Shown piece after piece: positions 1-64,000 of a stretch of DNA of 64,000 bases. The stretch spans positions 62,001 through 126,000 of the forward strand of contig JAICQO010000007.1 in assembly GCA_025937835.1 (NCBI GenBank), in the 5' to 3' direction. The notes under the pieces were generated by a model. It ran no database searches, had not been told where the DNA came from, and saw nothing but the letters and a program-made list of their open reading frames with translations. The position numbers and the translations under genes are program-made. Numbering within the stretch: position 1 is the first letter of the stretch; each line of letters starts with the position of its first letter. This stretch comes from Polyangiaceae bacterium. Its GTDB lineage: Bacteria; Myxococcota_A; Polyangia; Polyangiales; Polyangiaceae.

Positions 1-653
1 GCCTGGGTCCAACCGGCCTGAAAGTTGTCGAGGGAGACGTCGCGCTCGGCGCGGTCATCGTCCTTGGTGAAGCAGCCGTCGGAGGCGTCGAGCGGGCTGC
101 GAACGCTCGGAGCGTCCGATTGGGCGAAGGCCGTGGTGCAGACCGTGTCGAAGCCGCGCGCGTACGACAGGACGATTTCGGTGTTTTTCTGGAAAAAGTT
201 GGTGCCCGCCGTGACCGCGAAGGCTTGAGAGCGGTAGTCGGACTCGGTGCCGTAGCTGTAGCTCACGGCGAGGTTGGTGTTCTCGCGGGTGATCGCCACG
301 CCGCCGCTCGCGACGTGACGCACGTCGTCGAACTTGGTCGCGGAAGACACGATGTCGACCGTGGCCAGACGACCGCCCTTGATCGACTCGGTGGCGCCCG
401 ACACGATGTCGGCCTCGTAGTGGGCGTCGATCGAGACCACGCCGGCGATGTGGCCGGTCACGCCGACCGATGGGTTGATGACCGTCAGGTTGCTGGTCTT
501 GGAGGGCTCGAGATAGACGTTCGTGCCGAGATCGAGGTCGAGCACCTGCGCGCGCGCGCGACCGCCGAGCAGCGACACGAGGGCGAGGGCTAGGGCGAGC
601 AGCCCGAGTCCCGGGACTCCGTGGCGTCGACGTCGTTCGAGCAAGCGTTTCAA
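1..653 (-). CDS. DUF3570-type outer-membrane protein, 3' part cut by window edge
   Basis: The visible 217 residues begin with an Arg-rich n-region, a Leu/Ala-rich hydrophobic core and an ARA|Q-type signal-peptidase site, so the protein is exported. The rest is rich in alternating polar and aromatic residues, as in outer-membrane beta-strands. It follows a DUF4266 gene by 18 bp, and DUF4266 and DUF3570 genes are known neighbours; family assignment rests on that context plus the barrel-like sequence, since the C-terminal part is outside the window. The start is taken as TTG at 653 because an in-frame TAG lies just upstream and no ATG or GTG precedes the signal peptide. Function is unknown. Confidence 0.7.
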   Translation of the reverse strand, partial: MKRLLERRRRHGVPGLGLLALALALVSLLGGRARAQVLDLDLGTNVYLEPSKTSNLTVINPSVGVTGHIAGVVSIDAHYEADIVSGATESIKGGRLATVDIVSSATKFDDVRHVASGGVAITRENTNLAVSYSYGTESDYRSQAFAVTAGTNFFQKNTEIVLSYARGFDTVCTTAFAQSDAPSVRSPLDASDGCFTKDDDRAERDVSLDNFQAGWTQ

Positions 654-671
654 GGGCGTTCTCTAAGGGGG

Positions 672-890
672 TTAGTTACAGCCGCAGCCGCCGCCCTTGA
701 CGGAGCCGCGCCCGTTCGAGCCCTCTCGAAACTCGAGCACGTGCTCTTTGGCGCGCGCGTCGGGGTCCTCGCCGTTGAACTGCATGACGGGATCGGCGAG
801 GAGCTGGCGCTGCTCGGGGCGCACGGTCGCGCAGGCAGAGGACGCGAGCGCCGCGCCGCACAGCGCGATCAGGCACAGCTTCTGCTTCAT
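672..890 (-). CDS. DUF4266 mini-lipoprotein with GGGCGCN tail
   Basis: This 72-residue protein starts with a lipoprotein signal whose lipobox ends at Cys20 (ALASSAC). The mature part is about 52 residues and ends in KGGGCGCN, the glycine/cysteine tail typical of DUF4266. A GGAGA motif lies seven bases before the ATG at 890, which favours that ATG over one fifteen bases upstream. It sits 14 bp after the SH3 protein gene and 18 bp before the DUF3570 gene, so all are probably co-transcribed. DUF4266 has no established function; the two tail cysteines could bind a metal or be modified, which is inference. Confidence 0.85.
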   Translation of the reverse strand: MKQKLCLIALCGAALASSACATVRPEQRQLLADPVMQFNGEDPDARAKEHVLEFREGSNGRGSVKGGGCGCN

Positions 891-904
891 GCGAAGGGTC
901 TCCA

Positions 905-1672
905 TCAGAAATAGGTCCCGAGCCCGGCGAGGTAAGCCTGGCGGTTCTCGTAGTCGTCTTCGGTGAAGAGCACGACGTTCGAGGCCTCGAGGCGAAACAG
1001 CAAGCGCAAGCGCAACGACACGAGCAAGCCGCCGCCCGCTCGGGCGTGGAACCAGCGACGATCGTCGGCGATGAATTCGTCGTTCGGGTTTTCGAACACA
1101 CCGCCCGCGCCGATCTGGACGAACGGCGCGATCGCCCAATCGGGGGCCAGGTTCAAGGTGCCGGACGCGCCGTACAGCAAGCGCTTGCTGTCGAGCCGCA
1201 GCGCGACGCCGATGTAGGGCTCGAAGGCGATGGCCGGGGCGATCACCAGCGCCGGGCGGATCTCCGAGTACCCGTCGCCGTCGTAGAGACCGGCCATCAG
1301 CGCGAAGCCGCCGCGCGCCGTCTGCAGCGCCGGGGGTGCGAAGATGCCTGGCTTGGAGAAGCCGGCCTCGGCGTCTTCCTCGGCAGAGATGGCCGAGACG
1401 GTGTCGCCGAGGACGTACGCGGTGCGGCCGTCGGGCAGCAAGACCTGCAGCCAGAAGCCCTTGGTCTCCCGCGTCTCGATCACGAAGGTCTCACCGCGGA
1501 CCGCGCGGTGGATGACGCGATACGAGACCCCGGGACCCGCGCGGAGCTCGGTCTCGGCCACGACGACGCGCGCGAACACGTCGGGGTCGTCCGCGGCTCG
1601 GGCAGGGGCCGCCGAGAGGGCGAGCGACAGCAGCGCCGACGCGGTCAGCGTGTGGAGTACTGCGTGGCCCAT
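905..1672 (-). CDS. Exported bacterial SH3-domain protein with barrel-like C-terminus
   Basis: The 255-residue product has a signal peptide (LALSAAPARA), then an SH3b domain at about residues 33-95 with the usual LRAGPGVSYRVI core. The second half has alternating hydrophobic strands with Gly and aromatic residues and ends in Tyr-Phe, the terminal aromatic expected of an outer-membrane beta-barrel protein. It is predicted to be anchored in the outer membrane with an SH3 domain facing the periplasm, where such domains often contact peptidoglycan. The start overlaps the upstream lipoprotein gene by 28 bp, suggesting translational coupling. Exact role unknown. Confidence 0.75.
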   Translation of the reverse strand: MGHAVLHTLTASALLSLALSAAPARAADDPDVFARVVVAETELRAGPGVSYRVIHRAVRGETFVIETRETKGFWLQVLLPDGRTAYVLGDTVSAISAEEDAEAGFSKPGIFAPPALQTARGGFALMAGLYDGDGYSEIRPALVIAPAIAFEPYIGVALRLDSKRLLYGASGTLNLAPDWAIAPFVQIGAGGVFENPNDEFIADDRRWFHARAGGGLLVSLRLRLLFRLEASNVVLFTEDDYENRQAYLAGLGTYF

Positions 1673-2148
1673 TGGCGAATCACGTCCGCTTCGGCGCTCT
1701 CCGGCTCGAACACGGTGCGCGGGTGCTGCGCCTGCCCCGTCGGGTAGCGCAAGAGCGGCGCCTGATCGGGGTTTCTGCGCATGCGCGCCTGCGCGGTTTG
1801 GTAATTCTGCGCCGCCGTCGGCGGGATGCTGACGCTCGCGGGGACGACGCCGTTGCAGGTGTCGGCGACGGGGTTCATGTACTCGCTGAACCGGAAACTG
1901 GTCACGCTCGAGTGGCAGCCGTTCGGGGGGTCGCCCGCAGCCGGGTTGCCCGGACCACACCCGCTCTGGAACAGAACCGGCTCGACACGACAGTAGAAGA
2001 AGCCCTGATCGAAAACGACCTCGGAGACGCTGAAGTCGGGGCCCTGATCGACCGTCGAGGGGAAAAGTCCATGATCGCCGCACCCCGCCACAGCGAGCAG
2101 CAGCAGCACGGCCTCCCAGGACGGACCCACGACACGTGGACGACTCAC
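1645..2148 (-). CDS. Lipoprotein with spaced Cys...CH motif (possible haem or metal site)
   Basis: The 167-residue protein has a lipoprotein signal (LLLAVAGC) and is the first gene of the minus-strand envelope operon. A central segment reads YCRVEPVLFQSGCG followed after a Gly/Pro loop by NGCHSS. This resembles the 'first Cys, loop, Cys-His' arrangement of the divergent cytochrome-c-like domains found in many myxobacterial lipoproteins, although the loop is far longer than in CxxCH, so haem attachment is uncertain. A further Cys (ADTCNG) could form a disulfide. The gene overlaps the next one by 28 bp. Confidence 0.65.
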   Translation of the reverse strand: MSRPRVVGPSWEAVLLLLAVAGCGDHGLFPSTVDQGPDFSVSEVVFDQGFFYCRVEPVLFQSGCGPGNPAAGDPPNGCHSSVTSFRFSEYMNPVADTCNGVVPASVSIPPTAAQNYQTAQARMRRNPDQAPLLRYPTGQAQHPRTVFEPESAEADVIRQWATQYSTR

Positions 2149-2431
2149 GTTAGCGAAACGCTACACCGTTCGAGAGCTGCGGGAATAGATTTTCCTGAGC
2201 TCTGCCGAGGGGTTGGAGCTCACCCGGCCTCGGACCCGCGAGCACCCGGGCGCCTAGTTACCTACATAAATAACTGCACGCTTCACGTGAGCCTTGAGTT
2301 CGCTCCCCGACCCCGTTAACAGTTTGCCCCGTCGGCCCGGCCTGTAGCATGATTGCCTACACCAACCTACGCTCAGTGCCCCTCGAGCGCAGGCGGAATG
2401 GCTGGGCGTCAGCTCTGGAGACTCGATCCTG
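2149..2431. promoter_or_regulatory. Intergenic divergent promoter region
   Basis: This gap separates the leftward envelope operon from the rightward 2432 gene and must hold promoters for both. It is locally AT-richer around 2264-2280. A TTCACGTGAG sequence at 2282-2291 differs by one base from the palindrome TTCACGTGAA that occurs twice near 58.3 kb. No convincing -35/-10 pair or RNA gene is seen. Confidence 0.3.
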
Positions 2432-2602
2432 ATGAAGATCAACCCCTGGTATCTCGCGGCGCCTCTTCCGTTCTGTCTCCTCGCCGTGCACGAGGCGCTG
2501 GGGGCCCAGCTCCTGGTGCTGGGCGTGACCCTCGGGATCTTTTTCGGAACCCTCTCGCTCCGGCGTCCCGCTGCTGGTGACGCCACGACGACGCACCACT
2601 GA
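2432..2602 (+). CDS. Small membrane protein (56 aa)
   Basis: The ATG at 2432 opens a 56-codon frame ending at TGA 2600-2602. Residues 4-44 are almost wholly hydrophobic, giving one long or two short transmembrane helices, followed by a short polar tail ending in two His. A GGAG motif lies about 11 bases upstream. The stop codon overlaps a CTG that is the most upstream possible start of the next gene, so the two may be translationally coupled. I do not recognise the family. Confidence 0.5.
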   Translation: MKINPWYLAAPLPFCLLAVHEALGAQLLVLGVTLGIFFGTLSLRRPAAGDATTTHH

Positions 2603-2721
2603 TCGATCCCGAGAGCGAACCGCCGCGCTCGAGTGAGCGCATCTCCACGCTGCCGAGCGCGCCGCGGCTGAAGCGTCTCGACGACTTTGGTCTGCCCGAC
2701 ATCGAGGCCGTCCGGCTGATT

Positions 2722-3714
2722 TTGACGGGCAGCTCGGTCATCGACTGGCACCGGCTCAATCTGGCGGATCCGACGCTGGCGCGCCGCTTCATCGAGAACC
2801 ACGAGCTCTACCTCGATCAACCGAAGGATCGCGCCTTCATGCAGCAGGTTCAGCGCGATAGCGTGAGCTACCTGCGGCGGCACTTCAACTTCAAGATCCC
2901 GAAGCCGATCGAGAACGCTTCGATCGAGCAGCTGCTGCAGATCGCGTCCGGATACGGGCACCGCCAGGTCTGCGCCTGCACCGTGCTCAAGGCGATGCAG
3001 ATCATCAATCACATGGCCGGCCGCGAGCTCTTGTTTCGCTTGCCGGTCAGCGACCGTGACCTGTTCCACCTCGTCGAAGAGAAGGTCTACCGCATCGTCG
3101 GCACGATGCTGAGCGAGGGCTTCCCGATCACCGAGTTCATCGGCGGCCGGAAGAACCTGGATTCGACGTACACCAAGCTGTTGTCCCGACCGGAGGCCAC
3201 GGCCGCGGCGCTCTACGACAAGCTCCGGTTCCGGATCGTCACCCGCACGCGCGACGACGTGCTGCCCGTGCTCCTCTACCTGACGGAGCAGCTCTTCCCC
3301 TTCAACTACGTGGTGCCGAAGCAGAGCACCAACACCATCTTCGACTGGCACCAGCTGTTCAGCGACCACCCGAACTGGGATAAGGTCAGAGATCGGCTGC
3401 AGACGCCGCTCGAGCTGTCGTTCGCGCCGAACGACAACCGCTTCACGGCGCCGAGCTACCGCGTCGTTCAGTTCGTGACCGAGGTGCCGGTGCGGGTTCC
3501 CCCCCACCTGATGGAGCTCGCGCCTCCCGGCTCCGAGAGCCTCGGCCCGATCGTCTACGTGCTCTGCGAGTTCCAGATCCTCGACGCGCAGAGCGAGGCC
3601 GTGAACGAGACCGGCGATGCGAGCCACGACCGCTACAAGGCGCGCCAGAGGAACGCCGTGTTCCGCCGCCTGCGCGGGGGCGACCGCCCCAGGGGCCCGG
3701 CTTCCGATCGCTGA
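2722..3714 (+). CDS. TIGR04552-family protein (RelA/SpoT-fold-like)
   Basis: The protein matches the myxobacterial TIGR04552 type by segments such as SVIDWHRLN, ASGYGHRQVCACTVLK, YDKLRFRIVTR and LFPFNYVVP. The KLRFRIVTR...NYVVP part is reminiscent of the RelA/SpoT synthetase core, so nucleotide binding is possible but unproven. The first standard start is TTG 2722, used here. Clearly coding, family-like sequence (LDDFGLPDIEAVRLI) extends upstream in frame to a stop at 2578, and the only start-like codon early in that stretch is CTG 2599. The true protein is therefore probably about 40 residues longer. The last 20 residues are Arg/Gly/Pro-rich and poorly conserved in appearance. Confidence 0.7.
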   Translation: MTGSSVIDWHRLNLADPTLARRFIENHELYLDQPKDRAFMQQVQRDSVSYLRRHFNFKIPKPIENASIEQLLQIASGYGHRQVCACTVLKAMQIINHMAGRELLFRLPVSDRDLFHLVEEKVYRIVGTMLSEGFPITEFIGGRKNLDSTYTKLLSRPEATAAALYDKLRFRIVTRTRDDVLPVLLYLTEQLFPFNYVVPKQSTNTIFDWHQLFSDHPNWDKVRDRLQTPLELSFAPNDNRFTAPSYRVVQFVTEVPVRVPPHLMELAPPGSESLGPIVYVLCEFQILDAQSEAVNETGDASHDRYKARQRNAVFRRLRGGDRPRGPASDR

Positions 3715-3818
3715 AAGCCGGCTGTAATTCGCCGGTTTGGCTGGGAAAATCGTCGCGGGCGCCGATCTTTGGAAATGCGCCTGCAGAAATCCCCAGAAAT
3801 GGGTTAGTGAAGCCGACC

Positions 3819-4328
3819 ATGCGCATCTACAGCGCCAAGGTTCCGAAGCTTTCGGCCGCCATCGTGACCGCGGTCACACGCGAAAACGACGTGGAGGTGA
3901 CCTCACCGAGGGAGGTTCAGCTCGATGTCGAGGCGGTGCTGAACCAATACGTCAAGGACGAGCAGGAAGTCGCCGAACGCGCGAAGAACCTGATGGCGCA
4001 GCGCAACCTGCCCCAGACCGAGTTCAACCGGATCAAGAAGCTCGTCGCCGACGAGCGCAAGATCAAGATCGGCGACGACGCCATCGACTACATCCTCGAT
4101 CAGCTGGTGGAGATGCTGATGCACTCCGCGAACGTCGAGGAGATCTTCGCCGAGGACTACGTGCTGCGCCGCAAGATGCGCGAGCCGCTGCGCGCCGAAG
4201 CCGCCCAGGAGCAAGAGCTGCAGAACGAGGTGCGCGCTCAGCTCCGGCACGTGCAGGAAGGCACGTCGAAGTGGGAGGTCGAGTACCATCGGATGATGGA
4301 CGACCTGAAGCGCCGCAAGGGGCTCTAG
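3819..4328 (+). CDS. DUF507 family protein
   Basis: The 169-residue protein begins MRIYSAKVPKL, the usual opening of DUF507 proteins, which supports ATG 3819 over the GTG at 3807. It is highly charged and helical throughout with no signal peptide or membrane segment, so it is cytoplasmic. Two similar halves are suggested by the repeated 'basic helix, IDYIxxxLVExL' pattern, as in other full-length members. The family has no known function. The gene lies about 30 bp before yicC and may share its transcript. Confidence 0.8.
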   Translation: MRIYSAKVPKLSAAIVTAVTRENDVEVTSPREVQLDVEAVLNQYVKDEQEVAERAKNLMAQRNLPQTEFNRIKKLVADERKIKIGDDAIDYILDQLVEMLMHSANVEEIFAEDYVLRRKMREPLRAEAAQEQELQNEVRAQLRHVQEGTSKWEVEYHRMMDDLKRRKGL

Positions 4329-4359
4329 TCGTTCACGAGCCGCGCGAACCCGACCACTC

Positions 4360-5232
4360 ATGAGAAGCATGACCGGATTCGGCGCGGGGGAAGCGTCGTT
4401 CGGCGCGGGCCGTCTGACGCTGGAGCTCCGCGCGCTGAACCACCGTCACACCGAGATCCGGGTGCGCATGCCGAGCGAGCTGCTCGACCAGGGCGGCTTC
4501 GTCGAGCAGCTGGCACGCGAGCGGCTCGGCCGCGGCCGCTTCGACGTCGGAGTCCGGCTCGCGGGAGGTGACGTCGCTCACGCCCGCTTCTCGCGCGAGC
4601 GCGCGCGCTCGCTGTACTCGTCCCTGCTCGAGCTGCGCGACGCGCTCGCTCCCGGGGCCGAGGTGCCGTTCACGGCCGTGACGGCGCTGCCGGAGCTGAT
4701 CACGACGCCGCCGGACCTCGACACGGAAGGCCTGCGCGAGGCGCTGCGCGCGGCGTTCGAGTACGCGCAGGCGGACCTCGACGCGATGCGCGTCACGGAG
4801 GGTCGCGCGCTTTCGGCGGACATTCGCGGCCACCTGGAGCGCTGCCGGAGCCTGTCACTCGAGATCGGGCAGCGCGCAGCGGGCCTCGTCGAGGCGCAGC
4901 GGGCGCGGCTCACGGAGCGGCTGCAGCGCCTGCTCGACGGCGCGAACCTGAAGGTCGACGCGGCGCGGCTCGAGCAAGAGCTCGCCATCTACGCCGACAA
5001 GAGCGACATTGCCGAGGAACTTTCGCGACTTACGAGCCATTTCGAGTTCTTCGCCGGCGCCCTCTTGGGCGACGGAGCCATTGGCCGGCGTCTGGAATTC
5101 GTGCTTCAGGAGATCGGGCGCGAGTCGAACACCATCGCCTCGAAATGCCAGGATGCGCCGATCGCGCAGCTGGTGGTCGAGCTGAAGACCGAGATCGAGC
5201 GGATCCGCGAGCAGGTACAGAATGTCGAGTGA
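4360..5232 (+). CDS. yicC: YicC-family endoribonuclease
   Basis: The 290-residue product starts MRSMTGFGAGE and has the N-terminal YicC domain (residues 1-155) with LRALNHRHTEIRVRMP. The C-terminal DUF1732 domain contains GRRLEFVLQEIGRESNTIASK, where YicC enzymes carry their conserved acidic and His/Arg residues. YicC proteins are cytoplasmic endoribonucleases that cleave RNA and promote sRNA decay in enterobacteria. The gene overlaps the start of gmk by 11 bp, a pairing conserved across many bacteria. Confidence 0.93.
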   Translation: MRSMTGFGAGEASFGAGRLTLELRALNHRHTEIRVRMPSELLDQGGFVEQLARERLGRGRFDVGVRLAGGDVAHARFSRERARSLYSSLLELRDALAPGAEVPFTAVTALPELITTPPDLDTEGLREALRAAFEYAQADLDAMRVTEGRALSADIRGHLERCRSLSLEIGQRAAGLVEAQRARLTERLQRLLDGANLKVDAARLEQELAIYADKSDIAEELSRLTSHFEFFAGALLGDGAIGRRLEFVLQEIGRESNTIASKCQDAPIAQLVVELKTEIERIREQVQNVE

Positions 5233-5872
5233 AGAGCCGCTGCAGCTGATCGTGTCGTCGCCCTCGGGCGCGGGCAAGACGACCCTGACGACGCGCCTGC
5301 TCGAGCTCGTCCCCGGGCTGCGCTTCAGCATCTCCCACACGACGCGCAAGCCGCGCCCGAACGAGCAGGACGGCCGCGAGTACCACTTCGTGGACCGCGA
5401 CAGCTTCGTGAAGCTGATCCGCGACGAGGCCTTCCTCGAGTGGGCCGAGGTCCACGGCAACCTGTACGGCACGGCGCGCGCCGAAATCGACCGTTCCAGC
5501 AGCGCGCGCGGCATCATCTTCGATGTCGATCACCAGGGCGCGCGGCAGATCAAGAGCTCGTCGCCGGACGCGGTGGCGGTGTTCATCCTGCCCCCGAGCA
5601 TGGTCGATTTGGAGCGGCGCCTGCGCGGCCGGCGCAGCGAGGACGAGGCCACGATCACCCGGCGCTTCCGGGCAGCGCTCGAAGAGATCGCCCATTACGG
5701 CATGTTCGACTACGTGCTCGTGAACGACGACCTGTCGGAGGCCACCACGCGCCTGGTCTCGATCTTCCGCGCCGAAGAGTGCCGGCGCCGCCGCGCCGCG
5801 GGCTGGGCGGAGCGCCTGCTCGCCGAGGGCCGCGGCTTCGGCGGCACGCAACCGCCCTCGCAGTCGACGTGA
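5222..5872 (+). CDS. gmk: Guanylate kinase
   Basis: The 216-residue enzyme phosphorylates GMP to GDP with ATP. The P-loop is SSPSGAGKTTL near the N-terminus, followed by the GMP-binding region ISHTTRKPRPNEQDGREYHFV and the lid region RLRGRRSEDEATITRR. The C-terminal 20 residues are an extra Gly/Ser/Pro tail. The start overlaps yicC by 11 bp, so the two are coupled. Confidence 0.97.
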   Translation: MSSEEPLQLIVSSPSGAGKTTLTTRLLELVPGLRFSISHTTRKPRPNEQDGREYHFVDRDSFVKLIRDEAFLEWAEVHGNLYGTARAEIDRSSSARGIIFDVDHQGARQIKSSSPDAVAVFILPPSMVDLERRLRGRRSEDEATITRRFRAALEEIAHYGMFDYVLVNDDLSEATTRLVSIFRAEECRRRRAAGWAERLLAEGRGFGGTQPPSQST

Positions 5873-5925
5873 CCCGAGAAGCTCGTGCCCTGCCCCTGAA
5901 AAGACCCGCAATGTCGAGGAACCTG

Positions 5926-6852
5926 ATGAACCCGAATTCGAGAAACCGCGCCCAACCCCTGCTGATCGTCGGCTCCGTGGCATTCGACGATCTCGAGCTG
6001 CCGAGCGGCTCGTTCCCGAACACCCTGGGCGGGGCCGCGACTTACGCCGCGCATGCCGCCAGCTTGTTCGCCCCGGTTCAGGTGGTGGGCGTGGTCGGGG
6101 AAGACTTCCCGGAGTCCGTGCTGGAAGGGCTCCGCTCGCGCGGCGTCGACACGGCGGGGATTGAGCGGCGCGCCGGCAAGACCTTCCGCTGGGCGGGGCG
6201 CTACGCCGACAACCTCGGCAGCCGCACCACGCTCGATACGCAGCTGAATGTGTTTGCGGATTTCCGGCCACGCTTGCCGGAGAGCTACCGCGACACGCCG
6301 TTCGTGATGCTCGGCAACATCCAGCCCGCCCTGCAGCTCGAGGTGCTCGCCCAGGCGAAGTCGCCGCGGCTCGTGGCCGCCGACACCATGAACTTTTGGA
6401 TCTCCGGCGAGCGCCCGGCGCTGTGCGAGGTGCTGGCCAAGGTCGACCTGCTCGTGATCAACGACGAGGAGCTGCGCCAGCTCGCGGAGGATCACAACAT
6501 CAAGCGCGCGGCGCGCTACGTGATGGGGCTCGGGCCGAAGCGGCTGATCGTGAAACGCGGTGAATACGGCGCGCTGTTGTTCGACCAGAACAGCACGTTC
6601 TTCGCGCCCGCCTACCCGCTCGAGACCGAGGTCGATCCGACCGGCGCCGGGGACACCTTCGCGGGCGCGCTGCTCGGCTACCTCGCGCAGTCCGACGGCC
6701 TCGACGAGGGCACGATCCGGCGCGCGGTGATGATCGCGGCGACGGTGGCCTCGTTCTGCATCGAAGACGTCGGGCCGAAGCGGCTCGCGACGCTCACGCA
6801 GACCGAAATCGCTCAGCGGCTCGAAGAGCTCTCGTCGCTGGTCCGGCTCTAG
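5926..6852 (+). CDS. PfkB-family sugar/nucleoside kinase
   Basis: A ribokinase/adenosine-kinase-fold protein of 308 residues. It opens with LLIVGSVAFDDLELPSG and the GGAATYAAHAASLF substrate segment, and carries the C-terminal signature DPTGAGDTFAGALLGYL, in which the Asp of GAGD is the catalytic base. VINDEEL is the usual mid-domain motif. The start at 5926 is chosen because GAGGA precedes it by five bases; ATG 5911 lacks a ribosome site but is in frame. The substrate cannot be told from sequence. Its C-terminus faces a convergent gene only 9 bp away. Confidence 0.9.
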   Translation: MNPNSRNRAQPLLIVGSVAFDDLELPSGSFPNTLGGAATYAAHAASLFAPVQVVGVVGEDFPESVLEGLRSRGVDTAGIERRAGKTFRWAGRYADNLGSRTTLDTQLNVFADFRPRLPESYRDTPFVMLGNIQPALQLEVLAQAKSPRLVAADTMNFWISGERPALCEVLAKVDLLVINDEELRQLAEDHNIKRAARYVMGLGPKRLIVKRGEYGALLFDQNSTFFAPAYPLETEVDPTGAGDTFAGALLGYLAQSDGLDEGTIRRAVMIAATVASFCIEDVGPKRLATLTQTEIAQRLEELSSLVRL

Positions 6853-6861
6853 TGACCGGCG

Positions 6862-7125
6862 CTACGCCGCGTTGAGGTCGGGAACCGAGGCGCGGCTGGC
6901 TCCGAGGGCCGGCCCGTCCACGGCTGCGCGCTCCGCGGCGACGATCTGGAGCAGCTCCCGCGCCTCGACCAGGCCGGCCTCGAGCAGGACGCGCATGTAG
7001 CCGTCCACCAAGCCACTGGCGCGGGCCAGCCGGGCGTAGGTCGAGCCCTCACTCCGGAGCCGGAGCGCCTCCCGCACCAAAGATCGCAGGGTTTCGAGCA
7101 TCTCGACTTTCGACTTGTTGTGCAT
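6862..7125 (-). CDS. Small helical protein of unknown function (87 aa)
   Basis: An 87-residue, mostly helical, Leu/Ala/Arg/Glu-rich protein with no signal peptide. The segment YARLARASGLVDGYMRVLLEAGLV resembles a helix-turn-helix arrangement, but too weakly to call DNA binding. It is convergent with the PfkB gene and divergent from panD, with a 173-bp shared upstream region. I do not recognise it. Confidence 0.6.
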   Translation of the reverse strand: MHNKSKVEMLETLRSLVREALRLRSEGSTYARLARASGLVDGYMRVLLEAGLVEARELLQIVAAERAAVDGPALGASRASVPDLNAA

Positions 7126-7298
7126 GGGGAGACAGCCTCGGTTCGCCCCTGTCGGTATCGACGATTGCGCTCACAGGCCAAGTTTCCTGACCCACCCCCG
7201 GCTTTGACGAGAGCCGGACGCGGCCTTATGTTCCTCGAGTTGCGCAGATGGACCCGCGATCGGGCGGGCCGCCATGCGGCAACTTCCGAGGAGCTCCT

Positions 7299-7700
7299 GT
7301 GAAGCTCACCCTGTTCAAGTCGAAAATCCACCACGCCACGGTCACCCACGCCGACGTGGCGTACGAGGGCAGCGTCACGATCGATCGCGATCTGATGGAC
7401 GCCGCCAACATCCTCCCGTTCGAAGCGGTGCATATCTGGAACGTGACGCGCGGCACGCGCCTGATGACGTACGCGCTCGAGGGCCCGCGTGGCAGCGGCG
7501 CGATCTGCGTCAACGGCGCCGCCGCCCACCTGAATCAGCCCGGCGATCAGGTGATCTTGGCCACATTCGCGGAGATGACCGAGGAGGAGGCGCGGCGGCA
7601 CGTGCCGACCGTGATCCGCCTGGACGCGAAGAACCGCAAGCGTGCGGTGGGCCCGGAAGCGCCCGGACCGGTCCTGGATTCTATCGGTCTTTTGACCTGA
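7299..7700 (+). CDS. panD: Aspartate 1-decarboxylase proenzyme
   Basis: PanD makes beta-alanine from aspartate for pantothenate and coenzyme A. The 133-residue proenzyme self-cleaves between Gly24 and Ser25 (YEGSV), and Ser25 becomes the pyruvoyl cofactor. It contains [26 protein letters not shown] and NGAAAHL, all family hallmarks. The GTG start at 7299 is preceded by GAGGAG at a five-base spacing, which decides the start. Confidence 0.95.
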
Positions 7701-7798
7701 ATCGGGGCAATTTTCCGTTCTACCGTGCCGCGATCGATGCTTCGCGAAGGCGCGTTATTGCCCTCTTTTCGCTCGAGGGTGGTAAGTAGGGCCCGGTA

Positions 7799-9013
7799 AT
7801 GAGCGCTGAGCCCGATGCAGCGGATCTCGTGCGGGAGCTGTGGGATCATCCGCACACCGGAACGCTGGCCAATGCCGTGAGGCAGTGGTCGAACGCGCTG
7901 TGGAAGCTCCGGCGCAACGCGCCCCTCGAGGCGATCTCACTGCCCATCGATCTGCTCCAGCCCTCGCAGGCGGAGACGCCGCACGGCAACCTGCAGAACA
8001 TCCTCGATCGCGGACCTCAAGGCTCGCGCGAGCGCGCGTTCGTCGGTGCGCTGCTTGCTCTCTCGCTGCGTGAGCGCCCGCCGGCGAGCGACACGGAAGC
8101 GGACGACGTCGGCTGCTCGCTGGTCTGGCTGGCTGCACGGGCCGGCTGCGACGCGCTGCCGGCCCTGGACGCCGCCCTCGGCGAGCAGGCGGGCCCGATC
8201 TGGCACGGCGTCGCGCGTGTGCTCTTGATGCCGAGCAGCCTGCCCGATTTCGGCACGGCCGAAGCGTTGGTCGCCGCCGCCGCGCTTCAGCACAGCCCCG
8301 CGCCCGAGGCGCACCGCCTGAGCCTCGAAGCTCGCGGGCTCACGCTCGACCCGGCGGTGCAGGCGCTGCTCGCGCCGGTCACGAGCTTCGACGACGAGCT
8401 GCGCGGCGAGCTCGCGCCCGCGCGGAGCCCCTGGCTCACGGCGCTGATGGCCGTGACGCTGGTGCTGTTCGTGGTGTCCGGCGTGCGGCTGTTCGCCCGC
8501 TATGCGCTGCTGTACCGCAGACCGGCGACGCTACGACTCGGTCCGCAGGGGCTCGAGCTGTCGTCGCAGACGCTGCTGCTCGGCAAGGTCTTGCGCAACC
8601 GCTCGTTGCGGATCCCGATGTCCGGTATCGGCAGCCTGACGCGCGAGGTGCGCTACAGCGGGCTCGCGCTCTATGCCGGGCTGCTCGCGCTCGCGATCGG
8701 CACGTACTACGGGACCGGCCTGCTCGTGGACTTCCGGCGCGTCCGCGAGATCGATCCGCTCGCCGTCGGCGTGCTCTCGATCATCCTGGGGCTGAGCCTC
8801 GACTTCTTGCTGACGAGCCTGGCGCATTCGGTGCGCGGGCGTTGCCGGGTGCTGATCGTGCCGCTACGCGGGCGCGCGCTGTGCGTCGGGTCCCTGGACG
8901 TGCACCGCGCCGACGCCCTGCTGGCCGCGGTGGCGGCGCAGACGCGTCGCGCCGTGACCGTCGAGACGCCCGCGCCCGCGACCCCGGCGCCCGCGGCACC
9001 TGCCACCACCTGA
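7799..9013 (+). CDS. Three-helix membrane protein of unknown function
   Basis: The 404-residue protein has a soluble helical N-terminal half (1-205) without a signal peptide. Three transmembrane helices follow at about 211-232, 288-308 and 320-342. Between helices 1 and 2 is a strand-rich segment (ATLRLGPQGLELSSQTLLLG) that looks like a small PH-like or beta-sandwich domain, and the C-terminal cytoplasmic tail ends in a Pro/Ala-rich stretch. I do not recognise the family. It precedes the L,D-transpeptidase gene by about 140 bp. Confidence 0.75.
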   Translation: MSAEPDAADLVRELWDHPHTGTLANAVRQWSNALWKLRRNAPLEAISLPIDLLQPSQAETPHGNLQNILDRGPQGSRERAFVGALLALSLRERPPASDTEADDVGCSLVWLAARAGCDALPALDAALGEQAGPIWHGVARVLLMPSSLPDFGTAEALVAAAALQHSPAPEAHRLSLEARGLTLDPAVQALLAPVTSFDDELRGELAPARSPWLTALMAVTLVLFVVSGVRLFARYALLYRRPATLRLGPQGLELSSQTLLLGKVLRNRSLRIPMSGIGSLTREVRYSGLALYAGLLALAIGTYYGTGLLVDFRRVREIDPLAVGVLSIILGLSLDFLLTSLAHSVRGRCRVLIVPLRGRALCVGSLDVHRADALLAAVAAQTRRAVTVETPAPATPAPAAPATT

Positions 9014-9154
9014 GCCGTGTCCGAGCGCCCACGGGGCGCGTCTGGCGCGACACGCCCGTGCGAGGCGAATTCCCGAGACGCGCGGGGAGATGGGACCCGC
9101 CGGCTGTGGTACGAGCCTCGCATCCGTCGAGAACTGGCCCTTGCCGTGTCCGTT

Positions 9155-10984
9155 ATGAAAAGTACACCGACAAGCTCGATGCTCCGCCGCCCGTCGCTGT
9201 TCCTGGTCGCCTGCGCCGCTCTCGGCGCCACCCTCGGGTGTGATCGCCAGGCGCCACCCGGAGCGCAGCCTGCGCGCGTGACGAGCGTCTCCGCGCAGCC
9301 CGGAAAGCCCGAGCTCCCGCCCGAGTTGACGCCACAGGCGAGCGCATCGGCTCCGGCGCCCGCGCCCGCTCCGACGCCGACGGCGGTCTCCGAGCCGCCC
9401 GCGTTTCCGCCCGACTACCAGGGCACCTGGTTCGCGACCACGTCGCTCAGCGCGGGCGTTTACGCCGAGCCTCGCTTCGAAGCCACCAAGCTCGGCTACC
9501 TGCGCAACGGCGGGCGCGTGCCGGTCGAGAGCGAGCCCGTGTCGAAGAAGAACTGCACGCGCGGCTGGTACAAGCTGCTCTCCGGCGGGTACATCTGCGG
9601 CAACCTCGGGACCACGAACATGAACCACCCGGAGGTGAAGTTCGCGACCAAGCCGCCGAACCTCGAAGAGGTGCTGCCCTACGCCTACGCGCGCAACTCG
9701 AAGAACGGCACGCCGCTCTACCGCTCGGTGCCGTCGCGCGAGCAGATGGAGCGCTACGAGCCGTACCTGGTAAAGCCCAAGGATCCGCCGCCGGCGACGT
9801 CCGCCTCGGCTTCGAAAGCTTCGAAGCCCGCGTCCGACGCGGTCTCTGCGGCCTCCAAGGTCGCCCCCGGTCCGGCTCCCACGCCCGGAACCGCCACGCC
9901 CGGAACCGCGCCGGCAGCCGCGCCGGCTACTACCCCCGCGGCTTCACCGGTCGCGGCCGGCGCCGACGCTGCGCCCGCGGCCGCGGTCGGCGCCGCCATC
10001 GCCGACGGCGGGCTCATCACCCCGGCGGCTGCGCAAGATCCGGCTCCCGAAACCCCCTGGTGGCAGCGCGAAGACGCCAAGGAGCGTCTGCACGAGGTCA
10101 AGCTCGAGCAACTCGAGCAAGACTCGGACGACGTGCTCGCCAAGCGCATGGTCACCGGCTTCTACGTGGCCGTCGATCGCACGTTCAGCTGGTCGGGGCG
10201 CTCTTTCTACAAGACGACGAAGGGCCTGCTGGCACCGAGCGATCGCTTCTGGCAGACCGCGGGGCCCAAATTCAAGGGCGTGGTGCTCGACGGCACGGAG
10301 CTCAAGCTGCCGCTCGCCTGGGCCGTGGGCGGTCGCAAGAGCGTCGGCACGTACAACATCGATCCTGCGACGAAGAAGCTCTCGAACGCCAAGACCTACG
10401 CGCGCTTCGAGCCCATCGCGCTCGCCGACGAGACGCAGGAGATCGGCAAGACCACCTACCAGAAGCTCGCCGACGGCAGCTGGATCAAGCAATCGCAGGT
10501 TCGGATCACGAGGCCGAGCGCGCTGCCGGAGGGGCTACAGCCGGGCGAGCGCTGGATCGACGTGAACCTGAAGACTCAGACCCTGGTGGCTTTCATCGGC
10601 GACAAACCCGTGTTCGCGACGCTGGTTTCGACCGGCAGGGAGTCGAAGGACAAGGAGAAAGATCACCGCACGCCGCCCGGGGAGTTCCGGATCCGCGAAA
10701 AACACATCACGACCACGATGGATGGCGACGGCACCGCCGCGGGCGATCTGCCGTACAGCATCGAGGACGTTCCCTACGTGATGTACTATCACCGCTCGTA
10801 CGCGCTCCACGGCGCCTTCTGGCACTCGAACTACGGCATGCAGATGAGCCACGGCTGCGTGAACCTGTCGCCGCTCGACGCCAAGTTCCTGTTCTACTTC
10901 GTGACACCGGTGATTCCGGCGGGCTTTCACGGCTCCTGGTCGAACGAGCAGGACCCGGGTACACGCATCGTCATCCACGAATGA
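9155..10984 (+). CDS. L,D-transpeptidase lipoprotein (YkuD domain)
   Basis: The 609-residue protein has a lipoprotein signal (ACAALGATLGC), an SH3-like domain (about 90-165), a long Ala/Pro/Thr-rich linker (about 205-295) and a C-terminal YkuD domain (about 465-600). The catalytic motif is MSHGCVNLSP, with the nucleophile Cys in SHGC and upstream His in YALHGAFWH. YkuD enzymes cross-link peptidoglycan or attach proteins to it in the periplasm. The start is the ATG at 9155, giving a normal signal peptide; longer in-frame starts add Arg-rich sequence that would spoil it. Confidence 0.9.
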   Translation: MKSTPTSSMLRRPSLFLVACAALGATLGCDRQAPPGAQPARVTSVSAQPGKPELPPELTPQASASAPAPAPAPTPTAVSEPPAFPPDYQGTWFATTSLSAGVYAEPRFEATKLGYLRNGGRVPVESEPVSKKNCTRGWYKLLSGGYICGNLGTTNMNHPEVKFATKPPNLEEVLPYAYARNSKNGTPLYRSVPSREQMERYEPYLVKPKDPPPATSASASKASKPASDAVSAASKVAPGPAPTPGTATPGTAPAAAPATTPAASPVAAGADAAPAAAVGAAIADGGLITPAAAQDPAPETPWWQREDAKERLHEVKLEQLEQDSDDVLAKRMVTGFYVAVDRTFSWSGRSFYKTTKGLLAPSDRFWQTAGPKFKGVVLDGTELKLPLAWAVGGRKSVGTYNIDPATKKLSNAKTYARFEPIALADETQEIGKTTYQKLADGSWIKQSQVRITRPSALPEGLQPGERWIDVNLKTQTLVAFIGDKPVFATLVSTGRESKDKEKDHRTPPGEFRIREKHITTTMDGDGTAAGDLPYSIEDVPYVMYYHRSYALHGAFWHSNYGMQMSHGCVNLSPLDAKFLFYFVTPVIPAGFHGSWSNEQDPGTRIVIHE

Positions 10985-11106
10985 GAAGAGCGGACTGGCC
11001 GGCCAAGAGGTCCGGCGGTTTTCGAGCATGATCCGCAGCGCCGAGGGCGCTCCCCGTCCGATGGATTTGACAGCGACCCCACATCGAGACCACACGTTCG
11101 AGGACC

Positions 11107-12105
11107 ATGGACCAGTTCTCGGCGCATCTCGACCGCGGTTGGGACCTCGTTCAACGGGGTGACCCGCGAGGCGCCGAGGTCTCGGCGCGGCGCGCGCTCG
11201 AGATCGACAGCCAGTCGCCCGAAGCCTACAACCTGCTCGGATACGTGGCCGCGCTCAAGGGTGAGTTCGAAGAGGCCATCGATCACTACCGCCAGGCCAT
11301 CGCTCTCGACGACACCTACCTCGAGGCGATGCTGAACGCGGCAGAGCTCTACATTCACCCCCTCGCCGAGTTCGACGAAGCGATCAGCATGTGCGATCAG
11401 GCCTTCGAGCTCGCCGAAACCGACGACGAGGTGGTCGACGCGCTGCTCCTCAAGTTCGACGCGCTGCTCGGCAAGGGCGAAGTGGAGCAAGCGAGCGTCG
11501 TCTCCGAGCGCTTCCCCGCGGGCCCGTTCGAGAACCCGAACCACGTCTTTTTGGTCGGGCGCGCCTACTACGAGATCGGCGACGTGGCGCGGGCAGAGCC
11601 GCTGATCGAAGAGGCCGCGAAGCGCAGCCCCAAGAACCCGGAAGGGCACTATTACCTCGGGTTGGTGCGGGACGAGCGCGGCGACGCGGCCGGCGCGACG
11701 ATTGCTTTCTTGCGCTCGCGCGAGCTCGACCTCGAGGTGCCGCCGCCGCCCTGGACGCTGTCGCGGGAGACCTTCGAGCTCAGCGCCAAGCGCGCCGTGA
11801 TGAGCCTCGAGGAAACGCTGCGGCGCTACGTACAGGACGCCGAGCTCTACATCGCGGACGTGCCCGGGGTGGAGGTCGTCGTCGACGGCGTGGACCCCCG
11901 CGCGCTGCTCCTGATCGACGGCGTCGGCTCACCCGACACCACGCTCACGACGCGGCTCTTCGTCTACCAACGCAACGTCGAGCGCCTGGCGGGCTCACTC
12001 GAACAGGTCGAGCACGAGATCGTGCTCGCGCTGGAGCGGGAGGTCACCGCCACCTTCGTCGAGCCGGATCAACCCGCTCAGGTCGATAAGCAAGCGCTGA
12101 ATTAG
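11107..12105 (+). CDS. TPR protein with degenerate minimal zincin-like domain
   Basis: The 332-residue protein carries three to four TPR-like repeats (residues 1-215), including SPEAYNLLGYVAALKGEFEEAIDHYRQAI. The C-terminal part (about 215-320) has the shape of the 'minimal MMP-like' metallopeptidase family: FELSAKRAVMSL, then VEVVVDG, RLFVYQRNVER and a final helix VEHEIVLALERE. In active members the last helix reads HExGH; here it is HEIVLA, so His303 and Glu304 remain but the second zinc His is replaced by Ala. It is probably catalytically inactive. It has no signal peptide. Confidence 0.8.
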   Translation: MDQFSAHLDRGWDLVQRGDPRGAEVSARRALEIDSQSPEAYNLLGYVAALKGEFEEAIDHYRQAIALDDTYLEAMLNAAELYIHPLAEFDEAISMCDQAFELAETDDEVVDALLLKFDALLGKGEVEQASVVSERFPAGPFENPNHVFLVGRAYYEIGDVARAEPLIEEAAKRSPKNPEGHYYLGLVRDERGDAAGATIAFLRSRELDLEVPPPPWTLSRETFELSAKRAVMSLEETLRRYVQDAELYIADVPGVEVVVDGVDPRALLLIDGVGSPDTTLTTRLFVYQRNVERLAGSLEQVEHEIVLALEREVTATFVEPDQPAQVDKQALN

Positions 12106-12116
12106 GGGCCGTCAGC

Positions 12117-13175
12117 CTAGTGGGCGCGCGCGGTGAGCTCGGTCGCGACGATTTCGAGCAAAGTGCGCGCAGGGCTCGGGGCGATCGAGCGCAGTGACTC
12201 GAGGCCGAGGCGCGTGTGCTCGCGGGCACGGCGGCGCACCTCGTCGCACGCGCCGGATTGCTGCACGGCCGCGCTGACGCTCGCCACCGGCTCCGAGTCC
12301 CCCGCATAGATCCGCTTCAGATCGCGCAAGAGCTCCGGCTGCTCTTTCACGGTCAGCACCAGCGGCAACGTGAGCTTGCCCTCGCGCAGATCGGCGAACA
12401 GCGTCTTGCCCGAGGTCTCTCCGGCGTAGTCGATGACGTCGTCCACCAGCTGGAACGCGAAGCCGAGCCGCTCCCCGAAGTCGGCGAGCTTCGCCTGATC
12501 TTCTGCCGATGCGCCCGCCACGGCTGCCCCCGTGCGCGTGGCCCAGGAAAACAGCGAAGCCGTCTTGTCGAACAGGATACGCTCGTAGGTCGCCTCCGAG
12601 ACGTCGAGCTCGGTGCGGCCGCGAAGCTGGATGATCTCGCCATCGACCAGCCGCCGCAGCGTGCGGATCAGCTCGGTCATGCACTGGGGTGCGAGCCGCT
12701 GGGTTCGTTCGAGCCCGTTGACCAGCAGCAGATCGCCGGCCAGCACGCTCACGGCGTTGCCCCAGACGAGACGGGACGTCGGCAGGCCGCGGCGCGTGTC
12801 GCCCTCGTCCACGACGTCGTCGTGAAGGAGCGTCGCGGTGTGGACGAGCTCCGCGACCACGGCCAGCTCACGCGCCGCTTCGGGGATCTTTCCGTAGCAA
12901 GCCGAGCTCAGGAGCAGCGCGATGGGACGGATCCGCTTGCCGCCGCTAGCGACCAGGTGCCGGGCGGCCTGCGTGCCAGGGGCCGGCCCGTCGGCGGCGA
13001 CCTCGAGCAGCGCGGCCTCGATCCAGCGCAGATCGTCGGCGAGCAGGCCCTGCACGTGCGCGAGCCGGTCACTCACCGGTGGAGCTGCGTTCGCGGCGGC
13101 GGCGGTGGCTGCCAGCGAGCCGACCGCGGTGTCGAACGGCACCGGCGAAGTCTCTTCGAGTTTCTGAGCTTTCAA
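12117..13175 (-). CDS. Polyprenyl (trans-prenyl) diphosphate synthase
   Basis: A 352-residue class I isoprenyl synthase. The first Asp-rich motif is LLHDDVVDEGD and the second is QLVDDVIDYAG, both intact, with the upstream GGKRIRP motif that binds isopentenyl diphosphate. It should make a long-chain prenyl diphosphate, for example the quinone side chain; product length cannot be read reliably. The N-terminal 35 residues are an Ala-rich extension. It faces the TPR-zincin gene convergently with an 11-bp gap and diverges from 13320. Confidence 0.93.
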   Translation of the reverse strand: MKAQKLEETSPVPFDTAVGSLAATAAAANAAPPVSDRLAHVQGLLADDLRWIEAALLEVAADGPAPGTQAARHLVASGGKRIRPIALLLSSACYGKIPEAARELAVVAELVHTATLLHDDVVDEGDTRRGLPTSRLVWGNAVSVLAGDLLLVNGLERTQRLAPQCMTELIRTLRRLVDGEIIQLRGRTELDVSEATYERILFDKTASLFSWATRTGAAVAGASAEDQAKLADFGERLGFAFQLVDDVIDYAGETSGKTLFADLREGKLTLPLVLTVKEQPELLRDLKRIYAGDSEPVASVSAAVQQSGACDEVRRRAREHTRLGLESLRSIAPSPARTLLEIVATELTARAH

Positions 13176-13239
13176 ATTCTTGTGAAAGAACTATGTCGGA
13201 GGCTGTGCCCCAGGTCAACGCGCCCCTGCGGCCGCTTCA

Positions 13240-13265
13240 GGCGATCGGCCTCATGGCCGATCGCC
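13240..13265. repeat. Perfect 11-bp inverted repeat in a divergent promoter region
   Basis: GGCGATCGGCC (13240-13250) is followed by TCAT and its exact reverse complement (13255-13265). It lies 65 bp upstream of the prenyl synthase start and 55 bp upstream of the 13320 gene. It has no T-run on either side, so an operator or a 5'-UTR hairpin is as likely as a terminator. Confidence 0.6.
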
Positions 13266-13319
13266 GTCCGGTAGCATTTGAATCGAGTCCGGTTTGACGG
13301 GACGGAGCAATCCGGGCAA

Positions 13320-13790
13320 ATGCGGCGCATGCGGGATGTGGTCCCCTTGCCCCGGATCAACCGGCTGGGCCGGCGCGCGGGGATCATTGCCTTCGCGATC
13401 CCGGTCGCCGGAATCACCGCGATTTGGTCGTTGCAGATCCTGACTGTCGTGTTCGGCTCGCACCCTGCGGGCTCGGTTGGCTGCCGCGAGGGGCTGATTG
13501 GGCTGGATCGAGCGGTCTCGCGAGCTCGCGAAGCCGCCGCCCGCGAGCCCAACGGCGAGCGTGCCGCGCTCGAGCGCTTCCGAGCTGCGCTTGCCCCCGA
13601 ATGGGACGAGCGCCCCGGGCTCGAGGCAGCTTGCCGCGGCGACCAGCGCGCAGTCTCCTGGCTGCGCGAGATCGATGCGTTGCGCTATGCGGAGGAGCAC
13701 GCCGTGCGCTATGAGGCCGGGGCCGTCGCGGACCAACGCCGCCGCACCGGCGATCTCGTGCGCGAGCTCAAGAGTCTTCCTTCCGAGTGA
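13320..13790 (+). CDS. Single-pass membrane protein of unknown function
   Basis: The 156-residue protein has a basic N-terminus, one transmembrane helix at about 18-42 (IIAFAIPVAGITAIWSLQIL) and a soluble, Ala/Glu/Arg-rich helical domain outside. Two cysteines in the outer part (VGCRE and EAACRG) could form a disulfide. ATG 13320 is preferred; a TTG at 13278 and an ATG at 13329 are alternatives. It ends 17 bp before the helicase start and probably shares its transcript. I do not recognise it. Confidence 0.65.
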   Translation: MRRMRDVVPLPRINRLGRRAGIIAFAIPVAGITAIWSLQILTVVFGSHPAGSVGCREGLIGLDRAVSRAREAAAREPNGERAALERFRAALAPEWDERPGLEAACRGDQRAVSWLREIDALRYAEEHAVRYEAGAVADQRRRTGDLVRELKSLPSE

Positions 13791-13807
13791 ATCGAGGCAA
13801 TCGAACG

Positions 13808-15952
13808 ATGGACGCCGCTTCCGATACGACCCCTCCGGCCACGTTCGACGTGATCCCGCTCTCGCCCGACGTGCGGCGCGCGGTGGACGACGCGGGCTAC
13901 ACGCACCCAACTCCGGTGCAGCGCGCGGTGTTCGAGTCCGCTTCGCGCGGGCGGGACCTGGTGGTTCAGGCCCGGACCGGCACGGGCAAGACGGCCGCCT
14001 TCGGCCTGCCGCTGATCGACACGCTCGTCCGCAAGAAGGACGCAGTGCAGGCGCTGATCCTGTGCCCCACGCGTGAGCTGGCGCTGCAGGTGACGCGCGA
14101 GCTCGATCGGCTCTCGAAGCACCGCGGCACTCGCGTGGTCGCCGTCTACGGCGGCGCGCCGATGCCGCGTCAGATCGAACAGATCCGGGACGGCGCCCAG
14201 ATCTTGGTCGGAACGCCCGGGCGCGTGCTCGACCACCTGTCGCGGGGAACGCTCGACGCCTCGACGATCCGTTGTCTCGTGCTCGACGAGAGCGACGAGA
14301 TGCTGTCGATGGGCTTCATGCCCCAGATCAACGAGATCCTCTCGTACCTGCCCGAGTCCCGGCAGACCTTGCTGTTCAGCGCCACGCTGCCGCCCGACAT
14401 CAAGCGCGTCGCCGAGACCAAGCTGCGCGATCCGGAGTTCATCACGCTGAGCGGCGACCACGTCGGCGCCCTGCAAATCCGGCATTTCGTTTACCTGAGC
14501 CGCGGCGACAAGCTGAACGAGCTGCTCCAGGTGATCACCGCCGACAACCCCGAGAGCGCGGTGGTCTTCTGCAATACGCGCGACGAGACCAAGCGAGTCG
14601 CCGCTGCGTTGCAACAAGAGGGCTACGCCGCCGATTGGTTGAACGCGGACCTGGCCCAGAACGACCGCGAAAAGGTCATGGCCGCGACGCGCGAGAGCCG
14701 GCTTCGATTCCTCGTGGCCACCGACGTGGCCGCGCGCGGCATCGACATCTCGCACCTCACGCACGTCATCAACTTCGACTTCCCGGAGTCCGCCGAAGCG
14801 TACGTGCACCGCACCGGGCGAACGGGCCGCGCAGGCCGAACCGGGACGGCGATCTCGCTGATCGAGCCGAGCGACATCGGCAACCTGTACCTGTTGCGGC
14901 TCACCTACAAGCTGCGTCCGATCGAGCGCAACCTGCCGACCGAGACCGAGCTCAAGACGCGCGCCGAGACGGATCTCGTGCGCTGGTTCGTCGACGGCCT
15001 CGCTTCGCGCAAGGTACACCCGGAGGATCTGGCGCTGGCTCGGCGGCTGCTCAGCCACGAGCGCGCCGAGCTGGTGGTGGCGGCGCTGCTCCGCGATCAC
15101 CTCGGCGCGCGACCCGAGGCTCAGGACGAAGCGGCCGCGGCCCGGCGCGCCCGCACCCCGCGCGCTGCCGAAATCCAGCCGGAAGAGCGCCGAGCGCCGC
15201 AAAAGCGCGCGGAGCCGCGACCGCCGCGCGCCGAGCGCGCTGATCGCCCCGAGCGCGCTGCCGTCGAAGCCGCCCCCAGCGCCCCGGAACGGCCAGAGCG
15301 GCGCGAGCGCGCCGAGCGCGCTGATCGCCCCGAGCGCGCCGATCGCCCCGAGCGCGCTGATCGCCCCGAGCGACGCGAACGCGGGGAGCGCCCTCCGCGC
15401 GCACCGCGCCCGCGCCACGACGACCCGGTCTCTTACACGGCCGAGCCCTTGCCGCCGGAAGCGCGCCCGCTTGCGCCCGAGCCGCGCGTCGAAGCACGCG
15501 AGCCGCGCGTCGAGGCACGCGCGCCGCGAGTCGAAGCACGTGAACCGCGCGTCGAAGCACGTGAGCCGCGCGTCGAAGCGCGAGAGCCACGCGCCGAGGC
15601 GCGCGAAGCGCCGGAGCGGCGTCGCGCCGCCGAGCCGCGTCCGGAACCGCGACCGTCCGAAGCGGATGACGCCGCAGTGGTCGAGCTGTACGTGAGCGCC
15701 GGACGCCGTCAGGGAGCCAAGCCGAGCGACTACGAGCGCCAGCTCAAAGAGGCCGGGCTCGGCCCCGAATCCGTGGCTTACGTCCGCGTGCGACACAGGA
15801 ACGCCTTCGTCGGAGTCGAACGCAGCGTGGCCGAGCTCGCGCTGTCCGCGCTCGACGGCGCAACCATCGCCGGGTCGCGAGTCAAGGCCGAACTATCGCG
15901 AGGGCGTTCGTCGACCGAAAACGACGCCCCCGAGCCCGTCGCCGAGGAGTGA
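13808..15952 (+). CDS. DEAD-box RNA helicase with DbpA-type RNA-binding tail
   Basis: A 714-residue ATP-dependent RNA helicase of the DeaD/CsdA type. Helicase motifs appear in order: Q motif (YTHPTPVQRAVF), I (ARTGTGKT), Ia (PTRELALQV), Ib (TPGR), DESD as motif II in place of DEAD, III (SATLP), V (ATDVAARGID) and VI (HRTGRTGRAG). A charged, repetitive linker (about 435-620) is followed by a DbpA-like RNA-binding domain near the C-terminus (DAAVVELYVSAGRR ... AFVGVERSVAE). Such enzymes act in ribosome assembly and mRNA unwinding, often in the cold. Confidence 0.95.
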   Translation: MDAASDTTPPATFDVIPLSPDVRRAVDDAGYTHPTPVQRAVFESASRGRDLVVQARTGTGKTAAFGLPLIDTLVRKKDAVQALILCPTRELALQVTRELDRLSKHRGTRVVAVYGGAPMPRQIEQIRDGAQILVGTPGRVLDHLSRGTLDASTIRCLVLDESDEMLSMGFMPQINEILSYLPESRQTLLFSATLPPDIKRVAETKLRDPEFITLSGDHVGALQIRHFVYLSRGDKLNELLQVITADNPESAVVFCNTRDETKRVAAALQQEGYAADWLNADLAQNDREKVMAATRESRLRFLVATDVAARGIDISHLTHVINFDFPESAEAYVHRTGRTGRAGRTGTAISLIEPSDIGNLYLLRLTYKLRPIERNLPTETELKTRAETDLVRWFVDGLASRKVHPEDLALARRLLSHERAELVVAALLRDHLGARPEAQDEAAAARRARTPRAAEIQPEERRAPQKRAEPRPPRAERADRPERAAVEAAPSAPERPERRERAERADRPERADRPERADRPERRERGERPPRAPRPRHDDPVSYTAEPLPPEARPLAPEPRVEAREPRVEARAPRVEAREPRVEAREPRVEAREPRAEAREAPERRRAAEPRPEPRPSEADDAAVVELYVSAGRRQGAKPSDYERQLKEAGLGPESVAYVRVRHRNAFVGVERSVAELALSALDGATIAGSRVKAELSRGRSSTENDAPEPVAEE
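15314..15367 (+). repeat. Three tandem 18-bp units inside the helicase gene
   Basis: Three near-identical copies of GAGCGCGCTGATCGCCCC encode repeated Glu-Arg-Ala-Asp-Arg-Pro units of the helicase linker. A further copy lies at about 15234-15251. In-frame units allow length change without frameshift. Confidence 0.85.
15479..15604 (+). repeat. Six tandem 21-bp units inside the helicase gene
   Basis: Six imperfect copies of a 21-bp unit beginning GAGCCGCGCGTCGAAGCACG encode repeated E-P-R-V-E-A-R units. The array is in frame and follows the 18-bp array by about 110 bp. Copies diverge toward both ends, the middle ones being closest to each other. Confidence 0.85.
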
Positions 15953-16030
15953 CCTTCGCGACAATCGCCCGCTCCCGAGCAGGATCCGGGTTGAAATGTC
16001 CGCACGCTCAGCAAAAATAGCCGACGGACG

Positions 16031-16609
16031 ATGCGCTTAGAGCTCGAACGCCTGGTTGGCGACGTTGAATGGGCAAAGGCCCAGCGACTCCCGGCGCGCG
16101 ATCTCGTCCCGATGTTGAAGCGGCTCGTCGCCGTCGCGCCCGAGGGTTCACCCGAGCGCACGCGCGCGCGGCGTGACCTCGCCGAGCAGGTGCTGCCGAC
16201 CAACCCGTGGCAAGCAGCGCGGCTCGCGCGGGACGTCTTGCGGAGCTCGGAGGACCACCGCGCCTACGGCGTGCTCGGCCTCGCGCACACCCTGCTCGGC
16301 AACTTCAAGGCCGCGGCGCGCGCCTACCGCAAGGCGTTGGCCCTGGCACCCGGCACCCCCGAGTACGACCACAACCTCGGCCATCTGCTGGACGTCGCCT
16401 TCAACCGGCCCCTGGCGGCGATCCCTCACCTGCGGCGGGCGCTCGCGGCCGTGCCGGCCGAGGCGGAGTTCGAGAGCTCGCTCGCCCACGCGTTGGTGCG
16501 AGCCGGCCGACGGGAAGAGGGCGAGGCTCTGCTGCGCTCGGCGCTCGACGGGGACCTCGACCGGACGCAGGAAATTCTCCGGTCCTGGTCCGAGCCCGGG
16601 CCTCGCTGA
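16031..16609 (+). CDS. TPR-repeat protein
   Basis: A 192-residue cytoplasmic protein. Residues 75-165 contain two to three TPR units, best seen in AYGVLGLAHTLLGNFKAAAR and the following AYRKALALAPGTPEYDHNLG. There is no signal peptide or membrane helix. It begins 78 bp after the helicase gene and ends 29 bp before the TolC-like gene. TPR arrays bind protein partners; none can be named. Confidence 0.75.
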   Translation: MRLELERLVGDVEWAKAQRLPARDLVPMLKRLVAVAPEGSPERTRARRDLAEQVLPTNPWQAARLARDVLRSSEDHRAYGVLGLAHTLLGNFKAAARAYRKALALAPGTPEYDHNLGHLLDVAFNRPLAAIPHLRRALAAVPAEAEFESSLAHALVRAGRREEGEALLRSALDGDLDRTQEILRSWSEPGPR

Positions 16610-16638
16610 CCGAGCGGCCGCGCTTGCGGCTCGGCGCG

Positions 16639-18096
16639 ATGGGCTCTATCAGCACGGCCATGCTGATTCAGCGCCTTGCCTGGCCCTTGTCGTTCCTCCT
16701 GTCCGCCGGTTGGGCCGCCGCGCAGGCGGCGCCCGTAGTTCCGCCTGCCGGTCCCGCTGCTCCGGCTGCGACGCCGCCCGGGGCCACTCCCGCGGCGCCC
16801 GCCACCGCGACGCCCCTCGAGCCCAAGCTGCCTGAAGTCAGCGATCCGATGCTCGAGGACCCGGCTCCACCCACCCGGGTGCTCAGCACCTGGCGCGACA
16901 CGCTCGCCATGTTGCGGCGGGACTCGACCAACCTGCGCGCGACGCGCGCCCGCATCCAGCAAGCCGACGCGCAGGCCCGGGTCGCCCTCGCCCCCGCCCT
17001 GCCCGATCTGCGCGCCGACGCCGGCATCACCCACCACCTCCTCACCGGAGAACAGGCCGGCATCGGCACGGTGCCCGATCCGCGCACTACCTGGAACGCC
17101 CAGCTCGGCCTGCGCGTGCCGCTGCTCGCTCGCAGCAGCTGGTACGAGCGCGAGACGGCGCTCGAGGCCGTGAACGTCGCCAAGCTCGACGCGGTCGAGG
17201 TGCAGCGCCAGGAGATCGCGACCGTCGCCAACGCCATCGTCACGGTCGTCACGGCCGAGCGCCTGGCAGAGGTCAGCCGCGTGTCGCTGCGCACTGCGCT
17301 CTCCACCCTCGAGTTGAACAAGCGCCGCGCCGCGCTCGGCGCCGCCAGCGCCGTCGATGTGTTGCGCACGGAGCAAGAGGTGTCCGCCTCGCGCGCTCAG
17401 GTGGTGGCCGCCGACGAGAGCCTGGCTCGCGCGCGCGAAGCGCTGGGCGTGGCGCTCGGATCCACCGACCCCTGGGGCGTCGCCCCACAGATCCGCCTGG
17501 ACACGCTGACCGCCGACGCGCGCATGGTCTGCCGCCCGGAGAACCGCATCGAGGCCCGCCCCGACGTGAAGGCGAGCGAGGCCGGGCTGCGCCTCACCGA
17601 GCGCACCGTGAAGAGCGTGGACTACCTGTACTGGCCGACGGTCGATGCGGTGTCGAACCTCACGTACTGGTCGCACGAGCGGACGAGCCCGAACAACGAG
17701 TACCTGACGTGGACGATCGGCGGCGTGCTCTCGTTCCCGATCTACGACGGCGGCGCGCGCTCGGGGACGCGCGAAGTGAACCGCGCCGAGCTCGCTCTGG
17801 CGCGCGAGCGGCTCACCGAGACCAAGCGCCGGGCGAACGTCGAGGTCGCCCAAGCCCTGCGCTCCGTGCGCGTGGCCGAGGCGAACCTGAGGGTCTCCGC
17901 CAAGAGCCGGGAGATCGCGCGCGAGACGGCGCGGCTGACCCGCATCGCCTACCTGAACGGTAGCGGGACGAGCTTCGATCTCGTCGATGCCGCGCAACGC
18001 CTGCGCCAAACCGAGCTCGATTTCGCGATTCAGGAGTTCGAGGTCGTCCGCGCCCAGATCGCCGCCCTCCTCTCGCTGGCGACCTGCAGCGTCTAA
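16639..18096 (+). CDS. TolC-family outer-membrane efflux protein
   Basis: The 485-residue protein has a signal peptide (LSAGWAAAQA), a Pro/Ala-rich spacer (about 30-65) and two TolC-like repeats. Repeat features include long helical hairpins (NLRATRARIQQADAQARVALAPALPDL from about residue 92) and the strand segment YLTWTIGGVLSFPIYDGGAR, the typical OEP pattern. It should form a trimeric outer-membrane exit duct. No inner-membrane pump or adaptor gene is adjacent, so its partner is elsewhere. ATG 16660 is an alternative start. Confidence 0.9.
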   Translation: MGSISTAMLIQRLAWPLSFLLSAGWAAAQAAPVVPPAGPAAPAATPPGATPAAPATATPLEPKLPEVSDPMLEDPAPPTRVLSTWRDTLAMLRRDSTNLRATRARIQQADAQARVALAPALPDLRADAGITHHLLTGEQAGIGTVPDPRTTWNAQLGLRVPLLARSSWYERETALEAVNVAKLDAVEVQRQEIATVANAIVTVVTAERLAEVSRVSLRTALSTLELNKRRAALGAASAVDVLRTEQEVSASRAQVVAADESLARAREALGVALGSTDPWGVAPQIRLDTLTADARMVCRPENRIEARPDVKASEAGLRLTERTVKSVDYLYWPTVDAVSNLTYWSHERTSPNNEYLTWTIGGVLSFPIYDGGARSGTREVNRAELALARERLTETKRRANVEVAQALRSVRVAEANLRVSAKSREIARETARLTRIAYLNGSGTSFDLVDAAQRLRQTELDFAIQEFEVVRAQIAALLSLATCSV

Positions 18097-18226
18097 CTCG
18101 CCCGCGCCCCCCGGGGAGCGAAGCGAAGCCCTCCCCGGCCGACAGCTGACAGCCCTCTCCCACCGGAGACCCATCGCCGGGCATTTTCTCCCAGAAAGCC
18201 CCGCGACTGATGCTACCTTGCCGCGC

Positions 18227-18928
18227 ATGCGAAACCGGGGTTTCGAGATCCTACTCGCAGTCACGGCTGCGTCGTTCGCATACCTCATCTGGTTCGTCTT
18301 CCTGGTCGCGCCCGAAGCGCAGCCGGCAGCCGGCGGCGTCGCCCAGAAGATCCTCTACTTCCACGCGCCGGCCGGCTACGCGATGTACCTGTGCGGCGCC
18401 GTGTGCGGGATCCTGAGCGGCGCTTATCTCTATTCGCCCACGGACAAGCGGGACGCCTGGGCGCGCGCCGGAGCGGAGTGCGCGCTGGCCTTCGGGGCGA
18501 TGATGCTGGTGAGCGGGCCCTTCTGGGCGAAGAAGGCCTGGGGCGTGTACTGGACGTGGGATCCCCGCCTCACGACCACGTTGCTCAGCGTGCTGATTTA
18601 CGCGGCGCTCGTGGTGCTCCGCGCCTTCAGCGGCGGCGGCGAGGCCGAGAAGCGCTTCGCCGCGGCGCTCGGCGTGCTCGGCACCGTGAACCTGCCGATC
18701 ATCCACTATTCGGTGCAGAAGTGGGGCGGCAATCACCCGACCGTGATCGGCAAGGGCGGCGGCGGGCTGCAGCACCCGGACATGCGGATGGCGTTGTTCA
18801 TCGGTTTCTTCACCATGACGCTGTTCGCGATCGTGCTGCTGATCACGCGCGCGCGGCTGGCGCTCGCCAACGCCCGTCTCGAACGCATCGAAGAAGTGGC
18901 GATCGCCCGTGGCGCGCTCGAAACTTGA
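18227..18928 (+). CDS. ccmC: CcmC/CcsA-type cytochrome c biogenesis haem transporter
   Basis: The 233-residue protein has six hydrophobic helices and the haem-handling signature WGVYWTWDPRLTTT (WWD-type domain). Conserved His residues lie in YFHAPAGY and in IIHYSVQKWGG. It should bind or export haem for periplasmic cytochrome c maturation. The gene is followed 29 bp later by a CcmD-like small protein, the usual partner of CcmC. The ATG at 18227 gives a normal membrane N-terminus. Confidence 0.93.
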   Translation: MRNRGFEILLAVTAASFAYLIWFVFLVAPEAQPAAGGVAQKILYFHAPAGYAMYLCGAVCGILSGAYLYSPTDKRDAWARAGAECALAFGAMMLVSGPFWAKKAWGVYWTWDPRLTTTLLSVLIYAALVVLRAFSGGGEAEKRFAAALGVLGTVNLPIIHYSVQKWGGNHPTVIGKGGGGLQHPDMRMALFIGFFTMTLFAIVLLITRARLALANARLERIEEVAIARGALET

Positions 18929-18957
18929 ACGCCGAACGAACAACGGAAAACTCGTAA

Positions 18958-19182
18958 ATGTTGGCAGACGGCACCGCGCAGAACCCCGAAGACCGCTCCA
19001 CCCAGTTCGTCCCCGTCGAGGGCGGCGAAACCACCAGCGCCGGCACCATGCTGGTGGTCGCATATCTGCTGATGTGGGCAATCCTGATCGGCTTCGTGCT
19101 GACCTCGTGGATGCGGCAAAAGAAGCTGGATGCGCGGCTTTCCGAGCTCGAGCGCTCGCTCGGCCCCGGCCCGAAGAGCTGA
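18958..19182 (+). CDS. CcmD-like small membrane protein
   Basis: A 74-residue protein with one transmembrane helix at about 30-52 (MLVVAYLLMWAILIGFVL) and a short basic-then-acidic cytoplasmic tail. Position directly after ccmC and its size match CcmD, which stabilises the haem-handling complex. Sequence alone is too short for certainty. Confidence 0.75.
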   Translation: MLADGTAQNPEDRSTQFVPVEGGETTSAGTMLVVAYLLMWAILIGFVLTSWMRQKKLDARLSELERSLGPGPKS

Positions 19183-19224
19183 CGGCGCGAAAGGTCGCGC
19201 GGCCTCGAGATATCGGCGGCGAGC

Positions 19225-19350
19225 ATGACGTTCGAGCACATCATTTATATTCCCGGGGTAATCTTGGTCGGCATGACCATCGGATACTTGCTCGGCGCGC
19301 GCGCCGTGCGGGAAGAGTACGAACGGCGGAGACGCCGAGCGAAGGAGTGA
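19225..19350 (+). CDS. Tiny membrane protein (41 aa) in ccm-acyl-CoA dehydrogenase gap
   Basis: ATG 19225 opens a 41-codon frame ending at TGA 19348-19350. The product has a hydrophobic helix ([20 protein letters not shown]) and a strongly basic tail rich in Arg, so it should sit in the inner membrane with the tail inside. It lies between ccmD and the dehydrogenase gene in the same direction and ends 4 bp before the next ATG. I do not recognise the family. Confidence 0.6.
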
Positions 19351-19354
19351 GTCG

Positions 19355-20503
19355 ATGCTCGATTTCTCGTTGAGCGACGAGCAAAAAGCCCTGGTGGATA
19401 CGGCGCGGCGTTTCGCGCGTGAACGAATCATCCCGGTCGCCGCCGAGTGTGACCGCGAGGCGCGCTTCCCGCGTGACGTGTTCGAGGCCGCGCACGCGAT
19501 CGGCCTCGTGAACATGACCGTGCCCACCGAGTACGGGGGCGCCGGGCTCGGCGAGCTCGACAACGCGATGGTGGCCGAGCAGCTCGCCTACGGCTGCACC
19601 GGCATCCAGACCAGCATGCTCGCGAACACGCTGGCGCTCACGCCGATCGTGCTCGCAGGCAACGACGCTCAGAAGAAGAAGTACCTGGGCATGCTCACGG
19701 ACGCCCCGCTGTTCGCGAGCTATTGCACCACCGAGCCGAGCGGCGGCAGTGACGTCGCCGGCATGCGCACCACCTTCACCAAGCACGGCAACGACTACGT
19801 GTTGAACGGTGAAAAGTGCTGGATCACCAACGCCACGCTCGCAAGCTTCTACGTCGTGTTCGCCACGGCCGATCCCAGCAAGCGGCACAAGGGCATCGGC
19901 GCGTTCATCGTCGATCGCGAGTCGCCGGGTCTGCGCGTCGGAAAGCACGAAGACAAGCTCGGCCAGCGCGCGAGCGACACGGCCGCGCTGCACTTCGAAG
20001 ACGTGAAGGTTCCGGCTGAAAATATGCTCGCGCCCGAGGGCGAGGGCTTCCGGCTCGCGATGGAGACCTTCAACCAGACGCGGCCAGACATCGGCGCGAT
20101 GGCGACCGGGCTGATGCAGCGTTGCCTCGACGAGAGCGTGGCTTACGCCCGCCAGCGCAAGGCCTTCGGCGTGGCGATTGGCGAGCACCAGCTGGTGCAG
20201 GCGATGCTGGCCGAGATGGCGATCGGGATCGAAGCCACGCGGCTCATGTACCAGAAGGCCGCGTACAACCTGGTGAACGGCGTGCGCGATCCGCTGGCTT
20301 CGGCCTGCGCCAAGGCCTTCGGTGCAGACCGCGCCATGCAGACGGCGCTCGACGCGGTGCAGGTCTTCGGCGGCAACGGCTACGTCCGCGACTACCCGGT
20401 GGAGAAGCTGATGCGCGACGCCAAGGTCCTGCAGATCTACGAGGGCACGAGCCAGATCCAGCGCCTCGTGATCGCGCGGCAGCTGCTCAAGGGTGGCGAC
20501 TGA
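19355..20503 (+). CDS. Acyl-CoA dehydrogenase
   Basis: The 382-residue flavoenzyme oxidises acyl-CoA to trans-2-enoyl-CoA in fatty- or branched-acid breakdown. It has the FAD/substrate motifs [14 protein letters not shown] and [39 protein letters not shown], and the catalytic Glu in [16 protein letters not shown] near the C-terminus. A GAAGGAG ribosome site lies seven bases before ATG 19355. Chain-length preference is not readable. Confidence 0.95.
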
Positions 20504-22680
20504 AGCGCCGCTGGGGGGCGGCGCTTCGTAGCTGTGCGCTCGCGCTGAGCGTGCTCGGGGGCTTTCGCTCCGACTGGGCGGGAGCCGCTGCACCTTGTGC
20601 CCCGGCAAGGCAAGCGCCGGGAGCGCGCGCTCTCGCTCCGGGCGATCCCTTGCCGAAGCGGGCAGCGGGGCGCCCGGGCGATTTCCTGCTCTCGAACGCT
20701 GCGGCGCGTGCCGTGGTGCGAAGCAACGACGGCATGCTCGTGGACTTCTTCCGGGCACCGCTGGCGGCGGCGACCAATCCGCAGCTCGCCACGGAGCGTT
20801 ACCTGGACGGGCTCACGCTATTTCGTCCCTTCATTCAAGCGGGGGCGCGGCGCTTCGAGCTCTCGTCGGCGCCCAAAATCCAGGGCACGCGGCTCGAGGC
20901 CAGCGAGGAGCTCGCCGTCGCAGGCGCCAAGCTGCGCGTCACGACGAGCTACGCCCTGCTCGCAGACGAGCCGCAGCTCGAGATCACGACGCGCGTCGAG
21001 CACCTCGGCGGGCACGAGCTCGAGACGCTGAACGCCGGCGACCGGATCCGCTGGGGCAACAGCGACTATTTCTTGGACGGCCGGCGCGGCAGACCGTCGT
21101 ATTCGGGTCGGGCCTTCGAAATCGGTCGCAAGGGCGCGGGCGGCGATCTGGTGTTGCTGCCGGGCTCTGGAAAAATGGCCGTCAACTACAGCTCGACCCA
21201 GCCCGGGTTGATGGGAGAGCTCTCGACGTCCTACGGGATCTTTCCGCTCAAGAAGGGCGATGTGAAGGCGGTGCGGCGCGTGCTCGCCTACCGCGCGCTC
21301 GCGGAGGCGCCGCGCGCCGAAGGCACGGCCGTGCTCGAAGTGAAGCTCGAGGACGAACGCGGCCGGCCGCTCGCCGGCAAGCTGTCGTTCCGCGGGCTCG
21401 GCGGCACGCCGGATCCGGATTTCGGTAACGACGGCGACGAGCGCGGCGCGAATCGCTTCGTGTACTCGGGCAACGGGCAGATCCGGCGCCCGCTGTTCCC
21501 GGGAAGGTATCGCGTGATCGCGACCTCGGGCATCGAGCGTGATCTGGCGACGTTCGACGTGACGCTGGCCTCCGGCGAGACCGTCTCGCGCACCGCTCGC
21601 TTGCCGCGCGTGATCGAGACCCCGGGCGTGCTCGACGCGGATCTGCACCTGCACCAGGCGCGGAGCCCCGACGCCGACATCGCCGATCGAACCCGCTTGA
21701 TCTCGATCGCCGCCGAGGGCCTCGAGTTCGCGGTGGCGAGCGACCACTACGCGGTGGGCGACTTCGGGCCCGCCCTCGACGAGCTCACTCGCAGCGGCGA
21801 GCTCACGCGCCGGCCGATCGTGATCCGAGGCAGCGAGATCACCACGACGGGCCACGATTTCGGCCATTTCAACGTGTTTCCGCTGGACAGCGTCGAGGGC
21901 ATTCCGTTCGAAAACACCACGCCCAAGGCTCTGTTCGGCGCCGTGCGCAAGCTCGCACCCGGCTCACTCCTCCAGGTGAACCATCCGCGCTGGCCCAAGA
22001 GCTACTTCGCTCGCTACTCGCTCGATCCAGGCCGCGCCGTGGTGCGTCCCGAGTTCCGCGACGAGTTCTCGGAGGACTACGACGCGCTCGAGGTGTTCAA
22101 CGGCTTCGACGCCTGGAGCCACGCGCTCGTGCGCAACGTGCTCCGCGATTACCTGAAGCTCATCGCGCGCGGCAAGCGCTACACGGCCACCGGCAACAGC
22201 GACTCACACGGCCTGTTCTTCGTGGATCCCGGGATGCCGCGCAACCTCGTGCGCTACGGCACGGCCGCGAGCGACGACGCCGATCTCGAGGCCGAGCCGG
22301 CGCGCGTGATCGAAGCCATCCGAAAGGGGCACGTGCTCGTCACCAACGGCCCGATCATCGACGTGTCGATCGACGGCGTGGGGCCCGGGGGCACGCTGAA
22401 GACGGGCCGCAAGCGCGTGACGCTGGCGATCGAGGTGCGGGCAGCGCCCTGGATCGACGTGAGCGACGTGGAGGTCCTGCGCGGCGGGGGCGAGCGGATC
22501 CGCAGCATCCCAATCGCGCCGACGCGGGACGTCACTCGACTTTCGTACCGGGCGACCCTGAACGGGGACGGTTCCACGTTCTTCGTGGTGGTCGCGCGAG
22601 GGAAAAAACCTCTGCCCAATGTGTACCGTCCCGGAGTGAGGCCCTTCGCATTCACGAATCCGATTTTCATTACTCCTTAG
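20500..22680 (+). CDS. Exported CehA/McbA-type metallohydrolase (PHP domain)
   Basis: A large exported protein of about 726 residues. The C-terminal half is a PHP-type hydrolase with metal ligands in [29 protein letters not shown] and [10 protein letters not shown], as in CehA/McbA enzymes. The N-terminal part is strand-rich with an extra beta-sandwich-like segment. No ATG, GTG or TTG precedes the signal-peptide-like start ([20 protein letters not shown]). The best start is CTG 20500, which overlaps the upstream TGA, with AAGGGTGG just before it. GTG 20551 is the first standard start but would cut the signal peptide. Substrate unknown. Confidence 0.8.
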
Positions 22681-22749
22681 GCGGTACCGTTGCGAAACCC
22701 CGCTAGGGTTGCTGTTGCCGGGGCCCCCCTTCGAAGGTAGGTTCTGGGC

Positions 22750-23463
22750 GTGTTAGGTCTTTCGTTCACCGAGATCCTCGTGATCGCCATCGTCGCTTTG
22801 CTGGCGGTCGGTCCACAGAAGCTCCCGGGCTTGCTGCGGACACTCGGGATGTGGGCACGAAAGATCCGGATCATGAGCACCGAGATGCGCGCGCAGAGCG
22901 GCATCGACGAGATCCTCAAGGCCGAGGGGTTGCACGGCGGCATCACGGAGCTCCGCTCGCTGATGCGCGGCCAGGCGAACCTCATCACCTCGGCCGTCAC
23001 GACTCTGCCAGCGCCGCGCAAGCCGATCGAGGCCGCCCCAGCGCCGCCGCCTCCGGAAGCGGAACCCCCGCCGCCCGCACCTGCGGAGCCCGAGCCCGCT
23101 GAGGAAGACCCGTACGCGAACCTCGACGTCGACACCGTGCTCGAGTCCCCACCCGAAGGCCCCGACGCCTACGGCGCAATCCCCGACGACCTGCTCGACG
23201 ACGGCACCTCCGAGCCAGAACCCGAGCTCGAGCCGGAGCCGGTTCCCGCTCCGCTTGCAGCCGCGCCGCTTCCAACCGAAGCCGAGCCCGCTCAAACCGA
23301 GCCCGAGCCCGTCCCCCTGGCCGCCACGCCCGAAGCAGCGCCGCCCAACGCCGAAGCGCCGCCCAACGCCGAAGCGCGACCGCCCGAGCCGGAAGTGGCT
23401 TCCGCTCCGTTGACCGCCGAGCCCCCCGCCCCCGAGGCGCAGACCACCTCCCATGAGCGCTGA
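22750..23463 (+). CDS. tatB: Sec-independent translocase protein TatB
   Basis: The 237-residue protein starts LGLSFTEILVIAIVALLAVGPQKLP, the transmembrane helix, Gly hinge and amphipathic helix of TatA/B, with the Glu in FTEIL typical of TatB. A long Pro/Glu/Ala-rich acidic tail (about 95-237) follows, much longer than in E. coli TatB. Its GTG start at 22750 gives the expected N-terminus. It overlaps tatC by 11 bp. Confidence 0.9.
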   Translation: MLGLSFTEILVIAIVALLAVGPQKLPGLLRTLGMWARKIRIMSTEMRAQSGIDEILKAEGLHGGITELRSLMRGQANLITSAVTTLPAPRKPIEAAPAPPPPEAEPPPPAPAEPEPAEEDPYANLDVDTVLESPPEGPDAYGAIPDDLLDDGTSEPEPELEPEPVPAPLAAAPLPTEAEPAQTEPEPVPLAATPEAAPPNAEAPPNAEARPPEPEVASAPLTAEPPAPEAQTTSHER

Positions 23464-24430
23464 TCCAGAATCGACGACGACGAGCGAACCCTCCCCGAGC
23501 GCTCCTCCGCCCGCCGCTCCAACGACCGACGTCTCGGCCAAGCCGTCGTTCCCACCGCCGGGAAGCGCGTCCGGTCCCGTATCCGCGCCGCCGCCCAAGG
23601 CTTCGGCTCCGGGCGGCTCGGCTTCGAACAACCCTCCCCCGCCGCCGCCCGAGGATGCCGCCGGCGAAGAGGGCCACGCGATGACCTTGTGGGAGCACCT
23701 CGAGGAGCTCCGCAGCCGTCTGGTCCGCGCGATCCTCAGCTTCCTCGTCGGCGGCGTCGTCGCCTGGATCTTCAAGGACGAGCTCCTGAAGTGGCTGCTG
23801 ATCCCGTTCGCCGAAGCCTGGCCCAAGGAGCTGAACCTCGGTGATCCGGCGATCCACTTCGAATCGCCCGCGGCGTTGTTCCTGGCCTACATCCGGATCG
23901 CGGCGATCAGCGGGCTCGTGTTCGCGATGCCGTTCATCCTCTACCAGATCTGGGCGTTCGTCGCGCCCGGCCTGTACTCGCGCGAGAAGAAGTTCGCGGC
24001 CCCGTTCGTGATCTCGTCGTGTGCGCTGTTCGCCGGCGGCGGCTGGTTCGGGTGGAAGTTCGCGTTCCCCGCAGCCTTCAAGTTCTTGCTCGAGCTCGCG
24101 CCGCCCGCTACGGCCGAACACGGCATCAAGGTCGAACCGACGGTGATGATCGGCTCGTACCTCGAGTTCGTGACGCACATGCTCTTGGCGTTCGGGTTCA
24201 TGTCGCAGCTGCCGATTCTGGTGCTGTTCTTGTCGATCGCCGGCATCGTCAATCACCGTCACCTGATCAAGTTCTTCCGCTACTTCATCGTCCTGGCCTT
24301 CGTGATCTCGGCCATCATCACCCCGCCGGATCCGCTGAGTCAGCTGCTCCTGGCCGTGCCGCTGATCGGCCTGTACGGCGTCTCGATCCTGGTCGCGTAC
24401 TTCTTCGGCAAGAAGGATCTCGCGGTTTGA
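23453..24430 (+). CDS. tatC: Sec-independent translocase protein TatC
   Basis: TatC is the receptor for twin-arginine signal peptides. The 325-residue product has about 75 residues of Ser/Pro/Ala-rich, cytoplasmic N-terminal extension before the usual MTLWEHLEELRSRLVRAI. Six membrane helices follow, with conserved FVAPGLYSREKKF and the final PPDPLSQLLLAVPL region. The extension is unusual, since most TatC proteins begin at the LEELR helix. It overlaps tatB. Confidence 0.95.
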   Translation: MSADPESTTTSEPSPSAPPPAAPTTDVSAKPSFPPPGSASGPVSAPPPKASAPGGSASNNPPPPPPEDAAGEEGHAMTLWEHLEELRSRLVRAILSFLVGGVVAWIFKDELLKWLLIPFAEAWPKELNLGDPAIHFESPAALFLAYIRIAAISGLVFAMPFILYQIWAFVAPGLYSREKKFAAPFVISSCALFAGGGWFGWKFAFPAAFKFLLELAPPATAEHGIKVEPTVMIGSYLEFVTHMLLAFGFMSQLPILVLFLSIAGIVNHRHLIKFFRYFIVLAFVISAIITPPDPLSQLLLAVPLIGLYGVSILVAYFFGKKDLAV

Positions 24431-24439
24431 AGCGAGCCG

Positions 24440-24868
24440 TCACTCCTCGCGGGCGTACGGTTCCCCGCGCAGGATCGTGAACGCGCGGTAGATCTGCTCG
24501 ACCAGGATCAGCCGCGCCAGGCGGTGCGGCAGCGTCATCGGCGAGAGGCTCAGCCGGAACGCGGCGCGCGCCGAGAGCTCGCGCGGTAGCCCCTCGGCGC
24601 CGCCGATCGCGAACGCGACGTTGCCCTTGCCCTGCGACGTCCAGCTCCCGAGCTTCCTGGCGAGCTCGCTGCTCGACAGCGCGGCGCCGTCGACCTCGAG
24701 CGCCACCAGCAGCGCGTCCTTCGGAATCGCCTTGTCGAAGCCGTCGGCGCCCTTGACCTCGAGCTCCTGCACGCGGGTATAGCGCCGGATCCGCCCCAGA
24801 TAGTCGTCGCAGAGCTCGCGAAAACCGCGGTCTTTGAGCTTTCCGTGCGCGACGACGACGATCGACAG
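24440..24868 (-). CDS. rlmH: 23S rRNA pseudouridine-1915 N3-methyltransferase RlmH
   Basis: A SPOUT methyltransferase that modifies 23S rRNA at the subunit interface. The C-terminal knot region FAIGGAEGLP, then LSLSPMTLPHRLARLILVEQIYRA and the terminal RGEPY are classic RlmH. The N-terminus reads SIVVVAHGKLKDRGFRELCDDY, matching the family opening, but no ATG, GTG or TTG lies at or before it after the upstream in-frame TGA. CTG 24868-24866, right beside the rsfS stop, is the best start and gives 142 residues. GTG 24772 would remove the conserved N-terminal third. Confidence 0.9.
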   Translation of the reverse strand: MSIVVVAHGKLKDRGFRELCDDYLGRIRRYTRVQELEVKGADGFDKAIPKDALLVALEVDGAALSSSELARKLGSWTSQGKGNVAFAIGGAEGLPRELSARAAFRLSLSPMTLPHRLARLILVEQIYRAFTILRGEPYAREE

Positions 24869-24869
24869 C

Positions 24870-25322
24870 TTAGCTTCCGCCGGACGCTTCGGGCACGTTC
24901 AGGCGCCGCGCATCCATCCACAAGCCGTCGAGGTCGTAGAGCGCTCGCAGCCTGTCCTGGAACACGTGCACGACCACGTCGACGAAGTCGATCAACACCC
25001 ATTCGCCGCGCGGCAAGCCCTCGACCGAGATGCTGCGGTAGCCCTTCTTCGAAAGGGTCGAGTCGACCGACTCGGCGATCGACGACACGTGCCGCTCGCT
25101 GGTGCCGGTCATCAACACCAGGTAGTCGGCGTAATCGACCTTGCCCGTCACGTCGATGATCTCGACCTCCGACGCTTTCTTGTCGAGGCCGGCTTCGGCC
25201 ACGAGCAGCGCCATCTTCTGGGCTTCCTTGTTGGTCTCGCGCAGCGTTTGAACGGCTCGGGCCGGCTTGGGTTCGATGCGGGTTACTCGCTTCGGGCTGG
25301 TCTTGGCGCGTTTTTTCGTCAC
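24870..25322 (-). CDS. rsfS: Ribosomal silencing factor RsfS
   Basis: The 150-residue protein has the Iojap/RsfS domain at about 30-140: KKASEVEIIDVTGK, DYLVLMTGTSERHVSSIAESV and GLPRGEWVLIDFVDVVVHVFQ. RsfS binds L14 on the large subunit and blocks subunit joining in starvation. A Lys/Arg-rich N-terminal stretch precedes the domain. GTG 25322 is chosen because GGAGG lies three bases upstream. It is in a row with proA and rlmH, a common order. Confidence 0.93.
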   Translation of the reverse strand: MTKKRAKTSPKRVTRIEPKPARAVQTLRETNKEAQKMALLVAEAGLDKKASEVEIIDVTGKVDYADYLVLMTGTSERHVSSIAESVDSTLSKKGYRSISVEGLPRGEWVLIDFVDVVVHVFQDRLRALYDLDGLWMDARRLNVPEASGGS

Positions 25323-25359
25323 GTTCCTCCGTGGTGCGCGGGGTTTCGAGCAGAGCGGC

Positions 25360-26616
25360 TCAACCCCGCACCTGCCCTTCACCGAGCACGATCCATTTCT
25401 CCGTGGTCAGGCTCTCGAGGCCCATCGGGCCGTAAGCGTGGAGCTTCGACGTGGCGGTGCCGATCTCGCAGCCGAGACCGAGCTCCCCGCCGTCGTTGAG
25501 GCGCGTGGAAGCGTTGACGAGCACGCAGCTCGCGTCGACCTCGCGCAAAAAACGCTGCGCGTTGGCGTAGCTTCCAGTGCAGATCGACTCGGAGTGATTC
25601 GAGCCGTAACGCCCGATGTGCTCGAGCGCCGCGTCGAGGTCGGCGACCACGCGCACGGCCAGGACCTTGTCCAGAAACTCGCGGCCGAAATCATCGTCGG
25701 CGGCGGGACGAATCGCCGGCACGAGCTCGCGCGAACGCGGATCGCCGCGTAGCTCCACGCCCTGCTGGAGCAGCGCCGCTGCGACGCCCGGCAGCAAGCG
25801 CTCGGCGGCCTCGGCATGGACGAGCAGGCACTCGAGCGCGTTGCACGTCGCGGGCCGCTGCGCCTTGGCGTTGACGGCCAACGCGCTGGCCATCTCGAGC
25901 TCGGCGTCGCGATCGAGGAACAGGTGATTGACCCCCTGGTAGTGCTGAATCACCGGAACTCGCGCGTTCTCCGCCACGAAGCGCACCAGGCCCTCGCCGC
26001 CACGCGGGATCGCCAGATCGATGAGCCCGCTCAAGCTCAAGAGCTCTTTGACGGACTCGCGATCCGTCGCGGGCACGACCTGCACCGCTTCAGCGGGCAG
26101 CCCGGCCGCCGACAGCGCCGCGCCGAGGATTTGACCGAGCACCTGGTTGGTGTGGCCGGCCTCCTTGCCGCCGCGCAAGAGCACCGCGTTGCCCGACTTG
26201 AGGCACAGCGAGGCTGCGTCGATCGTCACGTTGGGACGCGACTCGTAGATCATCGCGATCACGCCGAGCGGCACGCGCTGGCGCCCGACCAGGATGCCGT
26301 TGGGACGACGTTGCATCGCGCCGCGGCTGCCGATCGGATCGGGCAGAGCGACCACCCGCTCGACGCCGCGCGCGGTGGCCTCGGTGATCTTCGGGTCCAT
26401 GCGCAGCCGATCGAGCATCGGCGCGCTCAGCTGGCCGCGGCCGGCCTCGAGGTCGCGGGCGTTGGCCTCCGCGATCTGTGCGCTCTCTGCTCGGAGCCGC
26501 TCCGCGACGTTGCGGAGCGCCCGATCTTTGGTCTCGCTCGATGCCAGCGCCATCGCGCGGGAGGCGCGCCGGGCGGCTTTCGCGAGCTCACTCACCGAAG
26601 AGGACATGCCCCTCAT
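25360..26616 (-). CDS. proA: Gamma-glutamyl phosphate reductase
   Basis: ProA reduces glutamyl-5-phosphate to the semialdehyde in proline synthesis. The 418-residue protein has the NADPH-binding VPLGVIAMIYESRPNVTIDAA region, the catalytic Cys in RPATCNALE and the C-terminal TRLNDGGELGLGCEIG motif. ATG 26616 is the longest start; ATG 26607 is three codons later. It leads the proA-rsfS-rlmH minus-strand group. Confidence 0.96.
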   Translation of the reverse strand: MRGMSSSVSELAKAARRASRAMALASSETKDRALRNVAERLRAESAQIAEANARDLEAGRGQLSAPMLDRLRMDPKITEATARGVERVVALPDPIGSRGAMQRRPNGILVGRQRVPLGVIAMIYESRPNVTIDAASLCLKSGNAVLLRGGKEAGHTNQVLGQILGAALSAAGLPAEAVQVVPATDRESVKELLSLSGLIDLAIPRGGEGLVRFVAENARVPVIQHYQGVNHLFLDRDAELEMASALAVNAKAQRPATCNALECLLVHAEAAERLLPGVAAALLQQGVELRGDPRSRELVPAIRPAADDDFGREFLDKVLAVRVVADLDAALEHIGRYGSNHSESICTGSYANAQRFLREVDASCVLVNASTRLNDGGELGLGCEIGTATSKLHAYGPMGLESLTTEKWIVLGEGQVRG

Positions 26617-26696
26617 TGTGCCAAAGGCCCACCGTCATTCCAGCGTGTTTGGCGGTTTTCCAAGCACTGCGTCCCCGCCATGACCCGCCCAATCGG

Positions 26697-26963
26697 CTAG
26701 TGACCGGTTCCGCCCGCCCCGCTCGCGGGCGGAAGTGCTGGCGCTGCGCCGCCCCCTCCCGAAGGCGCGCCGGCGACCGGTGCGGGCGATGCGGGAGCGA
26801 CGGGAGCGACGGGAGCGACGGTCTGCCCGCCGGCTCCGCCAGCACCTGCCGTCGCGTCGGCGGGCAAGCGGGGGGGTTCGTACTCCGGCGGCGGCAAGCC
26901 TTGCGGCAGCTGGGGCGCGCCGCAACCCAGCAGAAATGCGGCGAGCACGGCCGTGCGCGTCAC
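26697..26963 (-). CDS. Small Gly/Pro/Ala-rich lipoprotein
   Basis: The 88-residue product has a lipoprotein signal (AVLAAFLLGC) and a low-complexity mature part made of Pro, Ala, Gly and Val, including a VAP-VAP-VAP run coded by three 9-bp repeats (26795-26821). Its ATG overlaps the upstream stop (ATGA), so it is coupled to the gene before it. No known domain. Confidence 0.65.
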   Translation of the reverse strand: MTRTAVLAAFLLGCGAPQLPQGLPPPEYEPPRLPADATAGAGGAGGQTVAPVAPVAPASPAPVAGAPSGGGGAAPALPPASGAGGTGH

Positions 26964-27277
26964 AGCTCCACCGAGCCCGGATCCGCAGGCGGCGGGGGCA
27001 GCGCCGCGCCGCCGCCGCTGCCTCCGTGCACGCTCGGCGGACCGTCGGGATACGGGATGAAGTCGCCCCGGTCCGGATCACTGTCCTGAAATGCCGACGG
27101 ATCGGGGCGCGGGGCGCCGTCCGTCCCGGCGGCGAGCGCGCCGACTGCATGCGCCGCGGCGGACGGCAGCTCGGCCTTCGATACGGGCGGAGGCGGATCG
27201 GGCACCGGCGTCTGGCAGGCGACCAGCGCGATCACTCCCGAGAGTTTGGTGAGCTGCGACGACCAACGCATCTTCAA
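26960..27277 (-). CDS. Small lipoprotein
   Basis: A 105-residue protein with a lipoprotein signal ending at the Cys in LSGVIALVAC, followed by an Ala/Pro/Asp/Gly-rich, disordered-looking mature part. It is coupled on both sides by ATGA overlaps to the epimerase gene and to the next lipoprotein. No recognisable domain. Confidence 0.65.
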   Translation of the reverse strand: MKMRWSSQLTKLSGVIALVACQTPVPDPPPPVSKAELPSAAAHAVGALAAGTDGAPRPDPSAFQDSDPDRGDFIPYPDGPPSVHGGSGGGAALPPPPADPGSVEL

Positions 27278-28236
27278 TCGACCCAGCGCTCTTCATCCAC
27301 GGCCGACAGCGTCGCGCCCAGGTCGTGACGGGGAGCATAACAGAGCTCGCGGCGAGCGCGCGAGTCGTCCACCATGCACACGTAGCGGATGAAATCGAGC
27401 TCGGCGGCCGGGAACGAGGTCACCCGCCAGCGAAACAGCCGATCGACCGCGACGCGCGCCAGCCCGTGCGGCAAGGGCACGGTCTGCCGGCCGAGCAGCT
27501 CGATCGCCTGGGAGAGCGCCACTGGCGGCGGCCCCGAGATGTTGAAAATGCCGCGCGCGCCCGGCGAAAGCGCGCGCACGATCGCGGACACCACGTCGTC
27601 CTGATGCACGACCTGCATCATCGGATCGAAGCCGAGCAGCGTCGGGACGCGCTTCATGCGCAGGTAATTGCTGGGCGCGTTCTTGACCGTACCGAGGATG
27701 TGCGACGGGCGCAGGATCACCGTCTCGGTCGCCGGGTTCCGGTAGAAGAAGCCCTGGGCGAACAGGTCGAGCTCGACCAGATCCCGGATCTCGCTGAAGC
27801 GCCCGGCCGCGAGCAGCGGCGCGTCCTCGCCGAGCAGCTGCGGGTTGTCCGGGCGCGGGCCGTAGACGTTGGCGCTCGACAGCAACACGAGCTTCGGGAT
27901 CGCGAACTCTTCCACGCACTCGAAGAGCCGCCGCAAGGTCAGCATGTTCCAGCCGTGGTGGCGCTCGACGCGAGCCCGCGGATCGTGGAGCACGCCCAGG
28001 TGAACCACCGCCACGATCCCCGGGCGTTTCAGCAGATCGCGCACGCGCTTGCTGGCCAGGTCGAGCGCGTGGTGCTCGACGTCTGGCGGAAATCCGGACG
28101 ACTCGCGGTGATCGAGCCCGATCACGGGCATGGTGCGGTGGAGCGCGCGCACGAGCCGCCGCCCGAGCCGCCCGTCGGCCCCGGTCACCACCACTGCTCC
28201 CGGCAGCGGCTGCGCCGGCACCGGGTCGAGCGCCAT
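27274..28236 (-). CDS. NAD(P)-dependent epimerase/dehydratase (extended SDR)
   Basis: The 320-residue protein opens with the Rossmann motif VVVTGADGRLGRRLVRAL (GxxGxxG-type) and continues with VVHLGVLHDP and VLLSSANVYGPRP. The SDR Tyr-x3-Lys motif is not evident: the YGPRP Tyr is a separate conserved position, and the expected catalytic Tyr region reads SEIRDLVELDLF. The chemistry may therefore differ from a standard epimerase. ATG 28236 overlaps the acyltransferase stop by one base. Substrate unknown. Confidence 0.85.
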   Translation of the reverse strand: MALDPVPAQPLPGAVVVTGADGRLGRRLVRALHRTMPVIGLDHRESSGFPPDVEHHALDLASKRVRDLLKRPGIVAVVHLGVLHDPRARVERHHGWNMLTLRRLFECVEEFAIPKLVLLSSANVYGPRPDNPQLLGEDAPLLAAGRFSEIRDLVELDLFAQGFFYRNPATETVILRPSHILGTVKNAPSNYLRMKRVPTLLGFDPMMQVVHQDDVVSAIVRALSPGARGIFNISGPPPVALSQAIELLGRQTVPLPHGLARVAVDRLFRWRVTSFPAAELDFIRYVCMVDDSRARRELCYAPRHDLGATLSAVDEERWVD

Positions 28237-29156
28237 CAGAAGAACACTCCGCGTCGCTCGGAGAGCCCCTTGGCGAGCAAGTGCTGAATGCACTGACGTA
28301 CGAGCCAGACCTTGTCGGCGATCACCGCGTCGTCGTCGTCCGGATCGCCGTGGAAGCGCATCGGCTCACCGAAATGCAGACGGTACTTGGTCGGCAGGGG
28401 CAGCTGGCCCCCGGGCACCGCGAGCTGCGGGACCAGCGGAAAAACCGGGATATCGAGCGCCCGCGCCGCCCAGCTGAGATTGCCGAGGCTCACGTACTGC
28501 TCTTCCGCGCCGATCACCGCCACCGGCACGATCGGCGTCGCGGTCTCGATCGCGATCCGCATGAAGCCGAGCCCGAACTCTTCGAGCTGGTAGCGGCGGC
28601 TGAACGGCTTGGCGATGCCGCGCGTCCCTTCCGGGAACGCGAGCAAGAGCTCCTCCATTTCGAGCAGCCGCCGCGCGTTCTCGGGCACGCCGACGACCTG
28701 CCCGACGCGGCTGAAAAACGCCGATACGAAGGGCAAGGTCGGGATCCACTTGTCGACCATCGCGCGCGTCACGCGCGGCGGATTGGCGTCGAAAAACATG
28801 GCAGAGCCGAGGATCGCCGCGTCGATCGGCACCTGGCCCGAGTGGTTCGCGATCAGCAGCACGCGGCCCTTCGGCACGTTCTCGATGCCGAAGACCTCGG
28901 TCCGAAAGTAGAGCCGATGAAAGAACGCGCAGACCGTGGCGGCCCGCCGCGCCGTCACGGTCTCGAGGCCGAACGGATCCGGCGCCACCCGGTAGCGCTC
29001 TTCGAGGGTCGCGACGCGCTCCTCGAAGTCGGGGCCGAGCACCTTGCGCCCGATCTCGTCGGCCACCCGCCGGGCGCCCTGATAGAGGCGCGCGAGCAAC
29101 AGACTGCCCGCGGAAGCACCGTCCTGGATGCGTACCAGCGCCGTTTTGGGGTCCAT
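28236..29156 (-). CDS. Lysophospholipid acyltransferase-family protein (PlsC-like)
   Basis: The protein has the glycerolipid acyltransferase motifs LLIANHSGQVPIDA (motif I, with a longer His-to-Asp spacing than the classic NHxxxxD) and LLAFPEGTRGIAKPF (motif III), then IVPVAVIGAEE. It should transfer an acyl group to a lysolipid or similar acceptor at the inner membrane. ATG 29156 gives 306 residues; ATG 29168 is four codons upstream. It is the first gene of a four-gene minus-strand operon. Confidence 0.85.
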   Translation of the reverse strand: MDPKTALVRIQDGASAGSLLLARLYQGARRVADEIGRKVLGPDFEERVATLEERYRVAPDPFGLETVTARRAATVCAFFHRLYFRTEVFGIENVPKGRVLLIANHSGQVPIDAAILGSAMFFDANPPRVTRAMVDKWIPTLPFVSAFFSRVGQVVGVPENARRLLEMEELLLAFPEGTRGIAKPFSRRYQLEEFGLGFMRIAIETATPIVPVAVIGAEEQYVSLGNLSWAARALDIPVFPLVPQLAVPGGQLPLPTKYRLHFGEPMRFHGDPDDDDAVIADKVWLVRQCIQHLLAKGLSERRGVFF

Positions 29157-29263
29157 GCCGCGCCGCATCCTTAGCAGGAACCGCGGGTAGTTCCGAGACC
29201 GACTCGATTCCGATGACCGTGGAATTGCGGGCCCGGCGACCGGTCGCCTCCGCAGGTCCACGT

Positions 29264-29287
29264 TTTCGTCACAGGAAGTTCACGAAA
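29264..29287. promoter_or_regulatory. Inverted/direct-repeat element before the pst operon
   Basis: TTTCGT (29264-29269) and ACGAAA (29282-29287) are exact inverted repeats 12 bp apart, and within them GTCAC and TTCAC form a loose direct repeat about 11 bp apart. It lies 37 bp before the PhoU-fusion start, where a Pho box or other operator would sit. The match to known Pho boxes is weak. Confidence 0.3.
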
Positions 29288-29323
29288 GGGGCCAGCCTCG
29301 GAGGGTACTAGGAGGGCGCCAAC

Positions 29324-30427
29324 GTGACCCCGTCCCACTTCGAAGAGACCCTGCAGCGAGACATCCAGCGCATCCGCGGCAAGGTTCGGGAAATGGCCTC
29401 GCTGGCGATCCTGTCCTTGAACGGGTCGATGGCGGCGCTGGCTCAGAAGAACCGCCAGCTCGCCTACTCCGTGATCCTGCGCGACCAACGGATCGACGAG
29501 CTCGAGAAGGAGATCGACCGGCTGTGCCTCGAGTTCATCGTGCGCCAGCAGCCGGTGGCAGGGACGCTGCGCTTCACGTACGCGGCGATCAAGATCAACT
29601 CCGACCTCGAGCGCGTCGGCGACTACGCCGAAAGCATGGCGCGCCAGGTCTTGAGCCTCGAAGGCGTGGAGGTGGACGTGCCGATCGAGCGCTTCGACGA
29701 GATCGCCGGGCACGCGATCCCGATGCTGCACGACGCAGTCGAAGCCTTCGTCACCCAGGACACGGCCCTCGCCAAGCGGGCCATGGAAGCCGAGGAAATC
29801 GTCGACAAGCAGCGCCACGCGCTGAACGCCGAGCTCGTCCAGCTGCGGCAGGAGCACAAGATCCCGCTCGAGTCGCTGGCGCCGCTGATGTCGATCGTGA
29901 ATCGCCTCGAGCGCGTCGGCGATCAGGCCAAGGCCATCTGTCAGGAAGTCCTGTACATGTGCACGGGCGAGTACACGAAGCACTCGGGCAGCGAGATGTT
30001 CCGCGTGCTTTTCGTGGACGAGCACAACTCGTGCCGCAGTCAGATGGCCGAAGCCATCGGCAACGCGCTCGGGCAGCCGAAGTTCGTGTTCTCGAGCGCC
30101 GGCCTCACGCGCAGCTCGCTCGATCAGACCGCCGCCAATTTCCTGGCCGGCAAGGGGATGGATCTGTCGCGCCACACCTCGAAGGGCATCGACCAGATCC
30201 CGCACCTCGACCAGTACCAGATCCTGGTCGCGCTCGCGAAAGAGGCCAAGTCGATCTTTCCGCCGCCGCCGACCAAGGCGGTGTGCCTCGACTGGTCGAC
30301 GCGCGACCCCTCGACCGTGCAGGGCACTGCCGCCGAGGTAAACGCGGCCTACGAAGAGACGTACCAGTTCTTGCGCGGGCACATCCGCGACCTGGTCGAA
30401 GCGATCCTCGGAGACAAGATCGAATGA
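29324..30427 (+). CDS. PhoU fused to a catalytically altered low-MW phosphatase/ArsC-like domain
   Basis: Residues 1-215 are PhoU, with two three-helix bundles and the metal-binding type motifs INSDLERVGDYAESMA and VNRLERVGDQAKAICQ. Residues 226-367 resemble low-molecular-weight tyrosine phosphatase/arsenate reductase: VLFVDEHNSCRSQMAEA, then FSSAG and a late LDWSTRDPS. In active enzymes the P-loop is C-x5-R; here position 232 is Asp instead of Cys, and a Cys appears at 237 just before Arg238. PhoU restrains the Pst transporter and the PhoR kinase. The start is GTG 29324. It overlaps pstS by 4 bp. Confidence 0.9.
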   Translation: MTPSHFEETLQRDIQRIRGKVREMASLAILSLNGSMAALAQKNRQLAYSVILRDQRIDELEKEIDRLCLEFIVRQQPVAGTLRFTYAAIKINSDLERVGDYAESMARQVLSLEGVEVDVPIERFDEIAGHAIPMLHDAVEAFVTQDTALAKRAMEAEEIVDKQRHALNAELVQLRQEHKIPLESLAPLMSIVNRLERVGDQAKAICQEVLYMCTGEYTKHSGSEMFRVLFVDEHNSCRSQMAEAIGNALGQPKFVFSSAGLTRSSLDQTAANFLAGKGMDLSRHTSKGIDQIPHLDQYQILVALAKEAKSIFPPPPTKAVCLDWSTRDPSTVQGTAAEVNAAYEETYQFLRGHIRDLVEAILGDKIE

Positions 30428-31311
30428 GTCGCCTCCGGCTCTCGCTGCTGTGCCTGTCGCTCGCGACGCTCTCGGCTGCGGGTTGCAAGAAGACGCAAGA
30501 GGCCGGCGCCGGCCAGGGTCTGCGCATTCAGGATATCGGGTCGGACACGATGGTGAACCTCGCCCAGGCCTGGGCCGAGGCCTACGCCGCGGTTCACCCC
30601 GAGGTCTCGGTCGAGGTCTCGGGCGGCGGCTCGGGCGTGGGCATCGCGGCGCTGATCAACGGCACCGCCGACATCGCCAACGCCAGCCGACAGCTCGAGC
30701 CCGCGGAGCTCGAGCGCGCCAGGCAGGCACGGCGAGAGCCGATCGAGCACATCGTCGGCTTCGACGGGCTCGCGATCTACGTCCACAAGAACAACCCCCT
30801 CGAGCAGATCAGCATCGAACAGCTGTCGCAGATTTACGCGGAGAACGGCAAAATCGACAGCTGGTCCGAGCTCGGGGTGAAGGTGCCCGGCGCCAAAAGC
30901 GACGAGATCGTGCGCGTCAGCCGTCAGAACAACTCCGGCACGTACGCTTACTTCCGCGAGCACGTGGTCGGGAAGAAGAGCGATTTCAAGTTCGGCTCGC
31001 TCGACATGAACGGCTCGAAGGAGGTCGTCGAGCTCGTCGGCAGGACGCCCGGAGCGATCGGCTACAGCGGCTTCGGCTACGCCACCTCCGCGGTGAAATT
31101 CCTTCGCGTCTCGAAGACCAAGGACGGACCCGGCGTGCTCCCCAGTCTGCAGACGGTGCAGGACAAGAGCTACCCGATTTCTCGACCCATGTTCATGTTC
31201 ACTCCTCCGAACCCGGCCCGGCACGTGACCGACTATTTGAGCTGGATCACCTCCGGCGCCGGGCAAAAAATCGTCGAAGCCACCGGCTACGTTCCGCTGT
31301 CGAAGGGCTGA
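30424..31311 (+). CDS. pstS: Phosphate ABC transporter substrate-binding lipoprotein
   Basis: The 295-residue protein has a lipoprotein signal (LSAAGC) and a PstS fold: IQDIGSDTMVNLAQAWAEAY, VEVSGGGSGVGIAALINGTADIA, VSRQNNSGTYAYF and PGAIGYSGFGYA are the phosphate-binding segments. It captures phosphate in the periplasm for PstCA. The ATG overlaps the stop of the PhoU fusion (ATGA). Confidence 0.95.
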   Translation: MSRLRLSLLCLSLATLSAAGCKKTQEAGAGQGLRIQDIGSDTMVNLAQAWAEAYAAVHPEVSVEVSGGGSGVGIAALINGTADIANASRQLEPAELERARQARREPIEHIVGFDGLAIYVHKNNPLEQISIEQLSQIYAENGKIDSWSELGVKVPGAKSDEIVRVSRQNNSGTYAYFREHVVGKKSDFKFGSLDMNGSKEVVELVGRTPGAIGYSGFGYATSAVKFLRVSKTKDGPGVLPSLQTVQDKSYPISRPMFMFTPPNPARHVTDYLSWITSGAGQKIVEATGYVPLSKG

Positions 31312-31319
31312 ATCCGCCG

Positions 31320-32288
31320 ATGGAAGAGGACGCGATCAAGGTCTCGCCCACGAGCACGGAGCTCGCGGAAGCGACGCCGAGCGGCCCCGAACCGCCGTGG
31401 CGCCGCCGCCCGCTCGAGGCCTATGCCGAGCTCGCGCTCGAATGGTTGATCCGGCTGTGCGGCGTGAGCGCGATCCTGTTCGTGTTCGGGATCTTCTTCT
31501 TCGTGTTCCGCGAGGGCGCGGGCATGCTGTTCGGAAAGCTGGATCTGCTACGCTTTCTGTTCACGAAGGAGTGGTATCCGACCTCGCTCAGCAACGTGCG
31601 CTACGGCGTGCTGGCGCTGATCATCGGCACCGGCAGCGTGACCGTGCTGGCGATGGCGATCGCCGTCCCGTTCGGGCTCGGCGCCGCGATCTTCGTCTCC
31701 GAGTTCTGCAGCGGCCGCGTCAAGGAGACCCTCAAGATCGTGATCGAGCTGCTCGCCGCGATCCCCTCCGTGGTCTGGGGTTTCATCGGCATTTCGGTGA
31801 TGAACCCGCTGATCCAGGAGCTGTTCGACGCCAGCATCGGCCTGAACGTGTTGAACGGCGCGCTGCTGCTCGCGCTGATGAGCGTGCCGATCATGGTCAG
31901 CATCGGCGAGGACGCCTTGAAGGCCGTGCCCGACTCGCACCGTGAGGCCGCGCTCGCGCTCGGCTCCACGCGCTGGCAGACCATCTACCGCGTGCTCTTG
32001 CCGTCGGCGAAGAACGGCCTGTTGGCGGCGGTGTTGCTGGGAGTGGGCCGGGCCGTCGGCGAGACGATGGCGGTGTTGATGGCGACCGGCCACTCCTTGA
32101 ACATCCCGCGCAGCGTGCTCGACCCGGTGCGCACGCTCACGGCGACGATCGCCGCCGAGCTCGGCGAGGCGTCGGTCGGGTCCGACCACTATCAGGTGCT
32201 GTTCGTGATCGGCATTCTGCTGTTCACCATCACCTTCTTCGTGAATCTCGCAGCTGACCTCGTGGTCAAGGGGATCAAGAAGCAATGA
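31320..32288 (+). CDS. pstC: Phosphate ABC transporter permease PstC
   Basis: A 322-residue permease with about six helices and the BPD_transp_1 EAA loop REAALALGSTRWQTIYRVLLPSA. The core IELLAAIPSVVWGFIGI and GRAVGETMAVLMATG are typical of PstC. An acidic N-terminal cytoplasmic stretch of about 40 residues precedes helix 1. It overlaps pstA by 4 bp. Confidence 0.95.
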   Translation: MEEDAIKVSPTSTELAEATPSGPEPPWRRRPLEAYAELALEWLIRLCGVSAILFVFGIFFFVFREGAGMLFGKLDLLRFLFTKEWYPTSLSNVRYGVLALIIGTGSVTVLAMAIAVPFGLGAAIFVSEFCSGRVKETLKIVIELLAAIPSVVWGFIGISVMNPLIQELFDASIGLNVLNGALLLALMSVPIMVSIGEDALKAVPDSHREAALALGSTRWQTIYRVLLPSAKNGLLAAVLLGVGRAVGETMAVLMATGHSLNIPRSVLDPVRTLTATIAAELGEASVGSDHYQVLFVIGILLFTITFFVNLAADLVVKGIKKQ

Positions 32289-33175
32289 CCACCTTCGCCG
32301 AGACCCCGTTCGTGCGCGCCAGAAAGCGCAACGAGCTTTTCGCGAAGCTCGTGTTCGGCGCGATGGCGGCGCTGCTCGTGACGCCGCTGTTGTCGATCGT
32401 GGCTTACCTGGTGATCCAGGGCGCGCCGCTCTTGTCGCTGGATTTTTTGGTCTCGAACCCGTCGAACGGGATGCGGGCGGGGGGGATCTGGTCCGCGCTG
32501 CTCGGCACGATCTACCTCGTGACCCTGTCCCTGTTGATCGCCGCGCCGATCGGCGTGCTGGCGGCTGTCTATCTGAACGAATACGCCGAAGACAACTGGT
32601 TCACGCGCGTGATCAACCTCGCGGTCGTGAACCTGGCGGGCGTGCCCAGCATCGTGCACGCGCTGTTCGGCCTCGGCGCCTTCGTGCTGGCAGCGGGCAT
32701 CGGGCGCTCGGTGCTCGCGGCGTCGCTGACGCTGTCGATCATGACGCTGCCCGTGATCATCGCCAGCACCAAGGAGGCGCTCTCGTCCGTCCCCCGCGCG
32801 TTCCGCGAGGCGTGCTGGAACGTCGGCGCCACGCGCTGGCAAACGATCCGCGGCATCGTCCTGCCGAACTCGGTGAGTGGGATCCTGACCGGCGTGATCC
32901 TGCAGGTTTCCCGCAGCGCGGGCGAAACGGCCCCGGTGATGTTCACGGGTGCGATCTTCTTCCGGCCCATCCCCGAGGGCGACCCCTTCGCCTATTCGAT
33001 CTTCGACCAGTGCATGGCGCTGTCGATGCATCTGTTTTCAGTGACGACCCAGGTCAACGGCGCGCCGCCCGCCCTGCCCTACGCGACGGCGGTGGTGCTG
33101 CTGGGCACCGTATTGGCCGTGAACGCCACCGCCATCGGCCTGCGCGTGTACCTGCGGTCGAGGAAGAAGTGGTGA
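32285..33175 (+). CDS. pstA: Phosphate ABC transporter permease PstA
   Basis: A 296-residue permease partner of PstC, with six helices and the EAA loop REACWNVGATRWQTIRGIVLP. The segment NLAGVPSIVHALFGLG and the conserved RSAGETAPVMFTGAIFF identify PstA. Its ATG overlaps pstC and its stop overlaps the GTG of the first pstB. Confidence 0.95.
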   Translation: MTTFAETPFVRARKRNELFAKLVFGAMAALLVTPLLSIVAYLVIQGAPLLSLDFLVSNPSNGMRAGGIWSALLGTIYLVTLSLLIAAPIGVLAAVYLNEYAEDNWFTRVINLAVVNLAGVPSIVHALFGLGAFVLAAGIGRSVLAASLTLSIMTLPVIIASTKEALSSVPRAFREACWNVGATRWQTIRGIVLPNSVSGILTGVILQVSRSAGETAPVMFTGAIFFRPIPEGDPFAYSIFDQCMALSMHLFSVTTQVNGAPPALPYATAVVLLGTVLAVNATAIGLRVYLRSRKKW

Positions 33176-33954
33176 GCGGCTTGGTCAGCGCGAGCGCGCC
33201 CCCGCCCAAGATCGAGGTCTCCGGCCTCGAGCTCTACTACGGCAAGAAGCGCGCGATCCACGGCATCTCCTTCGAGGTGAAAGCGCACGAGATCTTCGCG
33301 GTGATCGGCCCCGCGCAGTCCGGCAAGAGCAGCTTGCTCCGCTGCCTGAACCGCACCATCGAGTTCGTCCCCGGCGCGCAAATTCGCGGAAAAATCGCGG
33401 TAGACGGCCAGGACACGGCGCGCGTGAAGAACGTGTTCGAGCTCAGGCGGCGGATCGGCATGGTCGCTCCCCTGCCCGTCGGGTTGCCGCTCAGCATTCA
33501 CGACAACGTGGCGTTCGCTCCGCGCGCCGCCGGCCTTCGTGATCCGAAGAAGCTCGAGGAGCTGGTCGAGCGCTGCTTGCGCCAGGCCGCGCTCTGGGAC
33601 GAGGTCAAAGATCGGCTGCACAGCCTCGGCACCAAGCTCTCCGGTGGACAACAGCAGCGCTTGACGATCGCGCGCGCTCTCTCGCACCGGCCCGAGATCC
33701 TCTGCCTCGACGAGTTTTCGATCGCGATCGACCCCGTGACCACGATGCGCATCGAGGACGTGCTCAAGGAGCTGCGTCGCGAGATGACGATCGTGCTGGT
33801 CACGAACTTGGTCCAGCAAGCGCGCAGGCTCGCCGATCGCACGCTCTTCCTGTGGAACGGCGAGGTCGTCGAGTGCGACCGAAATGACGTGATTTTCTCG
33901 GAAAAACCCGGAAATCGGAAGACCTACGAGTACGTGAACGGAACGTTCGGATGA
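33172..33954 (+). CDS. pstB: PstB-like ATPase 1 (keeps LSGGQ, lacks switch His and Q-loop Gln)
   Basis: A 260-residue phosphate-transporter ATPase. Walker A is GPAQSGKSS (46-54, Lys52), the signature LSGGQ is intact (156-160) and Walker B is ILCLDE (Asp180, Glu181). The switch histidine is Asn212 (VTNLVQQA in place of VTHN) and the Q-loop Gln is replaced by Pro100 (MVAP in place of MVFQ). It overlaps the second ATPase by 4 bp. Together with ATPase 2 it is predicted to form a heterodimer whose ATP site built on its own Walker motifs is degenerate. Confidence 0.93.
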   Translation: MSGLVSASAPPPKIEVSGLELYYGKKRAIHGISFEVKAHEIFAVIGPAQSGKSSLLRCLNRTIEFVPGAQIRGKIAVDGQDTARVKNVFELRRRIGMVAPLPVGLPLSIHDNVAFAPRAAGLRDPKKLEELVERCLRQAALWDEVKDRLHSLGTKLSGGQQQRLTIARALSHRPEILCLDEFSIAIDPVTTMRIEDVLKELRREMTIVLVTNLVQQARRLADRTLFLWNGEVVECDRNDVIFSEKPGNRKTYEYVNGTFG

Positions 33955-34736
33955 CTCTCCCCGCTCGCGCCGCCCAGGGCGGCATCACCACTCGCGAGCT
34001 CAGCCTCTGGTACGGCGACTTTCAGGCCCTGAAAAGCGTCACGCTGACTCTCCAGCATGGCCTGATCACTTCACTGATCGGCCCGTCTGGTTGCGGCAAG
34101 ACCACGCTGCTCCGCTGCTTCAACCGCGTGAACGAGCGTTACGGCTACGTCACGACCCGCGGCGAGATCAAGATCCTCGACAAGAACATCTACGACGAGG
34201 ACGTCTCGCTCGAGGAGCTCCGGCGCCTGGTCGGCATGGTGTTCCAGCGCCCGAACCCGCTGCCGCTCTCGGTCTACGAGAACGTGGTGTACGGCCTGCG
34301 TATCCACAGTCCGCGCCGCGATCTCTCCAAATCGAGGCTCGACGAGGCAGTCGAGCGGTCGCTGCGCGAGGTCGGTCTGTGGGACGATCTCAAGGACCGG
34401 CTCGGGGCCAGGGCCACGGGCCTCCAGCTCGAGCAGCAGCAAAAGCTGTGCATCGCGCGGCTCCTGCCGATGAAACCCGAGGTGATCCTGATGGATGAGC
34501 CCTGTTCGGCGCTCGACGTCGAGGGCACGCGGGCCATCGAAGAGCTGATGTGGACTCTGCGGGGGAAATATACGATCGTGATCGTCACCCACAACATGGC
34601 TCAAGCCCGGCGCGCCAGCGACGAGTGCGTGTTCATGCTGCTCGGTGAAATCATCGAGCACCGGCGCACGGAAGATCTGTTCCTGCATCCGCGCGACCCG
34701 CGTACCGCCGAATACATCGAGGGCCGCTACGGCTGA
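33951..34736 (+). CDS. pstB: PstB-like ATPase 2 (keeps switch His, degenerate LSGGQ)
   Basis: A 261-residue phosphate-transporter ATPase with canonical Walker A (GPSGCGKTT), Q-loop Gln99 (MVFQ), Walker B (VILMDEP) and switch His214 (VTHNMAQA). The signature position reads LQLEQ (158-162) instead of LSGGQ, followed by QQKLCIAR, so alignment there is unambiguous. The defects are complementary to those of the preceding gene. It is followed in the same direction by the S66 peptidase. Confidence 0.93.
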   Translation: MTLPARAAQGGITTRELSLWYGDFQALKSVTLTLQHGLITSLIGPSGCGKTTLLRCFNRVNERYGYVTTRGEIKILDKNIYDEDVSLEELRRLVGMVFQRPNPLPLSVYENVVYGLRIHSPRRDLSKSRLDEAVERSLREVGLWDDLKDRLGARATGLQLEQQQKLCIARLLPMKPEVILMDEPCSALDVEGTRAIEELMWTLRGKYTIVIVTHNMAQARRASDECVFMLLGEIIEHRRTEDLFLHPRDPRTAEYIEGRYG

Positions 34737-34743
34737 GGGCCTG

Positions 34744-35619
34744 CTGATCCCGCCCGCGCTCAGGCCCGGCGATCCCGTGCGCGTGATAGCGGCCTCGAGC
34801 CCCTTCGATCGCGCGCTGTTCTACCGCGGCGTGGGCTTCCTCGCCGAGCGTTACCGGGTCGAGATCGCGCCCGGGACCCTGGAGCGTAGCGGGTTCCTCG
34901 CCGGCAGCGACGAGGCCCGCCTCGGCGCGCTGAACGACGCGCTGCTCGACCCCGGGGTGCGCGCGGTGATCGCAGCCCGCGGCGGCTACGGCGCCTTGCG
35001 CATCGCGCACCGCGCGCGCTGGGACGCGCTCATCCGGGATCCGAAGTGGCTGGTCGGGTTTTCGGACGTGACGTCGCTGCACCTCGAGGCGCAGCGCGCC
35101 GGCGTCTGCTCGCTCCACGCCGACAACGCGGGCGGCCTCGGCCGCGGCGACGCCCACGCGCGAGCGCGCTTCGTCGCCGGGCTGGAATCGGACTCTCCCC
35201 GACCTTTCTCCGGCCTGACCACCGTCTGCGGCGGCCGCGCCGAGGGGCCGCTGCTCGGCGGCAACCTCACGGTGCTGTTCTCGGCCCACGCCGCGGGCCG
35301 GCTCCGGCTCCCCGAAGCCGCGGTGCTGTTCCTCGAAGACGTCACCGAGGCCTCCTACCGGATCGACCGGATGTTGACCGCGCTCCACCTGTCCGGCGCG
35401 CTCGAGCGCGTGAGCGGCGTGGTGCTCGGCGACTTCACCGATTGCTCGGCGGCGCCGCACGGGGTCCCGGTCGAGGCCGTGCTCGAGGAGCGGCTCGGCG
35501 CGCTCGGGCTTCCCGTGGCCAAGGGGTTGCCCGCCGGCCACGGCGCGCTCAACTACCCGCTGCGCCTCGGAGCGAACGTCGCGCTCGACGCGTCAGCCGG
35601 GACGCTGCGCTGGCTCTGA
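34744..35619 (+). CDS. S66 peptidase (LD-carboxypeptidase family)
   Basis: The protein has the S66 pattern: LRPGDPVRVIAASSP at the N-terminus, AARGGYGALRI with the region that precedes the nucleophile strand, then LVGFSDVTSLHLEA, where Ser in GFSD is typical, and late LEDVTEASYRIDRML and LPAGHGALNYPLRLG carrying the His. Such enzymes trim cytoplasmic murein tetrapeptides to tripeptides. The only codons that keep the conserved LRPGD start are CTG 34741 and CTG 34744 (GAGGG four bases upstream of the latter); GTG 34777 is the first good standard start. It is last in the pst operon. Confidence 0.85.
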   Translation: MIPPALRPGDPVRVIAASSPFDRALFYRGVGFLAERYRVEIAPGTLERSGFLAGSDEARLGALNDALLDPGVRAVIAARGGYGALRIAHRARWDALIRDPKWLVGFSDVTSLHLEAQRAGVCSLHADNAGGLGRGDAHARARFVAGLESDSPRPFSGLTTVCGGRAEGPLLGGNLTVLFSAHAAGRLRLPEAAVLFLEDVTEASYRIDRMLTALHLSGALERVSGVVLGDFTDCSAAPHGVPVEAVLEERLGALGLPVAKGLPAGHGALNYPLRLGANVALDASAGTLRWL

Positions 35620-35624
35620 CGCCG

Positions 35625-38600
35625 TTAGCTCCGATCGTCGATCAGCTCATCGTCATCGACGTCCGCGGCCGGCTCGCTCGCCTCGTCGTCGGTGTCCGCG
35701 CTGCCGGCGGCTGACGCGCGACGGCCGTTGCGGCCCGGCGGCGGCGGCGTGCGCGACTTCGAGCCCTTGCTCTTACCCTTGCCCTTGGCCGGAGCGGCGG
35801 GCTCCTCGTCGTCGTCCACCAGCAGCGCGCCCGGCATGGTCTCTTCGGCGGCGGGCTCCGACGGCGTGGGTAAGGGGCCGGGAGCGGGGTCGGTGTTCCA
35901 GGCGGTCTCGAGCGGCTCCGGCTCCGGAGGCAGCTGCGAAGCCAGCGCTTCGTGCATGCGCGCCGCCGTGCCCGGGATGGTTTCGTCCTCGAGCGAGGCA
36001 GCCTCCTCCTCTGGCTCGTCTTCGCCCGGGAAAGCCACGAGTGGCGGGCCCGCGGCAGTCTCCGTGTCTTCGACTGCTTCGGGCGCAGCGTCGCCCGCGG
36101 CCTCGAGCGGCTCGTCCGAGGCAACCGGCGAGGACTTTTCCGGCGGTGTCAGCGGCTCGGGAGAAGCCTGGACCTCGCTCGGGCTCGGTTTGGCCGACTC
36201 TTCTCTCGCCTTCTTCAGCATCTGAGCCTTGGCCCGCTCCAAACCTTCGCTGGCCTCCGGGTCCCCGGCCTTCATGCGCAGCACGCGACGCCAGGCGTCG
36301 GCGGCTTCGCGCGAGTCGTGGAGCTCCTCTTCCCAGACCCGCGCCACCTTGCGCGCGAGCTCGGCCCGCTGCGCCGGATCCTTGCCGCGCAGGATCTGGT
36401 CTTCGTAGAGCGAGACGATGCCGCGGTAGTCCTTGAGCTCGGTGTAGAGCTCGAGCAGCTCGTCCATCACCGCCGTGTCCGACGGGGAGAGGTCGTGCAG
36501 GCGCTTCAGATCAGCGGCCGCTCCCGGCGAATCCGAGAGCTTCTGGCGGCGGAGCTGGGCGCGGCGCGCGAGCAGGCGCCGCACCAGCGGTCCGTCGAAC
36601 ACCTCTTCGAGGGCTCGTGAGAGCACGGCCTCGGCGCGCGTCGGCTGTCCGACTTCGCTGGCCAGCGCCTCGAGCGCGTCGAGCCGCTCTTCGTCCACGT
36701 GCGCGACGATCGCGTCGCCGAGCCACGCGAACGCCTGATCGACGTCCTTCAGGTCGGCGAACGCGAGCTGCGCCGCGCGCCCCAACATGGCGCTGCGCGT
36801 GCGGCCGCCGTCGCGCGAACCCTGGCCGCCTGCGGCGAGCGCCTCGGCCAGCGTGCGCTTCAGTTTGTCACCGGGTCGCTCGAAATCGCTCTCGCGCGCA
36901 GCCTGCTCCAGGGTCTCGAGCGTGTCCTCTAGCAACGCGCCGGACAGCGCGAGATCGAAGAACTGCCGCGCGCGGTCGAAGCTGTCGTGCTCGGCCGCCA
37001 CCTGAGCTGCGCGGGCCAGCGCCGCGAGCCTGTCGCTCGGCGTCTTGCAGCGCGTGACCTGCCGCTCGTACAGATCGATGATCGCCGCCGGGGTGCCGGC
37101 GATCTTTGCCAGGCGCTCGAGCAGGGGCTGCGCGTCGGCAGCCGGCACGCTGGGCAGGCCCTGCTCACCGTGCTGCACGGCTTCCTCGATCTCCACGCCG
37201 GCCTCGCGCAGCACCTCGGCTTGTCGCACGAGCTCTTCGGCGCGCGGTGGCCCCGAGAGCGCCTGCGCGAGCAGGTCGTGGGCGACGGCGAGCGCGTCGA
37301 GATCTTTGAGCTTGATCGCGATCGCCTCGAGCTTGTGCGCGAGCTCGTCGTCGGCCCCCCGCGAGCGCGCGAGCTCCTTCGCCACCGCGGCGGCGTCGCT
37401 GTCGCGACCCACCTCGAGGAAGCGATCGAAGGCGCCGCGCAGCGCCTCGTTGCGGGTCTGCCCGGCGGGCGACTGCGCGTACCACTCGACCAGCTTGCTC
37501 GCGACGATGCCTTTCCAGCCGAGCTCGTCGCCGAGGCGCACGTAGTCCTCGCGGCAGGGCTCGTCGCCCTGGTCGGCGACCTGCATCAGCGCGGCCAGGG
37601 CCTCGTCGCCCTTGCCCACCTTTTCATGCAGGATTTCGGCCATGCGCCGGGTCATCCGGCTGACCTCTTCCTCGTCGCCTTCGACCTCGATCAACACGGC
37701 GATGAGCTCGGCCACGCGCGGCCAGTCCTCGAGCTTCTCGAGCAGCTCGCTCAGGCGCTGGACCGCGTCGAAGTTCTCGGGCTCGAGCTTGCGCACGATG
37801 TCGAGCACGCGCACTGCGCCCTTCGGATCGTCGAGCTCGCCCTCGTAGAGCTTGGCCAGCGCTTCGGCGGTGGCGACCTTGTCCTCGCCGTCTTCCTGCA
37901 GCGCGAGCACCTTCTCGAGCGCGGCCGCCGTCTCGCGCAGGTTGCCGTCTTTCTCGTTCAGCTCGGCGATCGCCTGCAACGCGCCGATGTGCTTCGGATC
38001 GAGGTCATCGAGGATCCGCTGGTAGCGATCGATCGCGCCCTCGCGATCCTCGAGCCCCTCGGCGAAGAGCTTGGCTTCTTTCAGGGCGTATTCGAGCTTC
38101 TCGGCGGGGTCGGTCGCGACCTTGACCAGGCGCGCGTAGTAGTCGACCGCGTCCGAGTTCTCTTCCGCCGCTTCGGCGTCGCCCGCGAGCCAGGCCAGCG
38201 CGTCCTTGTCGTCCCCGTCCTCGAGGATCGACTTCATGGTGTCGCGCGCGGCCTCGATGTCGCCGAGCGATTTGTTTTGCAGCTCCGCGGCGCGGCGGCG
38301 CAGTGCGACGCGAGCCGAGCGCTCCGACAGCTGGCTCGCGCGCTTGATCAGCAGGCTCGCCAGATCGCCGAGCCGCTCGGCCTTCTCGTAGAAGGCCTCG
38401 AGCTTCTGAGCGTGGGCGTCGCTCTCGGGGTCGAGATCGGTCGCCTGCTCGAGCCGCACCACGGCCGTAGCCTCGTCGCCCGCGCGCACCAGGTAGTCCG
38501 CGCCGGCCGCGTACAGCTCGGCCTGCTCCACCGGCGACCTCGCGAGCTGCGCGCGCTCGTCGGCAGCCGACGCTGCCTGAGCGAACGCTTCGGCCGCGAC

Positions 38601-40496
38601 GAAAGCCTTTTCGGCGGATTCCCAGAGGTTTGCCGAGCGCGAAAGCGTGGCGCCCTCGGCGAAGGCTTCGCCCGCCGCGAGCGTCTCACCCACGGTCAGG
38701 CGCAGCTCGCCGAGCTTTTCGAGCAGCGACGCGCGCGTGCGGTCGCTGCCGATCGACTGCAGATTGTCGGAGATCACTCGCGCCGCGAGCTCGGGCCGCT
38801 CGCCGCGTTCGAAGTGGCGCACCGCCGTGAGGATCGCTTCCTCGTCGTCGGGAGTGAGCGTCGCGATCCGCGCCCAGGTCTCGCCGGTCGCGATCGGGTC
38901 TTTTCGCTTCTGCTCGTGCAGCTTGGCCAGCGACTTTTCGAGGGAAATCCGGGCCTCGACGTCCTCGGTCTGCTCGGCTTCGGTGGTCAGCACCTCGGCC
39001 AGCACGTCCCACTGCGCCGTCTTTTCGAGCGAGCGCTTGAGCTGCGTGCGCGAGTCGTCGTCCTCCGGATCGAGGCGCACGATTTCCTTGAGCGCGAACA
39101 CGGCGCTCGCCGGATCCTTGAGCTGGGACTCGCAGAGCGTCGCGATCTCGCGCAGCCAATCCTTGCGCTGCTCGAGGTCCACGTCCTCGCTCTTGCTCGC
39201 TGCGAGCAGCATGTCCCGGAGCTCCACCAGCTTCCGGGTCTGGCGGTAGTGCGGCTCGAGGAAGCCGATCGCGTCCAGGTTGTCGGGGTCGAGGCTCAGC
39301 ACCTCGCGGAAGCGCGCCGTGGCCTCGACCTTCTTGCCCTTGCGCGCGAGCGCCTGGGCGACCTCGATCAGGCTGTCCACCTGCTCGGAGATATCGGCGC
39401 CGGGCGGCGGGCGCAGCGCATCGAGCAGCGCGTCGTCGCCTCCGAGCTCCATCGCCTGCGTCACGACGCGCCGGGCATCGGCTGCGAGCGGGCCGCTCGG
39501 GTTCGCGCGCAAATAGCCGGCGGCCTTGGGCGCCGCTTCCAGGGCGCGGCCGAGCTGTTCGCCGTAGTAAATCGCGAGCTGCATCGCGCGATCGAGGGCG
39601 GGCGACAGCTCGAGCGCGCACAGCGAGTACGAAAGGCCGTGCTCCCCCGGGTACTCCTCGGCGAGCTCCACGAACAACTGCGCCGCCTCGGCCTTTTCCT
39701 CTTCGCTCAGGGCTTCGCCCGCTTGCGAGCGCTCGAGAACGAGCGCGGCGATCTGTTGCTTCAGGGCCGCGTCGCTACCGCCGTCGTGCGCGCGGGCGTT
39801 GCGTAGGGCCTGGGTCGCGCCGGGCAGATCGCCCGCACTACGGCGCACCTCCGCCTCGTCCTGGTAGAGCTGCGCGGCGCGCTCGGGATCCGAGATCAGG
39901 CGCTGCTCCGCCTCGAATAGCGGCAGGGCTTCCGCCCACTGCGCCTGGGCCTTGTAGACCTCGCGCAGCGAGTACACCGAAAATTGGCTGGCGGGGTCGA
40001 AATCGAGCGCGCGCCGGTAATTCTCGATCGCCTTGCGCGGCTGCGACAGCGGCGGCTCGGACCAGAGCCGCCCGAGCTCCTCGTGGATGGCCGCGATCTG
40101 CGGGCGCAGCCCCGGATCGCGAGCCAGGAGCGGGGCGAGCGCCTTGGCGCGCCTCTCGAGCAAGGCGACGAGCGCCTTGATGTCACCCTTCTCGCGATAC
40201 AGCTCGGCGAGCCGCTCGGCGGCCGTGGCCTGCGTCGGGTCACGGTCGATCGCGATCATCAGCGCGCGCGCGGCACGGTGTGCATCACCGAGCGCCGCCG
40301 ACCACACGTTTGCGGCCTCCGTCAACCAGTGACTGGCGAAAGCCGGATCGCCCGTGGCGGTCCCAACCTTTTCCAGCAACATCGCATACGAACGCGGGTC
40401 TGCTTGACCTGCCTGATGGGCGGTGAAGACAGCATCCTGGTCGTGTGGGTTTTGGACCAGGCGCTGTACCAGCGCTTCCATCTCCCGGGCTTCCAT
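35625..40496 (-). CDS. Giant TPR-repeat protein (1623 aa)
   Basis: A 1623-residue protein made almost wholly of TPR-like helical pairs from about residue 50 to 1460. Each unit has the usual Ala/Gly/Ala pattern, for example WLREIATLCESQLKDPASAV and EARISLEKSLAKLHEQKRKD. No signal peptide or membrane helix is present, so it is cytoplasmic unless secreted another way. The C-terminal 160 residues are acidic and Pro-rich, with a basic Lys/Gly block (KGKGKSKGSK) and an acidic end. It should be a large protein-binding scaffold; the partner is unknown. It is convergent with the S66 peptidase gene. Confidence 0.85.
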   Translation of the reverse strand: MEAREMEALVQRLVQNPHDQDAVFTAHQAGQADPRSYAMLLEKVGTATGDPAFASHWLTEAANVWSAALGDAHRAARALMIAIDRDPTQATAAERLAELYREKGDIKALVALLERRAKALAPLLARDPGLRPQIAAIHEELGRLWSEPPLSQPRKAIENYRRALDFDPASQFSVYSLREVYKAQAQWAEALPLFEAEQRLISDPERAAQLYQDEAEVRRSAGDLPGATQALRNARAHDGGSDAALKQQIAALVLERSQAGEALSEEEKAEAAQLFVELAEEYPGEHGLSYSLCALELSPALDRAMQLAIYYGEQLGRALEAAPKAAGYLRANPSGPLAADARRVVTQAMELGGDDALLDALRPPPGADISEQVDSLIEVAQALARKGKKVEATARFREVLSLDPDNLDAIGFLEPHYRQTRKLVELRDMLLAASKSEDVDLEQRKDWLREIATLCESQLKDPASAVFALKEIVRLDPEDDDSRTQLKRSLEKTAQWDVLAEVLTTEAEQTEDVEARISLEKSLAKLHEQKRKDPIATGETWARIATLTPDDEEAILTAVRHFERGERPELAARVISDNLQSIGSDRTRASLLEKLGELRLTVGETLAAGEAFAEGATLSRSANLWESAEKAFVAAEAFAQAASAADERAQLARSPVEQAELYAAGADYLVRAGDEATAVVRLEQATDLDPESDAHAQKLEAFYEKAERLGDLASLLIKRASQLSERSARVALRRRAAELQNKSLGDIEAARDTMKSILEDGDDKDALAWLAGDAEAAEENSDAVDYYARLVKVATDPAEKLEYALKEAKLFAEGLEDREGAIDRYQRILDDLDPKHIGALQAIAELNEKDGNLRETAAALEKVLALQEDGEDKVATAEALAKLYEGELDDPKGAVRVLDIVRKLEPENFDAVQRLSELLEKLEDWPRVAELIAVLIEVEGDEEEVSRMTRRMAEILHEKVGKGDEALAALMQVADQGDEPCREDYVRLGDELGWKGIVASKLVEWYAQSPAGQTRNEALRGAFDRFLEVGRDSDAAAVAKELARSRGADDELAHKLEAIAIKLKDLDALAVAHDLLAQALSGPPRAEELVRQAEVLREAGVEIEEAVQHGEQGLPSVPAADAQPLLERLAKIAGTPAAIIDLYERQVTRCKTPSDRLAALARAAQVAAEHDSFDRARQFFDLALSGALLEDTLETLEQAARESDFERPGDKLKRTLAEALAAGGQGSRDGGRTRSAMLGRAAQLAFADLKDVDQAFAWLGDAIVAHVDEERLDALEALASEVGQPTRAEAVLSRALEEVFDGPLVRRLLARRAQLRRQKLSDSPGAAADLKRLHDLSPSDTAVMDELLELYTELKDYRGIVSLYEDQILRGKDPAQRAELARKVARVWEEELHDSREAADAWRRVLRMKAGDPEASEGLERAKAQMLKKAREESAKPSPSEVQASPEPLTPPEKSSPVASDEPLEAAGDAAPEAVEDTETAAGPPLVAFPGEDEPEEEAASLEDETIPGTAARMHEALASQLPPEPEPLETAWNTDPAPGPLPTPSEPAAEETMPGALLVDDDEEPAAPAKGKGKSKGSKSRTPPPPGRNGRRASAAGSADTDDEASEPAADVDDDELIDDRS

Positions 40497-40683
40497 GTTG
40501 CAGTCACGCTATCATTTGGTCTCCGGGCCCCGCAATGCGTACCCAGCGAGATCGCCCGAAGTTTTATCGCGAAACGCCCCGCGGCCGGCCAGTCGCCTTC
40601 CTACCGCGTTGCGTCAGATGGCGCGCCTCGATTGAGGACCCGGCTGCGCCTTGGACCGCGCGCGGCCGTATAGTTTCGAACAG

Positions 40684-41526
40684 ATGGCTCCGTACCCCGG
40701 CGCACGCACCAACTCGACGGCGCTGGCGGCCTTCTGGATCGGTCTGCTCAGCTTTTTCTGCCTGTTCGGGACGGGCGGCGTCGTCGCGATCGTGCTGGGC
40801 GCGCTCGCTCTGGGCGAGATCCGGCGTTCCGAGCCGCGGCAAGACGGCGCCGGTCTGGCCAAAGCCGCGATCGGCCTCGGCGTCGTCCAGCTCGCGCTAC
40901 TCGTCGTGTTCTTCGGCGGGATGGTGGCCATGATGTACGGCTCGGCCTCCAAGAGCGGGTGGACCTCGAGCAGAGCGCCGCCGAGCTTGCCGGCGCCTCC
41001 TTACGTCATCCCTCCGGCTCCTGCGCCGAGCGCCGCCAGCCCCCGAGCCACGCTCGCCACGCGGAGCCACGAGCAGGCCGTGGGACGTATCACGCTGGTC
41101 GATCTCGGCACCGACGCGGGACCGCTCGCTCGCGCCCTGACCCGCGAGTTCGACAAGGCGCGCGCCAGCAACGGCCAGGCGATTGTGTTCGTGGTCGGTC
41201 CAGATTGCTCACCGTGCAACGGCGTGGGGCTCGCGCTGCGCGACGCCCGTCTGCAAAAAGCGCTCGCGGGCGTGCGGCTCGTGCGCGTCGACGCGACCGA
41301 GCGAGCGGAAGAGCTGGAGTTGCTCGGCATCCCCACCGACAGCATCCCGGGGTTCGCGCTGCTCGCCGCAGGTGCGCGGCCCGAAGACTACCTGCACGGC
41401 GGCGAGTGGGACGCCGACATCCCGGACAACATCGCGCCCGTGCTGATCGACTTCGTTGCCCGCGGGCACCGCGCCCGCCGTTATCCCTGGCAGGGCTTGC
41501 GCCGTCCGGATGAGACCGCGCTGTGA
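40684..41526 (+). CDS. DUF4190-like membrane protein with thioredoxin-like domain
   Basis: The 280-residue protein starts with two transmembrane helices (about 17-45 and 60-85) in the DUF4190 pattern, with ALGEIRRSEPRQDGAGLAKAAIGLG between them. After a Pro/Ser-rich linker comes a thioredoxin-like fold (about 130-255), IVFVVGPDCSPCNGVGLAL, with CSPC in the CxxC position, and later IPTDSIPGFALL, where the cis-Pro would be. It may act as a periplasmic thiol oxidoreductase. ATG 40684 is preferred because no earlier start gives a normal N-terminus. Confidence 0.75.
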   Translation: MAPYPGARTNSTALAAFWIGLLSFFCLFGTGGVVAIVLGALALGEIRRSEPRQDGAGLAKAAIGLGVVQLALLVVFFGGMVAMMYGSASKSGWTSSRAPPSLPAPPYVIPPAPAPSAASPRATLATRSHEQAVGRITLVDLGTDAGPLARALTREFDKARASNGQAIVFVVGPDCSPCNGVGLALRDARLQKALAGVRLVRVDATERAEELELLGIPTDSIPGFALLAAGARPEDYLHGGEWDADIPDNIAPVLIDFVARGHRARRYPWQGLRRPDETAL

Positions 41527-41685
41527 GAATCCGACGGGAGCTGCTGGAAAAGCGTGTAGTTACCAGAGGATGAGCCGGAATCGGCGTCAATTCCCCCTAC
41601 ATCCGCGGGAGGAGTGGGAGTTCTGTCCTCGCTGGAAATGCTGGCAAATCGCTCGCCGATCCCTGCTATCCTCGGCCACCCTCGG

Positions 41686-43227
41686 ATGACGCTTCCCCAG
41701 CAACATCTCGCCACCCCCCTCCCCGTCGGCGCCAGCGTGCACGCCGGCTCACTCCGCGCGCGCATGGAAGAGCTGCGTGGCCGTGGGGGCCGCCTGAACC
41801 TCCAGCAAGCAGTCGGCATCATCGTGCCGCTGTGCGTTCAGGCCGCCGAGCTCTCACGCAGCGGCCAGGTCTTATTCATTCACCCGTCGTCGCTGGTGGA
41901 GGACCCGAGCGGCTTCTTCCGCGTGAGCCCGGAGCTCGCGAGAAATCCGCCGATCTTGCCGCGAGACCGCGCGTGTCTCGCGCCCGAGGCGCGCTCGGGG
42001 AAAGCCACCGGTGCTCGCGCCAGCGTCTTCGCGATCGGCGCCATTCTCTACGAGTTGCTCACCGAGCAATCGGTGGGGCCGGGCATGCGCCGGCCGAGCG
42101 AGCTGATGCCGGGTTTGCCCCACGCGCTCGAGGTCGTGCTGTCGAAGGCTCTGGTAGCAGACCCGGCTCATCGCCCGGACGATCTGCTGGCGCTCGCTCA
42201 GGCGCTGCATCAGTTCGCCCCACCCGGCTCGGTGGCGCCGCCACCCCCGGCAGATGTGACCCACCTCGATCACGACGGCGGCTTCGACGTCGACGTTTCG
42301 ATGTCGATGCTGCCGCCCGAGCCGGTGGGCCCGCTGCCGAGCGTGCGGCAGAACCCGGTCCAGAGCTCCAAGCGCGGCGCCGGCAAGCCCGACGCCACGA
42401 GCGAGCTCGCCTCGCTCAAGGCGCGGCTCGAGAGCGACCCCCGCCCTCGCTATGTCGTCGTGAAGGACGGCATGGATCACGGCCCGTTCAACGCGGTCGA
42501 GCTCCTGCAGCAGATCGCCAACCACACCTTCCACGATTCGGACGTCGTGCGCGACACGCTCAGCAACGAGGAACGTCCGATCCGCGACTGGGACGAGTTC
42601 GCGCCGTTCGCCGAGCACGCCAAGCTGCACCGCGAGATCAAGGCCGAGAAGGACGCGATCCACCGCGTCGTCGCCCAGGAAAACCGCAGCACCCGCGGCA
42701 AGGCGCTGATCGGGCTGTTGCTCGTCGGCAGCGTGTTGATCGCGGCGGGCATCTGGTTCTTGACTGATCTCGGCCGCAAGAACGACGAGGTGGCGGTCGT
42801 GGGCGAGAGCGCTCAGAACGTCGAGGTCGACGCGGGGCTCGACACGTCGAAGCTCAAAAAAGGCGGCGGCCGCCGGGTAATTGGCAAGAGCGGCGGCATC
42901 CCGATCCTGGGCGGCGGCATGAGCTGCGAGGGCGCCCAGGCCGCGTACGTCGAGGAAATGAACGTCGGCGGGCCCCGCGGTCAGGCCGACATCACGGCCA
43001 GCCAGTACTCGTCGGTGCTGAATCGCGGCTCGTACTTCGGGCACTGCGGCGTGCCGGACTCGATGGGCGTCAATATCTGCGCGGCCGTGCAGAACGGGCG
43101 CGCGGTCGGTGTGACCGTCAGCACGCGGCCCCCCGATCGCCGCGCGCAGTCGTGCATCGCGGCCGCCGTGCGCGGCCTGCGCTTCCCGAGCAATCCCAAG
43201 CTCGACGTCACGCGCACGCAATTCTGA
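41686..43227 (+). CDS. Pseudokinase-GYF-transmembrane-AgmX/TonB-like protein
   Basis: The 513-residue protein has three parts. Residues 25-185 resemble the C-lobe of a Ser/Thr kinase: VLFIHPSSLVEDPSGFF where HRDLKPxN should be, CLAPEAR in the APE position and FAIGAILYELLT; the HRD and DFG catalytic residues are missing. Residues about 245-305 look like a GYF_2 domain (DGMDHGPFNAVELLQQI). A transmembrane helix (about 345-365) is followed by a Cys-containing C-terminal domain like that of AgmX/PglI and TonB. AgmX relatives work in myxobacterial gliding. A regulatory role is inference. Confidence 0.75.
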   Translation: MTLPQQHLATPLPVGASVHAGSLRARMEELRGRGGRLNLQQAVGIIVPLCVQAAELSRSGQVLFIHPSSLVEDPSGFFRVSPELARNPPILPRDRACLAPEARSGKATGARASVFAIGAILYELLTEQSVGPGMRRPSELMPGLPHALEVVLSKALVADPAHRPDDLLALAQALHQFAPPGSVAPPPPADVTHLDHDGGFDVDVSMSMLPPEPVGPLPSVRQNPVQSSKRGAGKPDATSELASLKARLESDPRPRYVVVKDGMDHGPFNAVELLQQIANHTFHDSDVVRDTLSNEERPIRDWDEFAPFAEHAKLHREIKAEKDAIHRVVAQENRSTRGKALIGLLLVGSVLIAAGIWFLTDLGRKNDEVAVVGESAQNVEVDAGLDTSKLKKGGGRRVIGKSGGIPILGGGMSCEGAQAAYVEEMNVGGPRGQADITASQYSSVLNRGSYFGHCGVPDSMGVNICAAVQNGRAVGVTVSTRPPDRRAQSCIAAAVRGLRFPSNPKLDVTRTQF

Positions 43228-43251
43228 GCCGAACGGTGATATGAGGGTTCC

Positions 43252-44046
43252 GTGGCCGCGGAACCTGGAGGATCTCGGCGCTCGGGTGCGCGCTGGCTCG
43301 CCGCTTGGATATGCGCGGCGAGCACGGCGTGTAGCGTGCCGATCGCGCAAAACCTGGACGAGGCGGACGCCAATCAAGCGGTGGTCGTGCTCGAGCGAGC
43401 CAGCGTCGGCGCGACGAAAGAGCGCGACCCGGAGCGCGAAGGGCGCTTCCAGGTCAGCGTCTCACGGCAGGAGTCATCGACGGCGATCGCCCTGCTCGCC
43501 CGCGAGAACCTGCCGCCGCGCTCGAGCCCCGGCGTGCTCGAGGCGCTCGGAGAGTCGTCGGTCGTGCCGAGCCGCCTCGCCGAGCACGCGAAGTGGAGCG
43601 CCGGCATCGCGGGCGATCTCGAGCGCTCGCTGCGCGGCATCGATGGCGTGTTGTCGGCTCGCGTGCACCTCGGCGTGCCGGCCGAGGACCGGCTGGATCT
43701 CGACGAATCCGCGCCCAAGCCGACCGCGGCGGTGTTGCTCCGCTACCGCGGCGCGGCGCCGCCCGTCGCCTCCGCCGAGGTGCAACGGCTCGTGGGCGGA
43801 GCCGTGCCCGGCCTCGCTCCGGAGCAGGTGAACGTGGTGCAGGTGTCGAGCGCCTGGCCCGGTTCGCCCGAGTCGAGCCTGATGCAGCTCGGCCCGATCA
43901 GCCTGACGCGCGGCTCGGCCGGCGCGTTCCGCTGGATCGTCGCGGCCGTCGCGCTTTTGGCGCTCGGCCTGCTCGGGGGGCTGATCGCCTTGTGGGCGCG
44001 GCTACGCCGGGCCGAGGCCGCGCTGTCGAAGAGCCGCGTTGATTGA
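43252..44046 (+). CDS. sctJ: Orphan type III secretion ring lipoprotein (SctJ/YscJ-like)
   Basis: The 264-residue protein has a lipobox ending at Cys27 (ASTAC), then YscJ/FliF-type sequence: LDEADANQAVVVLERASVGA, LERSLRGIDGVLSARVHLGV and LVGGAVPGLAPEQVNVVQV, and a C-terminal transmembrane helix (RWIVAAVALLALGLLGGLI). SctJ forms the inner-membrane ring of the injectisome. No other type III genes lie in the window. The stop overlaps the TTG start of an Mla-type ATPase by 8 bp, so the two are translationally linked. Confidence 0.85.
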   Translation: MAAEPGGSRRSGARWLAAWICAASTACSVPIAQNLDEADANQAVVVLERASVGATKERDPEREGRFQVSVSRQESSTAIALLARENLPPRSSPGVLEALGESSVVPSRLAEHAKWSAGIAGDLERSLRGIDGVLSARVHLGVPAEDRLDLDESAPKPTAAVLLRYRGAAPPVASAEVQRLVGGAVPGLAPEQVNVVQVSSAWPGSPESSLMQLGPISLTRGSAGAFRWIVAAVALLALGLLGGLIALWARLRRAEAALSKSRVD

Positions 44047-44773
44047 GCTCGAGGGCGTCCACAAGAGCTTCGATCGCCCGGTGCTCGCCGGCGTTGACCT
44101 GGTCGTCCCGAAGGGTTGCCTGTACGCGCTGCTCGGACCGCCGGCAGCCGGAAAAAGCCTGATTTTGAAGCTCGTGAGCGGGCTCTTGCGCCCCGATCGC
44201 GGGCGGATCCGCGTCGCGGAGCGCGAGATCGAAGCGCTGACCGAGATCGAGCTCGCCGATTACCGCCGCGGCGTCGGCATGGTGTTCCAGAACAACGCGC
44301 TCTTCGATTTTCTGACCGTGCGCGAGAACGTGGCCTTCCCGCTGCGCCGCCTGTTCCAGCTGCCCGAGCGCGAGATCGAGCGCCGCGTGGCCGAGCGGCT
44401 CTCGCGGGTCGGGCTCGAAGGCCTCGAAGCGCGCTTGCCGTCCGAGCTGTCCGGCGGGCAGAAAAAACGCGTCGCGCTGGCGCGCGCCACGGTGTCCGGG
44501 GCGCCCGTCGTGCTCTACGACGAGCCCGCCGCGGGCCTCGATCCCGTGACCAGCCAGCGCATCTTCGAGCTCTTGCGCGCCGAGCACCAAGCCGCGGGGG
44601 CGACCGCGATCATGGTCTCGAGCGACGTCGATCGGCTGCTCAGCGTGGCCGACCGAGTGGGCATGCTGCACGACGGCCAGCTCGTCTTCGACGGCACCAA
44701 CGCCGAGGCGCGCGCTACGAGGGAGCCAGTGGTGAGGCAGTATCTCGACGGGGGGCTCGAAGGGCCGCTGTGA
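44039..44773 (+). CDS. Mla-type ABC ATPase 1 (keeps LSGGQ, switch His replaced by Ser)
   Basis: The 244-residue ATPase has Walker A GPPAAGKS, Q-loop MVFQNNALFDFLTVRENVAFP as in MlaF, signature LSGGQ (137-141) and Walker B VVLYDEPAAGLDP. At the switch the sequence is VSSDVDRLLSVAD where MlaF has VSHD, so the His is Ser195. It starts at TTG 44039, overlapping sctJ. It is separated from the other Mla genes by two minus-strand genes, but its defects complement those of ATPase 2 at 49062. A partnership is inference. Confidence 0.9.
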   Translation: MIELEGVHKSFDRPVLAGVDLVVPKGCLYALLGPPAAGKSLILKLVSGLLRPDRGRIRVAEREIEALTEIELADYRRGVGMVFQNNALFDFLTVRENVAFPLRRLFQLPEREIERRVAERLSRVGLEGLEARLPSELSGGQKKRVALARATVSGAPVVLYDEPAAGLDPVTSQRIFELLRAEHQAAGATAIMVSSDVDRLLSVADRVGMLHDGQLVFDGTNAEARATREPVVRQYLDGGLEGPL

Positions 44774-44848
44774 CGCTGCGCGCGTCGCACGGCGCAGCGC
44801 TCGTTCGCCACGACTTTTAGCGTCCTGGTGCAGTGATCGGGCAAGTGC

Positions 44849-46174
44849 CTAATCCTCGTCCAAGGGCGGCGGGATCGAATCGCCCGGTGGGCGCGGCCAG
44901 ATCCGAACTTTGACGACCCGGCGCTCGGTCGCTTCTTCCACTTCCAGGCGCGCGCCGCTCGGCGCGGTGAAGGAGTCGCCGACGCGGGGAACTCGGCCGG
45001 CCAGTGAGGTGATGAAGCCGCCGACGGTCGACCACTCTCCCGTGTCCGGCAGCTCGAAATCTGCCTTGCGGTTCAGGTCGCGGATCGTGGTGTCACCGGG
45101 AGCTGCCAGCGAGCCGTCCGACAGCTCCTTTAGAGGTTGAGCGCTCGGGCGGACCGTCTCGCTGAAGGTCTCTCCGAGCAGCTCTTCGGCCAGATCCTCG
45201 ACCGTGACGATGCCCGAGGTGCCGCCGTGCTCGTCGACCACGATCGCTAGCGGGATCCGCTTCTGGCGCATGTTCTGGAGCAGCGCCGAAGCGGGCATCG
45301 TCTCGGTCACGAAGTACGGAGGGCGTATCAGATCCTGCAGGACCACGAGCTGTCCGCTCCAGGCCAGCGCCAGCATGTCCTTGACGAGCACGTAGCCGGC
45401 AGTGTCGTCGAGGTCTTCGCGGTACACCGGGTAGCGCGAATATCCATGCTCGAGGGTGATCTCTTTCACCTCTTCGGCGGTCGAGTCGATCTGAATCGCG
45501 ACCACGCGCGTGCGCGGCACCATCACGTCCACCGCGGTGAGCTCGGAGAACTCGATCGCGCGCTCCGCCATCTCACTCGTGGTCGCGTCGAGCGAGCCCG
45601 CCTCCGCGGCCTCGTCGAGCAGCTGATAGAGCTCGCCCTTGGACACCCGGCTCTCGGAAAAGGTGGTTTTATCGCCGAACAGCCAGAGCACGGCGTTCGA
45701 GCAGCTCGTCAAAAACCAGACCAGGGGGCGCGCCACGGCCGACAGCACCATCAGCGGGCGCGCCATGAACAGCGAGTAACCCTCGGCGTGGCGCAGCGCG
45801 AGGGACTTGGGTACGAGCTCGCCCGCGATCAACGACAGGAACGACAGACCGCTCACGATCAGTACCAAGCTGACGCTCTGCGCGTGCTCGCCGATCCACG
45901 GCACCTTGGCGAGTATCGGCGCGAAATGACTCGCGAAGCGCGCGCCGCCGAAGGCACCCGCCGTGGCTCCGAACACCGTGATCCCGATTTGCACGGTCGC
46001 AAAGAAGCGCTCGGGATGGGTGCGCAGCTCGTAAACGGCGCGCGCTCGCCGATCACGGCGGTCGACCAAGTGCTTGAGTCGCATCTTGTCGAATCCGACG
46101 ATCGCGATCTCCGCCCCTGCGAGCACGCCATTCGCGATGACGAGCCCGAACAGGATCGCGAGTTCCCAGAGCAT
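44849..46174 (-). CDS. HlyC/CorC (CNNM-type) membrane protein with CBS domains
   Basis: The 441-residue protein starts with a CNNM/DUF21 membrane domain of four helices (about 1-190), including [23 protein letters not shown]. It has a pair of CBS domains (about 205-330) containing [11 protein letters not shown] and [16 protein letters not shown], and a C-terminal transporter-associated domain (about 345-430). Such proteins take part in Mg2+/Co2+ efflux or homeostasis. ATG 46174 gives the normal N-terminal helix; a longer in-frame start adds unlikely sequence. Confidence 0.9.
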
Positions 46175-46233
46175 GGACGCAGGATGTTGGGGGATCGGCG
46201 CCCGCAAGCCAAGCGAACGCTTATTCCCGCAAT

Positions 46234-47343
46234 TCAGCCGCTTTTGGCGCGCCGGCCGCCCTGCCGGAGCTCGTTCTGCACACGCTGGAAACCCTCAGTG
46301 TCGAGCGGCAAGTCGATCGGCCCCTCGCGCAGGCTCGACCAGAGCACCGCATTCGCGAGCTCGACGGCGTTCCGAGCCTGATCCGCGGGGGCAAGCAGCC
46401 GCGCTTCCCCGCGGATCGCCTGGACGAAATTCCCCAGCACCGGCGCTGTCGTGCGCTCTTCCGGGGGGAACACCACGCGCTCGACCTCGGCTCGCGGCCG
46501 GCCGCTCGCCTCACGGCGGCGGAAATCCCTCACCGACTCCCGGGTGCGGTGGACGGTCGCGGTGTCGCCCTCGAGCACGAGTTGGCCGCGGTCGGCCGAG
46601 ATTTCGAGCCGGGAGCTGCCGGGGGCCTCACCCGTCGAAGCCACGAGCAGCGCAGTCATGCCCGACGCGAACTCGAAATGCGCCGTCATGTCGTCCTCCA
46701 CCTCGATCTCGTGGAAGCGCCCGAATCGGCAGATGCCGAACACGCGCCGCGGCATGCCGAACAGCCAGGAGAGCGTGTCGAACAGGTGCGGCGCCTGATT
46801 CACGAGCAGCCCGCCGCCCTCGCGAGCGAAGCTGCCCCGCCACGGGCTCTCGGCGTAGTAGGCCTCGGTGCGGAAAAAGTTCGTGGCTTGCCAGACCACG
46901 CGCTCGACGCGGCCGAGCTCACCGCGCCGCAGCAACGAAGCAATCCAGCGAAAACGCGGGTCGGCCCGGTGGTCATGCACGACGCCGAACAGCGGCCGCA
47001 ATGGCCCGAGCTCGGAGTAAGCCTGCAACGTCAGGTCACACCGGCCAGCCTCGACCCCGAGCGGCTTCTCGACCAGCACGTGCCGGCCTGACCGCAGCGC
47101 GAGCTCGGCCAGGGCGAGGTGCGACAGATGCGGGGTCGCGATCACGACCGCCTCGACTCCCGGCGCGACCACCAGCTCCTCCGCCGAGAGCGGGGGTGCG
47201 TCGAGGCCTTCGACGCGAGCGGGATCCAGGTCGGAAACCGCCGCCAGCCGCGCGCCTTCGACGGCGCCGCTCTGCAAGGCGCGCGCGTGTCGAGCCCCCG
47301 CATGGCCGATGCCAATCACGCCTACGCCGAGGGTTTTGCTCAC
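46234..47343 (-). CDS. Gfo/Idh/MocA-family oxidoreductase
   Basis: The 369-residue protein opens with LGVGVIGIGHAGARHARAL, a GxGxxG-type Rossmann fold, and has AVVIATPHLSHLALAELAL and HVLVEKPLGVEAG, the family signature with its EKP motif. The second domain has YYAESPWRG and LLVNQAPHLFDTLSWL. It is an NAD(P)-dependent sugar-type dehydrogenase of unknown substrate. GTG 47343 is taken as start because upstream in-frame sequence would overlap the mlaE promoter region and lacks family similarity. Confidence 0.88.
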   Translation of the reverse strand: MSKTLGVGVIGIGHAGARHARALQSGAVEGARLAAVSDLDPARVEGLDAPPLSAEELVVAPGVEAVVIATPHLSHLALAELALRSGRHVLVEKPLGVEAGRCDLTLQAYSELGPLRPLFGVVHDHRADPRFRWIASLLRRGELGRVERVVWQATNFFRTEAYYAESPWRGSFAREGGGLLVNQAPHLFDTLSWLFGMPRRVFGICRFGRFHEIEVEDDMTAHFEFASGMTALLVASTGEAPGSSRLEISADRGQLVLEGDTATVHRTRESVRDFRRREASGRPRAEVERVVFPPEERTTAPVLGNFVQAIRGEARLLAPADQARNAVELANAVLWSSLREGPIDLPLDTEGFQRVQNELRQGGRRAKSG

Positions 47344-47428
47344 GAGGGGCGCGAAACCTACACCGATTTTCCGAGCAAAGGTCGCAAAAAAGTTGAAAAG
47401 ACGGCCGGAGAGCGGGACACACGGGTCA

Positions 47429-48217
47429 GTGCCGGAAGCCGCCACCAGAGCACCGCTCGCCGCGCTCGGCCGGGCCGCGGCTTCCGTCGTGGGCCTGGTC
47501 GGTCAGATCGCCCTGCTCGGCCGGCAGATGCTGAGCTCGCTCCGGCGCGGCCAGCTCGACCGCACCGAGCTCGTCCGGCAGCTCTACAAGATGGGCTGGC
47601 AGAGCCTGCCCGTCGTCGCCGCCACGGCGCTCTTTACCGGCGGCATCATGGTGATCCAGGCCGCGCCGATCGTGCAGCGTTACGGGGCGCACGGCTTGCT
47701 CGGATGGGGCGCGGGCTTCGGTACGCTGCGCGAGATCGGCCCGCTGCTCACGGCGCTGATGATCTCCGGCCGCGTCGGCGCCAACAACACCGCCGAGCTC
47801 GGCACGATGGCGGTCACCGAGCAGATCGACGGTCTGCGCGCGCTCGCGATCGACCCCTTCGGTTACCTGGTCTTGCCGCGGTTTCTGGCGATCATCGCGT
47901 CGGCCTTCTTCGCCACCGTGGTCGCGGACGCGCTCGCGCTGGTGGGCGCGGCCTACGCCGGCTCGTGGCTGCTCGGCGTCGAGCCGGGACTGTTCTATTC
48001 CGGCCTCACGAGCGGCTTGCTCGGGTTTTCGGACGTGGCCCACGGCCTGATCAAGAGCGTGGTGTTCGGCGGGCTGATCGCGCTGTCCAGTTGCCACCAC
48101 GGCATCACCACGCAGGGCGGAGCACCGGGGGTGGGCCGGAGCGTGAACGCCACCGTCGTCACCAGCGCCGCGGCCATCTTCGGCGCGGATTACCTGCTCT
48201 CGTTCGTGATCCAATGA
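47429..48217 (+). CDS. Mla-type lipid ABC permease 1 (MlaE family)
   Basis: The 262-residue permease has the MlaE pattern: QSLPVVAATALFTGGIMVIQ, GTLREIGPLLTALMISGRVG, AELGTMAVTEQIDGLRALAIDP and a C-terminal KSVVFGGLIALSSCHHGITT. It moves phospholipids between the membranes with the ATPase and the MCE protein. It starts at GTG 47429 and overlaps permease 2 by 4 bp. Confidence 0.93.
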   Translation: MPEAATRAPLAALGRAAASVVGLVGQIALLGRQMLSSLRRGQLDRTELVRQLYKMGWQSLPVVAATALFTGGIMVIQAAPIVQRYGAHGLLGWGAGFGTLREIGPLLTALMISGRVGANNTAELGTMAVTEQIDGLRALAIDPFGYLVLPRFLAIIASAFFATVVADALALVGAAYAGSWLLGVEPGLFYSGLTSGLLGFSDVAHGLIKSVVFGGLIALSSCHHGITTQGGAPGVGRSVNATVVTSAAAIFGADYLLSFVIQ

Positions 48218-49065
48218 CGGACCCCGGCCCCGACGAGCCGCTCGAGCACGAGCCGAGCCTGCCTCCCCCGCCCCGGCGCGCAGAGCTCGGCCGGCTCGGC
48301 GAGGCCGCGATCGCCTCGATTTTGGCCGCGCGCGACACCTACGGCCTGTTCGTGCGCTCGCTCTATTACACCGTCCGCGGGCGGCGCGAGCCGGGAGCGG
48401 TGGTGCGGCAGATGTACGAGATCGGCAACCGCTCGCTGGTCTTCGTGTGCATCGTGATGGGCTTCATCGGGATGATCCTGGTTTACCAGGGAGGGTTACA
48501 GACCAAGCGCGTGGTGCCTGATCTGTCGCAGCTCGGAGCTACGTTCCTCGAGGTCCTGGTGCGCGATCTGGGCGCCTCGATTTGCGCGCTGATGCTGGCG
48601 ACGCGTGTCGGCGCCGGCATCGCCGCCGAGCTCGGCTCGATGGCGGTGACCGAGCAGCTCGACGCGCTCCGGCTGTGCGCGGCCGACCCCGTCGATTATC
48701 TGGTAAAACCGCGGTTTTTGGCGTCAGTCGTGATGGTGCTGGTGCTGACCGTGATCTCGAGCAGCGCGGCCTACGCGACCGGCATGTTCGGGGCTCAGCT
48801 GTTCTTCGGCATCAACCCCCGCACCTTCGTGAATTTCGCGCTCGTCGATGCGGTCGACGTCGCGACGGGCCTCACCAAGTGCATCGCCTACGGCGCAGCC
48901 ATCCCGTTGATCAGCGCCCAGGCCGGGTTCGCCGCGACGCGCGGCTCGGAGGGCGTCGGAACCGCGACCACGCATGCCGTCGTGCGCTCGTCGCTGGCCG
49001 TGATCGCGCTCGATTTTCTGATCAGCGGCGCGTTCTGGGTGGCGTTCGGGGACGGCTCCGAGTGA
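48214..49065 (+). CDS. Mla-type lipid ABC permease 2 (MlaE family)
   Basis: A second MlaE-type permease of 283 residues: MYEIGNRSLVFVCIVMGF, VLVRDLGASICALMLATRVG, AELGSMAVTEQLDALRLCAADP and LTKCIAYGAAIPLISAQAGF. A 40-residue Pro/Glu-rich N-terminal extension precedes the domain. It is clearly paralogous to the gene before it, so a heterodimeric permease is likely. It overlaps ATPase 2 by 4 bp. Confidence 0.93.
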   Translation: MTDPGPDEPLEHEPSLPPPPRRAELGRLGEAAIASILAARDTYGLFVRSLYYTVRGRREPGAVVRQMYEIGNRSLVFVCIVMGFIGMILVYQGGLQTKRVVPDLSQLGATFLEVLVRDLGASICALMLATRVGAGIAAELGSMAVTEQLDALRLCAADPVDYLVKPRFLASVVMVLVLTVISSSAAYATGMFGAQLFFGINPRTFVNFALVDAVDVATGLTKCIAYGAAIPLISAQAGFAATRGSEGVGTATTHAVVRSSLAVIALDFLISGAFWVAFGDGSE

Positions 49066-49805
49066 TCGCGTTTCGCGGTATTTCGAAGGCGTTCGGCGAG
49101 CGGCGGATCCTCGACGACGTGAGCTTCGAGGCCGAGCGCGGCGAGATCTTGTTCGTGATCGGCGCCTCGGGGGTGGGCAAGAGCGTGCTCATCAAACAAG
49201 TCGTCGGCTTCATTCGCCCGGACAGGGGCCGGATCCTGGTCGACGGCGAGGACGTGACCGACTTCGAAGAGCGCGACTTCGCGCGGATCCGCAAGCGCTG
49301 CGCGATGGTCTTCCAGCACGCCACCTTGTTCGACGCCATGACCTGCGTCGAAAACGTGGCGCTGCCGCTCGCCAAGCACCGCCGGCTCGACCAGAGGCAA
49401 GCGCTGTCGGAGGCCCGAGCGCTGCTCGCGCGGGTCCACGTCGAAGCCTTCGCCGAGCGTTACCCCGGCGAGCTCGGGGACGGCCTGCGCAAGCGCGTGG
49501 CGATCGCCCGCGCCCTTTCGCTCGAGCCCGAGGTGATCCTGTTCGACGAGCCCACCACCGGCCTCGACCCCGTCAACGCGCGCCGCGTGGACCGGCTGAT
49601 CGCCGAGCTCTCCGAGAAGGCCCGTGTCACGAGCCTCGTCGTGTCCCACGATTTGACGTCGATTTTCACGATCGCGCACCGAATCGTGATGCTGTACAAG
49701 GGTAAGGTGCGGTTGATCGGGAGCCCGGAAGACTTTCGCCAGAGCACCGACGCCGTGGTCCGCCAGTTCGTCCGCGGCGAAGCCCAGGGTCCTTTCGAGA
49801 CATGA
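49062..49805 (+). CDS. Mla-type ABC ATPase 2 (keeps switch His, degenerate signature)
   Basis: The 247-residue ATPase has Walker A GASGVGKS, Q-loop MVFQHATLFDAMTCVENVALP, Walker B VILFDEPTTGLDP and switch His196 (VVSHDLTSIF). The signature position reads LGDGL (138-142) where LSGGQ or LSGGM is expected, followed by RKRVAIARAL. It therefore mirrors PstB-like ATPase 2 in this window. The GTG start overlaps the preceding stop and the stop overlaps the MCE gene. Confidence 0.92.
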   Translation: MIAFRGISKAFGERRILDDVSFEAERGEILFVIGASGVGKSVLIKQVVGFIRPDRGRILVDGEDVTDFEERDFARIRKRCAMVFQHATLFDAMTCVENVALPLAKHRRLDQRQALSEARALLARVHVEAFAERYPGELGDGLRKRVAIARALSLEPEVILFDEPTTGLDPVNARRVDRLIAELSEKARVTSLVVSHDLTSIFTIAHRIVMLYKGKVRLIGSPEDFRQSTDAVVRQFVRGEAQGPFET

Positions 49806-50824
49806 GCCAGCGCTCCATCGAGGTCAAAGTCGGGGCGTTGATCCTGGTGGCGCTCGGGTTGCTCGGCGCGTTCGTGGTGGTGATGGGCGGGCTCAGCTTC
49901 GAGCCGGCCATGACGGTCAACGTGAGCTTTCAGAACCCGGGCGGCCTGCAAACGGGCGCACCCGTGCGTATCTCGGGGGTCAAGGTCGGGCGCGTCTCCG
50001 CGATCGAGTTCCGCGGCGGCAAGCTCGATCCGGCGACGGGCAAGCCCGAGCCGGTGATCCGCGCGGTGGCCGAGATCGAAAAGCGCTACAGCGACGCGAT
50101 CCGCCAGGATTCTCGCTGGTTCGTCACGAGCCAGGGCGTGCTCGGCGAGATGTTCCTGGCGATCGAGCCGGGGCCGCCCGACCGGCCTCCGCTCGCTGAC
50201 GGCGCCGTGGTCCAGGGCATCAGCCCTCCCCGGCTCGATCTGCTGCTGGCCGAGAGCTACGAGCTCCTTCACCGCGCGTACGTGGGGATCACCAACAACG
50301 AGCAGAAGATCCAGGAGACCTTCGACGGCCTGCACCGAACGCTGCGCGCGAGCGGCAATTTCTTCGAGCGCAACGAGCCCAAGCTGAACGGCATGATCGA
50401 CGACCTGTCGGCGCTCGGCGGGGAGACGCGCGACACGTTGAAGGCGGCCCGCGAACGCTACGTGGACGGCCCGCAAGTGCAGCGGATCCTGAACGACATC
50501 GAGCGCACGGCGCAGTCCACGAGTCAGACGCTCCCGCCGCTGCTCGAAGACAGCCGCAAATTCGTGACCGATGCGCAGCGCTTGACGGCGGCGCTCGCGA
50601 GCGAAGGCCAAATCGAGCGCTACAAGGCGATCACCAAGGACGTGGCCGACGCCGCGGGCGTCGCGAAATCCGCTGCAAACGACGCCAAAGCCGTCGTCAG
50701 CCAGGTCCGGCAGGGCAAGGGCACGCTCGGCGCTCTGGCCATGGACGAGGCCGTCTACGACGACCTTCAGGAACTACTGCGCGACCTCAAACACAACCCC
50801 TGGAAGTTCTTCTGGCGCCAGTAG
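49802..50824 (+). CDS. MlaD/MCE-domain lipid transport protein
   Basis: The 340-residue protein has an N-terminal transmembrane helix (VGALILVALGLLGAFVVVMG), an MCE domain (about 38-130) beginning VNVSFQNPGGLQTGAPVRISG, and a long C-terminal helical region (about 150-330). It forms the periplasmic lipid-binding ring or needle of an Mla-type transporter. The long helical region is longer than in E. coli MlaD and resembles other extended MCE proteins. It ends 8 bp before a convergent gene. Confidence 0.93.
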   Translation: MSQRSIEVKVGALILVALGLLGAFVVVMGGLSFEPAMTVNVSFQNPGGLQTGAPVRISGVKVGRVSAIEFRGGKLDPATGKPEPVIRAVAEIEKRYSDAIRQDSRWFVTSQGVLGEMFLAIEPGPPDRPPLADGAVVQGISPPRLDLLLAESYELLHRAYVGITNNEQKIQETFDGLHRTLRASGNFFERNEPKLNGMIDDLSALGGETRDTLKAARERYVDGPQVQRILNDIERTAQSTSQTLPPLLEDSRKFVTDAQRLTAALASEGQIERYKAITKDVADAAGVAKSAANDAKAVVSQVRQGKGTLGALAMDEAVYDDLQELLRDLKHNPWKFFWRQ

Positions 50825-50832
50825 CGCGCGGA

Positions 50833-51288
50833 TCAACCGCTCGCGCCAGCCTCGGCCGGGGCGCCTCCCGCCGGTTCCTCCGAGGAGCCGCTACCACCGG
50901 TGCTACTCGGTGCGCCCGCGCTGGACGCTCCCGCACTGCTCGGGGTGCCGCCGCTCGGGGAGCTACCGCCCGCGGCGGGCTCGGTGCCGCCGGCTCCGAC
51001 GACACCACCCGCGTCGCCGCCGCCTGCGGTCGTGCCGCCGTTGGCTGCGCCGCCGGCAGCCGCTCCACCGCTGGGCTCGGCGGCAGGCATCTCCGGCATG
51101 TAGGTCGAGACGAGCTCGGTCACGTTGCCGGTGCAGGTGCGCTCCCCGCTGCCGACGGCCGCGCAGACCAGCCCGAACGCGCACTCGTCGTCTCGAAAGC
51201 AGGTCGCGCCCTGGCTACCTTGCTCCTGCGGGCCGCCACAGGCCGCCGTCGCGAGAAGTAGCGCCGTCCCGAGCGCCAATTTTCCCAT
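50833..51288 (-). CDS. Lipoprotein with Cys-rich head and Gly/Ser/Ala-rich tail
   Basis: The 151-residue product has a lipobox (LATAAC), a short domain with four Cys (ATCFRDDECAFGLVCAAVGS and then RTCTG), and a low-complexity Gly/Ala/Ser/Thr tail of about 80 residues. The four-Cys spacing suggests a small disulfide-stabilised domain. It is convergent with the Mla operon. Tails of this composition recur in this window (26697, 56708). Confidence 0.7.
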   Translation of the reverse strand: MGKLALGTALLLATAACGGPQEQGSQGATCFRDDECAFGLVCAAVGSGERTCTGNVTELVSTYMPEMPAAEPSGGAAAGGAANGGTTAGGGDAGGVVGAGGTEPAAGGSSPSGGTPSSAGASSAGAPSSTGGSGSSEEPAGGAPAEAGASG

Positions 51289-51407
51289 GCCCCGAAACGC
51301 TACGTGATCCACCCTGTGCGTCAAGCGCCGCTCAACCTGAAATCAGGGAGGTTTCTGGTGATCACCACTTTTTGTGGGCGCGTGTGGGATCGGCAGCTAA
51401 CGGGTGC

Positions 51408-51629
51408 TCAGGCCGGCTCGAGTCGAAGAAGTACTTCTCCCTCCTCGACCGCGGCTCCAGGTTTCACCAAAATAGCGCTCACGGTTCCGCCCTCGGGGGC
51501 TTCCACCGGCATTTCCATTTTCATCGATTCGAGAATCACGAGCACCTGCTCGGACTCGACACGATCGCCCACCTCGACTTCCACCTTCCACACTGTCCCC
51601 GTGATGTGTGCACAAACGTCGATCGACAT
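51408..51629 (-). CDS. Stand-alone biotinyl/lipoyl carrier protein (73 aa)
   Basis: The protein is a bare biotinyl-lipoyl domain: CAHITGTVWKVEVEVGDRV, then LVILESMKMEMPVEAPEGG with the target Lys in ESMKM, and AILVKPGAAVEEGEVLLRL. The MKM context fits biotinylation. It has no carboxylase domain, and no carboxylase gene is adjacent, so its partner enzyme must lie elsewhere. ATG 51629 is the start. Confidence 0.88.
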   Translation of the reverse strand: MSIDVCAHITGTVWKVEVEVGDRVESEQVLVILESMKMEMPVEAPEGGTVSAILVKPGAAVEEGEVLLRLEPA

Positions 51630-51831
51630 GGCGCACCATAACCTGTCGTCATTGCGTTCGGCCACGCGCAGCATCACCTGGCCCACTAGCCGATCCAAGC
51701 GTCGCTCCAATCCGCGTGTCGACCTTCCCGCCCGAGTGCCAGCCAACTCGTCTTGACTCCCACAATCCGCGAATGGTACCCGCGTGAAGCGCGGCGCGTC
51801 TGTCCACGCCTCCCCCTCAGGAACCCCAAAA

Positions 51832-52602
51832 ATGGCCGAACAGAAGGAAAGCTCGGTTCTCTTCTCTCTCCGCGAGCTGATGAATCTCGAGGAGAATCGC
51901 ATCAAAGAAGAAGAGGCTGACCGCGAACGCCGCATCCGCGAAGAGGCGGAAGCGCGAGCTGCCGCCGAACGGGCGCAGCGCGAGGCAGAAGAAGCGCGCC
52001 TCCGCGAAGAAGAAGAGCGCCGCCGCGCCGAGGAGCTCCGCCGCAAGGAAGAAGCCGCCCGTCTCGAAGCGATTCGTCACGGCGAGATCGAGAAAGCCAA
52101 GGCCGAGGCCGAGCACCGCGCGCGGATGGAGGCCATGGCCGCACAGCAGTCACACGAGCAGCAGCTCGTCGCGCTGCGCACCGACCAGACCAAGAAGCGC
52201 CTGACCATGATCGTCGGCATCGGCGGCGTGGTGGTGGTCGCCGCCGCCATCGGCGTGTTCATGCTCGTCTCCAAGTCGAACGAGAAGGCCGAGCGCGAGC
52301 GCGCCGCGCTGCTCGCGGAGCAGCAAAAGTCTGCTGCCGAGCTCGCGCAAGTCCGCGCCGAGATCGAGGAGAAGCAGAAGAAGGAAGAAGAGCTGAAGCG
52401 CGCGCTCGAAAGCGCCAAGGACGAGGCGACGCGCGCCAAGCTCGAGTCCGAGCTCGCCTCCGCCAAGAAAGAGACCGAAGCCGCGCGCACCCGGGCTCCC
52501 TCGGGCGGCGCGGCGCGATCGAGCGGTGGCGGCAGCAAGCCTCGCCCCGCGGCCGCCCCCTGCAACTGCCCGCCCGGCGATCCGCTCTGCAACTGTCTCT
52601 GA
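51832..52602 (+). CDS. Coiled-coil single-pass membrane protein with CNC tail
   Basis: The 256-residue protein has an unbroken charged coiled coil before (about 15-110) and after (about 150-220) one transmembrane helix (about 125-147, MIVGIGGVVVVAAAIGVFML). The C-terminus is Ser/Gly/Pro-rich and ends CNCPPGDPLCNCL, four Cys in 13 residues. With the helix oriented N-in, the Cys tail faces the periplasm. ATG 51832 avoids a poor 16-residue extension. It is 4 bp before the methyltransferase gene. Function unknown. Confidence 0.75.
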   Translation: MAEQKESSVLFSLRELMNLEENRIKEEEADRERRIREEAEARAAAERAQREAEEARLREEEERRRAEELRRKEEAARLEAIRHGEIEKAKAEAEHRARMEAMAAQQSHEQQLVALRTDQTKKRLTMIVGIGGVVVVAAAIGVFMLVSKSNEKAERERAALLAEQQKSAAELAQVRAEIEEKQKKEEELKRALESAKDEATRAKLESELASAKKETEAARTRAPSGGAARSSGGGSKPRPAAAPCNCPPGDPLCNCL

Positions 52603-52606
52603 TTAC

Positions 52607-53413
52607 ATGACCCGAACGCGCGGGCGTGAGCTCGACCGACGCCCCGAGCGCGCACCGGCCCCCGAGCTGCCGGCTGGAACGCCACGGCTGGTGCTCGGGA
52701 TCCAGGCGGTGCGAGCGGCTATCCGCGCGCGCGGCGCCCAGCTCGGAGCGGTGCTGCTCGAGTCTTCCGACGGCGGGCGGCTCGACGCCGTGGCGCGTTT
52801 CGCCCGCGACCAGGGCGTCCCCCGGGTAGACGTGGTCGGCCGCTCGCTGCTCGATCGGCTTTCGGCGGGCGTGCAGCACCAGGGTGTCGCGGCCTTCGCT
52901 CCAGCGCTCGAGCTCGTCCCCTTCGACGCGCTACGGACCGATCCCCGGCTGCTCGGCGTCGCGCTCGACCGGATCCAGGACCCGCACAACTTCGGCGCGG
53001 TGATCCGCAGCCTGGTCGGCCTCGGCGGCAGCGCGCTGGTCTGGGGGGAACACGCTTCGGCTCCGCTCAGCCCGGCCACCCAGCGCGCAGCGGCCGGCGC
53101 GCTGGAGTTTGCGACCCTGTGTCGAGTGCCGTCGCTGCCGCGGGCGCTCGGGGAAGCCGTCGAGGCTGGCGTCACCGTCGTCGGGCTCGACGCTTCGGCG
53201 CCTCAGGCTCTGAGCGCGATGCCGCTGCCCCGCCCGTTGCTGCTCGTGATCGGCAGCGAGCACAGCGGGATGACTCCAGCCGTCCGTCGCGCCTGCTCGG
53301 TGCTCGCGCACATCGCCGCGCCCGGCCCGGTCGAGTCCTTGAACGCTTCGGTCGCCGCGGCGCTTGCCCTGTATGAGGCGACGCGAGTTTCCGAAGTAAT
53401 TCCGGCGGAATAG
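52607..53413 (+). CDS. SpoU-family (TrmH/RlmB-like) RNA 2'-O-methyltransferase
   Basis: A 268-residue knotted methyltransferase with an N-terminal substrate-binding domain (LVLGIQAVRAAI) and SPOUT motifs 1 (LDRIQDPHNFGAVIRS), 2 (LLLVIGSEHSGMTP) and 3 (GPVESLNASVAAALALYE). The layout matches RlmB, which methylates G2251 of 23S rRNA, but the target is inferred. ATG 52607 follows the previous stop by four bases. Confidence 0.92.
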   Translation: MTRTRGRELDRRPERAPAPELPAGTPRLVLGIQAVRAAIRARGAQLGAVLLESSDGGRLDAVARFARDQGVPRVDVVGRSLLDRLSAGVQHQGVAAFAPALELVPFDALRTDPRLLGVALDRIQDPHNFGAVIRSLVGLGGSALVWGEHASAPLSPATQRAAAGALEFATLCRVPSLPRALGEAVEAGVTVVGLDASAPQALSAMPLPRPLLLVIGSEHSGMTPAVRRACSVLAHIAAPGPVESLNASVAAALALYEATRVSEVIPAE

Positions 53414-53442
53414 CTCTAGATCTTTTATCCAAATTCTGGAGC

Positions 53443-53598
53443 GTGACGAACCACTGGACGCGCGCTCAGCCAAAGGTGGATTTGGTTCCATTCAATGGAT
53501 CAGCCGCCGCGCCCGATGCGCTCTCCGAATTGCCCGGCGTTTTTCACGGGTTGGGTCGCACCTCGCAGGCCGCGACGGAGCTCTTCCCTCGGGAGTGA
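53443..53598 (+). CDS. Possible small ORF (51 aa)
   Basis: A GTG at 53443 opens a 51-codon frame to TGA 53596-53598 in a gap of 201 bp. A GGAG lies close before it, at an unusually short spacing. Composition is less GC-rich than neighbours, and no domain or signal is seen. It could be non-coding. Confidence 0.25.
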   Translation: MTNHWTRAQPKVDLVPFNGSAAAPDALSELPGVFHGLGRTSQAATELFPRE

Positions 53599-53614
53599 AG
53601 CGTTGGGCGAGGCG

Positions 53615-54733
53615 TCAGCGCGGGCGCACGCCGAGCGCGCGCAAGAAGGCGTCTAGAAGCCGTTCGCCGAACTCGGGCGTCGCGTCTTCTCCGAGGCTCA
53701 CCCGCACGGCTTCGAGCGCGCGTGCCTTGCCGTGCATGGCCGAGATCACGGGCGAGGGCTCGGGCGTTCCGGCGCTGCAGGCGCTGCCGCTCGACACCTG
53801 CACGCCGCGCAGGTCGAGCGCGGCGACGAGCTCGTCACCGCGCACGCCGCGGAACGAGAGGTTGCTGACGTGGTCCATCCGCTCGCCCTCGCCGTTCACT
53901 TGGGCGAATGGTCGCAGCGCGCGCTCGAGCGCGTCGCGGACCGGTCGGACCGCCCGCCAGCGCTCGGGGGCCGAGGGGCAGAGGGCGAGCGCCGCGCGAA
54001 ACCCGGAGGCCAGCACCGGGTCGACGGTTCCGGGTCGCAGCCCGCGCTCCTGCGCGCCCCCGAGCAACACGGGTGACGGCGGGGCGCCGCGGAAGACCAG
54101 CGCGCCGATGCCTTTCGGGCCACGCAGCTTGTGCGCGGCAACGCTCAGCCGGTCCGCCGTCGAAAACGCAGCCGGCTCGCCCTTGCCGAAGGCCTGCACG
54201 GCGTCGACGTGGACCTTGAGCCCGAGCCCGCGAGCCCGCTCGATGAGCGCGGCGATCGGCTGGATCACCCCCGTCTCGTGGTTGACGGCCTGCACCGATA
54301 GCCAGGAGCCGGCCGGCAGCCCCGCTGCGCTCCCGAGCCAGGACGGATCGAGGCGGCCGTCCGGTGCGACCGGGAGCCACTGCACCGGCACGCCGCGGCG
54401 CTCGAGCGCTTCGGCGACGCGCACCACCGAAGGGTGCTCCAGGCGGCTCGTGAGCAAGCCGGGCGCCGACGACAGCGCGAGGTTGTTCGCCTCGGTACCG
54501 CCCGAAGTCAGCACCACGTCGCGGGGCTCGGCCCCGAGCAGGCCGGCCAGCTCCTCGCGCAGCGCATCGACGATTTGCCGCGCGCGGCGCCCGGCAGCGT
54601 GCACGCTCGAGGGGTTACCCCAGGCCGTTTCCGCGGTCTCGAGCATGGCCGCCAGCACCGACGGATGCGGCGGAGTCGTCGCGTTCCAATCGCAATACAG
54701 GCCGCCCGCGGCGGTGCTCGGACTCGCCGCCAC
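53615..54733 (-). CDS. Cysteine desulfurase/class V aminotransferase (NifS-like)
   Basis: The 372-residue PLP enzyme begins with GLYCDWNATTPPHPSV and has VLTSGGTEANNLAL, VHVDAVQAFGK and the PLP-Lys in SVAAHKLRGPKGIG. The active-site Cys loop is VSSGSACSAG, so it should release sulfur from cysteine for Fe-S clusters or thiolation. The GTG start is at 54733. It follows the sensor kinase gene by 9 bp, so the two may share a transcript. Confidence 0.92.
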   Translation of the reverse strand: MAASPSTAAGGLYCDWNATTPPHPSVLAAMLETAETAWGNPSSVHAAGRRARQIVDALREELAGLLGAEPRDVVLTSGGTEANNLALSSAPGLLTSRLEHPSVVRVAEALERRGVPVQWLPVAPDGRLDPSWLGSAAGLPAGSWLSVQAVNHETGVIQPIAALIERARGLGLKVHVDAVQAFGKGEPAAFSTADRLSVAAHKLRGPKGIGALVFRGAPPSPVLLGGAQERGLRPGTVDPVLASGFRAALALCPSAPERWRAVRPVRDALERALRPFAQVNGEGERMDHVSNLSFRGVRGDELVAALDLRGVQVSSGSACSAGTPEPSPVISAMHGKARALEAVRVSLGEDATPEFGERLLDAFLRALGVRPR

Positions 54734-54742
54734 GGCCGCGTC

Positions 54743-55978
54743 TCAGGCCAGAGCCATGCCGCGAGGCCGCGTGGACTCCGGCGGCTCCGGTATCTCGGCG
54801 AGCACGAGGTAGACCGCGGCGCCGTTGAAGCGCTCGCCGAGGATCTCCTCGTTGGCCGGCGAAACCAGGCGCACGTCGCCGCTGTGGCCGCGAGCCACCC
54901 CGCGGCTGATGGCGAGGCCGATGCCCGTGCCGCCGTGCTGGCGCGTGGGCGAGCCGTCGACCTGGTAGAACGGCTCGAACAGCCGCTGCGCCTTCTCTTG
55001 CAGGACGCCGGGGCCGGTATCGGCGATGCAGATCTCGAAGTGCCCGGACTGCAGCCGCCGCGCGCGCACACCGACCGCGCCGCCGGGCGGGACGAACTTC
55101 GCGGCGTTGTCGAACAGCTGGTCGAGCGCGCGGCCGATGCGATCCACGTCGCCCATGCCGGTGAGCGTGCCGCGCTTCGGCAGATCGGCAACGAGGCGCA
55201 GCTTGCCGGCGTCGAAGGCCGGCTGACGGCCGATCGAGGCGCGCACCACGTCCCCCAGATCGTACTCGCGCGGCGCGAAGCGCATGCGCCCGGTCTCGAG
55301 CGCCGTGACGTCGAGCAGGTTATCGATCAGCCGCCGCAGGCGCTGCACGCAGTCGTCCATCGCGCGCAGCGCCTTGCTCTGAGGAGTCGTCAGATCGCCG
55401 AGCTCGCCGTCGATCAAGAGCTTCAGGTAGCCGACGATCGGCGTCATCGGCGTCGCGAGCTCGTGCGAGATGTTCCGGTAAAACTCCTTCTTCGCCTGGT
55501 CGAGCTCGACGAGGCGCCGGTTGGCACCGGAGAGCTCCGCGATCTTCTCCTCCAGATGAGAGACGATGCGCTGGCTCTGCAGCAGCAGAGTTTGGCTCGT
55601 GGCCTCCGACGGGCTCTCGCGCCGTCCCTGCAGATAGCCGCGCACGGTGTCCGCGAAGGAACGCGCGTCGATCGGCTTCTGCAGATAGCCGTCGCACCCC
55701 ACCGCCAGGCTCGCCTCGCGATTTCCCTCAGCGGTGATGGCGACGATCGGCACACCATGTAGGCTCGGCTCGCTGCGCAGCCGCAGCGTCACCTCGTATC
55801 CGTCCAGACCCGGAATGGCGAGATCGACGAGAACCAGGTCAGGATGCTCGACAAAAGCCTTACGGACGCCGTCCAACCCGTCGACTGCGTCCACTACATC
55901 GAACCCAGCGGGCCCGAGCAGCTTGCGCACGAGAAGCCGGTTCGCCGGGTCATCCTCGATATGGAGGACCTTGGGCAT
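54743..55978 (-). CDS. Receiver-histidine kinase hybrid protein
   Basis: The 411-residue protein has an N-terminal receiver domain (1-118: LHIEDDPANR, phospho-Asp in LVLVDLAIPG, and Lys in YLQKPID), a short coiled linker, a HisKA dimerisation helix with the phospho-His in FYRNISHELATPMTPI, and a HATPase domain with DNAAKFVPPGG, ADTGPGV and GTGIGLAIS. It has no membrane segment, so it is soluble. The 56049 response regulator is divergently encoded and may be its partner. Confidence 0.92.
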   Translation of the reverse strand: MPKVLHIEDDPANRLLVRKLLGPAGFDVVDAVDGLDGVRKAFVEHPDLVLVDLAIPGLDGYEVTLRLRSEPSLHGVPIVAITAEGNREASLAVGCDGYLQKPIDARSFADTVRGYLQGRRESPSEATSQTLLLQSQRIVSHLEEKIAELSGANRRLVELDQAKKEFYRNISHELATPMTPIVGYLKLLIDGELGDLTTPQSKALRAMDDCVQRLRRLIDNLLDVTALETGRMRFAPREYDLGDVVRASIGRQPAFDAGKLRLVADLPKRGTLTGMGDVDRIGRALDQLFDNAAKFVPPGGAVGVRARRLQSGHFEICIADTGPGVLQEKAQRLFEPFYQVDGSPTRQHGGTGIGLAISRGVARGHSGDVRLVSPANEEILGERFNGAAVYLVLAEIPEPPESTRPRGMALA

Positions 55979-56048
55979 GTGCGGGGACTATGGCCCCAGA
56001 GCTCCGGCTCGGCAACGGGGAATCTCGTGCTAAACATGGAAGACTCTC

Positions 56049-56441
56049 GTGAGCGCGGCAGGCAGTCAGGAAGAGCGTCGGAAACGCATTCTCATCGCCG
56101 AGGATGACACCGCGATCTCCGCGCTGCTCTCACGCGTGCTCAGTCGTTCGTACGACGTCGTCTGCGCCGATACGGGCACGCAAGCGTTGCAGCTCGCGCA
56201 GGAGGGCCCGCCGCCCGATTTGTTGCTGCTCGACGTCATGATGCCGGGCATGGATGGGTTCCGGGTTGCAACCGGCGTTCGCTCGCTGCCCGGACTGAAG
56301 AGCGTACCGATCATCTTCCTGACCGCGAAGACCTCGCCCGCCGACATCATCGAGGGCATCAAGCACGGCGCCCGTCACTACATTCACAAGCCGTTCAAGA
56401 TCGACGACGTCGTCGCCAAGGTGAAGAAGGCGATCGGCTGA
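56049..56441 (+). CDS. Single-domain response regulator
   Basis: The 130-residue protein is one receiver domain: ILIAEDDTAISALLSR, LLLLDVMMPGMDGFR with the phospho-Asp, FLTAKTS and YIHKPFKIDDVV with the conserved Lys. It has no output domain, so it works by protein contact or as a phosphate relay. It starts at GTG 56049 and diverges from the hybrid kinase with a 70-bp gap. Confidence 0.92.
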   Translation: MSAAGSQEERRKRILIAEDDTAISALLSRVLSRSYDVVCADTGTQALQLAQEGPPPDLLLLDVMMPGMDGFRVATGVRSLPGLKSVPIIFLTAKTSPADIIEGIKHGARHYIHKPFKIDDVVAKVKKAIG

Positions 56442-56707
56442 GGGAGCCGTTCCGACCTGGCTGTAACGTCGGTCAAACGAATAACGAAGCGGCGCGCTCC
56501 GTAGAACACGTGGACTCCGGCGACTGAGCCGGCCGTCGCCGAATGCCCCAACTCCTGTGTTTCTTGCCAGCGGAAGCGCATGCCCGGCTACCAGCCGTGC
56601 CTCGATCTTCCGTCGTCAGCTGGAACTGCGCGGGAAAGTGTGAGATCAAAGCGGGCACGGGGAACGGACAGATCCTTCCACGAGCGTCTTAGGCAGGGAG
56701 AACGACC
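56442..56707. other. Intergenic region with a stem-loop (56518-56541)
   Basis: This 266-bp gap precedes the 56708 lipoprotein. CGGCGAC (56518-56524) and GTCGCCG (56535-56541) form a 7-bp stem with a 10-nt loop that could end the response-regulator transcript; there is no T-run. No gene is convincing here. Confidence 0.35.
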
Positions 56708-57313
56708 ATGAAAGCTTGGCTGCGTCTGGTTTCGGTTGGTGTGATCGGTGGCCTGATGGCATCCGCGTGCGTGATCACGAGCGATGATGGCGACGACGAG
56801 AACGGCGAGGGCGGCGAAGGCGGTGACGAGAGCACCGGCGGCCGGCGGCCCACCGGCGGCGCTTCGACCGGCGGTCGCGCCACCGGCGGCACGGGAACCG
56901 GGGGCGCCACGGGCGGCACCAGCACCGGCGGAGCCAGCACCGGCGGAGCCGCGACGGGCGGCACCATCAACGCCTGCGACGTCGACGAGTTCGAGCCGGC
57001 CGACACGTGCGAGTTCGACGACAGCGACGCCTGTTCGATGTGCCTCAGCAGCAACTGCTGCGCCGAGATCAAGTCGTGTTACGCCGACGACCCGGTCCAA
57101 AACCGCTGCGGCTACGGCATCACGGACGACTCCCTTTCCGAGTTCGAGTGTGCGTCGCAGTGCCTGCTCGATATTGGCGACATCCCGACGCAGGACGACA
57201 TCGACGACTGCGTTGGCAGCTGCATGACGTGCGCCGACGTCAGGACGCTCGACACCGCGAGCCTGACGCATTGCCTGGCCGACAGCTGTTACGAGGAGTG
57301 CCTGGCCCTGTAG
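56708..57313 (+). CDS. Lipoprotein with Gly-Gly-Thr-rich linker and Cys-rich domain
   Basis: The 201-residue protein has a lipoprotein signal (GGLMASAC), an acidic stretch, a low-complexity Thr/Gly linker (about 40-85) coded by GGC-rich repeats, and a C-terminal domain with about fourteen Cys (for example SDACSMCLSSNCCAEI and VGSCMTCADV). The even spacing suggests several disulfides outside the cell. It follows a 266-bp gap and stands alone in its unit. The fold is not one I recognise. Confidence 0.75.
   Translation: MKAWLRLVSVGVIGGLMASACVITSDDGDDENGEGGEGGDESTGGRRPTGGASTGGRATGGTGTGGATGGTSTGGASTGGAATGGTINACDVDEFEPADTCEFDDSDACSMCLSSNCCAEIKSCYADDPVQNRCGYGITDDSLSEFECASQCLLDIGDIPTQDDIDDCVGSCMTCADVRTLDTASLTHCLADSCYEECLAL
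56840..56965 (+). repeat. ACCGGCGG-type short repeats in the lipoprotein linker
   Basis: Imperfect in-frame repeats of ACCGGCGGC-like units encode the Thr-Gly-Gly linker. The arrangement is not CRISPR-like (no spacers). Such arrays can change length by replication slippage. Confidence 0.7.
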
Positions 57314-57475
57314 GCGCCCCGGATCGAGCCCGACCGGCGCGTGGTCCGGACTCGACGAATTGCGAGACGCCTCAAACAAATCCGGCGCCGAAAGCAGCTT
57401 CGGCGCCGGATAAACGCGCCCGATGCGGCCCCCGGGAAGGCGCGGCCGGCTTCGGTGTGTTAGGTTCGGCCCGCC

Positions 57476-58126
57476 ATGCTGGTCGTCGGATGCGCGGGTT
57501 TTGCGGTTCCCGCGACACGCTATTTCAAAGAGTACCTGTTCGTCGAGGTTCAGGAGACTCAGCTCGCGATCCCCGGCCCCGGCACGCTGCGCCGCTGGCG
57601 CCGCGAAGCGCCGAAAGGCTTCGATTTCGCGCTGCTCGGCCCCCGAGAGATCGCGCAGGAGGGCTTCCGGGACGGCAAGGTCGTCGAGACGGCGCTCCGC
57701 ACGCTCACCGACGTCGCCTCGGAGCTGTCGGCGCGCACGGCCGTGTTCGTCGCCCCGCCAGATTTTCCGAACACCCGCGCCAATCGCACGGCCCTGCGCG
57801 ACTTCCTGAAGAGCGTCCGCAAGCTGTTCGACGGCATCGTGTTCGAGACCGGCCCGGCCTGGAAAGCGGACGAAGCCGACGACCTCGCCGAAGAGACGGA
57901 CACGCTCGCCGCGCGCGACCCGCTGCAGCAGGGCCTCTCGAAGCGCCAGCGCGCTTACTACCGACTCCCCGGCCCCGCCGGCCACAAGTCCCGTTACGAA
58001 GATCCCGCGATCGAAAAGCTGGCCGACATCGCCCGCGGCGGCCTGACCCAGGACGCGACCTACGTGTTCACGAACGTGGACATGTTCTCCGACGCCAAGC
58101 GCTTTCGGAAGGTGCTGGGGCTCTAG
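57476..58126 (+). CDS. DUF72 (YecE-like) protein
   Basis: The 216-residue protein has the DUF72 TIM-barrel-like pattern: LVVGCAGFAVPATRYFKEY, then PKGFDFALLGPREIAQEGF, AVFVAPPDFPNTRANRTALRDFL and a final AYYRLPGPAGHKSRY and TYVFTNVDMFSDAKRF. It is shorter than the E. coli YecE-type proteins. Biochemical function is unknown. It follows the lipoprotein gene after 162 bp, in the same direction. Confidence 0.88.
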   Translation: MLVVGCAGFAVPATRYFKEYLFVEVQETQLAIPGPGTLRRWRREAPKGFDFALLGPREIAQEGFRDGKVVETALRTLTDVASELSARTAVFVAPPDFPNTRANRTALRDFLKSVRKLFDGIVFETGPAWKADEADDLAEETDTLAARDPLQQGLSKRQRAYYRLPGPAGHKSRYEDPAIEKLADIARGGLTQDATYVFTNVDMFSDAKRFRKVLGL

Positions 58127-58266
58127 TCAGCGACGCCGCGTTGGACTGAGCGGCCGTTCAAGGACAGGCCAGCAGCCCTGAACGCGCGCTGCTGAGGAAA
58201 TGGACCGGGATGGGGACTAGCTGTGTGCCCGTCCCCGTGGCCCGCCTTGCGTTCCCCGCGAAGTCT

Positions 58267-58276
58267 TTCACGTGAA
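58267..58276. promoter_or_regulatory. TTCACGTGAA palindrome (parS-like core), copy 1
   Basis: An exact 10-bp palindrome equal to the core of the bacterial parS site TGTTTCACGTGAAACA. Flanks match less well. It is 122 bp from copy 2. Confidence 0.4.
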
Positions 58277-58385
58277 GGCGTGGCTGGGGGAGTGAGAGGG
58301 GCTTGGGCTAGGCTAAGGCCCTGAGTGGCGAATGGAATGCATGCAGGAGGCGAAGGCCGGAGGCGGAGGCGGAGGCGGAATGCTT

Positions 58386-58401
58386 CGCTTCACGTGAAGC
58401 G
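58386..58401. promoter_or_regulatory. CGCTTCACGTGAAGCG palindrome (parS-like core), copy 2
   Basis: A perfect 16-bp palindrome whose centre is again TTCACGTGAA. Its outer bases differ from the parS consensus, so ParB binding is uncertain. Confidence 0.4.
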
Positions 58402-58547
58402 CGACGCAGCTGCGCCTTCCCTCCCATCCCACCCAACCAACGCACGCCTCCGCCCGAACGCTCTCCCCGCCCTTGCCCCTGTCCAGCTCGCTGCGACGAC
58501 GATTGACGTCGCCGTCTCAAAAAATCGTCGCCGAAAACTTGGCCCTT

Positions 58548-58563
58548 CGTTTCACGGGAAACA
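58548..58563. promoter_or_regulatory. parS-like site, copy 3 (14 of 16 consensus bases)
   Basis: The sequence CGTTTCACGGGAAACA matches TGTTTCACGTGAAACA at 14 of 16 positions. One central change (T to G) breaks perfect symmetry. It lies 162 bp from copy 2. Confidence 0.4.
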
Positions 58564-58636
58564 ACACTCTTTCCACATCCGACCGGGCGTTCAGACGTGA
58601 CGCTTGGACAGGGGGCCGGCGCGCAGTGGTCCTGGC

Positions 58637-58673
58637 TTCGTCTGAGTCACCCCATGGGGGTGACTCAGACGAA
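58637..58673. terminator. Perfect 17-bp inverted repeat with 3-nt loop
   Basis: TTCGTCTGAGTCACCCC (58637-58653) is followed by ATG and its exact reverse complement (58657-58673). It lies 24 bp past the leuS stop codon and downstream of the DUF72 gene, where a bidirectional terminator would sit. There is no T-tract, so the assignment as terminator is tentative. Confidence 0.5.
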
Positions 58674-58696
58674 CTCTGGAGCGATGCAGGCCCCGC

Positions 58697-61357
<2,661 letters not shown>

Positions 61358-61767
61358 GACTCTTACTCGGCCTTGCTAATACCTCCTTTTGCGCCCGACT
61401 TCTCGAATTCGTCGCGGATCCGTCGCAACGGCGGGCGCAGAGCAGCAGCGGGCGCGCGATTATCCTGCACGAACGTACAAGAGCGGCGGACGCGATTTGG
61501 CTAGTTTCACCGAGACGCTCGAAGGAAGGGCGTCGCGAGTCGAGTTCGTGGGAAGCCGATGATCGCTCGAGAGACGAGAGGCGGGCCGTCCGCGCCGGAG
61601 GGCGCGTGTTCGGACAACGCAGAGTTCGCGGGCCGAACCGCGGGCCAGCCCTCCATGCTGGGTGAGCGGGTTCGGCGGCCGCGGCGCGTCGGCTCCGGGC
61701 AACGAGTGCAATGCGGTGTGCCGTCCCGCCTGCTTCAGCGAAAGGCGGAGGAGCTCCTCCGGCGCGA
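61358..61767. promoter_or_regulatory. 410-bp divergent upstream region of leuS and the Ser/Thr kinase
   Basis: This region holds promoters for the leftward leuS and the rightward kinase. On the leuS strand AAGGAGGT lies at 61388-61381, too far from the leuS ATG for normal use. Open frames on both strands lack recognisable motifs and are judged non-coding. On the kinase side the palindrome GGAGGAGCTCCTCC (61747-61760) includes the ribosome site. Confidence 0.45.
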
Positions 61768-63273
61768 ATGCCCGTGATGGAACCGCAACTTTCACCGGGC
61801 GAGGTCCTGGCCGGCAAGTACCGCGTGGAGCGCGTGCTCGGGCAGGGCGGCATGGGCGTGGTGGTGCTCGCCACTCACCTGCAGCTCGCGCGCCGGGTCG
61901 CGGTGAAGTTTTTGGTCTCCGACGCGCTGTCGGCGGAGGGAGGGATCGACCGCTTCTTGCGCGAGGCGCGCGCGGCCGTGCAATTCCGCGGCGAGCACGT
62001 GGCCCGCGTGATCGACGTGGGCACGTTCGCCTCGGGCGCGCCGTTCATCGTGATGGAGTACCTCGAGGGGCTCGACCTCGGGAAGCTGCTCGACACGCGC
62101 GGCCGGCTGCCCGTCACCGAAGCCGTCGACTACGTGCTGCAGGTCTGCGAGGCCCTGTCCGAGGCGCACACCACGCTCGGCATCGTCCACCGCGATCTCA
62201 AGCCCTCGAACCTGTTCTTGACCCAACGGCCCGACGGTTCGCCGCTGGTCAAGGTGCTCGACTTCGGGATCTCGAAGATGCAGCACACCCCCGATTCGAG
62301 CTTCGGGGCGATCACCTCGGCCACGGCGGTGATGGGCTCGCCGCTGTACATGTCGCCCGAGCAGGTGACGAGCTCGCGCGACGTCGATCACCGCACGGAC
62401 ATCTGGTCGCTCGGGATCATCTTGCACGAGCTGCTCGTGGGCTCGCCGCCGTTCCGCGGAGACAGCGCCGCGGCCGTGCTGGTCGCGATTTCGGTCGGGC
62501 TGCCGCCGCCGCTCACGAGCGAGCGTCCCGACACGCCGCCGGAGCTCGAGGCCGTGGTGCGCCGTTGCCTCAACAAGGACCGGGAGCTGCGGTTCCGCGA
62601 CGTGTCGGAGCTGGCCCAGGCGCTCGAACCGTTCGCCTCACCCGCCGGCCGCGGCACCTCCGAGCGGATCGCCAAGACCTTCGGCCTCGAGGCTGCGCGC
62701 CCGGTCGCGGCCACCACGCGCTCGCTGCGCGAGATACGCCAGGCAGAGGCCGACGACGATCCGGATCTCTCCGAGCCGACGGTGACGATGAACGCCTGGC
62801 AGAGCTCCGGGGTCGCGATCTCGCGCCCGAGCCTGCAGACCGCGGCAAAGTTCCCGCTCCTGTGGATCGTGCTCGGAGCTGCTGCGGGGTTCGTGCTGCT
62901 CGTCGGCACGGTGGTCACGCTGGTGGTGCGGAGCTCTACCCCCGACCCCGTCGCGCTCGCGTCCGCCGCGCCGGCGAGCGCGGCCGCGCCGCCGATCCCC
63001 GAAACGAGCCCCGAACCCGAGCCAACCGTCGCGGTCCTCCCTCCCCCGGCCGAGACGAGCACCGCCGAGGCTCCGTCGCCCGCGCCCATGCCCACCCTTC
63101 CGCTGAGCGCACTCGAGGTCGAGGCCCCAGAGCCGCGTCTCGAGCGGCCGCGCCCTCCACCGCGACGACCGAGGCGGGCCCAGAACCCTCCGCCGCGACC
63201 CGCATCCCCTGCCCCGAGACCTGCCGGCCAGAACGGCGCCACCTGGCGTGAGGTGTTCGATGACATGGATTGA
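61768..63273 (+). CDS. Membrane-anchored Ser/Thr protein kinase
   Basis: The 501-residue protein has an active-looking kinase domain (about 12-285): GQGGMGVVVLA (Gly loop), AVKFL (ATP Lys), HRDLKPSN (catalytic Asp), LDFGIS (metal Asp), SPEQ in the APE position and DIWSLGIILHELL. A linker, one transmembrane helix (about 371-393, LLWIVLGAAAGFVLLVGTVVT) and a Pro/Ala-rich outer segment follow. It is a PknB-type receptor-like kinase as abundant in myxobacteria. The stop overlaps the next gene by 14 bp. Confidence 0.93.
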   Translation: MPVMEPQLSPGEVLAGKYRVERVLGQGGMGVVVLATHLQLARRVAVKFLVSDALSAEGGIDRFLREARAAVQFRGEHVARVIDVGTFASGAPFIVMEYLEGLDLGKLLDTRGRLPVTEAVDYVLQVCEALSEAHTTLGIVHRDLKPSNLFLTQRPDGSPLVKVLDFGISKMQHTPDSSFGAITSATAVMGSPLYMSPEQVTSSRDVDHRTDIWSLGIILHELLVGSPPFRGDSAAAVLVAISVGLPPPLTSERPDTPPELEAVVRRCLNKDRELRFRDVSELAQALEPFASPAGRGTSERIAKTFGLEAARPVAATTRSLREIRQAEADDDPDLSEPTVTMNAWQSSGVAISRPSLQTAAKFPLLWIVLGAAAGFVLLVGTVVTLVVRSSTPDPVALASAAPASAAAPPIPETSPEPEPTVAVLPPPAETSTAEAPSPAPMPTLPLSALEVEAPEPRLERPRPPPRRPRRAQNPPPRPASPAPRPAGQNGATWREVFDDMD

Positions 63274-64000
63274 AAGGACAGCGATTGCAGCGGCGCTCTC
63301 GAGCGCGTTCGTGCTTCAAAGCCGGGCCGCGTTCGCGCAAAACGACGCGGCCACGGCGCGGACGCTGTTCAACGAAGCGCGCGCTCTCGCCAAGAAGGGC
63401 CAATACGACGACGCTTGCCCCAAGTTCGAAGAGAGCTTCAAGCTCCGCCCGGGCGAAGGCACGCGCTTCAACCTGGCGGATTGCTGGGAGCACATCGGCA
63501 GGACGGCCAGCGCCTGGGCCGAGTACCTCGAGGTGGCATCGAGCGCGAAGCTCGCGGGTCGTCAGGATCGCGAGCGACTCGCCCGCAAGCGCGCCGATGC
63601 GCTCGAGCCGCAGCTCTCGAAGCTCGTGATCCGGGTTCCCGCGGACGAGGCCGGAATCGCCGTCAAACGCGACGGAAACCCGGTCGGGGAAGGCGCGTGG
63701 GGCACGCCCGTCCCCGTCGATCCGGGCCAGCACACCATCGAAGCCAGCGCCCCGGGAAAGAGCACCTGGACCGAGGAAGTGAAGGTCTCCGGCGCCGAGC
63801 CGGTGGTGGTCGAGATCCCGAGCCTTGGCGGCGGTTCCGGCGAAGAGCGACGCGCCAAGCGCAAAAGGAAGAAGCGTCGCGCGCAAGACGACGAAGAGGC
63901 GGAGCAAGAGTCTGGCGCGGTCGCGTCAGCCAGCTTGTCGAGCGACTCGATGTCGAGCGCCGGCAGCGGGAGAACCCTCGCCTACGTCGCGGGCGGCGCC
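63260..64000 (+). CDS. Exported TPR protein with PEGA-like segment, partial at 3' end
   Basis: The frame runs open from ATG 63260 to the window edge (247 codons). It has a signal peptide (SSAFVLQSRAAFAQ), a TPR-like region (ATARTLFNEARALAKKGQYD, then ACPKFEESFKLRPG), a strand-rich PEGA-like part (LVIRVPADEAGIAVKRDG, then VPVDPGQHTIEASAPG) and a Lys/Arg-rich stretch. AGGTG lies four bases before the ATG. It overlaps the kinase gene by 14 bp, so it is probably co-translated and may be a partner or target of the kinase. Confidence 0.85.
   Translation, partial: MTWIERTAIAAALSSAFVLQSRAAFAQNDAATARTLFNEARALAKKGQYDDACPKFEESFKLRPGEGTRFNLADCWEHIGRTASAWAEYLEVASSAKLAGRQDRERLARKRADALEPQLSKLVIRVPADEAGIAVKRDGNPVGEGAWGTPVPVDPGQHTIEASAPGKSTWTEEVKVSGAEPVVVEIPSLGGGSGEERRAKRKRKKRRAQDDEEAEQESGAVASASLSSDSMSSAGSGRTLAYVAGGA

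Follow-up and report, generated by a model that had tools for sequence, protein, structure and literature searches.

A PhoU protein fused to a putative arsenate reductase-like pseudo-enzyme in pst operons with two complementarily degenerate PstB genes

A gene in the window, the whole 64,000-nucleotide stretch of Polyangiaceae DNA analyzed here, encodes a PhoU protein fused to a domain with the fold shared by arsenate reductases (ArsC) and low-molecular-weight phosphatases (LMW-PTPs). Judged from sequence, this domain appears to be a stepwise-decayed arsenate reductase that is now a conserved pseudo-enzyme. The resolving Cys residues, the catalytic Arg and the acid-loop Asp are drifting or gone, and the fold core, Asn235, Ser239 and Asp232 are held. 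The protein is probably the PhoU of a specialized, asymmetric Pst importer, in which the C-terminal pseudo-enzyme would serve as a docking or allosteric module.

The fusion protein and its C-terminal domain

The fusion gene (29324..30427; this and all features below lie on the forward strand) is an open reading frame of 367 amino acids with a GTG start, and its two parts were identified by profile matches and in an AF2 model. The PhoU domain (residues 1-220; 29324..29983) matches TIGR02135 over residues 10-216 with 163.3 bits, above the cut-off of 130.25, contains two PF01895 stretches, and was matched by Foldseek to the PhoU structures 1t72 and 4q25. It has two E-R-V-G-D motifs (E96-D100 and E196-D200) whose Glu and Asp are invariant across 11 relatives. 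The canonical PhoU architecture consists of the repeats only; here a C-terminal PF01451 (LMWPc) domain is added (residues 225-363; 29996..30412), which scores 40.8 bits against a cut-off of 23.2 over residues 228-314. The original prediction of a PhoU joined to a low-molecular-weight phosphatase-like domain is thus borne out by both profiles, and the AF2 model agrees. Compared with the PhoU proteins of E. coli, Pseudomonas aeruginosa (4q25) and Aquifex aeolicus (1t72), the fusion shares the PhoU fold, the E-x-x-x-D motifs and the pst operon, but differs in its extra ArsC-fold domain and in gene order, being encoded at or near the operon start whereas E. coli phoU comes last.

The full-length AF2 model, built with 11 homologues as input, has a mean pLDDT of 89.7 and aligns to the PhoU structure 1t72 with a TM-score of 0.94 and to Bacillus subtilis ArsC (1jl3) with 0.88. 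Modeled by itself (pLDDT 91.7), the C-terminal domain matches 1jl3 with a Z-score of 20.9 and 1.9 Å over 136 residues, and tyrosine phosphatases rank behind it at Z-scores of about 17-18. The closest sequences of solved structure are also arsenate reductases. By fold and P-loop scaffold the domain belongs to the LMW-PTP/ArsC structural superfamily, and its closest match as modeled is thioredoxin-type ArsC, not the tyrosine phosphatases. The same fold is found in a trypanosome mitoribosome small-subunit assembly protein (chain FW of PDB 7pua, 6sga, and 9hny; Z-scores of 17-18), which is a possible precedent for a structural role.

The P-loop of the window protein (VLFVDEHNSCRSQ) has Asp232 (codon GAC, 30017..30019) at the site of the catalytic Cys of active relatives, followed by Cys237 and Arg238 (codons 30032..30037), inherited P-loop residues that drift among the fusions. 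These positions are as originally predicted. Arg238 and the acid-loop Asp328 are both intact; the resolving Cys pair is absent, with Ala305 and Phe312 in its place. The protein therefore lacks both the nucleophile of C-x5-R and the resolving pair that define an arsenate reductase, and it lacks the Cys of the C-x5-R and acid-loop Asp combination that defines an active LMW-PTP. Loss of the catalytic Cys with retention of the fold, as judged from sequence and the AF2 model, makes it a candidate pseudophosphatase, in keeping with the earlier proposal of a catalytically disabled relative of these enzymes. It resembles thioredoxin-type ArsC (B. subtilis 1jl3, Staphylococcus aureus pI258) in fold, P-loop scaffold, Trp324 and remnants of the DP loop, but differs in the replacement of the nucleophile Cys by Asp and in having neither resolving Cys; on the profile TIGR02691 the fusion falls below the cut-off (64.1 versus 174.3 bits). 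With Wzb, LMPTP and other LMW-PTPs and pseudophosphatases it shares the fold, and its loss of the catalytic Cys is that of other pseudophosphatases; it differs from them in its fusion to PhoU, in being structurally nearer ArsC and in an Asp that appears to be retained by selection.

The adjacency of Cys237 and Arg238 in the window protein could suggest an active enzyme with Cys237 as an alternative nucleophile. However, Synechocystis ArsC (2l17) reads CKRNSCRSQ over the same P-loop stretch, so Cys237 is the ordinary second Cys of the ArsC 'NSCRS' sequence, inherited rather than displaced or newly acquired as a nucleophile. Moreover, it is present in only 21 of the 52 members of the clade that carries Asp232 (the Asp clade), and a single Asp-type fusion has Cys at either resolving site (one of 50 at site 305 and one of 50 at site 312). 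This activity, which the original prediction had named as a refuting outcome, is therefore extremely improbable.

No report of a PhoU fused to an ArsC or LMW-PTP domain was found in the open-access literature, and a 2026 survey of PhoU clades considered only proteins lacking further Pfam domains (PMC13170248). A plasmid search returned no record covering 80% of the fusion. In an anti-phage library the fusion had no match, and the PstB proteins gave generic ATPase matches only. The window genome encodes a second, stand-alone PhoU, 29% identical (L002/L187, at G000:C22:10418-11068). No pst genes were recognized up to about 6 kb from it, and the genome yielded no separate ArsC of this family.

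Conservation of Asp232 and decay of the catalytic residues

Fusions were gathered by a collection scan and whole-genome searches, which gave 66 proteins after removal of duplicates. They come from five phylum-level samples: the window's phylum, Fibrobacterota (Chitinispirillaceae), candidate division KSB1, and the phyla of two further fusions (L021 and L016). The genome samples are partial and many of the genomes are metagenome assemblies; in the sample from the window's phylum, the fusion was present in 20 of 282 genomes. At residue 232 the 66 proteins have Asp (50), Cys (6), Ser (6), Gly (3) or Glu (1). Since Asp232 is conserved in aligned fusions across phyla, the possibility raised with the original prediction, that it is an isolated change, fails.

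Of the 52 members of the Asp clade, 49 retain Asp232, which is the fifth slowest of the 141 domain sites. Residues that are slow alongside it (Leu229, Phe230, Ser239, Ala242, Ser258, Ala259, and Trp324) belong to the fold core and the P-loop scaffold. The catalytic residues behave differently: Arg238 is kept in 15 of 52 members (rate rank 96th of 141) and acid-loop Asp328 in 26 (71st), and Cys237 ranks 70th. On a tree built from the full-length alignment with the P-loop columns removed, site 232 changed seven times, site 238 26 times and site 237 23 times.

These patterns bear on two readings of the pocket that had been put forward originally. In the first, the P-loop binds phosphate or arsenate without hydrolysis and reports to PhoU. 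The residues that set P-loop geometry (Asn235, Ser239, Ser258) are conserved, Arg238 and Asp328 remain in the window protein, and the operon handles phosphate, with arsenate being an oxyanion bound by ArsC. However, 37 of the 52 members of the Asp clade lack the oxyanion-clamping Arg238 and have Leu, Val, Lys, Gln, and others instead, and the three nearest relatives have Arg, Lys, and Leu. A carboxylate at the nucleophile site should, moreover, repel a dianion. An oxyanion sensor is therefore unlikely as the role of the family, even though the pocket of the window protein itself, with Arg238 and Asp328 intact, may bind an oxyanion weakly. In the second reading, Asp232 is phosphorylated; if this were as in HAD enzymes or receiver domains, the domain would act as a phospho-relay. 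Its high conservation and repeated origin would fit such a switch, but the Arg that would stabilize the phosphoryl group is not conserved, sites 233 and 234, possible metal-ligand neighbors, are fast (ranks 101 and 73 of 141), no kinase gene was recognized in the operon, and Gly (L036 and L038) and Ser (the clade of L021 and L113-L115) are tolerated at site 232. Phosphorylation of Asp232 thus found no support and is very improbable; the loss of Arg238 argues against either role across the family.

Asp232 itself arose independently at least twice, according to the tree. One fusion (L081) has Asp232 inside a sister clade that otherwise has Cys or Gly, and forcing it into the main Asp clade was rejected (AU p 7e-6). 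The data are compatible with one origin for all 52 members of the Asp clade (p 0.37) but do not prove it. As Asp232 is slow within its clade and has re-arisen in L081, selection appears to hold the Asp itself, beyond the mere loss of Cys.

The domain could also be a passenger, left over from an old PhoU-ArsC fusion and decaying for want of any present role. Catalytic residues do decay stepwise, and the domain evolves somewhat faster than the PhoU part (mean site rate 1.32 versus 0.97). Nevertheless, it is kept with its core intact in five phylum-level groups, Asp232 is held while neighboring sites drift, and in the two closest Asp-type pairs its dN/dS is 0.12 and 0.18 (0.07 and 0.10 for the PhoU part). 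These values come from the two close pairs alone, as most pairs have saturated synonymous sites or a dN nearly equal to dS. Such low ratios point to purifying selection on the domain in those pairs, and the passenger reading is decidedly unlikely.

The fusion set would record, within one operon, the steps from an active-looking arsenate reductase to a phosphatase-like form and on to a Ser, Gly, or Asp pseudo-enzyme. At one end, L006 combines C-x5-R, the acid-loop Asp and Cys at both 305 and 312 (VTLCKEAEDTCP), the full arsenate reductase set on a PhoU. L025 and L026 keep C-x5-R and the Asp and are missing the resolving Cys. The nucleophile is lost in L080 (Gly), L081 (Asp), the Ser clade (L021, L113-L115) and the Asp clade. 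The L006 (G034)/L139 fusion has the P-loop LCRRNACRS and a DP sequence, occurs in the operon type with two PstB genes, and, from its residues, is possibly an active reductase. On the tree of the ArsC-like domain, stand-alone ArsC proteins of related genomes group with separate fusions (L133, L134, L037, L040, and L042), and this group adjoins the Cys-type fusions. The five separate fusions lie in operons with one PstB and without the PstB motif losses described below. These separate fusions make it probable that PhoU was joined to an ArsC-like domain on more than one occasion. Two strongly diverged fusions (L188 and L189) have the P-loops ADAGDG and TDPGDG. The two ABC ATPases encoded after each of them do not score as PstB, and no PstS, PstC or PstA was found nearby.

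The pst operon and its paired ATPases

Downstream of the fusion gene, and overlapping it by ATGA, lies the gene for the phosphate-binding protein PstS (30424..31311; TIGR02136, 230.6 bits versus a cut-off of 206.6). It is followed by the permease genes pstC (31320..32288) and pstA (32285..33175) and by two ATPase genes, pstB1 (33172..33954) and pstB2 (33951..34736). PstS, PstC, PstA, and PstB, the components of a Pst importer, are therefore encoded in one operon, although both PstB proteins fall under the TIGR00972 cut-off of 343.2 bits (274.9 and 316.8). Nearly all Asp-type operons readable at full length have either this order or PstS-fusion-PstC-PstA-PstB1-PstB2, and the order with PstS before the fusion marks a second Asp-type clade.

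The two ATPases have lost different motifs. Of the two window proteins, PstB1 retains the Walker B Glu and has LSGGQQQR as its ABC signature but lacks the Q-loop Gln and the H-loop His; in PstB2, Walker A and B, Q-loop and H-loop are intact and the signature reads LQLEQQQK. The motifs were read in 45 operon loci for PstB1 and 42 for PstB2. PstB1 keeps its signature in all 45 (LSGGQQQR in 44, ISGGQQQR in one) together with the Walker B Glu (LDEF); none of the 45 retains the Q-loop Gln, and Asn replaces the H-loop His in each of the 44 readable cases. In PstB2 the signature is LxL[E/D]xQQK in 42 of 42 and never LSGGQ, whereas GPSGCGK[ST], VFQRP (42/42), the DEP Walker B and the H-loop His (41 of 41 readable) are kept. 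Five single-PstB sequences used for comparison have canonical motifs, one with the signature as LSGGQAQR. The degenerate PstB pair accompanies the fusion in more than one phylum.

Heterodimeric ABC transporters have one consensus site and one degenerate site from complementary losses. The PstB pair displays such complementary losses in two ATPases; if the two form a heterodimer, the losses would all be gathered in one composite site, with the other unaffected. TM287/288, BmrCD, and TAP are known examples of one consensus site paired with one degenerate site. Those proteins are exporters, whereas the present case is a putative Pst importer whose ATPases are separate subunits, both with the catalytic Glu. 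Two pstB genes with one Pst importer are known from B. subtilis (PstBA/PstBB; PMC11466899) and, as adjacent genes, from Enterococcus faecalis, where PstB1 and PstB2 both have all canonical motifs, including LSGGQ (PMC12096839). In contrast to the E. faecalis proteins, the pair described here is complementarily degenerate and accompanied by an ArsC-fused PhoU; no degenerate PstB pair was found reported in the open-access literature.

When the 282 genomes of the window's phylum were searched with PstB2, 11 matches scored at least 338 bits, all in fusion-bearing genomes. The PstB2 type was thus detected in 11 of 20 genomes with the fusion and in none of the 262 without it (Fisher p 9e-15, although the genomes, being related, are not independent samples). 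Direct reading showed the LxLE-type signature in ten of the 11 (all but G266), and the next matches, at 309 bits and below, have LSGGQ wherever the signature was read. Among the nine fusion genomes without a PstB2-type match, at least some have a single PstB or an operon ended by a contig edge.

Direct repeats resembling Pho boxes, near the PhoB consensus, lie upstream of L013, L014, L138, and L140 and score 12/14, at or just above the shuffle maximum. Upstream of the window fusion, the repeat at 29266-29283 (TCGTCAC-N4-AGTTCAC) scores 9, like shuffled sequence, and hence is not claimed as a Pho box of the operon. The L140 genome (G220) has two neighboring pst operons, one of the two-PstB type with a Cys-type fusion and one that resembles the E. 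coli operon and contains a second PhoU fusion; PhoB-like regulators are encoded at both. At L159, L161, L162, and L149 the fusion is closely preceded by a gene for a stand-alone PhoU, with PhoR-like genes nearby in three of the four.

Proposed role in a putative asymmetric importer

In the proposed mechanism, the PhoU of an asymmetric Pst importer would carry a pseudo-enzyme descended from thioredoxin-type arsenate reductase. In active enzymes the Cys thiolate and the oxyanion are held by a P-loop hydrogen-bond network; here the Asp232 carboxylate would take the place of the thiolate, so that the empty P-loop could stay folded and ordered without a ligand. Asn235 and Ser239, which we take to be counterparts of the known LMW-PTP P-loop Asn and Ser, are among the residues retained. 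The domain would then be a constitutive docking or allosteric module helping PhoU to engage the asymmetric ATPase pair. ATP would be hydrolyzed by PstB2 with the help of the LSGGQ of PstB1, and ATP binding would be the main activity of the other site. In this way PhoU would gate import and report phosphate flux to a PhoR-type kinase.

Because a pocket without a conserved Arg would be a poor phosphate sensor, the domain is most likely a protein-protein module by which PhoU could grip the asymmetric motor. A docking or regulatory function is inferred here; synteny with the PstB pair does not in itself amount to physical contact. Catalysis is not incompatible with the operon, as L006, L025, and L026 keep C-x5-R in the same operon type.

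The operon suggests that the machinery for phosphate uptake and sensing has a variant not yet described. There is about an even chance that it represents a new class of phosphate importer found in several phyla, in which an asymmetric pair of PstB1 and PstB2, with one consensus and one degenerate ATP site, is matched by a dedicated PhoU; the arsenate reductase captured by this PhoU would have become an Asp-locked pseudo-enzyme that senses or sets the state of the motor. If true, a degenerate-site ABC phosphate importer would extend a feature best studied in exporters. How PhoU reads Pst importer activity and informs the sensor kinase is a long-standing question, and the contact between PhoU and the ATPase may be easier to locate where the importer has just one active ATP site and PhoU bears an additional domain.

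Follow-up and report, generated by a model that had tools for sequence, protein, structure and literature searches.

How does an ABC transporter work when each of its two candidate ATPases lacks a different part of the catalytic machinery? The question is raised by a locus in a stretch of 64,000 nucleotides from a Polyangiaceae bacterium (hereafter the window), where two Mla-type ATPase genes, called here ATPA and ATPB, lie 4.3 kb apart. A first-pass annotation had reported this distance, a complementary split of motifs between the two proteins and two paralogous permeases beside the second one. It had proposed a single ATPase heterodimer on a heterodimeric permease. The ORFs bear out the distance, and both permeases proved to belong to the MlaE family (PF02405). 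The locus contains the following features (positions in the window):

43252-44046, + strand: SctJ/YscJ-like lipoprotein, type III secretion inner-membrane ring family (TIGR02544 123 bits, PF01514 71.5 bits)
44039-44773, + strand: ATPA, Mla-type ABC ATPase (TTG start, 244 aa)
44849-46207, - strand: CBS-domain membrane protein, between ATPA and the permease operon
46234-47445, - strand: oxidoreductase, between ATPA and the permease operon
47309-48217, + strand: PERM1, MlaE-family permease, first paralogue (PF02405 221 bits, cut-off 22.5)
about 48214-49065, + strand: PERM2, MlaE-family permease, second paralogue (PF02405 187 bits, cut-off 22.5)
49062-49805, + strand: ATPB, Mla-type ABC ATPase (GTG start, 247 aa)
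49802-50824, + strand: MCE (MlaD-like) protein, 340 aa (PF02470 62.6 bits, cut-off 25.1; TIGR00996 75.6 bits)

A 4-bp overlap is found at every junction of PERM1-PERM2-ATPB-MCE, which suggests a single translationally coupled operon. The translation of PERM2 begins with a Met at 48214, its ATG lying in the 4-bp overlap with the end of PERM1. The true start of PERM1 is probably downstream of the annotated one, since the annotated ORF overlaps the minus-strand oxidoreductase gene. The MCE protein consists of one MCE domain plus a C-terminal extension. No STAS (MlaB) gene was seen adjoining the ATPases or the permeases at the locus.

ATPA possesses a Walker A (GPPAAGKS), a Q-loop (FQNNALFD), an LSGGQ signature (138-142) and a Walker B (VVLYDEP, Glu162). 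Its switch reads MVSSDV (Ser194-Ser195-Asp196), with Ser195 in place of the switch His. ATPB possesses a Walker A (GASGVGKS), a Q-loop (FQHATLFD), a Walker B (VILFDEP, Glu163) and a switch with its His (VVSHDL, His196), and its signature is degenerate (LGDGL, 138-142). Both are stand-alone ATPases of the MlaF/MceG group, and ATPases from solved MCE transporters (MlaF, MceG) are among their closest PDB matches. In the alignment to chains 7d06/6z5u, Ser195 falls on the switch His and LGDGL on LSGGM. The complementary split described by the first-pass annotation was thus recovered both in the ORF motifs and against solved chains. MlaF (PRK11831) is the top NCBIfam model for both proteins, with scores of 179 and 190 bits that are well under its curated equivalog cut-off (441 bits), so neither was filed as MlaF itself.

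The ATP sites of ABC ATPases are composite: one subunit provides Walker A, Walker B and the switch His, the other the signature (PMC7756269). In an ATPA-ATPB dimer, both lesions would therefore fall in site 1 (ATPA core with ATPB signature), which would bind ATP with little or no hydrolysis. Site 2 (Walker A, Glu163 and His196 of ATPB with LSGGQ of ATPA) would be canonical and would drive transport. A homodimer of either protein would have two defective sites. As the function of MlaF depends on the Lys of Walker A and the Glu of Walker B (PMC7367683), and as the sites are composite, an ATPB homodimer would be impaired at both sites, and an ATPA homodimer catalytically deficient at both. In our main reading, the locus very probably codes for an ABC lipid transporter of type VIII (MCE/Mla family), which combines a permease heterodimer with an obligate ATPase heterodimer and an MCE ring. 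Site 1 would retain its ATP, and lipid is the substrate expected from the family. The gene order suggests that PERM1 pairs with ATPA and PERM2 with ATPB.

Genomes with the ATPB operon and no ATPA homologue had been named beforehand as what would refute the proposal. To look for them, 290 genomes of the class were scanned with profiles of ATPA (A3) and ATPB (A4); the best scores formed two groups and the thresholds were set by eye. The raw table gave 163 genomes with both genes, 13 with ATPA only, 8 with ATPB only and 106 with neither. After resolution by hand of the fragments at contig edges and removal of one false ATPA, both genes were present in 170 genomes and neither in 105, while 7 had ATPA only and 8 ATPB only. 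All of these 15 discordant genomes, including the 8 with ATPB only, are draft assemblies. Among the genomes in 10 contigs or fewer, 17 out of 17 were concordant (11 with both, 6 with neither). The Fisher test gave a P of about 1e-60, which is uncorrected for phylogeny and merely indicative, given the thresholds set by eye, the hand-transcribed table and the relatedness of the genomes.

Several apparent absences were rejected as genes cut at contig ends: that of ATPA in G001 and G270, and that of ATPB in G171, G145, G203, G239, G048, G086 and G214. Conversely, the ATPA match of G106 was taken for the canonical paralogue (seen as L193), and G106 was recoded as lacking ATPA. ATPB has no ATPA nearby in 22 genomes, and a loss of ATPA in all of them was also rejected: 18 were over the ATPA threshold and 17 of these have a true ATPA, the match of G314 (L193) being canonical. 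The ATPA of G315 (L195) scored under the threshold. With the ATPA profile, no ATPA was found in 4 of the 22 (G295, G298, G309 and G314). At the phylum level, this profile at E 1e-84 also catches canonical paralogues (G399, G355, G459, G324, G499), and the count of 98/237 was thus not used as a prevalence.

We also compared the locus with that of relatives. Orthologues of ATPB (63-69% identity) are present in five of the seven other genomes of the genus (G001, G002, G003, G006, G007), with a conserved gene order. In four of the five, the contig also carries ATPA (60-61%), upstream and on the same strand, at about 33 bp from PERM1 in G007; the ATPA of G001 is truncated by the contig end. The two remaining genomes (G004 and G005) possess canonical paralogues only. 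In the six ATPB-bearing genomes of the genus, the window's included, the ATPB signature is LGDGM, LGDGL or LGEGM, always with SHD, and ATPA combines LSGGQ with SSD (STE in G001). A wider reading covered 80 named contigs and regions from further genomes. The common order in Myxococcota, on one strand, is ATPA-PERM1-PERM2-ATPB-MCE (e.g. L082, L084, L087, L097, L099). From L108 to L112 the order from ATPA to ATPB is the same and no MCE gene was detected. The nearest relatives outside Myxococcota, mostly of Desulfobacterota type and Geobacter, possess a single permease and a single ATPase, which is canonical.

Since ATPA and PERM1 are contiguous in G007 and in many other Myxococcota, their separation in the window is a derived state. 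It results from genes that came to sit within the operon, which runs uninterrupted in many relatives. The earlier proposal that ATPA is supplied from a separate transcript therefore stands for this genome, where two minus-strand genes intervene, and not as a general feature of the system. In Sorangium-type genomes (G275, G272, G249, G194, G244), 160-510 kb separate ATPA from ATPB and both genes are kept. Their ATPA has LSGGQ and SSD, and the ATPB of L072 has LGDGM and SHD; L072 is Sorangium cellulosum So0157-2, with which the ATPB coordinates of G275 agree.

Such distances, the separate ATPA transcript of the window and three further MlaE permeases carried by the host genome outside the window could also fit an ATPB homodimer with a relaxed signature (LGDGM), ATPA being a regulator or a part of another transporter. 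However, both signatures of this homodimer would be broken, and the intact LSGGQ of ATPA would be catalytically useless unless paired with a core bearing Glu and His. Moreover, the canonical paralogues of the same genomes keep all motifs and so need no such partner. Given in addition the strict co-occurrence of the two genes and their single operon in many genomes, we consider the ATPB homodimer very improbable. Co-occurrence and operon structure indirectly support an ATPase heterodimer on a heterodimeric permease, and we infer from sequence the physical pairing of ATPA with ATPB.

Another insertion into the operon is present elsewhere in the genus. PERM2 and ATPB are there separated by a cysteine-rich, lipoprotein-like gene in antisense orientation, which bears CCYGWC/CCYSWC motifs:

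L036, 7746-8429, - strand: CCYGWC/CCYSWC gene
L037, 2144-2797, + strand: CCYGWC/CCYSWC gene
L038, 10927-11622, - strand: CCYGWC/CCYSWC gene
L039, 5530-6198, + strand: CCYGWC/CCYSWC gene

To census the lesions, we used distinct sequences: 94 of the ATPA clade, 90 complete and 4 partial of the ATPB clade, and 53 other Mla-like ATPases. These sequences are phylogenetically related and the counts are not independent events. None of the 94 ATPA is intact: the switch His is lost in 73 and the catalytic Glu in 21. The His losses comprise 71 SSD with the Glu kept, one STE and one SSD plus Asp, while the 21 others show Glu->Asp with the His kept, one among them with LAGGL. Each of the 90 complete ATPB has a non-SGG signature with intact DEP and SHD. 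Canonical motifs are found in 52 of the 53 other ATPases, the exception (L195, DDP plus SSD) being a divergent ATPA from the same genome as L113, whose ATPB signature is LGPGL. Fixed in both clades and absent from 52 of the 53 others, the split is beyond chance.

The type of lesion depends on the lineage. His->Ser is found in the class of the window and Glu->Asp with the His kept in other classes; among the sequences read, every true ATPA from families of the phylum outside the class of the window is of the Glu->Asp type. Both changes are present together in L087 and L195. The same composite site is therefore hit through different residues according to the lineage, which matches the prediction of selection for one dead site. 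In every ATPA covering the region, the Walker A GK[ST] is conserved, and nucleotide binding is thus presumably retained; the Q-loop is also kept.

Could these lesions be mere drift in a decaying transporter? The branches are longer in ATPA than in ATPB, which would fit such decay. Nevertheless, the dN/dS of the two ATPases (about 0.07 and 0.05, G002 vs. G006) indicates strong purifying selection on both, ATPA keeps its Walker A and Q-loop, and the system persists over a phylum with lesions limited to one composite site. We give practically no credence to drift. Chance or a pseudogene was likewise rejected from the motif conservation and a dN/dS well below 1.

A milder alternative accepts the ATPA-ATPB pair and supposes that site 1 still hydrolyses ATP slowly, the asymmetry being only modulatory. 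His->Ser alone need not end hydrolysis in every ABC protein. Moreover, slow hydrolysis persists at human ABC sites with Glu->Asp (PMC7756269). However, the core and the signature of the same composite site are both changed in every lineage read, and we regard slow hydrolysis as rather unlikely, although it deserves more weight than the other alternatives.

In a quick tree search, ATPA (29 rows) and ATPB (28 rows) each formed one clade (SH-aLRT 100). The two permeases also formed one clade each (SH-aLRT 99 for PERM1 and 100 for PERM2), in parallel with the two ATPase clades. The Glu->Asp type is the deepest ATPA branch of this ATPase tree. The branch holding the ATPB set was poorly supported (0.38) in a larger FastTree, which was used only for sorting the census sequences.

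Three known systems resemble the locus. The MlaFEDB of E. coli, Acinetobacter and Pseudomonas shares with it an MlaE-family permease, an MCE (MlaD) protein and an MlaF-like stand-alone ATPase. In these systems, MlaF and MlaE each form a homodimer, the motifs are canonical and MlaB is present (PMC7367683, PMC10094684), whereas the locus encodes two permeases that differ from each other and two ATPases with complementary defects (244 and 247 aa). The homodimeric canonical ATPase of Mla sensu stricto is thus replaced by two paralogues with complementary lesions. The mycobacterial Mce1 (YrbE1A/YrbE1B, MceG) also combines a permease heterodimer with an MCE assembly. Its MceG is a homodimer (PMC9882608) and its ring contains six different MCE proteins, whereas this type of locus usually has one or two MCE genes and, instead of a single homodimeric MceG-type ATPase, two ATPase clades that each carry a lesion. 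Finally, one degenerate and one canonical composite site are found in heterodimeric ABC exporters (TM287/288, BmrCD, TAP1/2, TmrAB) and also in ABCG5/G8 and Pdr5 (PMC7756269). In such exporters the signature is broken in one NBD and the Walker B Glu and/or the H-loop His is lost in the other (PMC7756269). The locus shows the same pattern, with the signature altered in ATPB, the H-loop His lost in ATPA and the other composite site canonical. These exporters have exporter folds with NBD and TMD fused, whereas the NBDs of the locus are stand-alone subunits on separate MlaE-type permeases.

The same split had been noted in a PstB pair of the window, and the motifs of both ATPases agree with it:

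32245-33951 (C-terminal part), + strand: first PstB-type ATPase (LSGGQ; Asn for the switch His, TNLVQQ; Walker B LDEF)
33888-34733, + strand: second PstB-type ATPase (THN, MDEP; signature LQLEQQQ)

This pair (32245-34733) is likely to form a heterodimeric phosphate-transporter motor.

Our searches of the open-access literature found no MCE system with a heterodimeric or degenerate ATPase. New here are the extent of the pattern over the phylum, the alternative Glu->Asp lesion, the finding of a single operon in many relatives and the retention of both genes where they are unlinked. It is likely that these loci represent a Myxococcota-wide class of MCE lipid transporters with an obligate asymmetric motor (one ATP-burning and one ATP-holding site) and asymmetric permeases. 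This class would be the first type VIII system with a degenerate site, the dead site being reached via alternative lesions (His->Ser or Glu->Asp). The claim, which is drawn from sequences, is supported at that level. Most work on degenerate ATP sites concerns ABC proteins that carry NBD and TMD on the same chain. With its separate NBDs, its asymmetric permeases and a natural series of lesions spanning the phylum, an MCE transporter of this kind would allow testing what a dead ATP site does, and whether the direction in which lipids move between the two membranes is set by the asymmetry. Annotation is also affected: a transporter may have its two ATPase genes hundreds of kilobases apart, so surveys requiring synteny would count half a motor.

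Other observations concern the neighbourhood. Two consecutive MCE genes, instead of one, follow or lie near ATPB in L095, L098, L103, L104, L105 and L106, which suggests a mixed MCE ring in these lineages. A Myxococcota-type ATPB-MCE locus was also found in L093, a metagenome-assembled genome titled Klebsiella pneumoniae, which is probably a mislabel. The last 8 bp of the SctJ-like gene are also the first 8 bp of ATPA, and the two genes are thus probably co-transcribed; we treat this gene as a neighbour and do not claim it as a transporter component. The same neighbour precedes ATPA in several further Polyangiaceae-like genomes, and the adjacency was found again in other Myxococcota (L058, L060, L061, L063, L065, L068, L078, L087, L094, L126). 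In the genome of the window, PF01514 matches only the SctJ-like gene and a flagellar FliF-like one, and FHIPEP matches an SctV-like protein on C177, second to an FlhA-like one on C36. Further upstream, the product of 41614-43227 (+ strand) shows a weak similarity to PASTA-type kinases (NF033483), with a GYF-like stretch and a transmembrane helix. Its position before ATPA is conserved in Sorangium-type genomes too, although ATPA and the rest of the operon are not linked there.
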